64,000 bases of DNA, taken from NCBI GenBank assembly GCA_032622095.1, contig CP136066.1, positions 48,828,911-48,892,910 on the forward strand. Direction: 5' to 3'. This stretch comes from Siphonodentalium dalli. Its lineage: Eukaryota; Mollusca; Scaphopoda; Gadilida; Siphonodentaliidae. Shown piece by piece: positions 1 through 64,000 of the stretch. A program made the translations under genes and the position numbers. The notes below the pieces were generated by a model. It worked only from the letters and a program-made list of their open reading frames with translations, had not been told where the DNA came from and made no database searches. Each line of letters starts with the position of its first letter. The stretch's first letter is position 1.

Positions 1-346
1 CCTCTGGGAACCTCATTCTGCTTAGGCCTCAACTGCTACGAGAGACCCAGGATCAGATTGAAGTTCCCTAGTTGAAGTTGGTGATGTTCACCCATTATTT
101 GTCGCCTCAATTATGCATTTTGTCTTCTGCAAATTAGGGGATATAGAAATTGAACAGAAGGGAAAAAAGTAATTAAAAACAATGTTTATTTCAGACTATA
201 AATACTTTCTAGAAGATGAGGCCTAAGAATAATGAGGTCCCCAGAGGGTGAATTTGGTGATGCTAGCCTGCTGTGTGGGATAGCGTCACACATTCTCCCT
301 TTGGGGACCTCATTCTGCAAATGACAGAAGCACTATTTGCAGGCTT
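1..346. mobile_element. Palindromic GAGGTCCCCAGAGGG family, copy cut by window edge
   Basis: Contains CCTCTGGGAACCTCATTCTG at the left, the internal CTCAACTGCTACGAGAGACC and ATTAGGGGATATAGAAA segments, and the right arm GAATTTGGTGATGCTAGCC ending GCACTATTTGCAGGCTTG. Internal and end arms are inverted copies of each other. Same family as the copies near 11.7, 37.8, 41.7, 57.4 and 62.3 kb. No coding capacity. Confidence 0.8.
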
Positions 347-713
347 GAAGATGGTGAAATAAGCTTTTCAATGATGAAGAAAACAATTTCAGATATTCAA
401 ATGTCCAGCCCCTTAAATTTTTTAATTTATATATCATTTACACATGTTTATCATCACTCGGCACCACAATTGTACAGAATGTACATGAGTCATTGTACAT
501 TTCAACCCTCATGGTGGCCCACACTGATAGAAGTACAGTACATTCTTCCGAGTGGTGTCTGCTCCCATCTGTGGGGCTCCCAGTGGGTGGTGATTTAGTC
601 TGTACATGAACCATTGTACATTTCTACCCTCACCATTTATATTTATATTCTTGTAAAATTTTATGTACAGAAATAAATTTTAATAAGTCATTTCTCTCAT
701 ATTTTTCTGTTCA
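347..713. other. No gene seen (downstream of MRPL9)
   Basis: AT-rich, with two GTACATGA(G/A)(C/T)CATTGTACATTT copies around 483 and 602. I see no exon or transposon ends. Confidence 0.5.
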
Positions 714-717
714 TTAA

Positions 718-801
718 CCCATCTATGACTGGAGCTTCCTGAATTTTTGCGAAAACCCTGTGCCAATGCATTCTCTTATTAGAGAGCCTCGCATGAAAGG
801 G
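718..801. mobile_element. TTAA element, ATGACTGGAGCTTCCTGAA family, 84-bp deletion copy
   Basis: Flanked by TTAA at 714-717 and 802-805. Keeps the left end (CCATCTATGACTGGAGCTTC), half of the GCCAATGCATTCTCTTAT hairpin and the right end CATGAAAGGG; the middle is deleted. Confidence 0.8.
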
Positions 802-1084
802 TTAACCCAGATTGTCCGTGGTGAGTTAGTTAGTGAAATGGGGGACCGACCAGAAAAAAAAGTGTTAATACTGAGAGATAGGACTGGGTCCAGATACTAC
901 GTTTTGAGATTTTTGCAATTGTGGACCAGGAGTCAGTCTATTCAAGAGGAGATATTGTGTAAGCGCCAATAAACTGACGGATCATCACAATAATGACAGA
1001 CAACAGCTCAGATAGCAATGAGTATTCACTAAGCACAAATTGAGATAGTTGTGGCCAATTTCAAATCGACTGGGGCTTGCCCAA

Positions 1085-1448
1085 TTAAACCAGCCGCCCG
1101 ATTCATACTAGTAGTAACCATAGTAACAGCCGCCCGATCCATAGTAACCTGCAGCCTGATTCATAGTAACCAGCCGCCCGATTCATAGTAACCTGCAGTC
1201 CGATTCATAGTAACCAGCTGCCCGATTCATAGTAATCAGCAGTCCGATTCATAGTAACCAGCTGCCCGATTCATAGTAATCAGCAGCCCGATTCATAGTA
1301 ACCTGCAGTCCGATTCATAGTAACCAGCTGCCCGATTCATAGTAATCAGCAGCCGATTCATATTAACCAGCCGCCCGATTCATATTAACCAGCCGCCCGA
1401 TTCATAGTAACTGCGCCCGATTCATAGTAACCTGCTGCCAGATTCATA
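1085..1448. repeat. Minisatellite of 22-23 bp (about 16 copies)
   Basis: Unit CAGCCGCCCGATTCATAGTAAC with variants CAGCTGCCCG, CTGCAGTCCG and CAGCAGTCCG. It lies just beyond the MRPL9 stop (83 bp downstream on the minus strand), so it may fall in the 3' UTR or just after the gene. Confidence 0.93.
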
Positions 1449-1529
1449 GCAAATTAACCCTTTTTAGCAATACTATGGAGGTTACAAATCACCAGTTTTC
1501 CTGTTATGAAGAAAAAATAACTAGAATGC

Positions 1530-1535
1530 TTTATT
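1530..1535 (-). promoter_or_regulatory. Possible poly(A) signal overlapping the MRPL9 stop
   Basis: AATAAA on the minus strand shares its TAA with the MRPL9 stop codon. If used, the 3' UTR would be about 10-30 nt, which is unusually short. Cleavage cannot be proven from sequence. Confidence 0.4.
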
Positions 1536-1650
1536 TTGTTTTATTTTCATATGTCCATATTGGTTCAAACTCGATATCTTCATTCTTTGTTGGGTCTCGA
1601 TAAATTGGATAAATTCTGGCGTTAATGTTCACATTCTCAGCTTTGTTGAT
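1531..1650 (-). CDS. MRPL9: MRPL9 terminal coding exon 6 and stop
   Basis: 120 nt including TAA, phase 0. Acceptor is T-rich and ends TTTTTTTTACAG. Encodes INKAENVNINARIYPIYRDP and ends in IWTYENKTK. The position and motif correspond to the family's C-terminal strand (VNGLDTVRVPMSV in mammals). The stop codon TAA is part of a perfect AATAAA hexamer (minus strand, 1530-1535), so the poly(A) signal may overlap the stop. Confidence 0.82.
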   Translation of the reverse strand: MNKAENVNINARIYPIYRDPTKNEDIEFEPIWTYENKTK

Positions 1651-4600
1651 CTGTAAAAAAAATTAAATTTTTTTTAAACTCATTGAATGTAAAAAGATTT
1701 ATCTCCGTCTCAACTTTTATATGAGGTGGCCTATAAAATTCAAGCCTATTACAGTTATGCTCTTAAGTAATCGACTTCTTAACCACAGCAGAATTATGGG
1801 TAACTTTTCAGGATTTAGTCGGAAATATGGCTTGTTGCCATTCATCAGAAAGCTCTCGGCGAGAGCTTTCCGATGAATGGCAACAAGCCATAATTCTGAC
1901 TAAATCCTGAAAAGTTACCCATAATTCTGCTGTGGTTAAGGGGTCGATTACTTAGGGCATTACTGTATATCATAACATACATATCATTATTGGAGAATAA
2001 TAATGATAACACTTATCATTGCCATGAAGCAGCGTCAGAGTTTATTGTAGAGCTGAAACGGTTGACCCATTCTTCTAACCGGTTAACAATCGGGGTTAAC
2101 CGGATTTCAACCGGTTAACCGCTAAATATCTAGCGGACTTCTCTCACACTAATTATGTTGACATTATGCCATGCTCCAGGGACAAACCTAGGTGAGAAGT
2201 AGTAGCTGAAATAAAGACCTTATTCACGGCATTTAACGATATTCAAAAACACGCATTCCTTGTTCTTTTGCTGGCTCTCGTGATGGGGAATGAGCAAGTG
2301 AAATTTGTGAATGGCAGGAGAGATCGCTTATTTGCCGTGATCAACATATGTTTGGGCATTTGTAAAACGAGTAAAATAGTATGGGTATTGGTAAAACGAG
2401 TAACAAAACTATATATTAAAGATCTGTAATATATCATTATCATCATTGGTATATCCTCCAATGCATTATATATAAAGACAAGAAAGTAATAACTAGAGAA
2501 CAAAAAGGAAGGTCAGTTAGGTCAGACTCGCAGTCCTATTCAGTATTCGAGCTATTCGTCGGTATCATGATAGCGGACACAAGTGTTGGGAGGTTATATA
2601 ATTTACGTTTCGGTTTCGGTTTCGGTTTTAATATGCAATCACTTAACATATAGCAATTACTGCCAAATTGAGTGTTAATTAGTCCCACAGGCACAACCAG
2701 TTACAGAGTAGCATGGAGCATCAATTTCCTTGATAAAAGGGAAGATTATTGAAGAAGTTTTGTGTTGCTTCAACTACGATGTCTGTTTGAGTCACTCAAT
2801 TGAATTGATCATATTAAATCACAACACGGAGGAAGAACGGGAAGAGTGAAGACATTGTGCAGCTGATCTCAATCTTCAAACTTTGTCGACTTACATAGTT
2901 TTTATAAACCCCACTGTAAAACAGTTTTATATATAGTATGTCGTGGTGTGGTTCCAATTTGAATCCATGTTGCTTCGTGCAGTATTAACTATTAAGTTAC
3001 GAAAGCACGCATTGCCACACAACGTCACTTTTACGTTGTCACTTCCTTGTGTGATTCAGAATTGATACACTGTGACTGCACACGTGCTTTTGTCGGAAGA
3101 AAACTTCAAAAGGTCGGAATTGATTGAAGGTCGCCGACACTTCCAGGCAGTTCGAGAATTGCTACTAAGTATCTGATACTACCGCGTGTACCAATTAATG
3201 CTTGCATTGCACTCTACTATCGGTGACACGGGATTTAGTATTAGTTTTGCATCATTTAACCTAATATTTTGAGGATTATTCACGTTCACATTCAACTGAC
3301 AACGGGATGCGGTTACGTCCGGTTCATTTTTTTCTAACCGGTTATGTCGCTAACCGGATGCTAACCGGTTAACCGTCTAACCGTTTCAGCTCTAGTTTAT
3401 TGGTATACATCATGCTTACAAGTTATGGGACGGGAACGTGTTCACATACAGGTTTATTACATCATACTTTATCTGTGTCGTGGTCACGAAAAACCTCTTG
3501 TGGGGGGGGGGGGGATGATGGAAAATTGCTTTCCGAAACCAACATCTCTAACGCAACTCAAATGTTCGGAAATTCATTCTAATTGATCAATTGTGCAACA
3601 CAAACCTATGCATGCACTATATAATATACAAATATAAATTAACAGATATAAAATATTCAGATGCACTACGATCGTGATCGAATGACACTTTATATGCGTT
3701 TACTATAAATGACAATAAAGCTATTTCTTCACAAATAAGGTGCGAAACGCACATTTCAAAGTTGCAATTAACTTATATTAATGATTATTCAACAAAAATA
3801 AGATTCATGCCAATTTTCTATAATCTGCATGATGTACTTGCATTATATAAATATCTGTTTCTCAGTTATATTTTCAACAAAAGCATATCATTCCATTATT
3901 TAAACGTCAATCCATAAGATTACTCAAATGTTTGAAACAAACATTTGGAGCTGACTTGGTCAACAAGACGCTTCAGCTCAAGCCTTGAAATAGTGTGTCT
4001 GTCATTTGCAGAATGATGTCCCCAGAGGGTGAATTTAGTGATGCTACCCCGCATAGTGGGCTAGCATCACCAAATTCACCCTCTGGGGGACCTCATTCTG
4101 CTTACACCTCAGCAGAATGAGGTTCCCAGAGGGTGAATTTGGTGATGCTAGCCCGCTATGCGGGGTAGCATCACTAAATTCACCCTCTGGGAACCTCATC
4201 CTGCAAATGACAGACACACTATTTCAAGGCTTGCATCAGCTAGTTCTATATATATCAGAAAGAGTGACATCTTACTTAGTGACAACCTGATTTTAAAATT
4301 ACATGAATAATTTTCATGTTGCACCTTATTGGAAAACATTCAACAACAATTTTCTTTCGAGCTCCATTCTCCAGAGATTCAATAGAATCTTTTCTTTGGT
4401 TTCCATATCATAACTGAATTTGATGTGCCATGACTAGTTCCCTTACCATAACTGTGAATTTGATGTCTTGGTGTGTCGTGACTGGTTCCTCGGGTAGCTG
4501 TATGCAGTCCTCGGACATCTCCACACCGAGCAGCCTGAATGCCACTCGTATGTGTGACTTATTCAACTCCCAGAGATTATCACCGCTCATCGGGATTCGC

Positions 4601-7600
4601 AGCCACATCTCTGTCATCTGTCGGACAGTCTACAGTGAAAAGTTTAAAAATGAGTTTTAACCCTTTACCCAACAAACCGGCCAAAACCGCCCAAATAAAG
4701 CTTCAACAGCCTAAAATATCTTCGGTCTGTCTCAATAGAACCATACAAATATGGATATCATTGGAACCGGCTCCTTGACCACATTGTGATAGTTACAGTT
4801 ATGCCCTGTGCCAATGCATTCTCTTATATATGTGAGTCGACCATAGGTCGCCTCGCATATATAAGAGAATGCATTGGCCTAAAAAAAATCTTTTTTTAAC
4901 ACTTTTTACCATTTTTTCTTACATTCTTTAACAATTTTCTAATTTTTAATGTGTTAAGCCAATGCATTCTCTTATATATGCGAGGCGACCTATGGTCGAC
5001 TCGCATATATAAGAGAATGCATTGGCACAGGGCCGTTCTGTTGGGTAAAGGGTTAATTGATTGGCAATCTCTACCGGAGCGTCTAGTCATACTTCCTCTT
5101 CCCACTCTGTCACCGGCTGGGTACTGGTCTGCAGTTTTCTATGTTTTGTGGGAGTTTCTTAGCCAAAATGGCGAAACTGCTCGCCCCAAAGTGAAATTTC
5201 CTATGTGCTTTGGGAACAATTCTCTCAGTATGGACAGAACAAAGATTTAAGGTGGTAGTTATTTTGACGATTTTCGTATGCAACTCAGTGAAATGGCAGT
5301 GAATTAGAACGCTTGTGTTTGACTTGACAGATGTTGTCCATGTGCTGTTAGATATTTGTATTGATAAAATAATCAGAAAACCAAACTACACACCTTTGCA
5401 AGAAATAGTTCTTCGGTTCTAATGGGAATTTCCAAACATAATGTCAATCTCTACCAGAGCGCACCAGTCATGCTTCCTTTCTGACTCTGTAACCGGCTGG
5501 GTACTAGTCTGTGTTTCTATATCTAGCATGGGATTTTCCAGCAAAAATGGCGAAACCTGATCGCTCCAAAGTCAAATTTTCTATGTGCTTTGAGAACAAT
5601 TCCCACACTAAAACGTAATGACAGAATGGAAAATCAGAGTGGTAGTTTTGTTGACGATTTCCACAAGCTGCTCATCAAATTTGCACCAAATTAGAACTCT
5701 TGTGTTTGACTTGCTGTTCGAGTTGTGACAATGTCGTACACATACGTTTATACTTTTGTGTTGATAAAATAATCGGAGAACTGAATCACACGGTTTCGAA
5801 ATATAGTTCTTCGGTTTTAGTGGGACTTTTCAAACATAAGGTCCAAAATTTATACAAATTTTATTCGATATTTTGTGTGCTTAACAAGGGCAGCATGTTG
5901 CTCTGTTCGCTTAGTATATATTTTAATATCGCGGAAGTCCACCAAATATGGGTGAAATGTCGCCGGTAGCAGTGGTCTTCCGTGTCATCAAGGGAGGTAA
6001 ACCCTGCATGGAGTTTGACATAATGTATGAAACTGTGTTGGATATTTTACTATTTGTGTGCATGATAAAGGGCAACGTGGCTCTGTTTGCTTAGTATATA
6101 TAGAGGATCTACAACAAGTCCCCCAGTTTATAGCGGAATTTACAAAATGAGTACACTAAATTAGGTCTGGACCGAGCCTTTGGTCATATTAAATAATTGA
6201 TATCTGTGTATAATGACTACTTTAATACTGACACCCAAGCTTACGACCACTTTATATATCAAAAGAAAGGAAATTTCATGACCAATAAGACACATTGAAC
6301 TATTTTGGGACTGAAATGATCAATTTTGAGAATCTATGAGGAATATGACAAACTAGGGGATTGCCCGTCAAAACTGATGGGTCTATATAGAGTTTCGTGG
6401 ATGCAAGCAGCATAACTCTATCTTATATCGATCATGAACTTTATTTTCCCCAGGGGCCTGGGCATTACGGGCCATGATAATGGGCTTTAACAGATAGTTA
6501 CTCACCATTCAGGGACCTGGGCATCACGGGCCATGAGAATGGGCTTTAACAGATAGTTACTCACCATTCTAGCGTATTTTGAGAGAGGTGATTTGTCTTC
6601 TCCCTGTTTAAAAATGGAGAAACAAGTAATAGAACAAGGATAAATATCCAGAAATGTTATGTACATGTATAATGATAGAACAATGGAACATGGATGCACA
6701 TTCAGGGATGATGTACATGTAATTACAGTAGGTACACTCGTCATGATTTAGAAAATTAACCCTTCCATGACTGGAGCTTCCTGAAATTTTGTGAAGACCC
6801 TATGCCAATGCATTCTCTTTTATATGGATGTCTCCAATAGGGAGCCTCGCATATATAATAGAATACATTGGCCCAACAATATTAACCTTGACCTTGTAAG
6901 CCAATGCATTCTATTATATATATGAGGCTCCCTATGGGAGACTAGCATATGTAAGAAAATGCACTGGCATAGGATCTTTAAAACTGCACCAGCGCAGCTC
7001 CCATCATGAAAGGGTTAATGTAGGTATAACTCAGAAAATAAAATGACTTATAATATCATAGAAAATTTGTCACATGAAATCAATATTTTTATTCCTTCTA
7101 TCCATGAGCACTGGCAGAATTTAAATCATTATGGCAATCACAATATTATGCTGGTCATCGTATAAACTGTGCTTCAGGCAAATATGGGTTGTGACTACAG
7201 TTGCGTTTTGCTTTGCGGGACATTTTTTTTATTAATTGTTTTTCTTCGGGCACAACTCCGGATCCACAAGGTGATTGATGAACCCAGAATTAACAAAATG
7301 TCAACAATTGGATGAAAAAGACTCCATAGAGTGATGAATTGTTCAAAGCATTGTGAGAATGACCTTCCATATTATAATTGTGTGTGTTTCTGCTCAACAT
7401 ATACCAGAATGTCTTCCAGTGGTTGATATAACTTATAAATTGACAATTTTTAACTAACTTATAGACAGCCCTGGAATGGAAAACTTCAATTGTTATAGCC
7501 CCAGGTATGGTTTACTGACACCACAGTGATGATTTACGTGCCCGCAGAAGTTTATATGATGACCAGCTAGTCAACTTACTATCCCATCTTACTTTATCTT

Positions 7601-10600
7601 TTATGTCACAGTATGAAATAGCTGCTCTATGTTTTCGGAATGAATACACTATATTTGAGAATGTTGAATTTGAGAAGTACACCTTTTAATTCACAGATCT
7701 TAACAAAATAAGTGTTTTTTCTAGGCTATAAATCAATGTAATAAAATAGTTCAAACACAATGCAAGATTTTAATGATGTTTTATGTTAAAAGCCATCAAG
7801 GTGTCAGCAATGTGAATAGAATGTTATTGAAACTTCACCTATAAAATAACTGAATGATGCTGTACCAGTATAAATATATCACCTATAAAATAACTGAATG
7901 ATGCTGTACCAGTATAAATATATCACATAAAACATATCTCATTCTTGAGGTGTACAAATTTTACTCCATATAGTGAACGTCACAACATTTATGAAAAGTG
8001 CTATAACTAATATTTTCTGTTGTTTTTACTAATGATAAAATAATAAATGGCAACTTGTGTGCAGCCATTGCTGTTTCATAATTTAATGAGAAATACGCAG
8101 CCGCACGGTAATTGATCGTAATCAGCGTTATCTGTGTTTTTAGAGTTGTTCGTTACTGAACACGTAAACATGCCTTTATACTGTTACACGTATTTACAAA
8201 CAATGTTTTCAACACTTGCAATTTTGCAAACACTTGCGGAAATATTCTTATGAAGATAAACTCTCTATCCTTAGACTAATGTCCCTTAAGTACAGGCGAT
8301 TACGTGGCGACCTAATAGCGGTACTGCGGTATACAAAATAAAGAGGGAGCATTACAACATCAAACAAGAAACGCTATTCGCTGATGCAACATATGCACTG
8401 ACTAGAGGCCATTCGTGTGAAATGATGATCAAACACTGCAATAAAGATGTCAGAAAATACTTTTTTAACCCTTTACCCAACAGAAGGGCCCTGTGCCAAT
8501 GCATTCTCTTATATATGCGAGTCGACCATAGGTCGCCTCGCATATATAAGAGAATGCATTGGCTTAAAGGGGTACTGTACACGGGGATAGACAATTTTTG
8601 TTATTTACTCCCATTGAAATAACTTTCAAGTTAGATTGTGTTCGTGTTATATGAGTTTCGTGTAAACCTAATTTAGCGAAGAAAATATTGATCTTGGAAA
8701 CAAAAATATTACGATTTCAAACTACGCGCCATGTTTTTGACCTTCACCGGAGAAGACTCATGTCGCAGGAAGAACCGGAAGTTCATTGTTCAATTGATGC
8801 ATCCAATCTCTTCCATCGAACAATCTCACTCCGTATAAAATTATTGACGCTTCAGGACTCTTGTTTCTTTCTCCTTTTTTCCGATTCGGTTATAGCAGGC
8901 CTTTATTTTGCAGGTAACATGTTATGTGTGCAACTCAATAATGTTCGCGAACGGCCGTCGATAAAAGACACGCAACAGATACTATTTCAAGAACGGTAAC
9001 TCGTACTGGCATAATTCTCCATTTTATGACTCCAGCCATAAATGAATTTATATTAAATAATTCAATTTTACTTTTGTGATAGCCTGTTAACCGGAACGTT
9101 TTCAGTAGACATCGTCGACTCAAATTAGTTATTTAAAAATATAATATTGATATTAGATCGTTATTGTCACCGGGAATTTATTGAAATTGGGGTACAGTAC
9201 CCCTTTAACACATTAAAAATTATAAAATTGTTAAAGAATGTAAGAAAAAATGGTAAAAAGTGTTAAAAAAAGATTATTTTTAGGCCAATGCATTCTCTTA
9301 TATATGCGAGGCGACCTATGGTCGACTCGCATATATAAGAGAATGCATTGGCACAGGGCATAACTGTAACTATCACAATGTGGTCAAGGAGCCGGTTCCA
9401 ATGATATCCATATTTGTATGGTTCTATTGAGACAGACCGAAGATATTTTAGGCTGTTGAAGCTTTATTTGGCCGGTTTTGGCCGGTTTATTGGGTAAAGG
9501 GTTAAACAGATAATTCGACCAATCTGGGATAGGATACCAAATGCAGTCGTTAGTGCTGAAACTTTAACCCAGTTCAAGAAATTGTTTGACTACCACTATA
9601 TTGATATACAGTATCAAACAGACTTCCCATAATATGTTATTTTTATGTAATTTTTAAATGCGTAAGCACCGGAACTAAGAGTCGGTCAGACTCGTTTCCG
9701 TGAAATATGTGACCCGCCATATCAAATCCAGTCGTAAGTCGGGATTTTATTACCCTGTGCCAATGCATTTTCTTATATATGCGAGTCGACCATAGGTCGC
9801 CTTGCATATATAAGAGAATGCATTGGCCTAACAATTTTTTACAATTTTAATAATTTGTTCTTGTATTCTTTAACAATTTTATAATTTCACCCATACAGAG
9901 CCCCAGACAAACATGAGCAGACGAAACTCTTCTATATGCTTCTATATATGTGTGGGGCTCCCTGCAGGGTAATGGATGTTTTTTATTTTATGTCCTAAAA
10001 ATTGTAAGAAATATTTAATTAAAAAACATGATAAAAAATTGTTAGGCCAATGCATTCTCTTATATATGTCGACTCGCATATATAAGAGAATGCATTGGCA
10101 CAGGGTAAAAAAATCCTGACTTACAACTGGATTTGATATGGCGGGGCACATATATGATATGATATCGTCACTGGAGGATTATTCATAATGAAAATAAGAA
10201 CAAATTCTTTCTATTTTTCGACGTTCTTGGTAACAATGGTTTAACCCTTTCAGTGCCAGGGGGCCGATCTCATTGGCCCTAATTTACGGTCTGTAAAATC
10301 GGCCCTAAAAAATATAAAAAAAATAAAAAAAAATGTCTGTTAAAGAATATAATAAAAAATGATTAAAATTGTAAAAAATAATGAAAAAATGTTAGGCCAA
10401 TGCATTCTCTTATATATGCGAGGCGACCTATATCTGCGAGTCGACCTATATAAGAGAATGCATTGGCAGAGGGTATATGGGTTGATACAAAAATCGGACT
10501 TGGCACTCAAAGGTTTAACAAACTTGGTAAGAATTTTCAGCTGGTACCCATCGCCTTCTGTAGCTTTAAAATTATTTTTAAAAAGATGCATTTGATTTTA

Positions 10601-13600
10601 TGATTGCAAAATAGAGTATGATAATGATAATACAATGTACTGATAACCTTCAAAATTAGGCGATTTTATCTGACAATTTTCTAAAAACCTACATCTTTTT
10701 TGGTGTATTCTTTGAGATTCTCTGGTGAAGCATAAATAGCTTTCCCGCCAGGAAACAAGTCCCATCGAAACTGTCTCCGTGGCACTGTCACAACTTCACC
10801 TTTATCACCAATACCTAGAATCGAAAAAACAGTGTAAAAACGATGTGACATGATCTTCCATCTGATTTTGTAAGGACATGACTGATATTTTACATATAGT
10901 GGTACCATCTACATATTCTGTATCTAAGATATTACTGATATTTAACCATTCCATGACTGGAGCTTCCTGAAATTTTTGCGAAAACGCTGTGCAAATACAT
11001 TGTCTTATATATATATATATATGCATATATATGATTATAAAAGAGAATACATTGGCCTAAAAATATTTACCCGGACTTGTAAGTGATAGCATTCTCATAT
11101 ATATGTGAGTCTCCCATAGTGAATCTCCAATATAAGAGAATGCACTGGCACAGGATCTTCAATGCTGCACAAGCCGAGCTCCCATCATGAAAGGGTGAAC
11201 ACATACCATCTAGATACAGAAATGCCCTAAATGATCGACTCCTTAATCACAGCAGAATTATGGGTAATTTTTCAGGATTTATTCGGAAAAATGGCTTGTT
11301 GCCATTCATCGGAAAGCTCTCACTGAGAACTTTCCAATAAATGGAAACAAGCCATATTTCTGACTAAATCCTGAAAAATTACCCACAGTTAAGGAGTTGA
11401 TTATGTAGGGCATTACTGTACACTGTGAGCACATGACTAATATTTTACACATACCATCTACATATTCTGTGAGCATATGACTAATATTTGACACATACCA
11501 TCTACATATTCTGTAAGCACATGACTAATATTTGACACATACCATCTACATATTCTGTGAGGATACAGGTGATATCTGGCAGTGGTTTACTGTGTTCATC
11601 CTCTAACTTCTCATAAACCTCGTATTTCTCAGGAAACTCAACTGGAAGTCTCTGATCAACTCTAACTGGTGGATATTCATACAATCTCTTCACGCGATGG
11701 ATGCACTAGAAATGGAAGAGAAATTCAAATCACATCCATTTACTCAGGCCTGAAAATACGGTGCCGGACATTTGCAGAATGAGGTCCCCAGTGGGTGAAT
11801 TTAGTGATGCTATCCTCTGGGAACCTCATTCTGCAATGCCTCATCTGCTATGGGAGACCTAAACACATTTAAGATCCCAGATGGTGAACACCTCGATTAT
11901 GCATTGTGTAGTCTGCCAATTTGAGGATACAGAAAAACTAAACTGAAAAAGAAACTTGTTTTCTAAAGAAACTAAACAAATTTGTTAATGTGACAATAAA
12001 GAAAATTTCCAAAGATGAGGCCTGAGCAGAATCAGATCACAATAGGGTGAATTTAGAGATGCTAGCCCGCTGTGAGGGGTACTGTTACTAAATTCACCCT
12101 ATGGGGACCTCATTCTGCAAATTTCCAGCACCATATTTTGAGGCCTGATCAATGATCTCAGAATTGATTTTCAATTCCGTTGTAAAAGTATACAATTTAT
12201 TATACACTCAACGGTGATTTATCAAAAAATCATGGTTAAATAAATTTTGATATCCCCAAGAAAGGGATATAAAAGTGTTCACTTTCACACGGGCTCGCAC
12301 ATGCGACCGATTCACTTGCGTGTACCCATGCATTACCAGAATATTTCAAAATCATCGTGAATCAGTAGAGTTATCGTTTAAGTACTGTTATTATTATAGT
12401 TAATGAAAGTGTCAATGACACTGTAGCTAAACTTGGGGAGGCATTAGTTTTATGCTGAGCTCCCAACTAGAGGCGATCCTAAACATGCCTGTAAATTCTC
12501 AAAACATTACTCCAATAAATGCGTGCTGCAGGGTGTGCCAATGGATTCATATTTGAAATCCAAAATGGCTGCTGGTGGCCAAGTTTTTAACAAATTTCGA
12601 AAAAAATGGCTCCCGTCTAGGTGTCACCCCAAATGTCCATATGAAGTTTGGTGATGATCGGATGAGGGATGCGGCCTGTAGGGTGATCCAAAGGAAACTG
12701 GTGATGGACGCACACATGGACGACAGACGCCAACCCAATATATAAAATCTATTTTATGTAGAAATTTGACACAATTATGGGGGAAATAAATTCAAGAATA
12801 TGGGAACTGTATTAATCTATTCAGCGGATGGTGTAGAGGCAGTGATCAGCTGTTGGCTTTGATACATCGATTGTGAGAACATTTATTGTTGTAAAATGGG
12901 AAATTCATTTGGAAATGCATCATTTTGGGAATAAACCTGCATTCCATAGGCATTACAGTTGAAGAAATGCAGACATTCAACAACAACTAAATGTTGGTAT
13001 CTGGAGAAAATTTATTAATTTAACAAAGGAAAGTCATAAAATGTCTAAATACTGACAGCCCAGATAAAGATAAAAACTGTTAACAAAATTCAGCATAAAA
13101 TTTTATTTTAAACCATAAACTATAATTTGCCATTTGGCAAATGGGTCTCTCCTAAATTATGTCATCAGGACTTTAGATTTGTGTAATTTGGGCACAACAA
13201 AACAAACCATAATTTCAAAATTTAGAAGAAAAAAACTTGAAATTGTTGCATTCATTTCCTGAGAATGACCATTTCCAGGATAATTTTTCATTGATATCAA
13301 TATTAAATATCACATTCAGGGCTTCTATTTCGGCAAGAATTCAAATCTAGATTCTCGTAAATATTCTTGCAAATTACCCTGGATTCTCATGAAAAAGTAT
13401 GTATGGATTCTCGCAAAATCAGATGAAATATAAGCCCTGACATTTCAGTCTTTCTCAGTACTACAGGTATATAAACATAGTGATGCAATGGCAAAATTTC
13501 CATTCTTATTTTTATTTTGGGCAAATTTTTATATTTTTACTTGACTTGAATATGAGGGAATATAAAAGGCTGGTGCCATGTAAGCTCTGGATTAAACCCT

Positions 13601-13723
13601 GATATATGGATTATGGATACTACATCGCCAACTCACTCTGGTGTTGTGTAGTTTAGGTTCAATGTTTTTTCGCAGGACACAGCGGCATATTCCAGCGGTT
13701 CTCTTGATTGCTTGTCTGTACAT
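1531..13723 (-). CDS. MRPL9: Mitochondrial ribosomal protein L9 (bL9m), six coding exons
   Basis: Nuclear gene for the bL9 protein of the mitochondrial large ribosomal subunit. Minus-strand join: 13723-13637, 11705-11543, 10814-10693, 6603-6565, 4629-4447, 1650-1531; every junction has AG/GT borders and the phases fit, giving about 237 residues (vertebrate homologues are about 265). Residues 1-29 are basic and lack acidic residues early on, as expected of a mitochondrial presequence. Residues about 69-118 match the bL9 N-terminal domain: DITCILTEYVDGIGDKGEVV, then FPGGKAIYASPEN, the equivalent of the bacterial LVPQGKAVPAT motif. Exon 5 holds NLWELNKSHIRVAF and QLPEEPVT, as in animal MRPL9 C-terminal regions. 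The start is the ATG at the first base of exon 1 as numbered here, directly after a good acceptor, so a 5' leader exon is expected further upstream. Introns are 1-4 kb and full of transposons. Family assignment is from recognised sequence similarity, not a search. Confidence 0.93.
1752..1965. mobile_element. Foldback TA element (CAGTAATGCCCTAA family)
   Basis: TA at 1750 and 1966. A near-perfect palindrome: GGATTTAGTCGGAAATATGG...CGGAAAGCTCTC, then its complement GAGAGCTTTCCGATGAATGG. Ends CAGTTATGC / GCATTACTG. The CAGT-type tip and TA target suggest a Tc1/mariner-type non-autonomous element. In MRPL9 intron 5. Confidence 0.9.
2048..3394. mobile_element. hAT-type non-autonomous element with 8-bp duplication
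   Basis: TIR TAGAGCTGAAACGGTT at 2048, inverted at 3394, flanked by identical GTTTATTG (2040-2047 and 3395-3402). Subterminal AACCGGTT repeats are clustered at both ends. 1347 bp with no transposase frame. The 8-bp duplication and YARNG-like tip fit hAT. Sits in MRPL9 intron 5. Confidence 0.9.
3501..3513. repeat. Poly-G tract
   Basis: Thirteen or so consecutive G in TTGTGGGGG...GATGATGG. Similar pure G/C runs occur at about 16905, 18887, 44597, 45554, 45615, 49397 and 50932. Confidence 0.9.
3980..4232. mobile_element. Palindromic GAGGTCCCC family, compact copy
   Basis: Ends AAGCCTTGAAATAGTGTGTC / GACACACTATTTCAAGGCTT. Contains two inverted arms around a short centre (CTTACACCTCAGCAG). Same compact form as 62798-63049. 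In MRPL9 intron 5. Confidence 0.9.
4405..4490 (-). repeat. Degenerate duplication of the MRPL9 exon 5 end
   Basis: CATAACTG(TG)AATTTGATG...GTG(A/G)CTGGTTCC-like sequence occurs at 4447 (exon 5 end) and again at 4409 in the intron, offset 38 bp with two small deletions. The copy lacks the GT donor (ATATGG replaces GTAAGG). Confidence 0.65.
4447..4629 (-). CDS. MRPL9: MRPL9 coding exon 5
   Basis: 183 nt, 61 codons, phase 0 at both ends. Acceptor AACTTTTCACTGTAG, donor TATG|GTAAGG. Encodes residues 138-198 with IPMSGDNLWELNKSHIRVAF and QLPEEPVTTHQDIKFTV. A TTAA transposon ends 28 bp upstream of this exon, so the branch point must lie in a very short intron remnant or in the transposon. Confidence 0.92.
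4661..5052. mobile_element. TTAA element, CCCTTTACCCAACA family, full copy
   Basis: TTAA at 4657-4660 and 5053-5056; TIR CCCTTTACCCAACA / TGTTGGGTAAAGGG. Carries two copies of the CCAATGCATTCTCTTATATA hairpin in opposite orientation, separated by an AT-rich loop. CCC-tip and TTAA target indicate a piggyBac-type element without transposase. It ends 28 bp upstream of MRPL9 exon 5. Confidence 0.93.
5066..5800. repeat. Tandem duplication of about 376 bp
   Basis: CAATCTCTACCGGAGCG at 5069 recurs as CAATCTCTACCAGAGCG at 5445; shared blocks include CCGGCTGGGTACT, CAAAATGGCGAAAC and GTGAAATTTTCTATGTGCTT-like text. A further relic of the GGGCA(G/A)C(A/G)TG...TTAGTATATA block appears near 5890 and 6070. 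In MRPL9 intron 4; no exon recognised. Confidence 0.8.
6447..6570 (-). repeat. 59-bp tandem duplication of the MRPL9 exon 4 donor
   Basis: The segment CACCATTC...CCTGGGCATCACGGGCCATGA...GGGCTTTAACAGATAGTTACT occurs twice, 59 bp apart. It carries the end of exon 4 and its donor, so a second identical GAATG|GTGAGTAAC lies at 6506/6505. Using it would add 59 nt and break the frame. Confidence 0.9.
6565..6603 (-). CDS. MRPL9: MRPL9 coding exon 4 (39-nt microexon)
   Basis: 39 nt, phase 0 to phase 0, encoding GEDKSPLSKYARM. Acceptor CATTTTTAAACAG, donor AATG|GTGAGT. It fills part of the linker between the bL9 N-terminal domain and the C-terminal region and keeps the frame with both neighbours. Similarity alone could not identify so short an exon; the call rests on splice sites, phase and position. 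The donor region is duplicated 59 bp downstream. Confidence 0.72.
6760..7014. mobile_element. TTAA element, ATGACTGGAGCTTCCTGAA family
   Basis: TTAA at 6756-6759 and 7015-7018; ends CCCTTCCATGACTGGAGCTT / GAGCTCCC...CATGAAAGGG-type. Two hairpin cassettes (GCCAATGCATTCTCTTTTAT). MRPL9 intron 3. Confidence 0.9.
7015..8464. other. MRPL9 intron 3, AT-rich, 44-bp direct duplication
   Basis: No exon signal seen. CACCTATAAAATAACTGAAT starts at 7836 and again at 7880 (44-bp exact tandem duplication ending near 7925). Confidence 0.6.
8469..9501. mobile_element. TTAA element, CCCTTTACCCAACA family, interrupted
   Basis: TTAA at 8465 and 9502. Same design as 4661-5052 but split by a 637-bp element at 8568-9204. 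The right arm includes the family's CATATTTGTATGGTTCTATT block. MRPL9 intron 3. Confidence 0.93.
8568..9204. mobile_element. TTAA element, AGGGGTACTGTAC family, nested
   Basis: TIR AGGGGTACTGTAC / GTACAGTACCCCT, TTAA at 8564-8567 and 9205-9208. Sister copies of the host element read GGCTTAACACATT without interruption, so the TTAA was duplicated on insertion. A 103-codon open frame inside (8688-8999) shows no recognisable domain. Confidence 0.92.
9704..10153. mobile_element. Foldback element with GACCCGCCATATCAAATCC ends
   Basis: Outer TIR ATATGTGACCCGCCATATCA at 9704, inverted at 10153. Inside are two copies of the CCAATGCATTCTCTTATATA hairpin found in the TTAA families. No clear target duplication; class unknown. 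Confidence 0.82.
10245..10514. mobile_element. TTAA element, CCCTTTCAGTGCCA family
   Basis: TTAA at 10241 and 10515; ends CCCTTTCAGTGCCAGGGG / ...CGGACTTGGCACTCAAAGG. One hairpin cassette near 10397-10467. MRPL9 intron 3. Confidence 0.88.
10693..10814 (-). CDS. MRPL9: MRPL9 coding exon 3
   Basis: 122 nt, phase 1 to phase 0. Acceptor TTCGATTCTAG, donor GAT|GTAGGT. Encodes residues 84-124 with the most diagnostic bL9 segment: GIGDKGEVVTVPRRQF, then WDLFPGGKAIYASPENLKEY. The split glycine codon joins exactly to exon 2. Confidence 0.95.
10946..11195. mobile_element. TTAA element inserted in the exon 2 donor array
   Basis: ATGACTGGAGCTTCCTGAA family; TTAA at 10942 and TGAA at 11196 (decayed). 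Removing it rejoins ACTGATATTT with ACACATACCATCT, matching the array unit ACTAATATTTGACACATACC. Confidence 0.88.
11217..11418. mobile_element. Foldback TA element inserted in the exon 2 donor array
   Basis: CAGAAATGCCCTAAATGATC ... GGGCATTACTG, TA at 11215 and 11419. Palindromic arms as in 1752-1965. Removing it restores an array unit (CCATCTAGATA + CACTGTGAGCACATG). Confidence 0.88.
11543..11705 (-). CDS. MRPL9: MRPL9 coding exon 2
   Basis: 163 nt, phase 0 to phase 1. Acceptor TTTCTCTTCCATTTCTAG is strong; donor is GATG|GTATGT. Encodes residues 30-83, including RLYEYPPVRVDQRLPVEF and the start of the bL9 fold (DITCILTEYVD). The last 16 exon bases plus the donor are tandemly repeated in the following intron. 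Confidence 0.92.
11745..12146. mobile_element. Palindromic GAGGTCCCC family, long form
   Basis: Ends AGGCCTGAAAATACGGTGCC / ...GCACCATATTTTGAGGCCT. Internal TCATCTGCTATGGGAGACCT and inverted arms. MRPL9 intron 1, 40 bp upstream of exon 2. Confidence 0.85.
12147..13636. other. MRPL9 intron 1 with a dispersed repeat at 12530-12745
   Basis: The stretch TGCCAATGGATTCATATTTG...GGTGATGATCGGATGAGGG...GACGACAGACGCCAAC resembles the 3' tails of mollusc dispersed retro-elements. Around 13320-13440 ATTCTCG(T/C)(A)AAAT motifs recur in both orientations. No further exon seen. Confidence 0.45.
13637..13723 (-). CDS. MRPL9: MRPL9 coding exon 1 (start codon, presequence)
   Basis: 87 nt, 29 codons, phase 0 at both ends. 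Preceded on the minus strand by a pyrimidine-rich acceptor ending TTTTACAG and followed by donor GTGAGT. The ATG is the first codon of the exon. It encodes MYRQAIKRTAGICRC, then VLRKN, rich in Arg/Lys as in a mitochondrial targeting signal. A TTAA transposon begins only about 60 bp upstream of the acceptor. Confidence 0.82.
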
Positions 13724-13785
13724 CTGTAAAATACACATAAACATCTTATGAGGAGTAAAATGCTCATACTTGATTCATTGTTTAA

Positions 13786-14119
13786 CCCTTTGGCGAGTAG
13801 AACGACATATATGTCGTCTATCAGTTTGAGATGTAGAACGACATATATGTCGTTTCAGGAAGTGTTATTTTACGTAGACATAACTTCAATAAATCATCTG
13901 ATTTATAAATGATTTGTATAGGAGTTATTTTGATTAATATTATGTCCCAAATGTACAAGTGCAATCGATTATGATAACACACGTTAAAAAAATGCACATA
14001 AATTAAAACAAATTATTGGACCCTTTTGACCCGAACTTGTTAATAATTATTGCTATGACGTCGACGTAAAATTTACTCATGACGTCGTGTATATGACGTT
14101 ACAGATACTCTCCAAAGGG
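13786..14119. mobile_element. TTAA element, CCCTTTGGCGAGTAG family
   Basis: TTAA at 13782 and 14120; ends CCCTTTGGCGAGTAGAACG / CTCTCCAAAGGG. Two ACGACATATATGTCGT palindromes at the left end. Starts 63 bp upstream of MRPL9 coding exon 1. Confidence 0.82.
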
Positions 14120-14123
14120 TTAA

Positions 14124-14937
14124 CCCATTCCAGTGGTCGATTTAATGTTTTAAAGTTGTATAGCATTTTGCACCACTGGGTAGATTTTGTATACATGTAG
14201 CATTCCTTATCAATACATGTTTTTTCCCTGTAAATTGCAGGAGGACTACAATCACTACATGTAAATGTCTGTACTCGTTTTCTGACTACTGATGAGGTTT
14301 ATAGATATAGTTTGTGCTTGTCATACTTTGTAATTGATATCAGATAAATGGAGCATAAAGTGAGCATTGAGCGCCACTGGCAAGATTACAATGTGAGTGT
14401 AAGTTTGTCAGGCTGAAAAGTCTCATTTGAGATCATTGAATAAAGAACTGAATGCAAAATGCCGACTTCTCCCATTACAACATTTGTCCAGAGCATGGGG
14501 CATGGACATTAATGGCTGACCCGTCTACAAGCTTCAGTATGTGCATGTTAAAGACCGCTACTGGAGTCACCACAGGGTTATAACGTTACTTGACCGTCGT
14601 AGGTACCTTGCTGAGTTACACAAAACTGATTGTAATCCCTATACATCCTAACATCGGTTGTCGGACAAATGCACAATACACATCACCATTCGGATTGTTG
14701 CCCAAAACTGTTGTGCAGATCTGCACATTTTGTGAATAGACCCGTCTGCTCTTGATGGCCTATGTTGTCCTTGAGCGTAATGCTCTAATATAATTGCCCA
14801 GATACATGAATCGGATTGTCAATCATGTGTGTGATCCACTAATTATAGCATTTGTCGGGATTAATACGCTGGGCGGCTTATTTTGGTCAATGTCAAATGT
14901 GCAACATTCTACCAAACTGTTATTTCACAGATACATG
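14124..14937. other. No gene seen
   Basis: Region upstream of MRPL9 coding exon 1. No transposon ends or exon signals recognised. Confidence 0.4.
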
Positions 14938-14939
14938 TA

Positions 14940-15153
14940 CAGTAATGCCCAAATTAATTGACAACATAACCACAGCAAAATTATTGGTAACTTTTCAGGA
15001 TTTAGTCGGAAATATGGCTTGTTGCCATTCATCGGAAAGCTCTCAGTGAGAGCTTTCAGATGAATGGCAACAAGCCATATTTCCGAATAAATCCTGAAAA
15101 GTTACCCATAATTCTGCTGTGGTTAAGAAGTCGATTACTTAAGAGCATTGCTG
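14940..15153. mobile_element. Foldback TA element
   Basis: TA at 14938 and 15154, CAGTAATGCCCAAATTAATT ... GAGCATTGCTG, near-perfect palindrome about the TCTCAGTGAGAG centre. Confidence 0.9.
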
Positions 15154-15291
15154 TACATGTACACGAATAAGATAAACTATTGTGCTATGCACCATACCAA
15201 CTGAGCCAACACCCACATACGGTTGTTCCCATACAATATACTTTATATATTTATGTCAGATCCAAATTGTATATGGTAGATTTTTAAAGTA

Positions 15292-15419
15292 CAGTAATGC
15301 TCTAATTAATCAACTGCTGAACCACAGTATAATTATGGGTAACTTTTCAGGATTTAGTCGGAAATATGGCTTGTTGCCATTCATCGGAAAGCTCTCCCCG
15401 ATTAATTAGAGCATTACTG
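15292..15419. mobile_element. Foldback TA element, one arm deleted
   Basis: TA at 15290 and 15420. Left arm complete to GGAAAGCTCTC, then jumps to ATTAATTAGAGCATTACTG. A deletion derivative of the family. Confidence 0.87.
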
Positions 15420-15479
15420 TATATATACAAGTTCGCGACCGTGTTTGGCTAATTAATAAAATATACTATCTCAGATTGC

Positions 15480-15715
15480 AAATTATATGACGTGTGGCAG
15501 TCTCAGTGTGTCCTAGAGTCAGAGCATGAATAAACAACAAACATATGGACCATTAGACGCGTAGGACATCTGGAACACACCGTCTATAGGGGCATGTGGC
15601 AGTGTCGGTGTGTCTTGGTCAGAGCATGAATGAACAACATACATAATATGGACCATTAAGCACGTAGGACATCTGGAACACACCGTCTACATTGTATATG
15701 GGCATGTGGCGGTGT
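15480..15715. repeat. Tandem duplication of about 115 bp
   Basis: GTGTGGCAGT...GAGCATGAAT(A/G)AACAAC...GTAGGACATCTGGAACACAC occurs twice, then GGGCATGTGGC(A/G)GTGT starts a third. In the MRPL9-COMMD4 intergenic or leader-intron region. Confidence 0.85.
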
Positions 15716-15864
15716 GCCCGGGAACATACCGGTTGTGAACGAGTATATACATAGAATAATTAGATAGCACACTGTATCCATGCATACTTGCACATGGCGG
15801 TGTCTACCACGGCTGAGCAGGGCTTATATTTCCACGAGAGTCGACATTTTGCATTCGCTTCTTT

Positions 15865-16189
15865 AGTGCCACCGCAGACGCTACGATTAAAATTGTAAGT
15901 GGGGAAAATCGTAGGTGAAGAAATCGTAGCTTGCCCGCAGACGCTACGGTGCTGCGATCTTTGCAGCTACGATTTTCGTGGTATTTACAACATGACCAGT
16001 GCGACAGTGGTCATGTGACAGCTACGATCGCGCGCGTTGCCAAAGTCACGCCACGATTTTCCTGGTAAAATCAAACAGTGCTTGATTGCTACGATTTGGC
16101 TACGATATTGTCGTGGGCATGCGCATTGGATGCTTCCTCCTGCGATTTTCCCCACTTACGATTTTAATCGCAGCGTCTGCGGTGGCACT
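15865..16189. mobile_element. AGTGCCACCGCAGACGCTACG element, intact copy
   Basis: TIR of about 45 bp: AGTGCCACCGCAGACGCTAC, CGATTAAAAT..., inverted at GTCTGCGGTGGCACT. 325 bp, no coding capacity. Target duplication not clear, so superfamily unassigned. Confidence 0.9.
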
Positions 16190-16405
16190 TATTAAGTGAT
16201 CTAGAAGAAGACTTTTCAGAATACCCTAGCTGACAATGTTGCGACCCCCGTCCAAAACTGGCAAAAGTAAAAACATGTCATAACACGAAAATAGGATAGC
16301 TAACACAACCATGGTATTTAATTGTTGGCTATATGTTTATACAAAACAGTAATTGGGTCATATTTAGTAATATGCATCTTCCACCCACCTCATGGGACAA
16401 CTTAC

Positions 16406-16500
16406 CCTAAAATTTCACAAATAAATATTGAATTTCGGCGATCCAATTTCTCGACAGTACATATCACAAGCAGTGAAGAAATGTCGTCATTGATTTAATA
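16406..16500 (-). other. Candidate MRPL9 5' leader exon (donor at 16406)
   Basis: MRPL9 coding exon 1 begins right after an acceptor, so a non-coding exon should lie upstream. On the minus strand a strong donor, TTTTAGG|GTAAGTTG, occurs at 16406/16405 in non-repetitive DNA. It would give a 2.7-kb first intron. The upstream edge is arbitrary. Inferred from the donor and position only. Confidence 0.3.
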
Positions 16501-16782
16501 CACTGGAGTAAACTCAAATTATCTAATATTTAAAAAATTCGAATAATATTTACAAATTAATTTTAAAAGCTAGTTTCTAAGTCTCACTACTGACAATGTG
16601 TAAATTTGAACTCTTGATGTGGAGAAAAATTATGCCCAATATTGTAATAATTGGCTGTCTTAACATATTTGAGATGTGTACCGTGAAAAGGGGGGCGTAA
16701 CGAAAACGCACATTTCCTGTTTGGGTTGCAGCAATGAATTTGATCTAAACCCCGATAAAATAGTGTTTCACTCATACCTAAG

Positions 16783-16785
16783 ATG
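16783..16785 (+). CDS. COMMD4: Candidate COMMD4 exon 1 (ATG only)
   Basis: COMMD4 proteins begin [14 protein letters not shown]. Exon 2 begins exactly at the Arg codon in phase 0, so the initiator Met must end an upstream exon. Here ATG is followed directly by donor GTAAGA in unique sequence, giving a 2.6-kb first intron. Other ATG|GT sites upstream (for example near 16311) are possible. Confidence 0.38.
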
Positions 16786-16904
16786 GTAAGATTTTTCAGA
16801 AGGTATCAAAAGATAAATATCTTCCCACGAGTCTTTGTTTATGCACAATTCATACCATATTTTCCTCCACATTGTCCCATGATATAGCTCCCTCCCTCCA
16901 GCAC

Positions 16905-16917
16905 CACCCCCCCCCCC
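16905..16917. repeat. Poly-C tract
   Basis: CACCACCCCCCCCCCCCGCAG between the candidate COMMD4 exon 1 and the next transposon. G-quadruplex potential on the minus strand. Confidence 0.85.
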
Positions 16918-17062
16918 CGCAGCATCAGCCATGGCATAATTGGCATGTTATGGCCATGATGGGGCCAGCTCCACTCTGTAAGTGCCATCGCAGACGCTAC
17001 TATTAAAATCGTAAGTGGGGAAAATTGCAGGTGGAGAAAAGTGACTTGCCCGCAGGAATACA

Positions 17063-17708
17063 GGAGAAGTCGGCCCCGCGCGAAGTCGGCCCCCACGCGA
17101 AGTCGGCCCCATATATAACAGAACCATTGTTTAAAATCATTCTTTATTTATTTTATTATATGAAATATGAAACTGATAATAATGATAATGCAACTATCAT
17201 ATTTTTACAACTGAGCCGCTGTCAGTGACTGCCCATGAGTGATCGAAGATCATTTTGTTACGTACAGAACGTCGAAATACCAAGCTGAACCAAGCTGAGG
17301 AAAAATAAGACGGAACATGACATTCAAAGCATATTTTGTGCTGTATACTGAAAAAATAAAACAAAATAATGCAACATGGCGTAATTTTATTTGAGTTTTG
17401 ATGACATAGCGAGCGTAAATCTATAGAAAACTGCGGTGATCGCGAAAACTTCAGCTTGGTATTGGTTCAGCTTGGTATTTCGACGCACCCTTTTGGTATT
17501 ACAACTAAGAAAACATTGCGGACTTCACAATTAGCCTACACAAACACCACACTAACTCAACTAAATTTAAGTTGGGGACCTCACAATTAGACAAAATAAA
17601 CACTATCTCAATAAAATTAAGCCGATTTAATCCCTTCTAATTAATGGGGCCGACTTCGCGTGGGGCCGTCTTCATATGGGGCTGACTTCGGGCTGGGCCG
17701 ACTTCTCC
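17063..17708. mobile_element. GGAGAAGTCGGCCC element nested in the previous one
   Basis: TIR GGAGAAGTCGGCCC / GGGCCGACTTCTCC followed inward by repeated GCGAAGTCGGCCCC. Copies of CCCGCAG lie on both sides (17048, 17725) as expected if it interrupted the host's CTTGCCCGCAGACGC. Confidence 0.85.
17270..17485. mobile_element. CGTCGAAATACCAAGCTGAA element, third nesting level
   Basis: Inverted ends CGTCGAAATACCAAGCTGAA / TTCAGCTTGGTATTTCGACG inside the GGAGAAGTCGGCCC element. 216 bp, no coding capacity. Confidence 0.8.
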
Positions 17709-18320
17709 AGATACCGCCCGCAGACGCTGCAATGTTTGCAGCTACGATTTTATCCACATGATCGATCACATGATAGCAAAATGTTATACCACATTATCCG
17801 CATTATGCAACTAAATACATGTACATGGCATGTATCTCAATTTTCTAAACTAACAAGTTGACTCGAAAGTTCAAGTGAAATTGAATATTTTTTTATTTTG
17901 ACATTGTTGTGCCTGTCAACTCAACAGGCTCAGCTGCCCCAATTGAATTTCAACAATTGCGACAGCCCTCTACTCCTTGCCTGATATGTGGTATAGGCCT
18001 GCACTCCCTGTTGTGCCACATCTCCACCAATGTGGCCTCGTTTTAAACTTCTTGCAAGTCTGCAAGAAGTTTGTAAACTCTGCGCCATTTTTGAATGTTT
18101 TCTTTTCGTGGTATTTACAGCATGACCAGTGTGACAGTGGTCATGTGACAGCTACAATCGCGCGCGTTGCCAAGGTCACGCCGCGATTTTCCTGGTAAAA
18201 TCAAACAGTGCTTGATCGCTACGATTTGGCTACGATATTGTCGTGGGCATGCGCATTGGATGCTTCCTCCTACGATTTTCCCCACTTACGATTTTAATCG
18301 CAGCGTGTGTGGTGGCACTA

Positions 18321-18685
18321 AGTGAACGTTCAGACGACCATTATTCAAGTGTAGGAATCGGGCCCAACAAAATAGTGGATAGTTTGTTCACATGTTTGCG
18401 ATGTCGTCGTAGATGATGATATCGTGGGTTTGTTCCTAAGCATGTGCTTGACTAACCTACGATCTTTCCAGCTACAAATTTGATGTACACGACTACGATT
18501 ATATCGGATAGTGGATGTAACCAATGATACGCCACGATTTCGCATCTAACATCAAACAGTGCTTGATATTATTTTTGACTTGCGATCTTGATGTGAGCAT
18601 GCGCAGTCCAATTACTGGTTACCGTACTTCCTACGACGAAAATCTTTCCACTTACGATTGAATCGTGGTCATATGAACGTTCACT
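18321..18685. mobile_element. AGTGAACGTTCAGACGACC element
   Basis: TIR AGTGAACGTTCA / TGAACGTTCACT. Internal CGATTT and CACTTACGATT motifs relate it to the neighbouring AGTGCCACC family. Directly abuts it, one base apart. Confidence 0.75.
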
Positions 18686-18835
18686 AACATTATCTATCTC
18701 TATACTCTCACACACCTGGCTAACAAGCTTTAATGCAGAGGGATCAAGTACATATACTAGTAGATCCAGATAATTTGTCCAAGAATTTTGCCGAACCTCA
18801 GACTCGGTGTGACTTCTTCATCACAGTAGGGATCT

Positions 18836-18965
18836 TTAAGATGCACAATCCGAATTAATGCTCCTAAATTACTATATCTTTGGCTTGGGGGGGGGTACAA
18901 ATTATTTGATCCGAGTTGAGGAGCCCACCCATCAAAGCTCAAGAGTTATCAGATATTGATTTTTG
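18836..18965. mobile_element. Fragment of the AGGTACTCAATCCG family
   Basis: ATGCTCCTAAATTACTATAT, CTTTGGCTTGGGGGG and GATCCGAGTTGAGGAGCCCA match the inverse of 52260-52360. TTAA-side end missing. Confidence 0.7.
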
Positions 18966-19380
18966 AAAGCTGATATTTTAATATTCCTCCTGGATTATTT
19001 GGCAGCCTGGCAAATATTCGAAGAATGCCGACCATCATACTCTCGATACCAAATTGCATTGAACAGAATGTTTATATCCGTATCCACATTGTATAACAAT
19101 TTGTTGTTGGAATCTGATGACATGCAGTCATTGGATTGTGTACATTTAAATGGCAAAATTGCTGAGTTCAGTTGGAAATATAGCATGTAGATATCTTTAT
19201 TAATTCCTCCTTCAAATAAATAAAGTAGCCATGTAATGAGCATCTTCAGGCTAGACTCGGAGATGCCATAACAGGGGCAGTTGCCCCCTTGCCCTCAGCC
19301 AGGAAAGGCAACTTTCTTGCTTCCGGCAGCCCTGGCTATATTCCATTTATAAACTACTATTATTATATCTTCATTTTCAG

Positions 19381-19452
19381 AGGTTTCGATTTTGTGGCGA
19401 TCTTGATTGCCCGGACTGGGTGTTAGCAGAAATAAGCACCCTATCCAAAATC
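19381..19452 (+). CDS. COMMD4: COMMD4 exon 2
   Basis: 72 nt, phase 0 at both ends, encoding [20 protein letters not shown] and LSKI. Acceptor TTCATTTTCAG, donor ATC|GTGAGT. This N-terminal block is nearly invariant in COMMD4 proteins. Confidence 0.96.
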
Positions 19453-22400
19453 GTGAGTATTTAAAGCTTATGATGTTTTATAGTTATAACTCATGGGAGC
19501 TATTTTTATCACATTTTTTTTATGCTCCTTTTGAAGAAAAATGACATACATTTGTATTATATTATAAGTCTCTCTGTCCGTCTGTTTGTTTGTTTTCATT
19601 TTCCGGATGATAGCTTTAGTAAGTCTGAACTGAATGGACTGAAATTTGGTATGTGGGTTTACTAGCACAAAATACAGGTCAAGTTCAAATTTGGTTCCGC
19701 CTGCAAATTTTCACCAGAGTTACGACCCTTTATGTTGGAATTTGCAATTAATTTTTGTTTCTGAATGATAACTCAAGTCAGTCTGAATTGAATGGAATGA
19801 AATTTGTTATGTGAGTTTACTATCCCAAAATACAGGTCAAGTTCAAATTTGTTTTCTGCCTGCCAATTTTTACCTCATTTAAGGCCCATTGTTGAAATTA
19901 CCCCAGGCGTATTTTGCCACGCCCTAGCGATGCTCTTGTTACTACTGGTATATAAGTTTCACTGCACATTAGTGTGTCCATCAACATTTTATTTAGATAA
20001 TGTTTTCTCAAAATCCATCCGGCCATTGCCGTCAATTTTTCAGAGAAGGTTCCTTGAAGGCCTTTGCAGATGGCTTCATCGTCATTGCAAGTGGCACATG
20101 ATCCGCGATTTTTTCTGCATTTGACACTGAATTAGAGCAAATGCTATGCAATCACATCGCACATTGCAGGCATCATGATGAAAGTGTCAAAAGTAAGAAT
20201 AGGACTAAGACCTAATTGAAGGTGGCATGCGGCACATATATGTGACAGTTTCCGTCATTTACATATACCGAGAGTGACAGATGTCAGAAATGGATCAACC
20301 CTGTCAAAGCTGGTTTTTTCGACCGTCAGTCTGGGTTTACAAATGATGTAGCTACGATCTTGTGAAATGGATATCTATGTGGATATCCGTTATGTGGCTA
20401 GCCACATAACAGCGTTCGTTTGAACCCTCAAAAATGATCGACTTGACTTAATCAGCCTATTTAATTTTGAAGACTCTTAAAAGTTGGAAACTAAGATGTA
20501 ACAGGACGAGAGAGAGAAGTGCGGGAGTCGCACTGAAAGTTGGCAGCACCACCGAAATCCCAAGCCGGTCACCCATCCAAGTACTAACCGAGCTCGACAT
20601 TGCTTAACTTCGGTGATCACACAAAGTGTCTAACGGTTGTGACCAAGAGATCTAGACCTCTCGAGCAGAGAGTCATCGGCCTTCTATATTTACAACGTGA
20701 CCACTACAAAGGAAAAGTCCATAGATTTAGACATCCACGGTCTGTCCACAGGAGGTGTTCAGACACCTATTCCACTGTCCAAGTTGCTGTATGAAAGTTT
20801 CTGAGTTTCAATCAGCTACTTTTGCTATAATTCTTACATGTTCTGATTATATAATCTGAAATTTTGATAGCCACCTAAAAATTTACCAACTACTTGAGAA
20901 TCCACATAAAAATTTAAGACACATAATTATTTTAGCCACATAGCTCATAGCAACATATCTGCCCGTTTGTTAGTCCGTCAGTCAGTTCATCCATCCCAGA
21001 TGGTTTCCGGATGATAACTTTAGTTTTAGTTATCTGATTGTTTTAAAATTTTGTATTTGGATTTATACCCACATGGAAAACACGTGTCAACTTCGGATTG
21101 GGGTTCAGTCTGCCCATACTCGAGGTGATAATGGGTGAACATCACCAACTTCAACTGTGGAACCTCAATCTGATCCTTGGTTCCCCATAGCAGCTGAGGT
21201 TTAAGCCGATTGATGTTCCCAGAAGGTGAATTTGGTTGTGCTATCCCGCGGTATAGCATCACTAATATTACCCTCTGGGAACCTCATTCTGCAAATGACA
21301 GACATACTATTTCAAGCTTGGACTCATTCCAAGAAATAAATAATTAATATACAAACCTGTTTTGGTTATTTCATTTATTGACCCCTGGTGATTTAGTGCT
21401 ATCAATATTTCTTTGCAGACATCTGTGAAAATGAAGCTGCTATGTTTGCAAGTTATAAAGGACTTACTAGGTGATAAACTGGATGTGAGTATAAGTTATA
21501 TGTAGATGTCTGAAAAGAGGTCATATATCCTTCATATAACCAACTCTAATAACACAAACTGAGTGCGAGCATTTAGATATACCTTGTAGTATATCACTAT
21601 TACACTTATTAATTTAAAGTGATTTGAAACACTGTTGTGACTCTCAGTGAATAAGCTTGCTCAACGTAGGTACATGTATTACAATAAATTTTGTATCAAG
21701 ACTGCCAGCATACAACTCCATTATTTTGTTAAATTAACCCTTTACCCAACAGAACGGCCCTGTGCCAATGCATTCTCTTGTATATGCGAGTCGACCATAG
21801 GTCGCCTCGCATATATAAGAGAATGCATTGGCTTAACACATTAAAAATTATAAAATTGTTAAAGAATGTAAGAAAAACTGATAAAAAAGTATTAAAAAAA
21901 GAGTCTTTTTAGGCCAATGCATTCTCTTATATATGCGAGGCGACCTATGGTCGACTCGCATATATAAGAGAATGCATTGGCACATGGCATAACTGTAACC
22001 ATCACAATGTGGTCAATGAACCGGTTCCAATGATATCCATATTTGTATGGTGTTATTGAGACAGACCGAAGATATTTTAGGCTGTTGAAGCTTTATTTGG
22101 GCGTTTTTGGCCGTTTTGTTGGGTAAAGTGATTTGAAACACTGTTGTGACTCTCAGTGAATAAGCTTGCTCAACGTAGGTATTTCAATAAATTTTGTATC
22201 AAAACTGCCAGCATACATCTCCATTATTTTGTTTTATAATACCCAGACATACGGGGACATAAGAACCGAAACCTAATATAAAACGTCCTGTATGTGAAGG
22301 TCGTTCATTGCCAGAGATATGTCCTCCTGACGAATCCATTAGCTGTTATTTATTTCTGATTCCCAACATTCTAAATACCTATTTTCCGCTTGGTCTTAGT

Positions 22401-25400
22401 AAACAATTCCCAAATTATATAATTAACGCGTCCTAATGTTTTCAAGCTATGCTGACAATCAAACATAAATTATTATATTGTATACTGCACTCTAGCAGTT
22501 TACTGTTTGCAAACTATATAGATACTAATAAAGAACATTGGTGATATTCAGTATGAATCAAATATTAAGATGGGTATTCCGCCGCTATGCCACTGATTCT
22601 CTTCTTTATATTTGTTTGACATACCTGTAGAGTCCTTGTGACATACTCCACAATATGTATCCAGGAAATGTCATTATCTGAATGCATACCAGTGGTTTTA
22701 GGACTTACCCTCATTCTAGCGGCTTTCCTAGCAACCCTTGAATAATTATACAACATTATTATGTAAAATTAAATAGAATGACTCTCATTGGAGAAAACAT
22801 TTTCGTTTGTTTGTCTTGATTTTTTTGGGTGGAACCAATGATTGTTTGTTTACAATTTTTGAGTAGTTCAGATGTTGTCTTTTAAAGGTACTCAACCCGT
22901 AAAGAGGGTCCCCATCTCAACAGATTCCAACAACAACAATCCGATCGGAGGGTCCTATATTACTATTTCTTTGGCTTTGGGGGTAAAAAATATTTGATTC
23001 GAGTCGAGGAACCCATCAAACAAAGCTCAGAGTTATTAGATATTGATTTTTGAAATTTGTTATAAACTCGAGATCAGTACTACTAACTGCCGTAATCTGC
23101 TCTGGATGTGTTCTCCAAATCTATTCAAACAGACAAGGATGGATAACTCTAAAATCAAGTGGTAATTTTAACGCAATTTTGACTGAGTTCTGGGCCAGAT
23201 AGTATTCCCGATAATGAAAAATAATAGATTTCTAAAATCGATATCTAACAAATCTGAGCTTTGATGGGTGACTTCCTCGACTCGAATCAAATATTTTTGA
23301 CCCCCGAAGCCATTGAAATAGTAATTGAGATGAGTTTTATCGGGTTGAGTACCTTTAAGAAATGGCACCGCAAATATTGTTGAATATTTTGAATGAGTAA
23401 TAATATATTAGTTTGATGAATAATAGTTTGCACGTAATATGGCTTAACAATTATTGATGTAAAAAATTAGTCTGAACTGACAGAATACAACGTAAATTTA
23501 AGTTGTGTGGGGAGGTGTCTTAGACCTCCCATAGCAGCCAAACAGTTGGATATTTGAGGATTTAATCCATCTTCGCTAAATGGATTCTCCCAATCAGTTA
23601 TAAAAGTGGACATTGGGATGTTCTATTATTCAATTGGAGGGATGTTCAGATAATAAAAGAAGATGAAAAGCTAATACAAGAAAGGTTCATATTAAGATAA
23701 TAAGTTCAACAAACTATCTATGAACTTATTATCTGAACATTTCCATAGAGAACTACTCGTCAATGAGTGTTTAAAATAAAAGGGTTAAAGTTTGTTGCAT
23801 CCTTGTCTGGTTCTGCGAATATTGATAAATTTGCTAAATATTTAAAGATACATAATCCAAATTATCTGACGTTTCTGATGATACAGGGACCATCAAATCA
23901 GATTGTGTACCTTTAACCCTTTACCCAACAGAAGGGCCCTGTGCCAATGCATTCTCTTATATATGCGAGTCGACCATAGGTCGCCTCGCATATATAAGAG
24001 AATGCATTGGCTTAACACATTAAAAATTATAAAATTGTTAAAGAATGTAAGAAAAAATGGTAAAAAGTGTTAGGCCAATGCATTCTCTTATATATGCGAG
24101 GCGACCTATGGTCGACTCGCATATATAAGAGAATGCATTGGTACAGGCTTAACTGTAACTATCACAATGTGGTCAAGGAGCCGGTTCCAATGATATCCAT
24201 ATTTGTATGGTTCTATTGAGACAGACCGAAGATATTTTAGGCTGTTGAAGCTTTATTTGGCCGGTTTTGGCCGGTTTGTTGGGTAAAGGGTTAAGCTGCT
24301 TGGGTTCTGTTGAACATAAATTACTAACCTGGAAGATACTTTTGAAGTTCATAATCAAACTAGTAAACTATATCTCTCTTAAATTTCAGTACCAAAAAGT
24401 AAACAAATTGACTGCTGATGCCAAATTTGGTAAGTTTTAAGTTAGCCGATGTGTGTGAAATTTTTGTATGACCCCATAGCCTCCAGGAGGTATTCGATTC
24501 TCTGATCTCCCTTGGAATGTATGATATCTATAGCAATCCATTTTTTAAAGTGGTGTGCTCGTTTTAAATTTAAATATTTTTTAATTTATATTTTTACACG
24601 TTTTAAGAACACGCTGACTAAATTGAACTGGCACAAATGAAACAATCTCAAATTTACCTGAGAAATATAAGAAACGAAACATGTTTTTTCAGTGCTATAC
24701 AACAATGTTTTTGTAGATAATGCCATGAATCTCTACTCTGGTTAATGCCTGTAGAGATCATATTCCACCAGTACAAAACTTGGATCTTTTTGAAGTCTTG
24801 ACAGGGAACCTAATAAATGCAAAAAAATAATGTGGGGAAATTGTTTCTTAGTTATTATCTGTTCCTTTATAATAATGTACTTCGCTGTAGGTGAAGATCC
24901 CAAGTCGAAATTGCATGGTTTTCCATGATGTTTGTGAGCTGATATCGCAATAAACATTGAATTAATTACCCATGAGAAATTCCATAATTGTAAATAACGC
25001 GAAGCAAAATCGCTCACAAGGTCGAAGATTAATTAAGGAACAGATAATAACTTAGAAATATATTCCCCGTGTTATTTTTCGACTTTATAAGGTTCCCTGT
25101 CAAAACTTCAAAGAGTTTGCAGGTTTTGTACTGGTGGAATATGATCTCTACAGGCGTTAGCCAGAGTAGAGATTCATGGCATGATCTAATGTTTTTTTAA
25201 ATCTTCTGCATAGGTATGTTTTGCGATACCTCTTACCAAACTATATACAGTAATGCCCTAAATAATATACCCCTTAACCACAGCAGAATTATGGGTAACT
25301 TTTCAGGATTTAGTCGGAAATATGGCTTGTTACCATTCATCGGAAAGCTCTCTCTTTCCGACTAAATCCTGAAAAGTTACCCATAATTCTGCTGTGATTA

Positions 25401-28400
25401 AGGGGTCGCTTTCTTAGGGCATTACTGTATTTGAATGAGTCATGTCCGTTTAATTTCTATTTTGTTTTCACAGAGAGCGGTGATATTAAAGCTAGCATCG
25501 CGGCACTGTCCCTCGTCATATCTAGTGCCACCAAGTACAGCGTCGATGGGGAAACGTTATCTAATGAATTACAGCAGCTGGGTCTGCCTAAAGGTACTGT
25601 CATGGTACTAACAGGAATGTTCAAGGTTCAATGTGATGAAATCTAATTAATTACAATGAATTACAGAAGCTTGGTCTGCCTTAATGGTACAGTTATTCAG
25701 ATCCTATTAGTGTTCAAGATTTAATTTGATTTAAAATTACCATCATCATCAATCAAGGCTACAAACTCGAAGAATGCAACAACTACCGACACGGTCAAAG
25801 TTAAAATTTCTGTCATATGCCCCCAAGCTGAAATGAGAAAGAAAGTTAAATAAAACAGATGTTTATGGTATAGATAGTTGTAACAATGCTCAAAGTTTGC
25901 CAGACGGAATCTGTTATGGGTTTACAACCAGATTTACATAATTTTGAGCTATTCTGTAAATCTGTAAGGCTAATTATAAGGTGCTGAAACCATATTATGC
26001 ACATTAATGGCACATTCTTAGAATACACTTTCTGGGAAATATTCAGTATATAATATATCATAAAATGTTAAAATACAACTCTGACACCTGCGAATGTCCT
26101 GAAAACCTGATTGTGTGATGTATTTTTTTGCACACAAAATTACAATGTTTGCTCAATATTCTCTCTTTTTCATTTAATGTTTTCAATAGTATAAACTGGG
26201 AAGATTTGACAAATGGATATAATATTATTCAGTTTATTTCTGATTTACTGGTCAACCAGTTTGTGTTTACGACCAGGTAGTTTTCCATTTCTTTTTCGCA
26301 GTTCTTCCTTCAGTTGTTTGAGTGAATAATTGTCATATTTTGGAGCAGATTCTGCCATCATGAATTGATATACTAGTACATCATTCATGGTTTCCATTTA
26401 ATAGTTGTCTATGCGAGAAATTGTGTTCTGTATCAGTATCTGTAGATATTTCAGTGCAGGAACCAATTCTGGTTGTAGACACACTGTGTTAGAATATTCT
26501 GTCCTCGGGCTTACATGTAGTAAAAATAGAAACGTGGTCACAGTGGTGTTAAAATATATTTTTATGTTGTTGTTGTAACTAGATGTCTAGAACCCTGAAT
26601 ACATCTTTATTAAAATTATTACTTTCATTAACCCTTTCTATACTAAATGGATTCTCCCATATAGCTATAAAAGTATACATTGGAATGGTCTATTATTCAT
26701 TTTGGAGTGATATTCAGGTAATGAAAGCAGACGAAAAGATATTACAAGTACAGAAGGGTTCTTATTCATCGGTTGGAAATGTTCAGATAATAAGTTAAAT
26801 GTTGAACTTATTATATGAACATTTCCTAAGGGAACTATTCGTCAATGAGTATTTATTTAGTACCGAAAGGGTTAATTACTGATTGTACAACTCGTTTATC
26901 AGCCAACTGTTGTGCCTATTGAACGGTTGAACCAAAAGTTATGAAAATGAGCATCAATTTTTATTTGTTTTATTTCTAGAACATTCCACAGCCCTGTGCA
27001 AGTCGTACAGCGACAACACAGAGAAACTACAAAATAAATTCCGAAGCCAGAGCCTAAGATGTGAGTAAAATTTCAGTAGTCTCATGGTGGGGAATCACGT
27101 CATTTCAAGGTCATGGTGGGGAATCACGTGGTTTCGAGGTCGGTGATTTCAGTAGACTCATGGTGTGGAATCACGTCATTTCGAGATCATGGTTGGGAAT
27201 CATGTGGTTTTGAGGTCATGGTGGGAAATTACGTGGTTTCGAGGTCGGTGATTTCAGCAGACTCATGGTGGGGAATCACATGGTATTGAGGTTGGTGAGT
27301 ACCACGCATGCAAAATGGCTGAAGCAAATGCAAATGCACAAAAACATAATATATGAGGAACTGACACAAAACATATCATTTTGACTGTCACAAGCCTTTT
27401 ATTTTTTAAAACAAGTTGATACCATATCTGTTCCAAAATTCTGACAAAAGTGGCCAGTCGTAGGTTCGTGAGTATTAATAAACCTGTCCATACATCTAGG
27501 AGAATTCTTCGACTGACAACTTTGGTCAGAATGTTAGAGCAAACAACTGTGAGTTTGGACACAAATGAGATATCAACATGTTTGAAAAATAGTATAGCAT
27601 ATACTCATACCGGTAGCTGCCAAAACACTATGTAATATGTCATATCCTAGTTTATTACCTTTTTTCTTGTTTCTGGTTATGTTTGAGATCGCCTCGACCA
27701 TTTTGAATGCATGATACTCCTCAACTCGAAACCACGTGATTCCCCACCGTAAGTCCGTAAACACTGCAATCATGACAGTATGCTGTACATTTGTGATAGA
27801 ATCAGATGGAGCAAATCTCTGAATATCTGACACCAGGCACATACAGTAATGCCCTAAATAAATGACTCCTTAACCACAGCAGAATTATGGGTAATTTTGC
27901 AGGATTTAGTCGGAATGTGGCATAGGAGAGCTTTCCGATGAATGGCAACAAACCATATTTCTGAGTAAATCCTGTAAAAATTCCCAATAATCTGCTGTGG
28001 TTAAGGAGTCAACTAGGGAATTACCTAGGCTTGGTAGGGTAGAGACCCAACATGCTTTAGCATAGACTCTGTCTACATGTGAAATTAAAGAGGGTCAAAT
28101 TCTCAAAATTTATTATATCAAAATTTGTCTGGATACTCGATGTTTGTAGTACATGTACCATTTTTATAGTATTTGTAGCAATACATAAGTCACGATATAT
28201 TACCCTTAAGCCATCAGACAAAAATAAAAGCAATTTTGTGACTTTAGTAAGTAAGCATGTGACTTCACATATATGTTGCTTGGTTATAGTGGAAACTATT
28301 TTTTGGAAGTCCGTCTAAAGATTGTTCCGTTTGGTGAGGTTTTACTGTACCAATATCATAGAAAACCATGAAATCCTGTCCCCACGAAATAGCCTTTTGA

Positions 28401-31400
28401 AGATCAGAAACTTTTTACTGGTGAAATCCAGGATATTCATATAACATACATGTATCACCTCTTCATATTTCACATCTCACTGTTGACATTCCTTGTAGGA
28501 GAGTATGGGCCTCACCTCCTTTTTATTTTTTTCTCTTCTCAGTACCTTACCTAGAAAATGTCCAGTGGCGGGTCGACTACATTCTCAGCTCCAGTGAACT
28601 CAAGGTAGATTTATAAATCCCACATTATATGAAATCTCCTGTTTCTATTTCATTCAGGTAATGAATTGATTGCCAGGTATGTTTTAACCCTTTCAGTGCC
28701 AGGGGCCGATCTCATCGGCCCTAATTTACGGTCTGTAAAATCGGCCCTAAAAAATTAAAAAACAAAAAATTCAATTTTTTTTTTTTTTAAAGATTTTTTT
28801 AGGTTGATTTTTTTTGGGTATGCTTAAGCATGCTATAGCAAATTTAAAAACAAACTGGATAAACCCTTAAGAGCATGTTATAACTCAAAACTATCACCAA
28901 GTATTCATTGTAATAATTTTGATGCCCATGAAAAACGTAAGATTCCCTGGCACTTAACCTACAAAATAAGTCTGTTAAAGAATATAAGAAAAAATTATTA
29001 AAATTGTAAAAAATTGTAAAAAATAATAACAAATGATGATAAATTGTTAGGCCAATGCATTCTCTTATATATGCGAGGCGACCTATGGTCGACTCACATA
29101 TATAAGAGAATGCATTGGCACAGGGTATATGGGTTGATACAAAAATCAGTTTCCACACCTAGCCTGTCTCAGGATGTGGAAAGTCTAGATTGATCTACAC
29201 AGAAAACTACTTAATTGTTAAGCTAGTACACCAGATTTTTTTTTCTCCTGATGATAACCTTAGATAATGTTGACTTAATGGAATTAAATTGGCATACATG
29301 TTTACAAACATAAAATACAGGTCAAGATCGATTTTGGGTTCTGTCCCCCAATTTTACTGGAGTTACGCATCTTTTTTTACTTTGAAATTCGGGTTTTCTT
29401 GTTTCCCTGTTGATAACTGTAGATACACAGTAGGGTAATGGGTGTATTATGTCCAATGGGTGTATTATGTCCAATGGGTGTATTATGTCACACCCAGTGG
29501 TGCCCTTGTTTGCAAATTTTTTAACAATATGTCAGGAAGTATGAGATGGAATTTCAAAGACATTTGTCATTGGGCTAGGAAGTAATACAAATATGAACAA
29601 TTGTTTGCTTTAACCCTTTTCAGTGACAGGGGCCGATCTCATCGGCCCTAATTTACGGTATGTATTATAATCGGCCCTAAAAAAAATTATATATATATTT
29701 ATTTTTTTTGGTTGAATTTTTTTGGGGTATGCTTAAGCATGCTATAGCGAATTTAAAAATGAAACAAACTGGATAAAACCTTAGGGGCATGTTATAACTC
29801 AAAACTATCACCAAGTATTCATAGTAATAATTTTGATGCCCATGAAAAATGTAAGATTCCCTGGCACTAAACTTACAAAATAAGTCTGTTAAAGAATATA
29901 AGAAAAAATTATTAAAATTGTAAAAAATTGTAAAAAAAATAACAACAAATGATGAAAAATTGTTAGGCCAATGCATTCTCTTATATATGCGAGGCGACCT
30001 ATGGTCGACTCGCATATATAAGAGAATGCATTGGCACAGGGTATATGGGTTGATACAAAAATCGGACCTGGCACTGAAAGGGTTAAAGCATCATTGATGA
30101 GTAGTTATCCATTAGGAAATGTTCAAATAATAAGTTCAACAAACGGTGTTTGTTGAATTCATTTTCAGAACATTCCCATCATTGAATACGATTCCTTCTG
30201 CACATTCTATTTCTTAACACCCCCTCCAAATAAATAATAGACCATTATAATGTATACTTTTATGACTGAGTGGGAGAATCCATTTAGTATATAAAGGGTT
30301 AAACGCTGCATATCAGGCTTTTTGTCAAATCTTTAGTACCGATTAAATTGGGCAATATAAATTCCGACATCATTTAACAAGGGGTACAACTCCTGCTTAA
30401 ATATTAAAATTCACCAGAATTCTATGTTTGCGGAAAGTGGAAATGCCAGCCTCACACCTTTGAACAGTAATACATACATCATTTTATTTTCATTTAGGAT
30501 ATAAATGAACCAAGTATCCAGCTAAAGATGAATGTCAAAGACCCTGATATGGAAGAATCAGAAGTGGTATCATTCACAGTATCATCTGATAAATTCACTG
30601 TCCTCTTACATGGTAAGTCTAACGGTATGAGCTGATAAATTCACTGTCCTCTTACATGGTAAGTCTGACAGTGTCAGCTGATAAATTCACTGTCCTCTTA
30701 CATGGTAAGTCTGACAGTGTCAGCTGATAAATTCACTGTCCTCTTACACGGTAAGTCTGACAGTGTCAGCTGATAAATTCACTGTCCTCTTACACGGTAA
30801 GTCTGACAGTGTCAGCTGATAAATTCACTGCTATCTTACATGGTAAGTCTGACAGTGTCAGCTGTTAAATTCACTGTTCTTTTACATGGTAAGTCTGACA
30901 CTGTCAGCTGATAAATTCACTGTCCTCTTACACGGTAAGTCTGACACTGTCAGCTGATAAATTCACTGTTCTCTTACATGGTAAGTCTGACAGTGTCAGC
31001 TGATAAATTCACTGTCCTCTTACATGGTAAGTCTGACAGTCAGCTGTTAAATTCACTGTTCTCTTACACAGTAAGTCTGACACTGTCAGCTGATAAATTC
31101 ACTGTTCTCTTACATGGTAAGTCTGACAGTGTCAGCTGATAAATTCACTGTCCTCTTACACAGTAAGTCTGACACTGTCAGCTGTTAAATTCACTGTTCT
31201 CTTACACGGTAAGTCTGATAGTGTCAGCTGATAAATTCACTGTCCTCTTACACAGTAAGTCTGACACTGTCAGCTGTTAAATTCACTGTCCTCTTACACG
31301 GTAAGTCTGACACTGTCAGCTGATAAATTCACTGTTCTCTTACATGGTAAGTCTGACACTGTCAGCTGTTAAATTCACTGTTCTCTTACACAGTAAGTCT

Positions 31401-34400
31401 GACACTGTCAGCTGATAAATTCACTGTCCTCTTACACAGTAAGTCTGACACTGTCAGCTGTTAAATTCACTGTTCTCTTACACGGTAAGTCTGATAGTGT
31501 CAGCTGATAAATTCACTGTCCTCTTACACAGTAAGTCTGACACTGTCAGCTGTTAAATTCACTGTCCTCTTACACGGTAAGTCTGACACTGTCAGCTGAT
31601 AAATTCACTGTTCTCTTACATGGTAAGTCTGACACTGTCAGCTGTTAAATTCACTGTTCTCTTACACGGTAAGTCTGATAGTGTCAGCTGATAAATTCAC
31701 TGTCCTCTTACACAGTAAGTCTGACACTGTCAGCTGTTAAATTCACTGTTCTCTTACACGGTAAGTCTGATAGTGTCAGCTGATAAATTCACTGTCCTCT
31801 TACACAGTAAGTCTGACACTGTCAGCTGTTAAATTCACTGTTCTCTTACACGGTAAGTCTGATAGTGTCAGCTGATAAATTCACTGTCCTCTTACACAGT
31901 AAGTCTGACACTGTCAGCTGTTAAATTCACTGTCCTCTTACACGGTAAGTCTGACACTGTCAGCTGATAAATTCACTGTTCTCTTACACGGTAAGTCTGA
32001 TAGTGTCAGCTGATAAATTCACTGTCCTCTTACACAGTAAGTCTGACACTGTCAGCTGTTAAATTCACTGTTCTCTTACACGGTAAGTCTGATAGTGTCA
32101 GCTGATAAATTCACTGTCCTCTTACACAGTAAGTCTGACACTGTCAGCTGTTAAATTCACTGTTCTCTTACACGGTAAGTCTGATAGTGTCAGCTGATAA
32201 ATTCACTGTCCTCTTACACAGTAAGTCTGACACTGTCAGCTGTTAAATTCACTGTTCTCTTACACGGTAAGTCTGACACTGTCAGCTGATAAATTCACTG
32301 TTCTCTTACACGGTAAGTCTGATAGTGTCAGCTGATAAATTCACTGTCCTCTTACACAGTAAGTCTGACACTGTCAGCTGTTAAATTCACTGTCCTCTTA
32401 AACAGTAAGTCTGACACTGTCAGCTGATAAATTCACTGTTCTCTTACACGGTAAGTCTGATAGTGTCAGCTGATAAATTCACTGTCCTCTTACACAGTAA
32501 GTCTGACACTGTCAGCTGTTAAATTCACTGTTCTCTTACACGGTAAGTCTGATAGTGTCAGCTGATAAATTCACTGTCCTCTTACACAGTAAGTCTGACA
32601 CTGTCAGCTGTTAAATTCACTGTTCTCTTACACGGTAAGTCTGATAGTGTCAGCTGATAAATTCACTGTCCTTTTACACAGTAAGTCTGACACTGTCAGC
32701 TGTTAAATTCACTGTCCTCTTACACGGTAAGTCTGACACTGTCAGCTGATAAATTCACTGTTCTCTTACATGGTAAGTCTGACACTGTCAGCTGTTAAAT
32801 TCACTGTTCTCTTACACAGTAAGTCTGACACTGTCAGCTGATAAATTCACTGTCCTCTTACACAGTAAGTCTGACACTGTCAGCTGTTAAATTCACTGTT
32901 CTCTTACACGGTAAGTCTGATAGTGTCAGCTGATAAATTCACTGTCCTCTTACACAGTAAGTCTGACACTGTCAGCTGTTAAATTCACTGTTCTCTTACA
33001 CGGTAAGTCTGACACTGTCAGCTGATAAATTCACTGTTCTCTTACATGGTAAGTCTGACACTGTCAGCTGATAAATTCACTGTCCTCTTACACAGTAAGT
33101 CTGACACTGTCAGCTGTTAAATTCACTGTTCTCTTACACGGTAAGTCTGATAGTGTCAGCTGATAAATTCACTGTCCTCTTACACAGTAAGTCTCACAGT
33201 GTCAGCTGATAAATTCACTGTTCTCTTAAATTCACTGTCCTCTTACACAGTAAGTCTGACACTGTCAGCTGTTAAATTCACTGTTCTCTTACACGGTAAG
33301 TCTGACACTGTCAGCTGATAAATTCACTGTTCTCTTACACGGTAAGTCTGATAGTGTCAGCTGATAAATTCACTGTTCTCTTACATGGTAAGTCTGACAC
33401 TGTCAGCTGTTAAATTCACTGTTCTCTTACACAGTAAGTCTGACACTGTCAGCTGATAAATTCACTGTTCTCTTACATGGTAAGTCTGACAGTGTCAGCT
33501 GATAAATTCACTGTCCTCTTACACGGTAAGTCTGACACTGTCAGCTGATAAATTCACTGTCCTCTTACATGGTAAGTCTGACACTGTCAGCTGATAAATT
33601 CACTGTTCTCTTACATGGTAAGTCTGATACTGTCAGCTGATAAATTCACTGTCCTCTTACATGGTAAGTCTGACACTGTCATCTGATAAATTCACTGTCC
33701 TCTTACATGGTAAGTCTGACACTGTCAGGTGTTAAATTCACTGTTCTCTTACATGGTAAGTCTGACACTGTCAGCTGTTAAATTCACTGTTCTCTTACAT
33801 GGTAAGTCTGACACTGTCATCTGTTAAATTCACTGTTCTCTTACATGGTAAGTCTGACACTGTCAGCTGATAAATTCACTGTTCTATTACATGGTAAGTC
33901 TGACACTGTCAGGTGTTAAATTCACTGTTCTCTTACATGGTAAGTCTGACACTGTCATCTGATAAAATCACTTTCCTCTTACATGGTAAGTCTGACACTG
34001 TCATCTGATAAATTCACTGTTCTATTACATGGTAAGTCTGACACTGTCAGGTGTTAAATTCACTGTTCTCTTACATGGTAAGTCTGACACTGTCAGCTGA
34101 TAAATTCACTGTCCTCTTACATGGTAAGTCTGACACTGTCATCTGATAAATTCACTGTCCTCTTACATGGTAAGTCTGACACTGTCAGGTGTTAAATTCA
34201 CTGTTCTCTTACATGGTAAGTCTGACACTGTCATCTATTAAATTCACTGTTCTCTTACATGGTAAGTCTGACACTGTCAGCTGATAAATTCACTGTTCTA
34301 TTACATGGTAAGTCTGACACTGTCAGGTGTTAAATTCACTGTTCTCTTACATGGTAAGTCTGACACTGTCAGGTGTTAAATTCACTGTCCTCTTACACGG

Positions 34401-36443
34401 TAAGTCTGACACTGTCAGCTGATAAATTCACTGTCCTCTTACACGGTAAGTCTGACACTGTCAGCTGATAAATTCACTGTCCTCTTACATGGTAAGTCTG
34501 ACACTGTCAAGTGTTAAATTCACTGTTCTCTTACATGGTAAGTCTGACACTGTCAGGTGTTAAATTCACTGTCCTCTTACACGGTAAGTCTGACACTGTC
34601 AGCTGTTAAATTCACTGTTCTCTTACATGGTAAGTCTGACACTGTCATCTGATAAATTCACTGTCCTCTTACATGGTAAGTCTGACACTGTCATCTGATA
34701 AATTCACTGTCCTCTTACATGGTAAGTCTGACAGTGTCAGCTGATAAATTCACTGTCCTCTTACATGGTAAGTCTGACACTGTCAGCTGATAAATTCACT
34801 GTCCACTTACATGGTAAGTCTGACACTGTCAGCTGATAAATTCACTGTCCTCTTACACGGTAAGTCTGACACTGTCATCTGATAAATTCACTGTCCTCTT
34901 ACATGGTAAGTCTGACACTGTCATCTGATAAATTCACTGTCCTCTTACATGGTAAGTCTGACACTGTCAGCTGATAAATTCACTGTCCTCTTACATGGTA
35001 AGTCTGACACTGTCAGCTGATAAATTCACTGTCCTCTTACACGGTAAGTCTGACACTGTCAGCTGATAAATTCACTGTCCTCTTACATGGTAAGTCTGAC
35101 ACTGTCAGCTGATAAATTCACTGTCCTCTTACACGGTAAGTCTGACACTGTCAGCTGATAAATTCACTGTCCTCTTGCATGGTAAGTCTGACACTGTCAG
35201 CTGTTAAATTCACTGTTCTTTTACATGGTAAGTCTGACACTGTCAGCTGATAAATTCACTGTCCTCTTACACGGTAAGTCTGACACTGTCAGCTGTTAAA
35301 TTCACTGTTCTCTTACATGGTAAGTCTGACACTGTCATCTGTTAAATTCACTGTTCTCTTACACGGTTAATCTGACACTGTCAGCTGTTAAATTCACTGT
35401 TCTCTTACACGGTAAGTCTGACACTGTCAGGTGTTAAATTCACTGTTCTCTTACACGGTAAGTCTGACACTGTCATCTGATAAATTCACTGTTCTCTTAC
35501 ACGGTAAGTCTGACACTGTCAGGTGTTAAATTCACTGTTCTCTTACACGGTAAGTCTGACACTGTCATCTGATAAATTCACTGTTCTCTTACACGGTAAG
35601 TCTGACACTGTCATCTGATAAATTCACTTTTCCTCTTACACGGTAAGTCTGATAGTATGAGCTGATAAATTCACTGTTCTCTTATACGGTAAGTCTGATA
35701 TAGACTCCGACGAAGGTTCGAGATTCAATTCGATTCAAAGTCTAATGGGAGATTCTTTTATATATCGATTATTGGTTACCCCATTTATTTCCTCATTTCA
35801 TTTTTTGAAATTTTAACAGAATTAAGCAACTATTAATTATTGCCGTGTAAGACTCTAGTCAATACACAAACACATTGCAAACTTCACGAGTTAAGCAATA
35901 GAGTTACAGAGTTATCGCGCTTGTGAAAAATACTTTTGTTCCATCAGGGTACTTAACCCTTTCAGTGGCAAGTCCGATTTTTGTATCAACTTATATAACC
36001 TTGATCATTTTTCAAATTTATTGATTATAATAATGTGATACATTGATGGAAAGAGCTCTTAGAGCTCTTTCCATCAATGTATCACATTATTATAATCAAT
36101 AAATTTGAAAAATGATCAAGGAAATATGGGTTGATACAAAAATCGGACTTGGCACTGAAAGGGTTAAACCTTTCATGACTGGAGCTTCCTGAAATTTTGT
36201 GAAAGCCCTGTGCCAATCTCCTATGGGAGATTCGAATATATCAGATACGGTACTGGTACAGGATCTTTTGTGCTGCATCAGCGCAGCTCCTTTAATGAAA
36301 GGGTTAGCTACTCAAATAATTAAGTAAAACTAATACAATATCTCCTATGAAACCGTCAGACCTATTTGGCTTTTTTCTACATTTTGTGTCTCATTTCAGA
36401 ATTAAAGCAAGCCCAAGCAATGATGGAGACGCTTGGAACGTAG
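19381..36443 (+). CDS. COMMD4: COMM domain-containing protein 4, exons 2-9
   Basis: COMMD4 is a subunit of the cytosolic Commander (CCC) complex, which works with Retriever in endosomal cargo recycling. Plus-strand join: 19381-19452, 21419-21484, 24390-24429, 25474-25593, 26980-27060, 28543-28604, 30498-30612, 36400-36443. All junctions are AG/GT and in phase. With a one-codon exon 1 the protein is about 200 residues, against 199 in mammals. It begins [19 protein letters not shown], carries the all-helical N-domain ([36 protein letters not shown]), and has a C-terminal COMM domain from about residue 135 ([14 protein letters not shown]) ending [14 protein letters not shown] then TAG. Introns carry many transposons; intron 8 (5.8 kb) is mostly one tandem array of exon 8's own donor region. 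Confidence 0.96.
19555..19965. repeat. Dispersed TTTCCGGATGATAACTTTAG repeat, two tandem copies
   Basis: GTCCGTCTGTTTGTTTGTTT, then TTCCGGATGATAGCTTTAGT, GGTTTACTAGCACAAAATAC and AAGTTCAAATTTGG appear twice, ending GGCGTATTTTGCCACGCCC. Related pieces at 20985-21080, 29235-29350 and 40310-40490. COMMD4 intron 2. Superfamily not determined. Confidence 0.7.
20525..20632 (-). pseudogene. 5S rRNA-derived sequence (partial)
   Basis: On the minus strand: GATCACCGAAGTTAAGCAA, then GGTTAGTACTTGGATGGGTG and ACCGGCTTGGGA, which are the internal control region (box A, intermediate element, box C) and 3' stem region of metazoan 5S rRNA. The 5' ~40 bases are not recognisable and the 3' end differs, followed by a GA-rich tract. 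Either a 5S pseudogene or the head of a 5S-derived SINE. COMMD4 intron 2. Confidence 0.8.
21121..21318. mobile_element. Palindromic GAGGTCCCC family, partial
   Basis: GGTGAACATCACCAACTTCA through ATGTTCCCAGAAGGTGAATT to CAGACATACTATTTCAAGCT. Left end missing; lies 100 bp upstream of COMMD4 exon 3. Confidence 0.8.
21419..21484 (+). CDS. COMMD4: COMMD4 exon 3
   Basis: 66 nt, phase 0 at both ends, encoding [20 protein letters not shown] then LD. Acceptor TTTCTTTGCAG, donor GAT|GTGAGT. Matches the SSVKLRLLCSQVLKELLG segment of the family. Confidence 0.94.
21615..22233. repeat. 110-bp direct duplication bracketing a TTAA element
   Basis: AAAGTGATTTGAAACACTGT...CCATTATTTTGTT occurs at 21616-21731 and 22125-22233. 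The second copy is fused to the element's right end at GGGTAAAG, which has lost GGTTAA. COMMD4 intron 3. Confidence 0.9.
21738..22128. mobile_element. TTAA element, CCCTTTACCCAACA family, right tip lost
   Basis: TTAA at 21734-21737 on the left; right TIR TTGTTGGGTAAAG stops before GG|TTAA. Two hairpin cassettes in opposite orientation. Confidence 0.9.
22886..23354. mobile_element. TTAA element, AGGTACTCAACCCG family
   Basis: TTAA at 22882 and 23355; TIR AGGTACTCAACCCG / CGGGTTGAGTACCT. Inner arms AGAT...CTTTGGCTTTGGGGG and its inverse. COMMD4 intron 3. Confidence 0.9.
23566..23784. mobile_element. TTAA element, ACTAAATGGATTCTCCCA family
   Basis: TTAA at 23562 and 23785. GCTAAATGGATTCTCCCAAT at the left; TGTTCAGATAATAA motifs; right end AATAAAAGGG. 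Confidence 0.85.
23917..24290. mobile_element. TTAA element, CCCTTTACCCAACA family, full copy
   Basis: TTAA at 23913 and 24291. Two hairpin cassettes; right arm with the GAGACAGACCGAAGATATTT block. Ends about 100 bp upstream of COMMD4 exon 4. Confidence 0.93.
24390..24429 (+). CDS. COMMD4: COMMD4 exon 4
   Basis: 40 nt, phase 0 to phase 1, encoding [13 protein letters not shown]. Acceptor AAATTTCAG, donor TTTG|GTAAGT. A TTAA transposon lies about 100 bp upstream. Confidence 0.94.
24715..25186. mobile_element. Foldback CATGAATCTCTACTCTGG element
   Basis: TGCCATGAATCTCTACTCTG, GTAGAGATCATATTCCACCA at the left, inverted at 25120-25180 (CTACAGGCGTTAGCCAGAGT). Related copies at 45961-47053 and 61716-61901. 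COMMD4 intron 4. Confidence 0.88.
25248..25427. mobile_element. Foldback TA element, 46 bp upstream of COMMD4 exon 5
   Basis: TA at 25246 and 25428; CAGTAATGCCCTAAATAATA ... GGGCATTACTG. Shortened centre. Confidence 0.9.
25474..25593 (+). CDS. COMMD4: COMMD4 exon 5
   Basis: 120 nt, phase 1 to phase 1, encoding [20 protein letters not shown], then [20 protein letters not shown]. Acceptor TTTTGTTTTCACAG. The donor AAG|GTACTG is weak against consensus. A 92-bp tandem copy of the exon end plus donor follows in the intron. A foldback transposon ends 46 bp upstream. Confidence 0.95.
25563..25740 (+). repeat. 92-bp tandem duplication of the COMMD4 exon 5 donor
   Basis: AATGAATTACAGCAGCTGGG at 25563 recurs as AATGAATTACAGAAGCTTGG at 25655, followed in both by GTCTGCCT and GTAC(T/A)G. 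The copy therefore includes a decayed exon end and a donor-like site. Downstream similarity (TGTTCAAG...) continues for about 60 bp. Confidence 0.85.
26632..26871. mobile_element. TTAA element, ACTAAATGGATTCTCCCA family
   Basis: TTAA at 26628 and 26872; CCCTTTCTATACTAAATGG / ...TTTAGTACCGAAAGGG. Contains a GTTCAGATAATAAGTT inverted pair. COMMD4 intron 5. Confidence 0.9.
26980..27060 (+). CDS. COMMD4: COMMD4 exon 6
   Basis: 81 nt, phase 1 to phase 1, encoding [20 protein letters not shown] then FRSQSLR. Acceptor TTTATTTCTAG, donor AGAT|GTGAGT. A GGGGAATCACGTGG-type repeat starts about 40 bp after the donor. Confidence 0.93.
27080..27295. repeat. GTGGGGAATCACGTGGTTTCG tandem repeat in COMMD4 intron 6
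   Basis: About seven imperfect copies of CATGGTGGGGAATCACGT + (C/G)(A/G)TTTC(A/G)AGGTC. An inverted copy of the motif (CTCGAAACCACGTGATTCCC) at 27725 suggests the whole 27278-27750 segment is a foldback element with repeated ends. Confidence 0.75.
27844..28024. mobile_element. Foldback TA element, decayed
   Basis: TA at 27842; CAGTAATGCCCTAAATAAAT; right end GGAATTACC no longer matches well. COMMD4 intron 6. Confidence 0.82.
28543..28604 (+). CDS. COMMD4: COMMD4 exon 7
   Basis: 62 nt, phase 1 to phase 0, encoding [20 protein letters not shown] then K, the start of the COMM domain with its conserved Trp. Acceptor TTTTTCTCTTCTCAG, donor AAG|GTAGAT. Confidence 0.94.
28688..29147. mobile_element. 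TTAA element, CCCTTTCAGTGCCA family, right tip lost
   Basis: TTAA at 28684; CCCTTTCAGTGCCAGGGGCC; one hairpin cassette at 29050-29118; breaks off after GGGTTGATACAAAAATC. Includes the TATGCTTAAGCATGCTATAG block. COMMD4 intron 7. Confidence 0.87.
29438..29492. repeat. 18-bp triplication
   Basis: GGGTGTATTATGTCCAAT three times in tandem in COMMD4 intron 7. Confidence 0.9.
29614..30082. mobile_element. TTAA element, CCCTTTCAGTGCCA family, full copy
   Basis: TTAA at 29610 and 30083. Same internal block and hairpin as 28688-29147, so the two are recent relatives about 0.9 kb apart. Confidence 0.92.
30087..30298. mobile_element. TTAA element, ACTAAATGGATTCTCCCA family, inverted
   Basis: Shares the TTAA at 30083-30086 with the preceding element; right TTAA at 30299. 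Ends ...GAGAATCCATTTAGTATATA, AAGGG. It ends 199 bp upstream of COMMD4 exon 8. Confidence 0.88.
30498..30612 (+). CDS. COMMD4: COMMD4 exon 8
   Basis: 115 nt, phase 0 to phase 1, encoding [20 protein letters not shown], then [18 protein letters not shown]. Acceptor TTTTCATTTAG, donor CATG|GTAAGT. Its last ~27 bases and the donor are the founder unit of the 46-bp array that follows. Retaining the intron would add eight residues and then stop at TGA. Confidence 0.95.
30583..35705 (+). repeat. 46-bp tandem array of the COMMD4 exon 8 donor (about 110 copies)
   Basis: Unit: exon-derived CTGATAAATTCACTGTCCTC + TTACATG, then donor GTAAGTCTGACAGTGTCAG; 27 + 19 = 46 bp. The first unit is the real exon end (donor at 30613), the second donor is at 30659 and the last at 35689. 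Almost every copy keeps an intact GTAAGT; one near 35365 is GTTAAT. Units carry ACATG, ACACG or ACACA before the donor and GATAAA or GTTAAA in the exon part. A truncated unit occurs near 33220. The right third has GTCATCTGATAA, closer to the exon (ATCATCTGATAA). The array fills about 88% of intron 8. Confidence 0.98.
31640..33190 (+). repeat. 92-bp higher-order dimer zone within the array
   Basis: Here two unit types alternate: A (GATAGTGTCAGCTGATAAAT...TCCTCTTACACA) and B (GACACTGTCAGCTGTTAAAT...TTCTCTTACACG). The AB dimer recurs many times, with a few interruptions, whereas the left and right flanks are mostly monomeric. This pattern is a sign of recent unequal exchange or amplification in the centre. 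Edges are approximate. Confidence 0.8.
35957..36163. mobile_element. TTAA element, CCCTTTCAGTGCCA family, palindromic short form
   Basis: TTAA at 35953 and 36164. Nearly perfect hairpin centred on GAAAGAGCTCTTAGAGCTCT. Lacks the CCAATGCATTC cassette. COMMD4 intron 8. Confidence 0.92.
36168..36303. mobile_element. TTAA element, ATGACTGGAGCTTCCTGAA family, short
   Basis: Shares the TTAA at 36164-36167 with the previous element; right flank TTAG. Hairpin cassette mostly deleted. Ends 96 bp before COMMD4 exon 9. Confidence 0.85.
36400..36443 (+). CDS. COMMD4: COMMD4 exon 9 (terminal)
   Basis: 44 nt including TAG, phase 1 start, encoding [14 protein letters not shown]. Acceptor TGTCTCATTTCAG. 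Matches the conserved C-terminus ELKQAQTLMSSLG of the family. No convincing poly(A) hexamer close by; an AATAAA lies near 37526. Confidence 0.95.
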
Positions 36444-37283
36444 CTACAGAGATATATGCATCAACTAATTCCCCCCGGCATCAGCATCGTTACAAGCAGA
36501 GATATACTCATCAACTGTTATAGTTCCCCAGCATCAGCATCCTTACAAACAGATTCATTACCAAGATATAGACTCAAGAGTTGGTTTAAGATTCATCTTG
36601 ACATCCGGTGAATTTGTCTCTCAGTTGTTGAAAAAGGCGGAAACACTTGAGTAAACGCTTCGATCGCGGTGCTCATTTAGAGCTAATCCTTTCTTGCTAT
36701 TATGTGAACTCATCAATGATAATATCAATATGAATCATACGTGAAACGTAGTGGAGCAACCACACATGCTGTACCTCAAATTAGCCTTTTATCGACGATA
36801 TAGCGCTAAGAATAATTTATGTAACATCATGCAGTGATCACGATGGAGATGACATGCCAACTTGACAAGACATGTCGTGGATTGTGCAATCTTGTCTGGA
36901 TTCTGGCCCACAAATCCAAAATGACATCAGAAACCGTGTCATGACTTCTTCATTTTTTGTTTTCATTAAGCTAACCAAAGAAATTGGTCTAATTGAAATT
37001 AATAGACCTAAATCACATGTGAATTCTTCGTAAGTTGTGAATTAGTTACTTTCATCGCGATGCTTCATTCCCAATTCCGCGTTTTTTGCAATCTCCAAAC
37101 TGTTGCTAACCTGAAGTCAAGTGATAATTTCTCCAAAATCCATACCCGTAATCTAAAATATCACTGATGGATATAGAAAAAAAATATATGACGTCATTCA
37201 CCTGCCTAAGGTATAAGCAGCCTTAGTGGTTGCTAGTATGATATATTACATTTGGTCTAAGTGAGCATGTATACAGAAGTCCA
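36444..37283. other. COMMD4 3' flank or UTR, no further gene
   Basis: A CAGAGATATA(T/C)(G/T)CATCAACT motif is duplicated at about 36446 and 36498. No transposon ends recognised. Probably contains the 3' UTR. Confidence 0.4.
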
Positions 37284-37500
37284 AGCCTGAATATAGAGTG
37301 TTTGTCATTTACAGCATGAGGTCCCCAGAGGTTGAATTTAGTGAGGCTAGCATCACCAAATTCACCCTATGGGAACCTCATACTGCTTAGGCCTCAACTA
37401 CTATGGCAGATCTAGGATCAGATTGAAGTTCCCCAGTTGAAGTTGGTGATGTTCACCCATTAGTCACCTCGATTATCCATTTTATTATACTTTCAACAAT
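37284..37500. mobile_element. Palindromic GAGGTCCCC family, left half
   Basis: CATGAGGTCCCCAGAGGTTG to TTCACCCATTAGTCACCTCG. Right half missing here. Confidence 0.8.
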
Positions 37501-37798
37501 AGAAGATAGACAAAAACGCTAACAGATAATAAATGTTATCCACTGCTAGCGGTGAAGATTATACTTTCATTGTAGGTTTGACATTAGGGATGTCTATGAC
37601 GTAACTGAATTTCTTGAATAACTATATTTTATATTATAGTAGCATTAGTATAATTCTATTATGTATTAGATTTTAATCTGACCCGATTATAATGGGTATA
37701 TGCATAAAACAAACATAAAATCTAGTGTTTTTGAGTGAATACCGAAAACTATCTCATAAGTGACGGAGATAAATGTCTATTATTTGCATGTCTCCTGT

Positions 37799-38186
37799 AT
37801 GTCTCCTGTATCCTGCATAGTGGGCTAGCATCACTAAATTCACCCTCTGTGGACCTCGTTCTGCTAAGGCCATCAACTGCTATGGCAGACCTAGGATCAG
37901 ATTGAAGTTTCCCAGTTAAGTTGGTGATGTTCACCCATTGGTCACCTCAATTATGAATTTTATCTTCTGCAAATTAGGGGATATAGAAACTTCCTAGAAG
38001 GGAAATGTAACTAAAAACAATGTTAATTTTATACTATAGATACTTCCCAGAAGATGAGGTCTAAGCAGAATGAGGTCTCCAGAGGGTGAATTTGGTGATG
38101 CTAGCCCGCTGTGCGGGATAGCATCACTAAATTCACTCTCTGGGGACCTCATTCTGCAAATGACAGACACGCTATTTGCAGGCTTG
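37799..38186. mobile_element. Palindromic GAGGTCCCC family, long copy
   Basis: From CCTGCATAGTGGGCTAGCAT to CAGACACGCTATTTGCAGGC with the internal AGACCTAGGATCAGATTGAA block. Confidence 0.82.
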
Positions 38187-38224
38187 TGCGAGTGGCTTGC
38201 CATGAGTAAAAAATAAACATTTGT

Positions 38225-38412
38225 CTCTGCAAAATAGGGGATATAGAAACTGAACAGAAGGAAAAAGTAACTATAAACAATGTTAATTTGAGACTATAAG
38301 TACTTTCCAGAAGATGAGGCATAAGCAGAATGAGGTACCCAGAGGGTGAATGTGGTGATGTTAGCCCATTGTGCTGGGTACCATCACTAAATTCACCCTC
38401 TGGGGACATCAA
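38225..38412. mobile_element. Palindromic GAGGTCCCC family, right half
   Basis: Starts in AAAATAGGGGATATAGAAAC and ends CTCTGGGGACATCA. Directly follows the previous copy, probably by local duplication. Confidence 0.78.
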
Positions 38413-38997
38413 TAATTTACAACACAACAAGGCCACTCTACCCAAATTTATGATCAAACACGTAATCACCTCAACCTTCTTGCACTAATATATCAGTAAA
38501 CAAGTCATTATATATTCCATGTCCCATTAATTTATTCTTTTTATCACGATGACAGGTGCACATTGATACACAACATCAAATAATAGGTATTAGAATACTA
38601 TCTTCTGATCAACATATCTCAGCTAGCATAAGTCATGAAGGCATATCAATCGTGCCAGGCTCGCAAATGATCAATTGTAGTTTTTGTTTTCTTTTTTAAG
38701 ATGCAGGATCACATGTCTATACATAATCCATAGGTACATGTACCAGGCTACCGCCGTCATATCAGCTTCCCCTTAAACTTTATGCACTAATTTGTCACTG
38801 CAGGCCATCAATCATAATTTGTATCACTAGTCAGGGTTTCCTCTAGGGGTTGGGGATTGGGACCCATCTAGCCAGGGAGATATCCAGGGCTATTTTGATA
38901 CCTGTTACAGGTATGGGCACCCAAAGTCGAGAAGCCCACTTGTCCCCAAATTCCTAGTGGACAGTATTGAGTCATCCTGAATTTTCCACCTTTTTAA

Positions 38998-39191
38998 CCC
39001 TTTCAGTGCCAAGTCCGATTTTTGTATCAACCCACATTTCCTTGATCATTTTTCAAATTTATTGATTATAATAATGTGATACATTGTAAGAGCTCTTTCC
39101 ATCAATGTATCTCATTATTATAATCAATAAATTTGAAAAATGATCAAGGAAATATGGGTTGATACAAAAATCCGACTTGGCACTGAAAGGG
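38998..39191. mobile_element. TTAA element, CCCTTTCAGTGCCA palindrome
   Basis: TTAA at 38994 and 39192. 194 bp, near-perfect hairpin about AAGAGCTCTT; very close to 35957-36163. Confidence 0.93.
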
Positions 39192-39510
39192 TTAAGGCAA
39201 TTCAACAATATACTATGTAAATAAAAAAAATATGCAGTTGCAATTGAGCCTTTGTTTACATGTTCAATTTTGAAATAAGAAATATAATGTCATATTTATA
39301 ATATATGTATCTGTGTAGGTTCGGTGTAGAAGCCTTATTAAGTTATATGGGGATATGTATCCTCTTCTGGAAAACAGGTGTCCCCAAATTATCTCTGGAT
39401 TCTTCACTGACTGGGGGACAATCTAATTCCATGCATCTAATACAATATCAAGTGATTATTATTTTTTTAAATTAAGCAAAATGATGGCTTCATCCATGCC
39501 TCGATATAGT

Positions 39511-39905
39511 GTTACTGACATTGCAGAATGAGGTCCCCAGTGGGTGAATTTAGTGATGCTACCCTGCACAGCGGACTAGCATCACCAAATTCACACTCTG
39601 GGGACCTCATTCCACTTAGGCCTCATCTTCTGGGAAGTATCTATAGTCTCAAATTAACATTGTTTCTATATCCCCTAATTTGCAGAAGATAAAATACATA
39701 ATCGAGGTGACTAACGGGTGAACATTACCAAATTCAACTGGGGAACTTCAATCTGATCCTAGGTCTCCCACAGAAGTTGAGGCCTAAGCATAATGAGGTC
39801 CCCAGAGGGTGAATTTTTTTATGCTAACCCACCACGCAGGATGGCATCACCATATTCACCCTCTAGGGACCTCATTCTGCAAATGCCAGACACTATATCC
39901 AGACA
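39511..39905. mobile_element. Palindromic GAGGTCCCC family, long copy
   Basis: From GTTACTGACATTGCAGAATG to GCAAATGCCAGACACTATAT; inverted orientation of the internal block. Confidence 0.85.
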
Positions 39906-39976
39906 TTACTTGTAAATCGTGATGTGAAAAGTAATCACAATGTAACCAGACATACAGTAATCGTAAGATTTTGGTA

Positions 39977-40110
39977 CAGTAATGCCCTAATTAATCGACT
40001 CTTAGTTAGAGCTTTCCGATGAATGGCAACAAGCCATATTTCCAACTAAATCTGAAAAGTTACCCATAATTCTGCTGTGGTTAAGGAGTCGATTATTTAA
40101 GGCATTACTG
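39977..40110. mobile_element. Foldback TA element, left arm mostly deleted
   Basis: TA at 39975 and 40111; CAGTAATGCCCTAATTAATC ... GGCATTACTG. Confidence 0.87.
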
Positions 40111-40606
40111 TACATTTAATCAAAAGTGTGCATGGCTTTTAACAATTTCAACTTCAATAAGATCCAGAATAAGATTGTTTTGTAGAATTTAGTTGATGTG
40201 TGTATCCTTGAAAAGAATTGTTACACGCCAGTTTGAAAACAACAGGACATGTTATAGGTCCGTCGACGACTGCCAGTGCATCTGTCCAGTCATGCATACA
40301 CGTCCTTTCACTTTTTTCATTTCCGGATGATAACTTTAGTAAGTCTGAACTGAATGGAATGAAATGTGGGTTTACTAGCACAAAGTACATGTCAAATTCA
40401 AATTTGGGTTCTGCCCGCCAATTTTCATGACCCTTTGTTGAAATTACCACGGGCGTATTTTGCCGTACCCCAGCGATGCTGTTGTTTTTCAAGGAATCAA
40501 TTAAAATTGTTTACTAGTGGCCAGCATTAGAAGATTAAATTATCTTCATTTACCACCCCATTGGTTTTATTTAGTGGAAGTCACCGGGTAAACAGTTGGT
40601 GTAGTA

Positions 40607-41020
40607 CAGTAATGCCCTAAGTAATCGACTCCTTAAACACAGCAGAATTATGGGTAACGTTTCAGGATTTAGTTGGAAATATGGCTGGTTGCCATTCATC
40701 GGAAAGCTCTCACTGAGTCACCCTCTGGGGACCTCATTCTGCTTAGGCCTCAACTTCTGTGGGAGACCTAGGATCAGATTGAAGTTCCCCAGTTGAATTT
40801 GGTACAGTAATGCCCTAAGTAATCGACCCCTTAACCACAGCAGAATTATGGGTAACTTTTCAGGATTTAGTGGAAATATGGCTTGTTACCATTCATCGGA
40901 AAGCTCTCCCCGAGGGAGAGCTTTCCGATTAATGGCAACAAGCCATATTTCCGACTAAATCCTGAAAAGTTACCCATAATTCTGCTGTGCTTAAGGGGTC
41001 GATTACTTAGGGCATTACTT
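40607..41020. mobile_element. Composite: foldback TA element, GAGGTCCCC fragment, second foldback TA element
   Basis: 40607-40717 is a left arm of the CAGTAATGCCC family ending at CTCACTGAG. It is joined to a GAGGTCCCC-family fragment (40718-40802), then a complete TA element (40805-41020, TA at 40803). The order looks like a rearrangement mediated by similar elements. Confidence 0.82.
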
Positions 41021-41153
41021 TATACGTTACTCGTGGATTGTGCAAGGGAATGTGTCTCAGGGGAAATATGGGCTTATGCCCGGAAATGGTACCCTCTGCC
41101 CCACTAACGGAAACCCTGCGCTTGTATCAGTGATCCCCCTTGAATTTATTTAA

Positions 41154-41633
41154 AGGCCCACTTAATTTTCAAACCCCCAAATCACATTATATGAAATATA
41201 TGCCATATTATGTAACATTTGACATAGGAAGCCCCAAAACTTTGTATTTCAACTTATTCGATGTAATAAACTGTGAACATGTTGTTTTTGTTGAGATATC
41301 GATGTCTGTTCTGTGCTCTATTTTCTGCAACAAGTCTATTATTTTCAATGGAAGGGGAATAACTCTACATACTTAGATATAGAGTTATTCCCCTTTCATT
41401 GAAAATAAACTATAGTTTGAATTATGTTGCATTCTGGGAGTCATAAAGGGGGAAATGATTTTATGATTTCAGCTATTTTCTATTACTTTATGGGCACCAC
41501 TGAGACACAGACATTCCAAATGTTGAGGAATTATGGTATTTTAATCATATTTTATGACATAGATTGTTATTAAAACCATATATCAAGGTACTATAAAAAT
41601 AAAAAAAATGGTGATTCGAAAATTAATGGGCCT
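41154..41633. mobile_element. TTAA element, AGGCCCACTTAAT family
   Basis: TTAA at 41150 and 41634; AGGCCCACTTAATTTTC / ...AAAATTAATGGGCCT. Contains the ATAGAGTTATTCCCCTTTC inverted pair. Confidence 0.9.
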
Positions 41634-41689
41634 TTAATTAATGGTAATATGCCAGATTATATTGATGATTCTTGGTATATCCAAGCATG

Positions 41690-42102
41690 ATTATAGTGTG
41701 TTTGATATTTGCAGAATAAGGACCCCAGAGGATGAATTTAGTGACACTCTCATGCACAGCGGTCTAGCATCACCAAATTCACCCTCTGGGAACCTAATTC
41801 TGCTTAGGCCTCAACTGCTATGGGAGACCTAGGATTGAAGTTACCAATTTGGTGCTGTTCACCCATATTATTCACCTCGATTATGCATTTATCTTCTGTA
41901 ATTTAGGGAATATAGAAACTGAACAGAAGGGAAAAAGTAACTAAACCAATATCAATTTGAGACTATAGATACTTCCCAGAAGATGAGGCGTAAGCAGAAT
42001 GATGGTGAATGTAGTGATGCTAGCTGTGTGGGGTAGCATCACTAAATTCACCCTCTGCGGACCTCATTCTACAAATATCAGACACACTATATCCAGACTT
42101 GG
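41690..42102. mobile_element. Palindromic GAGGTCCCC family, long copy
   Basis: From AGTGTGTTTGATATTTGCAG to CAGACACACTATATCCAGAC. Confidence 0.83.
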
Positions 42103-42534
42103 AAACATGTATATCATAAGTCATCCTTCGTCTTGATGTTAAATATATTGTTAATTATTATGTTTATCGTAAATAAACTTAAACCTCAGATATTCTTTAC
42201 TTATTTTCTGAATCCCTCGAGTCCCAGGTTAACAGAACATTGTATACATCCACAGGTCCTCAAGAAGGATAATAACAATCCGAAACTAGTCGACCATATC
42301 AAGCAAAGAATTATTTGTTATTTGTTCCACTAATATACATGTGTACCTCCTGGGAAAATCCCTACCCCAGACATAACCAAAGAACACATCAAGGTCCTGT
42401 CTGAATGCAGTAAGGAGATTGTCCCTGTCACCATAGACTCCATTATATCTCCCCCACACACTTGACAGGGAAATACTTGACACTTTTCAATGCAACCTAG
42501 TTTATCACATTCTCAAAGAAGAATGGGGTATACT

Positions 42535-42870
42535 GCATTGACTATGTCCTCCGGCTGTCTGTCCATCCATACATTCTTCCTGGCATATACCTCAGCCATG
42601 GGTTGTCGGATCAATGAAATTTGGTGCGGATGGTCGCCATCATAACTGTTTTCAAAAGAGGGGCCAATGACATTGTTTAATTTCCCATTCTAGAATTATT
42701 GTTTTTTGTTTATCTGGAAAACGGCTGTTTTGGAATTTGGAAATTTGCTTCTGGGTTTATGAAACTGATATTTTCAATAAATACGAGATGTACAGGCTGT
42801 CATGTGCCATGATTGGTTTGGTTGGATCAATAAACATTTCTGCTTCGATTGATGTATAATACATGTATAT
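42535..42870. repeat. Dispersed repeat with CTGTCTGTCCATCCAT and AATGAAATTTGGTG motifs
   Basis: CCTCCGGCTGTCTGTCCATC, ATACCTCAGCCATGGGTTG and GGATCAATGAAATTTGGTGC look like a decayed retro-element tail. No open frame. Confidence 0.45.
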
Positions 42871-43019
42871 ATAATTATGCTACTTACCAACGAGAGTGTC
42901 TTTCAGACCCGAGTCTAAAAACTTGACCGAGTCTTGACCGAGGTTGAGTGACATCATGTCGAACGAGTAAAAAACACAGTCAGACCTGTGCTCATAACCG
43001 GAGTTCCTCTGAACCAAAA

Positions 43020-43680
43020 TAGAGTTATTCCCCTTCTCTATGGGCATCTTCTGAGACACAGACGTTTCAAATGGTGATGAATTATAGTATTTTAATCATA
43101 TTTTATGGCATATTATGTTATTAAAACCGCATATCAAGGCACTATAAACAAAAATAAAAGGTCAGCCGACCACAGTGTCCCCCGTGGCAAGTCGATGCCG
43201 CTTTGTTAAAGAAATTAAAAAAAATGTTGAAATTTTCTAAGTCGAAAAGGGTTAATAACTCCGTAAACAAATATTTTTTCCGTCATCTATATACATGTTG
43301 CACATCTCCAATATGTGGTAACAATACTCTGAAGTTTCAAATATCTACGATAAAAACTGTAGGAGGAGTTGATTACACCACGAAGGTACCCTCATACAGA
43401 AAATTATAAAAAATGTTGAAATTTTCTAAGTCGAAAAGGGTTAATAACTCTGTCATAAAATAGTTTTTCCGTCATCTATATACACGTTGCATATATTCAA
43501 TATGTGGTAACAATACTCTGAAGTTTCAAATCTCTGGGATGAAATATGTAGGAGGAGATTATTACACCATGAAGGTACTCAAAAGTGTGACGAACGGACG
43601 GACGGAGCCCGTTTCTATAGTCCCCCAAAAATAAATTTTTCGGGGGACAATAATCATTGACTCAAAAATTAAGTGGGCCT
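43020..43680. mobile_element. AGGCCCACTTAAT family, left end missing, with an insertion
   Basis: AGAGTTATTCCCCTTCTCTA matches the centre of 41154-41633; right end ATTAAGTGGGCCT and TTAA at 43681. Interrupted at about 43161-43655 by a GTCCCCCG... / CGGGGGAC-ended segment holding a tandem duplication of about 185 bp (AAAAAATGTTGAAATTTTCT twice). Confidence 0.75.
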
Positions 43681-43684
43681 TTAA

Positions 43685-44480
43685 AAACTCTACAATAATG
43701 AAATTTCGTATATTGAAATCATTGTTATATAGCCCCAGACATTACTTACCGAAGTCCAATTAAATACTAAAGTTTAATCAAAACTGTACAGTAAAAATTG
43801 GAAAAGGTTAAAGCATTGAAAAAATATTCTGAAAACCATATTCAGACTAAACTATTTGAACTTACTACACGATTAGCGATGTTTGTTGATAAATCACTGT
43901 AACAGTTTTGTTAACAATGGTTTTATGACGCGACATTTCGTTATTGGATAGCTATCAATAATTAATATAATAAAGAACACATATCTATTTCTCAATGTTC
44001 TTCTCAGTTGTGATGTTTTACAGACTTTTATAATTTTTGCACATTTACCCACTGCAGTGTCGTGTGTCCCTTTAAAACGTCGCATTGCTGTGGTCAAAGT
44101 TGCCCATATGGACCTAGCTTAAATTAAAACTTCTAAGTTGTTTCGAGTCACCAAAATCCAAGGTATGTATTAGAAGTTACGCCTATAGCAGTAATTTTTG
44201 TTACATGATATATTTATGATTGCAACGCAGTTTTTCCAGAATATACCTTGTATATACACAGACATATAACAAAATAGATTCAAATTAACATATAATATGT
44301 ATAATTCTGGCAGAAATGTGAAAAACACTGTGATTTGCCACAATTTGCGCGTGAAATAGCATTCAATTTGCCCGAAAATATATTCCAATTTGCCCGAAAT
44401 TTGAGCCTTCAAAACGTTTTGGGGTCTGCTGCCCTCCCAGCCCCTGGCCCGTGCGGCTACGATTGAACAAGGCCATTACT
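43685..44480. other. No gene seen
   Basis: AT-rich, no transposon ends or exons recognised. Confidence 0.4.
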
Positions 44481-44559
44481 AGGCTTCAACCTCCGTCTCA
44501 CTATAACTTCTAAGATCGGTATTATTATGCTGTTCATTGGCCGGATGTGTCGACGGGGG

Positions 44560-45770
44560 TTTGGTGTGTCTCACACCCAGGGATGTGGCTAGAGGGGGGG
44601 GGGGGTGTCTCACCCCCCAGCAGAGAGCTATATTTTCAATAGTTGGAAATTTCATACCTGCCACAACGAAATTTCATACCAACAATAGGTTGAAAATGTT
44701 CTTGTAGTTTGATTATAAAACAATTTATTGGGGGAATTTATTGTTTTTCGACCAATATTTGCATATGTTCCTATTTTTTGTCCAAATTTTTGACAGAAAT
44801 GGACATCAGTTGGAAATTTTCCAACCTTAGGGGGGTGACAGGTTGGAAATTTCCAACACTTGGAAAGCTTGTGTCCTGGTCCCTCCCCCGTGGCCAGTCA
44901 AAAACTTCTAGTTAATTTAAGAAAACAATATTGTCATACAATTGGTCAACATTGTCATTGGAATTGTCATCAGTTGGAAATTTTCCAAACTAAGTGGGGG
45001 TGTAGGGTTTGAAATTTCCAACAGTAGGAAGGCTTGAGGCTAGTCTAGATGTTAGGATTTTGCGATTTTCTTGTTCAGATTTCAAAATTTTCGCACACCG
45101 GGCCGAACCATGGTCGGCCCGGTGTGTCATTGCCCCATCCACATGGCCAATACAAAACTGCTAATTAGTTTAGCAAAACAATATTTTACTACATTTGGTC
45201 AAATTTGTAGACATAAATGGTCATCAGTTGAAGAATTTTCCAACCTGAGGGGGAGCATGAGGTTTGAAATTTCCAACACTAGGAAAGCTTCAGTTGAGGC
45301 CAGTCTAGATGCTAGGATTTGCGATTTTATTGTATATAGTTTTCAAAATTTTCTCACACCGGGCCAAACAACCATGGTCGGCCCGGTGTTTCCTGGTCTG
45401 TTGTCGATAGCTGTGTGCATTTGTCTGGAATTAGATCACTAGTTGTTTTTTTTAGGCAATTTTCAGGTTAAAATATCTTAATGTTTTCATACTGGGAAAA
45501 TAGAAGCATCGCTTATGAATATATAGGAAATTAGGCCTGAGCATGAGGTACAAGGGGGGGGGGGGTGCAAATGGAATTATGCAAACAAACAGTTGTTGGT
45601 GCGATTTCGACTCAAGGGGGGGGGGGGTGTGCAAGTGGAATTATGCAAAAAGTTGTGTTGGTGTGATTCCGACTCAAGGGGAGGGGGTGCAGTTGGAAAT
45701 TCCCAAGGTGGACACCCCCCCAGCGGAGACCCTCTAGCCACATCCCTGCTCACCCCCCTCCCGACATTGG
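44560..45770. repeat. G-tract-rich region with three ~225-bp repeats
   Basis: CATCAGTTGGAAATTTTCCAA...GGGGG...TTTGAAATTTCCAACA occurs near 44805, 44970 and 45222. The surrounding sequence has pure G runs at 44597, 45554 and 45615 and a repeated AATGGAATTATGCAAA(C/A)A unit. Open frames here shift with the repeats and match nothing. Confidence 0.7.
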
Positions 45771-46089
45771 CCAACGTATTCAACAGTTTATATAGTAAAT
45801 ATGCAGGGGTGGCGCCAGTATTTCACCGACACAGGAGCTACGATCCCCGACGGGGCTACAGCTATCGGGCTGGCCATAGCTGATCTATCTCCCCGATTGT
45901 GGGAGGGGGCTAACACTCTATAGCCACATGACCCCTCCTCTGGTGTCAACCCTGTATATATGGCTAACGCCCGTAGATATCATAATCCACCATGCAGTAC
46001 AAAACCTGGAACTTTTTGATGGTCTGACCCGTTCTGACAGGAAACGATATATATAACACTAGCCGATGAGCCCGACGTTGTCCGGGCTA

Positions 46090-46590
46090 TTCAAAAACCA
46101 AATTTCAAGTCGATAGCTCCACCCGTTTCCGAGATGTGGTCTGCGCATGCGCGAAGCTGGCGTCGCACGGGCTCGGCGACCCGATAAAATTCGTATCCAG
46201 GGCAAGATACATTCACATAGCAAATTACAAGTCGATAGCTCCACCCGTTTCCGAGATGTTGTCTGCGCATGCGCGAAGCTGGCGTCGCACGGGCTCGGCG
46301 ACCCGATAAAATTCGTATCCGGGGCAAGATACATAGCAAATTTCAAGTCGATAGCTCCACCCGTTTCCGATATCTCGTCTGCGCATGCACTGCACGGGCT
46401 CGCCAATACGACAACGACGACCGCCTGGTCAAACTACACACACGTACCAAGTTTCGTCCCGATCGGTCGAGAATCGTAGATTTGTATCAATGACAGACAA
46501 ACATACAGACAGACAGACAGAGGTCTTCAAAATATATATGAGATTTAACAAACAAGGCAGGGCATATATATCTTTATAATACTTCTTCCT
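46090..46590. repeat. 122-bp tandem repeat, three copies, with GACAGACAGACAGA tail
   Basis: AAGTCGATAGCTCCACCCGT, CTGCGCATGCGCGAAGCTGG and GGGCTCGGCGACCCGATAAA recur at 46108, 46230 and 46347 (third partly deleted). It ends in TATCAATGACAGACAAACAT and CAGACAGACAGACAG, as in mollusc SINE-like tails. Much more GC-rich than its surroundings. Confidence 0.85.
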
Positions 46591-46749
46591 CAATAACCAA
46601 CTTCACATTAGGGGTGGTCCCAGCTCGAGATTGCAGGTTTTTCTTTTAATTGTGTGGGCCGATATCGCAATAGACATTGAATTAATTACCCATGCAGGAG
46701 AAATTCAATAATTGTAAGCGACGCAAAGCAAAATCGCTCAGTCACTTAA

Positions 46750-46892
46750 AATGGTATATCCTTCATGTAAGAATACACTTCCATTCTCCATATATGTGTT
46801 ATGGTTAGGGTTAGGGTTCGGGTTAAGGCTAGGGTTGGGCTAGGTTAGGTTAGAGTTAAGGTTAGTGTATTCTCCCATGAAGGACATACCAC
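46750..46892. mobile_element. TTAA element carrying telomere-like repeats
   Basis: TTAA at 46746 and 46893. Ends AATGGTATATCCTTCATG / CATGAAGGACATACCAC and inner GAATACAC / GTGTATTC. The centre is GTTAGGGTTAGGGTTCGGGT followed by decayed TTAGGG/TTAGGT units to about 46866. Confidence 0.82.
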
Positions 46893-47233
46893 TTAAATAG
46901 TGCAGTTTGAGTTGGGACCTTCACATACAGTTTCCCGCATTATTCATTCGCATTTATAAGGTTCCCCTGTCAAAACTTCAAAAAGTTCCCAGGTTTTTAT
47001 ACTAGTGGAATATGATCTCTACGGGCGTTAGCCAGAGTAGAGATTCATGACATGGACTAGTGACAGGCGATAGGGTTTGGGGTGTCTCACACCCCCATAC
47101 ATTGGCTAAAATGATCACCAGTTCAGCGGAAATTTAATTCCTGACACAACATTAGTTTGGAATTTCCGACAAAAAGTGGGTTGAATTTGTTCTGATAGTG
47201 TAATACTCCAACCAGAATTTAGTGTGAAATTAA

Positions 47234-48423
47234 AGTGATGTGAAACACTCTGGTAGGGTGATCAAATAGAAATGAATGATGATATTGCTCAAAGTGGTTA
47301 TTTTTACAAATATTAAATCCCAACTGACAACACACATCGTCATTATTATCTTAATTAAATTCAGTGACTCTCGATGGCGATATCGCACCCTTAGAACAAA
47401 TGTGTATAAATACTACACAATATGTGTTACATTTGATCTTAAACAAAATTGTGTAGAATGCAACATGACATAAATGTGTCGGTGGAATTTTCTCAACATT
47501 GAATATGAGTGAATATGTGAGTATATTATATTTAATAGATGAGATATGTTCTATTTGAGACATAATCCTCGTAAAAGCTGCCATAATAAAAAATTGGCAG
47601 CTGATTTAAAACTTTTATCTACACAATTATGTGTTGTTTAGTTTTTACACAAACATAGTGTATAACAAAGTTTAAAGCTGCTGCCAATTGTTTGTTCTGT
47701 TGTAGCCTTTACGAGTTTTGTGTCTCCAATAGAACACCTTTCATCTAATAACTATAATACACTCACATATTCAATCATATTCAACGTTGATGATATTCCA
47801 CCGACACATTTAATAATTATATGTCACGTCGCATTTCTACACAATTTTGTTTAAGATCAAATGTAACACATTTTGTGTAGTATTTATACACATTTGTTCT
47901 AAGAGTGCGTTTTCGATACTTTATGGCCGATAGTTGCACCCCGAATGGATAGGTAAATATTTACAATCGAGCGTAGTTCAGATGATGTTTTCTATGGAGT
48001 GGTACGGTAGATTTGTTTGAGATGCCTGAATACTAACTTAACAGATTAACGCACCCGAACAAGTCCATAATATGTCTTTCCATTGAATAAACAAATCAGT
48101 TAGTTTCCAAACACTATCCCTATTGGACGAATGTAGCAATGAACTAAGATTGTCGAAATTTCGAACCACACCGACGGTACCATTTCAGAGAACACAACGG
48201 TTGAACTACCCACAAATGTAAATATTTACCACATTATTCGGGACGCGTTATTGGGCATAAACATACGACACTGATTGCGCCAATAACAGTCAATGTGTGT
48301 AATTCGTTTATAACAATGAATCTGTTTCTGACTATTTTGGATACAACATTTATGAGAATGACTTATTTTTGGATGATTATTTGTTATTCCGTTCGGAAAA
48401 ACTCAGAGTGTTTTACATCACTT
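47234..48423. mobile_element. 1.2-kb foldback element, AGTGATGTGAAACACTC ends
   Basis: AGTGATGTGAAACACTCTG at 47234, inverted as CAGAGTGTTTTACATCACT at 48423; TTAA on the left (47230), TCAT on the right. Long inverted arms (for example ACAAATGTGTATAAATACTA at 47397 and its inverse at 47880). No transposase frame. Confidence 0.85.
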
Positions 48424-49149
48424 CATTTTTTTTTTAGACTAAAATTCGATTATTTTCCTACTTTCGACAAAAATAAATGGCCATCAGTTGGAAAAACAAC
48501 TAATTTGTTGAGGTGTACCATTTGGAAAATTCCGACTCAAATGGGGAGGTAAAGATGGGATTTTTCTGACTTGGCATGTTCTGTCTTGTTCAATGGAGCT
48601 ATATAGGGGTGCATGTGTAAATTCAAAGGTGGACACCCCCCAATTAAATATGGCGACACCCTAGCCAAGTCCCTGACTGCATGTACAAAGAGTCACTGCC
48701 TATCTGTCGCCCAATCTCATGTGGGACGATATAACATATGGGCGCATTCCAAAGATAACTTTTAGAATCAAAGAATATTTTCTCTAAATGAAATATCTAC
48801 CGATAATTCCATCTCGGCGGGACATTCGGAGCGCGCGATTCGGCCCAGACACAAATCACACGAGTCAATCGGTTTTGATATCTGCGTACGCCTGTGGGAA
48901 ATCAACAATAGAACTTCGGTGCCATATATCATGGTTCCCAGTCGTCGACTCCACAAGGCATGGAGCCAGTCTATCTAGAATCCCACTGAGGAGTCAATCG
49001 TCTAATTGAATAGCAGACGTGATTCCCCGATTTATAGCAGAACAGACGATTGGTAAATTGTAGTGGATTATATCAGCAATTATCAACTCGTCTGTTGTGT
49101 GGCCTCATGTCTGATTGCAAATAATAACAAATTTATTCGTGTATCTGTG

Positions 49150-49330
49150 GCGTACATCGGTCTCCATATGAGTCTGAGCGCTGGCGTCCGCGAACAGAGT
49201 TCAAACATCATCGGGTCCATTCGAATCCGCTCGTGTGTTTGAGGAGTACATCGGTCTCCATGTGAGTCAGAGAGCTGGCGTCAGGGAACAGAGTTCAAAC
49301 AACATTGGGTCCATTCGAATCTGCACAGTC
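49150..49330. repeat. 109-bp tandem duplication
   Basis: ACATCGGTCTCCAT(A/G)TGAGTC...GCTGGCGTC...GAACAGAGTTCAAAC...GGGTCCATTCGAATC occurs at 49155 and 49251. Confidence 0.85.
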
Positions 49331-49396
49331 ACTAAAGCTGACTAGACTCAGCCCCTCCTCAGGCCAGTATAACTCCACCAAAATATTACGAGGGTT

Positions 49397-49412
49397 GGGG
49401 GGGGGGGGGGGG
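49397..49412. repeat. Poly-G tract (about 15 G)
   Basis: GGTTGGGGG...GGTGTAATG just upstream of a TTAA element. Confidence 0.9.
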
Positions 49413-49457
49413 TGTAATGTGTCTTTGTCCGACGTATACCTAATTGCCGACATTTAA

Positions 49458-50314
49458 AGGCCCACTTAATTTTTGAACCCCCAAATCACATTAAATAAAA
49501 TATATGCCATATTATATAGACCATTTGAAAGAGGAAGCCCCAAAACATTGTATTCAACATTCAAGTTATTCGATGTAATAAACTGTGAACATATTATTTT
49601 TGTTGAGATATCGATGTCTGTTCTGTGCTCAAGTTTCTGCGCAAAGCCTATAATTTTCAATGGAAGGGGAAATAACTCTATATATTTAGATATAGAGTTA
49701 TTCCCCTTCCATTGAAAATAAACTATAGTTTGAATTATGTTGCATTCTGGGAGCCATAACGGGGAAAATGATTTTATGATTTCAGCTATTTTCTATCACT
49801 CTATTGGCACCTTAGACACAGACGTTCCAAATGGTGATGAATTATAGTATTTTAAACATAAAACCGCCACAAACAGAAAGAACATCAAAATATAGAGACT
49901 TTGTCCGAAAACAAATAAGAAATATCGCATAAACAGTATGTTATTGTCAAATGTTTGACCATTGTTATGTAAACAAAAGCATAAAAAGTTACTTTTCTGG
50001 TGTTTGTTTATATTATGATAGTAAACATAAAGAACGTTCTTTGTTGGTGAATTCCTGATATGGAACTAATAAAGAGCGTTTATGCCATTTGTGCGTGATT
50101 AGCCAGTAGCATTGTGCTGTCTTCTGTAACACAACCAGGCTCTTGCTTAGATAACATATACTATAGGTCTTTATGATAACATGCTGTTTACGTGATGATC
50201 ATGGTATATATGAACGAAACTGTATGCGTTTTAATATTTTTCTGTTTACGGTGATATATATATGAATATGAATATTTTCGACAACTAAGGCCTCACGTGC
50301 CTTTAAGTGGGCCT
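49458..50314. mobile_element. TTAA element, AGGCCCACTTAAT family, long copy
   Basis: TTAA at 49454 and 50315; AGGCCCACTTAATTTTTG / CTTTAAGTGGGCCT. Left 400 bp matches 41154-41633; the right portion is longer. Confidence 0.9.
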
Positions 50315-50971
50315 TTAATAAGTCGGACATACTGAAGACATACTGATATCTGTCCACTCACTTTAGACCTCACCCTCAATCTCGACCCCCCGTTTTAAGT
50401 ACTACATTCCAACTGAGCTAACTTTGAGTCCTACATAATTAAATATATATAACTATTGTTATGCGTGTTTCAATATTGTTAAGGGAGAGAAGCAATATTC
50501 TAAGTTGAATAACTTGTGCTCCCATCCCTTTTGATTAACTCATTGCATATTTTCAGATTATATTTGTCAATGTATAAAATGTATTATGTAAAGTGGGTTA
50601 AAATAAAATATGTTCAAACAAAAGACCGGAGGCCTGAGCTGGTGATATTCCGAGAAAAGTTCACTGCATGAAAAATTGAACTTACGAATTTACAACGGCA
50701 TAAATTTATCATAAATTCGGAATTTAGGGACATACATACATTTGACATTTTTGTTCTCTCAAAGAGAAAAAATGCGAATAAATTCTGCCGAAACTTGACA
50801 TATATAAAAAAATTAAAACAAAACATACGTGATTCTGCATAAATTTGATGTAAATGTTGAAACATTTAAGTTTAAAATGTTCAGCAATTACGTAGTGACA
50901 TAACTTTGGGACCCTCTTACTTACGAACGCCCCCCCCCCCCCCAGGATCGGGGGACCACTACGTTATGACG

Positions 50972-51215
50972 ATTTAAAAGCCGACTTAATGTTCGAATCA
51001 TCAGGTCATACTACATGCAGCAGCAATAACAATTTAAAAATATATGCTAGATTACATATCATTTAAAACTGGAAGCTCGAATACATTGTATTATCAACAT
51101 ATTCGGTCGAATAACATTACTGTAAACACGTTGTTTTTGAAGTACTTGTGTACTGAGTGATTCTGTGACTGTATATACTGCATGTCAGTTTGTTATTCTC
51201 GATGGAAGGGATTAT
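50972..51215. mobile_element. Diverged AGGCCCACTTAAT-family relic
   Basis: TTTAAAAGCCGACTTAATG, AAATATATGCTAGATTACAT, GAATAACATTACTGTAAACA and CTCGATGGAAGGGATTATAA line up with the family in order but with many changes. A poly-C run precedes it at about 50932. Confidence 0.6.
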
Positions 51216-51991
51216 AACAATATCTCCTAGTTTTTAATTTTGCTGCTTTTTGGTCGGTTATAAGGCCAACAGAAGGAAGTCATGCGTTAACATTGATGTC
51301 TATCGAATATATTTTGTAGTTTGTAACCCGTGAGCGTCATCTGAAAGTTCTCCAGACTCGTCCTTGCCGTTTCATTATGCTGATATGATATAGAGTTATC
51401 CATCTTAATTTGCTTTGGGCTTGCATGGCCGAAATGGGTGATGGTTTCCAAACTGCAAGGCAGCTAGAGTTGAGTCCCCAACAACCCTGACCTGGCCACT
51501 GTCGTTACGGTTACAATTTATTTTGCCTTATTCTGAGAAACTGAATTGTCCATATTAATTTGGAAATTGGATAAATCAAATCAAAATGAATTGAAGCCGA
51601 CAAAACTCAAAAATAAAAAATGTTCGATTTAATTACGGATATATTTATACACGCAATGTTACGCAGTGGTCAGATCAGCGTAGCGAGGGTACTTAACGCT
51701 ACCTAGAAGGTTGGGTGGTTTAATGATAATCTATTACATGGATGAAACTACGTCACCAATAAACTCTCTAACCAAAGGGATTTTTATTTTAAAATTGTTT
51801 AAAATATATATAAACGTTAGGCATGTCTCACGGACTGGTGACGGGATAAACTAGCATATATATGCGCCGTGGAGATTACCAAATTTGGAGGGGGCACAAC
51901 CAATAACCCCTGTCATCACGCACCTGATTACATGTTATTCGTGCATGTGTGTGTCTGAACCATGCTATTATGACAAAATCACCACATTTAA

Positions 51992-52370
51992 AGGTACTCA
52001 ATCCGATCAGACCATAACATCAATATACAACAACAACATTTCTTGAAAAAACTATGGTATCAAATTTCCCAAAACTTTTTGTTAAAAAAAATATGGCCGT
52101 ATTATCACTGAAGTATCACGAAATTTGACCGTATTACCACTTGATTTTAGAGTATCCATCTTCATCCGCAATTTTGTCCGAGACCCTCCGTTTGACCACG
52201 TGTTTCCAGGCCACATATTATTACACATCTCGAGAAATAACAAACTTCATAAATCTATATCTGATCACTCTGAGCTTTGATGGGTGGGTTTCTCGACTCG
52301 AATCAAATATTTTTTACCCCCGAAGCCAAAGAAATAGTTATTTAGGAGCGTCTGATCGGATTGAGTACCT
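51992..52370. mobile_element. TTAA element, AGGTACTCAATCCG family
   Basis: TTAA at 51988 and 52371; TIR AGGTACTCAATCCGATCAGA / TCTGATCGGATTGAGTACCT. Confidence 0.92.
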
Positions 52371-52374
52371 TTAA

Positions 52375-55300
52375 GTCCACAATGTTACCACAATCTATGC
52401 TATGCTATATGGCGATCAGTCAGGGTTTGTTCTATATTGTTCCATAATGATATCATATTTATCCATCGATAAATCACATTATATAATTTATTTTTCATAA
52501 TATTTTCGCTCTAAAGTGCTCAACCTGTGATGTCGAAATGCTGAGAATGTTTTGAAATTGCCCTTAATTTGTAATGTCGAGTGTCGTTTGGTGGTGGTGA
52601 TTTGAGTCCACATCCGAATTTGTTTTTGTAATTTTGGAACAGGAAATAAATAAATGAATAAGTAATATACAAAATACATTCAAATACAAGAGCAATGCCA
52701 AGCGTGGCATATGCTCCAGACCCTTAGTTTAGAGAGTGGGCAATATTAAATATTTGTAATGGACAGGTATATGGATCGGAAATTTTTTTTATTGTCTAAA
52801 TCTAAGAAGTGGGTATCCTTTCCCCTTAAACTGGGCTATCAATACACCAAAGCACAGCCAAATCCGCGATCCATACACAAGTTACATTGCCGCAATGCCC
52901 GTACAGAGTCAAAATTAACAAATTTGCAAGTCGAACAAGGGCCGTAACTCTAGCAACAAGACAGGCAATGACTGTGGAATCGCCAACCTGAGTGTAAAGA
53001 TTGAGAAGACTGGGACTCTGAAGAATACAACAGTCAGTACTTGTCAAATTTACTTCAGAATAAATAGTTAGAACTATACACTCAGCTTAGAAATTATTCA
53101 TAGTGACATGCATACACATTCTAATTCGATTCATTTGAAGGCAGAGTGTTAAATCTGCAAAGACTGCCCCTTCTTGAATAACTAACCAATTTGAGCAAAC
53201 CTGAAATGAGATTCAGATGTTGACATTATGTGCACCACATGTGTTGGAGGACAAACAATTGTATTATACTAACATTCATCAGAAGATTTATTTAAATTTG
53301 AAAAGTGTACGTTATCAGGAACTAAATTATACAGGTAGTAGTACTCAAATTTAAATGTTAAATTAGTGGGATAAAACAGACAAAGGGTATGAAAGGTTTT
53401 AAATAACTATACCAATCATGTAAACTCTGTCAACAGGTATATGTAAGATAGCTGTCAACAGTGGATTAAACTTCATTTATGCCACCAGTCCTGTAAGCTG
53501 GGCATTGTTTCTGCTGGGAGAACTGTTGACATTTAGATAACTACTAATTACTTTATAATGACCAGACAAATGTGCAGTGTTATACCAGTATGTTGTGCAT
53601 GTCAAATATAATACTGATATAGCCATTTATATCAGCTGTAGTCAAAAGGCATTTAATGGCTGAATTGGCTATAGTGTGGGGTGGGGTGGTGGTTCATGGC
53701 TGTGTTGTGCTATGTCTAAAACAGATTTAAATCTAAAAAAACTAAAAAGTTAAAATGAAACAAAGATACATATTTCATATTTTTTAAATTTTTGTTTGTT
53801 TGTTAAATTGAGCAAGGATATTAATCTAATTATTTAAAGACTAATATCTCTGGTTCCACCCCTGTTGAAGCCCGTGACCCAATTTGCACAAATCTGAATC
53901 CCAGTCATCCAAAGAACCTCTGTACCATATATAAGCTAAATAGGCCCGATGGTTCTTGAGAAGATGTCGTTTTCATAACTACTATGGATGGAAAGAGTTA
54001 TGGCCCTGGCTTCGCAACTATCTGACTTGATGACCTCGTTTTAACAAATTTGAATATCAGTCGCATAGAGAACATCCACACCAAATATGAACCCATTCGG
54101 TCTTATGGTTCTGGAGAAAAAGATGTTCAAAGAATTGACGAGCGGATGGACAGACGGATGTACGGACGGACGTCTCGACGGCTAAATTGGCTGACGACGG
54201 ACGAGGAGTGATTACTACAGCTCAACCGGAGGCTTCGTCTCATGTGAGCTAATACTGAATGGACGAAAATTGTTGTAAGTCAGTATCTTTTCCCCGAGCT
54301 GTGCTATCACCATGCCAAAGCCCAACTAAATGATGAAGAGATCCTTGTACTTTTACAAATTTCACAAATTTCCAACGGAACTCTGGTAATTGGTAAAAAT
54401 CTCAAGGTATCCTTTCCCCCAACACGTGCTATCACCACACCAAAGGACAACGAAATCCGATAAATAACATCCGAGCTATAAGGTGATATGTTCGGATATA
54501 TGTGAAGTAAACCTATACTTGTGAGCTGCAGACAATTCTGTGTATGTTGATGTGTCCACTGTCCAGGTAGTAGTGGGATGCAGGCCAAATTTAGTGGGGT
54601 GCGAGATATTAAAAGTCAATAAATAAATAAATAAATATTGAGATCGTTATTGAAATACGGTATCAGTCTAATGGGCACCAATTTTATTGTCAGTTTGGGC
54701 CTAGTGTTGTTGATCCATACGCATCTGAGTCATCACTGATTATACACATTTCTGAAGTGGTGTTACCAAATATAGTGCACCGACATGTCGACGTTCAGTG
54801 ATTGGTCCAAACAGTGACACACGGCATAGATAGGCAAAAACCACACCTGCATATATGTGTGGTGCAGAAAATGCAATGATTTGATCAGATGGTACCGTCC
54901 ATTTGAAATGGAAAAAATGTTAAATCCATTTTTCCTTGTGAGGCGACTGACAGCTTACAAATGCAATTTATACTCATTTCAACATCATCGCCTGTGAGGT
55001 ATAAACTATATATCTTTATTTATTTTTTATTTATGGTCACCATATTTTACGCACACATGTACACCCTCCCATGTAATTTTACTCTAGTAAAATTGTTTTG
55101 TAGGATCGGTAGTGTAAATCTGAACTGCTAAAAGGACAGCATACTAGACTTTAGTCTAGAAAATAGGACTATGATGTATGGCGTTACCTCACCTCATTCG
55201 AAATCAAAGGATACGTGCTATTATCTGCCACATAACATTAATATTAGAGAATGTAGAACTCTGTTATTCACAAAATCCACCTCTGACTTGAAACAACACA

Positions 55301-55490
55301 TATACAAAGAACTATGGTTCTGTGGCGCCACGATTTGAAGTAACTGAAGACTTTTGAAATAAAGCGTTTTTTTAAAGAGCGCTTTTCCCCTCGAAGAACT
55401 CTATACTGACTAAATAACAGATGTATTCGGACATGTAACAATAATAAAACACATTTAAAGTGATTTATTGCAGTATGGGATTTACCCATG
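52375..55490. other. No gene seen; dispersed repeat fragments
   Basis: 52795-52950 and 54290-54480 share GGTATCCTTTCCCC...TGCTATCA...CACCAAAG...AAATCCG. 53840-54245 ends in GGACAGACGGATGTACGGAC and GGAGGCTTCGTCTCATGTG, a decayed retro-element tail style. (AAAT)n near 54620-54640. Open frames here carry no recognisable domain. Confidence 0.45.
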
Positions 55491-55494
55491 TATG

Positions 55495-56070
55495 TCCTGT
55501 TTCATCAGAATTTTACGAGAGTAAAGTGTGGTACACCATGCCTTTACTTGCATGAAATTTACAAGGGTATGTCTTTTTTTACATGGGTGTACATGACTTT
55601 TACTGGTCAACGTTTATTATTGTTAACCAGACTTTAACATGATTTACTTGGAATTTACAAGGCTATGTCCCTTTTACATGGCTTTTACCAGAGTATATCA
55701 TTGTTAACCTGACTTTACCAGAGTATAAAGCGTTTACCGGGCTTTTACAAGAGTGTTTTTATTGTAAATCTGACTTTAACTTATTTTACCAGAGTAAAGC
55801 CTGGTAAACCATGGTTTACCTGGCTTTCACCAGAGTATTTTTTATTATAAGCATAACTTTACCTCATTTTACCAGAGTAGAGCATGGTAAACCTGACTTC
55901 ACCATGCCTTTACTTGGAACTTACAGCAAGGGTATATCATTTTTACATGGGTTTTACCAGAGTATATATCATTGTAAACCTGACTTTACCAGAGTATAGA
56001 GCGTTTGTCGGGTTTTTACAAGAGTATTTTTATTGTAAATCTGACTTTAACTCATTTTACCAGAGTGTTT
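55495..56070. repeat. Degenerate TTTACCAGAGTA / AACCTGACTTTA repeat
   Basis: At least ten imperfect copies of GACTTTACCAGAGTA(T/A)A, TTACATGG and CATTGTAAACC blocks in direct orientation. Units vary in length. Any frame across it is repeat-driven. Confidence 0.8.
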
Positions 56071-56271
56071 TAAATAAGGGAATGTCAAATTGCTACCCCC
56101 GATTTACCTTAATTCGCTTCACAAGTACACCATCTGGAGAGAAGTACGGACCGACAGCGCGAGCCCTCAGCTATTTATACCCCAAACCGCATACGGGGGG
56201 TCTGGGATCATAATACCACGAACGGACACTCCAAAGAACTTGGTATACTGTGCAGGGACCACATAACTTAA

Positions 56272-56610
56272 AGGGATACAGTACACTAAGTACGACCATG
56301 TATGGGACCATCTCCCATTACATTCAACAGAATATATGCAACAAATGAATAAATTTGAGCCATGGATTAGTGCAAAATACACTCATGTGCTCTATGAACG
56401 ATGCAAACAACATGGTAGTTATAATGAAAATAAGTTCAGTCATACATTCATTTTCATTATAATTACCATGTTGTTTGCATCGTTCATAGAGCACATGAGT
56501 GTATTTTGCACTAATCAATGGCTCAAATTCATTCATTTGTTGCATATATTCTGTTAAGTATAAAATGAGATGGTCCCACAAATGACCGGATTTATGTGTA
56601 CAGTGCCCCT
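56272..56610. mobile_element. TTAA foldback, AGGGATACAGTACAC ends
   Basis: TTAA at 56268 and 56611; AGGGATACAGTACAC / GTGTACAGTGCCCCT. Inside, arms of about 125 bp are nearly perfect inverse copies (GCAACAAATGAATAAATTTG ... CAAATTCATTCATTTGTTGC). Tip resembles the AGGGGTACTGTAC element at 8568. Confidence 0.93.
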
Positions 56611-56614
56611 TTAA

Positions 56615-57340
56615 GTTAAATTGAAACTGAATCTCAAAACAGTATTCAGCCCCATCTAATTAACCGTGGGATTTAACAGAAAATCATAGTTTGATCATCA
56701 TTTTATATAGACTTTAGTATCCATATTTGTATGATTACAAATAATACAACCATTACTACGTATATACAAAACAAAAATCTTCAAACTCAACGGGAAATTT
56801 ACATAATTTATTCCACGTACCATGCATGCCACATGATCATTCCCATACGCAAACAATACATTCATCGACACAACACACAAACAAACAAACAATACAGACA
56901 CACATGTGTAAATTAGTGAGAGGAAGAATTCGATAATCTGAGTTTGATTTACATTATTTTGTATGAAAGTATAAGAAAATAGTGAAAAGGGCATTTGGTG
57001 AAATGCAGGAAGTGTTCGTGTGTGATTGAAATTTCCAACTGACGATACATGTATTATGTGTCCCCTTTTATGGAGAGATTACATCAGTGTAATAGAAAAA
57101 TCGGAGGCGAGAATACTACGTATCAACATATTTTGAAGAATCGAAATCTTACGAAGCAAAATCAACAACAAATGTTCCTATAAATTCTCATCGACTCGCC
57201 CGGTCAATTCCTATACGTTAGGATACATACACACGCTGGCATATTTTCATGGCAATATTTCATGCAACTCTATCTTAGTCTGCAAATGAAATTTGTCTGA
57301 TGTACATCCTTCAATCAACACTGTAGAGTATCAATCGTTA
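56615..57340. other. No gene seen
   Basis: AT-rich with an ACACAAACAAACAAACAAT run near 56874. No exon or transposon ends recognised. Confidence 0.4.
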
Positions 57341-57342
57341 GG

Positions 57343-57763
57343 CCTCAAAATATGATGCCGGACATTTGCAGAATGAGGTCCCCAGAGGATGAATATAGTG
57401 ACGCTACTCCGCACAGCGGGCTAGCATAAATAAATTCACCCTCTTGGGGACCTCATTATGTTTAGGCCTCATCTTTTTATTTGTTTAGTTTCTTCAGAAA
57501 GTTTATTTTCTTTTTTTATTTTAGTTTCCCAAATTGGCAGACGACAAAATGCACGATCGAGGTACCCAAATGGGTGCATATCACCAAATTCACTATCTGG
57601 GAACTTAAATCGGTGTCTAGGTCTCCCATATCAGACCAGGCCATGTATAATGAGGTCGCGAGAGGGTGAATTTAGTTATGCCAGCCCGCTGTGCGTGGTA
57701 GCGTCACTAAATTCACCCTCTGGGGACCTCATTCTGCATTGTCCGGTACCATATTTTGAGGCT
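57343..57763. mobile_element. Palindromic GAGGTCCCC family, long copy
   Basis: Ends GCCTCAAAATATGATGCCGG / CCGGTACCATATTTTGAGGC, closest to 11745-12146. A 133-codon frame crosses it by chance. Confidence 0.88.
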
Positions 57764-57864
57764 TATCAATCATGGGATTTCATAACTCGGATAGGTTTAC
57801 ACCAATTAAGACATATACTCTGTGATTCTGATCTGCATCACTCAAAATTGTGGGATTGATTTAA

Positions 57865-58247
57865 CCCTTTACCCAACAAAACGGCCAAAACCGGCCAAAT
57901 AAAGCTTCAACAGCCTAAAATATCTTCGGTCTGTCTCAATAGAACCATACAAATATGGATATCATTGGAACCGGCTCCTTGACCACATTGTGATAGTTAC
58001 AGTTATGCCCTGTGCCAATGCATTCTCTTATATATGCGAGTCGACCATAGGTCGCCTCGCATATATAAGAGAATGCATTGGCCTAAAAAAAATCTTTTTT
58101 TTACCATTTTTTCTTACATTCTTTAACAATTTTATAATTTTTAATGTGTTAAGCCAATGCACTCTCTTATATATGCGAGGCGACCTATGGTCGACTCGCA
58201 TATATAAGAGAATGCATTGGCACAGGGCCCTTCTGTTGGGTAAAGGG
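57865..58247. mobile_element. TTAA element, CCCTTTACCCAACA family, full copy
   Basis: TTAA at 57861 and 58248. Nearly identical to 4661-5052 with a shorter AT loop. Confidence 0.93.
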
Positions 58248-58266
58248 TTAACCATCATTCTGTTAA

Positions 58267-58854
58267 AGATGGATTATCTCTTCATATAACAATTTTGAAA
58301 TAGTTTCGTTGGTATAAAATAATAAATATGAATTGAAGACCCATGTCCGGAAACGCTTCTATCAATTGATATCGATTTTATTTCGATTATTATATTATAA
58401 AATGAGATGATTAAATGGGACACTTTATTATTCTATTTTTAAAATAGACCATGCATTCAGGAGATACCGTATAGCTATAGAGATCATTATGTGGTGTTCC
58501 CATATCTTTGTCCTAGATTGATATATACTTGTTTTGTTTTATTACATAGTTATAAGCGATAATGGGAATAATTAACGTTTATTTGTGACAACATTACACA
58601 ATAAACTGTCTGGTCTCCGTCAACAGTGACCACTATATATTGTTCGTTATCTAAACAACCACAAGTTATTAGACCAGAACATATTCGAAATATTATCAAT
58701 ATTAACCTAACCTGTAGAAGCATTTCCGGACAGGGGTCTTCGATTCATATCTAATATTTTATACACCAGTAACTATATAATACATGTTTACAAAGAGATA
58801 ATCCACCTTTATACCCCGGTAACTATATAATACATGTTTACAAAGAGATCATCT
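58267..58854. mobile_element. TTAA element, AGATGGATTATCTCTT ends
   Basis: TTAA at 58263 and 58855; AGATGGATTATCTCTTCATA / AAAGAGATCATCT. Inner inverted arms ATGAATTGAAGACCCATGTC / GACAGGGGTCTTCGATTCAT. The right end holds a 52-bp tandem duplication (ACTATATAATACATGTTTAC twice). It starts 15 bp after the preceding element's TTAA. Confidence 0.85.
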
Positions 58855-59174
58855 TTAAAGAATTGTATAAAAAATTGCCAGACAATTTTGCCATGCAGCT
58901 GTGTGTTCGTAGCCTCAGGTTAATTTCAACATCGTGTGGAATGGAATTAAAGGGTTAATTTCGAACTCCATACATGGTTTATCTCTCTCGATGACTCGAT
59001 CAGAAAGGAAGTTTCGCTGTGGCGCTATGGTAGAGATTGGGTTAATTTATGCCGACTCACCTGAAAATAAACTAGTTCAGTCCCTGCATAACATAATGTC
59101 ATAAAGCATTCATTTAGTGAAGTGATCAAATATAACTTCATTTTGTAAGTAAACACACTCAACAAGTCAAACTA

Positions 59175-59520
59175 CCCGAATGAATGGGCCTGAAAATTCG
59201 AGATTTAACCACAACCGTCTCATCCTCCAATGAGTGGGCGAGAAAATTCGGGATTTAACCACAACCGTCTCAATTCTCCAATGAATGGGCGAGAAAATTC
59301 GGGATTTAACCAAAACCGTCCCAATTCTCCAATGAATGGGCGAGAAAATTCGGGATTTAACCACAACCGTCTCAATTCTCCAATGAATGGGCGAGAAAAT
59401 TCGAGATTTAACCACAACCGTCTCAATTCTCCAATGAATGGGCGAGAAAATTCGGGATTTAGCCACACACGTCTCAATTCTCCAATGAATGGACGAGAAC
59501 ATTTGGGATTTAACAACTAG
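59175..59520. repeat. 51-bp minisatellite, about seven copies
   Basis: Unit CAATGAATGGGCGAGAAAAT, TCGGGATTTAACCACAACCG, TCTCAATTCTC. 51 is a multiple of three, so frames stay open on both strands (for example 111 and 98 codons on the minus strand) with 17-residue repeats. Decayed copies go on to about 59800. No sign that any frame is translated. Confidence 0.93.
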
Positions 59521-60166
59521 CTTGTATGTTCTTCAACGAATGAGCGAGAAAAATCAGGATTTAACTACCCCTATACGATGTCTCATTTCGCAAATGAATG
59601 GACGAGAACATTTGTCTCTAATGAATAGGTGAGAAAATTAAGGATTTAACCACGATAATCTCAGTTTTCAAACGAATAAGAGCTCGGGATTTAACCACGA
59701 CCGTTTCAGTTTTAACCACGTCCGTTTCAGTTTTACAATGAAAGAAAGAGAACATTTGGGATTTAACCACGAATGAGACAGTTCTCTCCAACGAATGTGT
59801 CGTCACATGCATGTGATATAGAGGGATCGTTGGGTATTATCAATGTCATGCGAGTTCAGAGGCTCGTTATTTTCCGAGAAGATAGAGATGCAATGGTAAA
59901 GAAGATCCTATATACCTGAATAATGGAGATCACAACATGAGATCAGAAAGGACAATGAGCGTCAACATAGTAGAGCGGTTTCGCAAAACTCACGACCAAC
60001 ATTTACGAACCGATTGTATACTGTAAATTCAACTAGATGGATAATAATGTAGAAAAAACTTAGGGTTTCGAGGATGCGAAAATGCGATTATTTTTGCGAT
60101 GATATTGACCCTACTCGCTGATGAGTTTATTGTATTCCCATTGATGCATTTGTGGGGAGGTTCAGC

Positions 60167-60288
60167 TCAAACCTTGAAATAGTGTGTCTGTCATTTGCAG
60201 AATAGCCCGCAGAATAGCGGGCTAGCATCACCAAATTCACCCTCTGGGGACCTCATTCTGCCAATGTCAGACACACTACTTCAGGCTT
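60167..60288. mobile_element. Palindromic GAGGTCCCC family, one-armed copy
   Basis: AACCTTGAAATAGTGTGTCT ... CAGACACACTACTTCAGGCT with the left arm deleted to AGAATAGCGGGCTAGC. Confidence 0.85.
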
Positions 60289-60402
60289 GCATCTAATATA
60301 AGTTCAACTATAATCCTGAGACAGTTTGAACCTATTTAACTTATTGCTGAACATTCCTATAAATACTCAATGGGCCCGCCATTCCATAAAAGTATATTTT
60401 AA

Positions 60403-60656
60403 CCCTTTCATGACTGGAGCTTCCTGAAATTTGGCGAAGACCCTGTGCCAATGCATTCTCTTATATATGCGAGTCGCTCATTGGGGCCTCGCATATATAA
60501 GAGAATGCATTGGCCTAACATTATTTACATTGACCTTGTAAACCAGTGCATTCTCTTATATATGCGAGGCTCCCTATGGGAGACTCGTATATATAAGAGA
60601 ATGCACTGGCACAGGGTTTTCAATACTGCATCAGCGCAGCTCCCGTAATGAAAGGT
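60403..60656. mobile_element. TTAA element, ATGACTGGAGCTTCCTGAA family, full copy
   Basis: TTAA at 60399 and 60657; two hairpin cassettes, the second GAGGCTCCCTATGGGAGACTC variant. Confidence 0.92.
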
Positions 60657-60660
60657 TTAA

Positions 60661-61715
60661 GAACGGAATGGAAGAATCCAGTCTACAATAAAAGTGTAAT
60701 CATTCATACTAAACACATTACAAACGCCACTTTGAAACTCACTGATATGGGTTGTCAACCGCGATGACTGCATATACTTATACAAACCCCGCGATCCGCC
60801 ACAGGTGCCAGGTGGGAAGTTCACCTACCCACGCATAGCTATACAAAACATGGCCCCTATTTGGTACCGTATCTATGGGTGGAGGGGTGAAATTACCAGA
60901 TGCCTGGATGATATTCGCGTCGCAAACTCCATGCAACGCCCTCTCTGTTATCACGGCGATAGATCACTGCCGGAAGGACGATACTTTGCGGACAGATACA
61001 TCTATTTTTACGTATCGTCCGAACTATATTTAGTCACCTTTTATCTTATTTTGACAACCAACAGTTTACAACAATGGTAATTATTTCGGTATTAAAAAGA
61101 AGAATATGAACTGAGCCAGGCATGGACAATTTTAATCCTAAAACACAAGAACTAAGATCATGTCAGAAATCCTTACCAAATGTCCTTGTTGCAGTGGTAT
61201 CTCAGTGGAGCGATGGGAGATAATTCTGCCTGGAGTTTGTTCGCGTCGCGCTACAGAAGAACTGTTCGGTATATTTATGACGTATAGATGCGTCGAGCAG
61301 ATATGGATAGCCATTGTATAGAGAGCTGGTAGTTTCTTCGACAACCTTGTTAGATCGTTGAATTGAAAATACAAAACAAACAACATAGTCCGAAATACAC
61401 ATGTTATAATTCATTAAACATCACACTAAACCAGTCTGACTGAAGGAAATATACTTTAATCGACATACTTTAATTGACATATACTTTAATCTTGATAACA
61501 GGGTCCTCAAACCAAATTAACTGGCGTTGGTCAGAAACCAAGTTATAATTAAACTGTCTGTGGGGCAAAGGAGGGGAAACGTGACGTCGTGGAATTACCA
61601 TATTTTGACTGTAATAATGAATAAAATGATAAGATATTTATCAATTAACTAAATCATCTCCTTTTAACATTCCTCCCGTTTTGCTGAAACTGACCTTCTG
61701 TGGGTTCCGGTAGAT
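60661..61715. other. No gene seen
   Basis: A 91-codon frame at 60805-61080 has no recognised domain. ACATACTTTAAT(C/T)GACATA repeats near 61455. Confidence 0.4.
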
Positions 61716-61901
61716 CATGCCATGAATCTCTACTATGGCTAATGCTCGTAGAGATCATATTCCACCCATACAAACCTTGGAACTTTTAAAAGTTTTTACA
61801 GGGAACCTTATAAAGTCGAAACATAACGCGGAGAATACATTTCTTATTGTATTTCTACGGGTGTTAGCCAGGGTGGAGATTCATGGCATGATCTATGGGT
61901 T
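61716..61901. mobile_element. Foldback CATGAATCTCTACT(C/A)TGG element, short copy
   Basis: GATCATGCCATGAATCTCTA at left, GAGATTCATGGCATGATCTA at right. Confidence 0.88.
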
Positions 61902-62305
61902 CTGGCAACTTTGTTATTATTCACTATCTGGCCACTTGTGAACCAAGAACCACGGTACGAATAGTTGGTTAGTTCAATTTACGATATCTTTATACATGGT
62001 TCGGTGCTTACAGAGAAATTCATTCCAATTATACCGTAAGTGTCCTTTAGTCAGACTGACGAAGTATACACATGCATACTGAGTGAAAAGGTACAGAAAA
62101 GGCTCGACTATTTCACATGTTCCTGTATCAATGGAAAACATACCATAAGCAAATGTTTAATATGAACAACAATCACACATATACTTAATATGCATCAACT
62201 TCCACTTATGATACATGTGCCCAAGCGAAAAGTAACACAATCCTGTCTTTTATACCTTGTGTTCTACATGTATACTAGACCATTACTACTCAGAGACACG
62301 TCTGG

Positions 62306-62717
62306 ATATAGTGTGTCTGACATCCCACAGATGGTCAATTTAGTACCGCTATCCGGCATGGTGTGCTAAAGTCAACAAATTCACCCTCTGGGAACCTCAA
62401 TCTGTTTTGGCCTCAAATGCTATGGGAAACCTGGGATCAGATTGAAGTCCCCCAGTTGAAGTTGGTGATATTAAGTTAACCCATTAGTCACCTCGATTAT
62501 GCATTTTATCTTCTGCAAATTAGGGTAAATAGAACTAACTGAAAACAATGTTAATTTGAGACTATGGATACTTCCCAGCAGATGAGGCCTAATCAGAATG
62601 AGGTCTCCACGCAGAGAGTGAATTTTGTGATGCTAGCCCGCGGTGCGGTGTAGCATCACTAAATTCACTTCTGGGGACCTCATTCTACAAACATCAGACA
62701 AACTATATCCAGGCTTG
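62306..62717. mobile_element. Palindromic GAGGTCCCC family, long copy
   Basis: From GTCTGGATATAGTGTGTCTG to CAGACAAACTATATCCAGGC with the complete internal block. Confidence 0.88.
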
Positions 62718-62797
62718 CTCAGACAGTATATATATTATGGAGTTGATTTTTATTTCGATGTATCTTATCCATTGATACAAGGACCTGTTGTGTCTTC

Positions 62798-63049
62798 AAG
62801 CCTTGAAATAGTATGTCTGTCATTTGCAGAATGAGGTCCCCAGAGGGTGAATTTAGTGATGCTACCCCGCATAGCAGGCTAGCATCACCAAATTCACCCT
62901 CTGGGAACCTTATTCTGCTGAGGTGTAAGCAGAATGAGGTCCCCAGAGGGTGAATTTGGTGATGCTAGCCCGCTATGCGTGGTAGCATCACTAAATTCAC
63001 CCTCTGGGGACCTCATTCTGCAAATGACAGACACACTATTTCAAGGCTT
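62798..63049. mobile_element. Palindromic GAGGTCCCC family, compact copy
   Basis: AAGCCTTGAAATAGTATGTC / GACACACTATTTCAAGGCTT with a short GCTGAGGTGTAAGCAG centre, almost the same as 3980-4232. Confidence 0.9.
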
Positions 63050-63174
63050 GTGTGTCTTCGCCTCTTTCCTCAACTAGGTCACAAGTTGATAGAGCTAATG
63101 TTGGACAGGGTAACACATTGCCTTTCCGCCTTTATACTCATATGCATGGTAATCTTCGAAACAACGCAGCTTAA

Positions 63175-63394
63175 CCCTTTGTATACTAAGTCTAAATGGA
63201 TTCTCCAGTCAGTTAAAAGGTGTACATCTGATCATTAAGCAGATAACAGATAAATAAACGTGCACAAGGAGCCCTATTAAGGGAAAATGTTTGGATAATA
63301 AGTTCAACAAACGACTTATGTTTGTTGAACATATTATCTGAACATTTCGTATTGGAACTACTCGTCAAGCCAATGATGCTTTAGTTTAGAAAGG
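63175..63394. mobile_element. TTAA element, ACTAAATGGATTCTCC family
   Basis: TTAA at 63171 and 63395; CCCTTTGTATACTAAG / ...TAGTTTAGAAAGGG, with ATAATAAGTTCAACAAACGA and its inverse in the centre. Confidence 0.9.
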
Positions 63395-63398
63395 GTTA

Positions 63399-64000
63399 AA
63401 ATGTATTCAGGGTTCCTGGCTATTATCTAATAATTACGAAACCTATTTTGCTTTGTATTTAGGTTTAAAATAACATGTGTGAACTTGTCTGGATCAAGAA
63501 ATGCTTTAAAAAGATGCTATTTTGTTTGAGATTACATTTTGTATGTATTTATTTATACAGCTTCGGTGTGTTAGAGGGACACCAAAAATAATTATTTTTA
63601 ACTTTTCAATAACAAAACAATATTCTTCGGTATTTTTAGGTTTAGTTTATAAGTCATATTTCGTTTTCAACATTTTCTCGAAAGAACGAAGCAGAACACG
63701 ATGTTAAATAAGATTTTTTTTATATTGTTGTTGTTGTAACTGGAGGTCTGGATTCCTGAATGCATCTTTAGAATAAAACAAATTTACAGATGTTTCCATG
63801 GTTTCAGATCACCGGTTATAACGACAACCAAGATCTAATTTATCACCACAGTTGGCCGTGTTTCACTGATAAAACGCTTGTAACCAAATGCGACATATAA
63901 ACTAACCACTAAACACAATACTATTTTTATGAGCAAATAACTCGCCAATTATTGTTGTTCATCTAAATAATTGAAATAAATTATTTAAACTTTATATATT
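63399..64000. other. No gene seen to window end
   Basis: Very AT-rich. TTGTTGTTGTAACTGGAGGT...CCTGAATGCATCTTTA near 63727 matches 26568-26606 upstream of another ACTAAATGG element, suggesting a longer shared repeat. Confidence 0.4.

Follow-up and report, generated by a model that had tools for sequence, protein, structure and literature searches.

The 64,000-nucleotide stretch of DNA analysed here (the window) corresponds to C6:48828911-48892910 in a 2.23-Gb assembly of 9 contigs, and carries on its forward strand a gene with eight exons bearing proper splice sites, which together encode a 199-residue open frame lacking the first methionine. The exon numbering assumes one earlier exon carrying the ATG, so that the model covers exons 2 to 9, exons 2 to 8 being bounded in it by AG acceptors and GT donors. 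The predicted protein finds its best match among PDB sequences in the COMMD4 chain 8f2r_D (198 residues, E 1.8e-74) and contains the Pfam domains COMM_HN and COMM_domain, which identify the gene, as judged from its sequence, as a COMMD4 orthologue. The gene model and the 8f2r_D match bear out the initial annotation, which had placed an array of splice donors at exon 8 and intron 8 of COMMD4. The features of the gene and of its array are as follows:

19381-19452, + strand: COMMD4 exon 2
21419-21484, + strand: COMMD4 exon 3
24390-24429, + strand: COMMD4 exon 4
25474-25593, + strand: COMMD4 exon 5
26980-27060, + strand: COMMD4 exon 6
28543-28604, + strand: COMMD4 exon 7
30498-30612, + strand: COMMD4 exon 8, 115 nt, ending in ATG before GTAAGT
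30579..30612, + strand: exonic source of the repeat unit, last 34 nt of exon 8, its bases 30579-30585 resembling +13..+19 of the unit
30582..35698, + strand: 46-bp minisatellite with 111 units, 110 GTAAGT donors and 40 distinct unit sequences (Tandem Repeats Finder, direct count, unit table)
30613..30618, + strand: true donor of exon 8 (GTAAGT), numbered donor 1 among the 110 (frame to exon 9; identical in a second COMMD4 copy)
30633..30635, + strand: in-frame TGA reached by any transcript skipping donor 1 (gene model)
31136..33452, + strand: central block of the array, units 13-62, with many ACA units and many units carrying T at +11 together with G at +13 (unit table)
35701..36399, + strand: unique rest of intron 8 and acceptor before exon 9, holding an inverted repeat at 35953-36167
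36400..36443, + strand: COMMD4 exon 9, 14 residues then stop (gene model, protein match)

The inverted repeat 3′ of the array has 107-nt arms, 95% complementary and 1 nt apart. Another intron of the gene holds a tandem repeat at 27070-27298 (29/47/76/105-bp periods) that begins about 9 bases after the exon 6 donor, the donor itself being excluded. Further repeats of the window comprise the arm GCCAATGCATTCTCTT, probably part of a small palindromic mobile element, whose copies at 29051 and 29967 open near-perfect palindromes with 33-nt arms, and a 51-bp tandem repeat:

762, 4810, 4958, 6804, 8495, 9284, 10046, 10396, 21764, 21913, 23943, 24074, 29051, 29967, 58014, 60447, + strand: the sixteen copies of GCCAATGCATTCTCTT
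59179-59565: 51-bp tandem repeat, 7.6 copies, with open frames on both strands, including ones of 121 and 103 residues

Tandem Repeats Finder describes the interval 30582-35698 with a period of 46, 110.9 copies and 91% matches, and the array occupies 88% of the 5,787-bp intron 8. Its head-to-tail units of 46 bp, 111 in number, fall within the range of about 10-100 bp that characterises minisatellites. A direct count found 110 GTAAGT motifs inside the array, in agreement with the roughly 110-fold amplification first proposed, and their spacing is exactly 46 in 105 of the 109 intervals; the single unit devoid of the motif, unit 104, reads GTTAAT at that place. Outside the array GTAAGT occurs 15 times on the + strand and 16 times on the - strand of the window, so that about one would be expected per 5.1 kb of one strand.

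The edges of the array reveal where the unit came from. On the right flank the intron matches the units over 12 bases (GTAAGTCTGATA) and then diverges; these first 12 intron bases read GTAAGTCTGATA in 18 units and GTAAGTCTGACA in 90. On the left side, exon bases 30579-30585 (GTATCAT) are similar to unit positions +13..+19, with units 1 and 110 (GTATGAG) showing the likeness best; this stretch is GTATGAG in 2 of the 111 units, CTGTCAG in 67, GTGTCAG in 25 and CTGTCAT in 14. From these matches, the copied piece most likely comprised the last 34 bases of exon 8 and the first 12 of intron 8. A 46-bp unit joining exon end and intron start had thus been correctly recognised from the beginning, whereas the 27 + 19 division originally given to it is replaced by 34 + 12. 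The exonic part codes for a stretch conserved with human COMMD4 (SADKFQVLLAELKQAQ against a 16-letter human peptide), and since the copied part is conserved COMMD4 coding sequence, the exon is the source of the unit. A minisatellite can therefore be seeded by, and contain, coding sequence, and exchange between its units might in principle alter the end of exon 8.

A 35-place unit pattern, allowing up to 3 mismatches, was also searched for throughout the 2.2-Gb assembly, giving 110 forward and 1 reverse places, whereas its reversed-pattern control gave none in either orientation. Locally, this rule yields 110 matches within the array plus 1 in a second copy of COMMD4, which accounts for all of them and indicates that the unit has no copy elsewhere in the genome; a 241-bp junction probe likewise matches two COMMD4 loci only. 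The insertion at exon 8 of a dispersed repeat or transposable element is rejected on this basis. The search was the one by which a repeat family with the same unit elsewhere should have come to light, and it supports the early proposal that the unit arose from the exon's own donor. Altogether, the unit includes the 5′ splice site of its host exon and the array starts at the exon end, as expected of a donor minisatellite of the IFI6 type.

Differences between units are concentrated in a few columns. When the seven irregular or edge units (1, 10, 57, 58, 104, 110 and 111) are left out, 29 of the 46 columns are unchanged among the remaining 104 of the 111 units, positions +1..+8 being 8 of these 29. 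Selection on the donor was considered and rejected as the cause, given that +1..+8 are nearly invariant but much of the rest of the unit is equally so; this near-invariance thus points to youth or homogenisation of the array rather than selection, and the absence of visible constraint may still be compatible with selection. GTAAGT is immediately preceded by ATG in 46 units, by ACG in 40 and by ACA in 24 (n = 110), and over all 111 units the junction dinucleotide is TG in 46, CG in 41, CA in 24 and TA in none. Such a pattern would be expected from the decay of a methylated CpG, each step being then copied along the array. Decay of this type at the ACG-GT junction, together with 40 distinct sequences among 111 units, fits ordinary mutation plus copying.

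The order of the units along the array is non-random: the highest identity reached in 200 shuffles is 0.933, which is surpassed at lags 2, 3, 4, 6, 7 and 10. Tandem Repeats Finder scores a 138-bp, three-unit reading (93% matches) above the 46-bp one, but a fixed higher-order repeat of three units was discarded: over the whole array lag 2 (0.940) exceeds lag 3 (0.937), and the sub-blocks do not exceed their shuffles. In units 63-109 the identity at lag 3 merely equals the shuffle maximum to three decimals, and in the central block, where the units stand in partly alternating order, lag 1 gives 0.915 and lag 2 gives 0.950, with no lag from 1 to 12 above the shuffle maximum of 0.961. Local or block copying of units is likely.

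The assembly contains at least 42 U1 snRNA loci in clusters on C1, C4 and C6, many of those on contig C1 being tandem copies spaced by about 2.15 kb, and in 10 of 10 loci read, out of these at least 42, the 5′ end is the standard ATACTTACCTG. Pairing with U1 reaches -9.1 and -9.3 kcal/mol for the ATG and ACG donors of the array and -5.6 kcal/mol for the ACA ones. The other COMMD4 donors range from -5.6 to -9.1 kcal/mol, so that the ATG and ACG donors of the array are equal or stronger. A G at -1 marks 86 of the 110 donors as strong, donor 1 among them, and the other 24 are weak; the description of all units as near-consensus donors therefore holds for the former and not for the 24 ACA donors. 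Among 3211 GT sites of the window outside the array, 7 and 5 reach -9.1 and -9.3 kcal/mol respectively, and 209 reach the weak value.

Donor 1 is the only one of the 110 whose joining to exon 9 restores the full COMMD4 C-terminus. This agrees, as does the gene model, with the initial view that the leftmost donor is the real one and that a rule favouring it may be needed. Any later donor leads to the TGA at 30633, a stop common to all of them, giving 185 true residues followed by 7 others with loss of the last 14. The usual rule for mRNA decay sets a distance of 50-55 nt between stop and junction. The stop lies 23 nt before the junction for donor 2 and at least 69 nt before it for donors 3-110, and these last are consequently predicted to lead to mRNA decay.

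RNA structure was evaluated as a rule selecting donor 1. Region 30560-30700 folds somewhat better than its shuffles (z -2.2; 5 shuffles out of 200 match it), and in each unit CTTAC can pair with GTAAG; three 10-unit stretches gave z values of -4.6, -1.9 and -5.5 (60 shuffles each), against which 5 of 100 controls made of tandem shuffled units fold as well. The predicted accessibility of donor 1 is 0.20, that of the next four 0.17-0.18, and later ones among the first 23 reach up to 0.48. Structure was rejected as the selecting rule, donor 1 being about as accessible as the next four and the tandem shuffled-unit control folding too.

Three GTAAGT motifs within short gaps occur genome-wide at 8,854 + 15,826 places, against 18,110 + 18,881 for the reversed pattern, which means no enrichment; matches inside an array overlap one another and do not count as independent, and the first 100 listed are all on C1. 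Among the matches listed with their letters most look like tandem repeats, one of them an array with GTAAGT about every 20 bases that covers at least C1:7376939-7378843. Since such clusters are frequent and unenriched, donor-like arrays are not special as such, and it is the seat on the host exon's own donor that is.

A second COMMD4 copy lies on the same scaffold, within an inverted arrangement of large extent:

C6:48963083-48987327, opposite strand: second COMMD4 copy, exons 2-9 intact, 116 kb from the first copy
about C6:48973150-48975310, - strand: 2.1-kb element inside the remnant array, with about 11 inner 164-bp repeats and matching ends TAGCTCAACTTA
C6:48739224-49091200, both arms: palindrome centred on a 100-N gap at 48914877, each arm 175 kb or longer; the gap lies outside the window

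The end of exon 8 and the first donor are identical in both copies. After the donor, the second copy shows the first part of unit 2, the 2.1-kb element, a shortened last unit with GTAAGTCTGATA and then the same right flank, pieces that we read as remnants of about three units. Because these remnants sit at the same place, a short array predates the split of the two copies; judging from the sequences, either the array-bearing copy would have grown to 111 units or the other would have shrunk. Over 200 codons the copies differ in 10, of which 9 are synonymous and 1 is non-synonymous (pS 0.069, pN 0.002); an M/K difference in exon 8 is among them. Such a low level of non-synonymous change fits an array-bearing copy that may still be functional, and a young array would look alike.

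The comparison of 111 units with remnants of about three is probably one between alleles, though it may be one between paralogues, two possibilities that the palindrome helps to distinguish. Over the 126 kb left of its centre, 76% is covered by inverted matches of at least 200 bases with a mean identity of 94%, and on the right arm a probe taken 175 kb from the centre finds its mirror image over its full length, with 95% identity. Probes 225 kb to the right and 300 kb to the left, both partly repeats, show no mirror partner among the 40 candidates scored for each, and for three probes of the palindrome's extent that are largely repeats the lack of a partner is weak evidence. A 100-N run is the usual size of a scaffold join, and second haplotypes that escaped purging commonly appear in this way, joined head to head in the scaffold. 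Most probably, then, the second COMMD4 copy is the other haplotype, left unpurged. A true inverted segmental duplication, with the array expanded in one of two paralogues, seems unlikely to us, even though both copies stand inverted on one scaffold with exons 2-9 intact and a palindrome centre, being hard to assemble, might also leave a gap. What speaks against it is that the centre consists of the 100-N run, that the right contig matches left-arm sequence from its very first base, 5.1 kb inside the end of the left contig, that the homology of the arms is broken by many insertions, with matches of at least 400 bases mostly at 90-99.7%, and that no mirror partner appeared for the two distant probes. 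An assembly artefact or an over-expanded array, conceivable inasmuch as tandem arrays can be mis-sized in assembly, is in turn very improbable, since a looped error would hardly yield 40 different units arranged non-randomly, end units that diverge, and the remnants in the second copy. As the second copy is probably the other haplotype, the individual would be heterozygous for a large difference in array length, which brings its own control, and this length is probably polymorphic between alleles. On a separate note, the assembly probably retains an unpurged haplotype around the C6 gap, and gene counts there may be doubled.

Whether the donors do anything is a second matter on which readings diverge. 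The pairing of 86 of them at least as strongly as every other COMMD4 donor, the distance of over 55 nt from stop to junction for 108 (donors 3-110) and the case of IFI6, for which two downstream repeat units are described as acting as donors (PMC4526556), would all suit a working splicing rheostat, in which U1-binding donors compete with donor 1 and COMMD4 output tracks array length or haplotype. We nevertheless consider this doubtful, as the donor carries no selective signature, accessibility is predicted to be alike for donor 1 and the next four (0.17-0.20) and 24 of the 110 donors are weak. Moreover, an exon 8 extended past a few units exceeds the length that exon definition normally accepts. 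The sequestration of U1 or changed splicing raised in the initial annotation is thus conjectural. Slightly less probable still is the stricter proposal that a bank of U1 sites, 86 of them strong and 24 weak, present on one haplotype, sets the amount of correctly spliced COMMD4 mRNA; if it were true, array length would be a heritable, fast-mutating splicing dial and the other haplotype its near-empty control. Use of some units as acceptors, leading to micro-exons or recursive splicing inside the array, is highly unlikely. It could invoke the 24 units that carry CACAG-TAAGT or a close form after a pyrimidine-rich stretch, and the best of the 256 AGs of the array, which scores 7.4, a value attained by 1.3% of 559 other intronic AGs. 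These scores come from a matrix built from just the gene's own 8 acceptors (3.6-13.4 when each is left out), all 8 being used for the array AGs, and recursive sites need an AG directly before the donor GT, which is found in 0 of the 110.

The array is real and is well explained as a young donor minisatellite. The explanation that we favour, and regard as probable, is that it was seeded by the exon 8 donor, grew on one haplotype and is mostly tolerated, with donor 1 being used; the sequence of the array, its origin and uniqueness, the gene model, the reading-frame consequence and the second copy all support it. The junction of exon 8 and intron 8 (34 + 12 bases) would have been tandemly duplicated, creating a second donor, and unequal exchange or slippage, the former being the mode of growth that we infer, would have extended it to 111 units on one haplotype while the other kept about three remnants. 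The array would be mostly a tolerated passenger. The 115-nt exon 8 would be defined together with its nearest donor, leading to the choice of donor 1, whereas the use of later donors would stretch the exon to hundreds or thousands of bases; the 86 strong copies, to which donor 1 belongs, would otherwise be latent sites that may bind U1. Any leak to a later donor would add 7 residues and remove 14, including the end of the COMM domain, or trigger the predicted mRNA decay. Most splicing should thus start from donor 1 and a minor share from donors 2-5, and some transcripts may retain the intron. Classical work argues against such a first-donor preference, in that competing strong donors can favour the site nearest the acceptor. 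The choice between intron-proximal and intron-distal donors is reported to be set by SR proteins such as SRSF1 and by hnRNP A1 (PMC5585400), for which reason an outcome other than dominance of donor 1 is possible.

Tandem duplication of splice signals is not without parallels in other systems. The donor minisatellite of human IFI6 is reportedly made of a short unit of about 12 bp in tens of copies, and a tandem repeat in ABCA7 has been linked to altered splicing. Minigenes carrying two or three sites are the usual means of studying how the spliceosome chooses between identical donors. Some 110 donors in one intron, together with a nearly array-free probable allele that has the same exon end and donor, constitute on the other hand a natural test, in which an allele-specific comparison would show whether position alone, that of the first donor by the exon, suffices. 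A narrow search of the literature found no description of the array, the papers that it gave on COMMD4 together with tandem repeats being, by title and abstract, on cancer. The initial annotation was aware of no described case, but a precedent exists: the minisatellite in the transcript of interferon-induced IFI6 (6-16, G1P3) is stated to provide multiple splice donors (Turri, Cuin and Porter 1995, Nucleic Acids Res 23:1854), and another account of that gene mentions three mRNA species from two downstream repeat units serving as donors (PMC4526556). The COMMD4 minisatellite similarly carries putative extra splice donors, but its unit is 46 bp long with 34 coding bases, it comprises 111 of these units, and use of any donor after the first disrupts the protein. 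Human MIR137, in which a variable tandem repeat is linked to altered splicing (PMC6692358), and human ABCA7, with another variable tandem repeat (PMC6660495), offer a looser likeness; in the portions of these reports available, their units are not presented as copies of the host exon's own donor, which the COMMD4 unit is. Intron gain by tandem genomic duplication (PMC4974935) similarly involves a local duplication that copies splice signals, whereas the COMMD4 copies lie inside an existing intron, with no new intron evident and no donor placed after an AG. Cryptic decoy splice sites, which according to a published account can hold back normal splicing and cause intron retention (PMC8706089), resemble the array in possible effect only. 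The COMMD4 array is thus an extreme form of the rare kind of repeat found in IFI6, on what is reportedly a larger scale: a donor minisatellite, known as a kind, in which the copy number, the unit and the array-poor sister copy are new.
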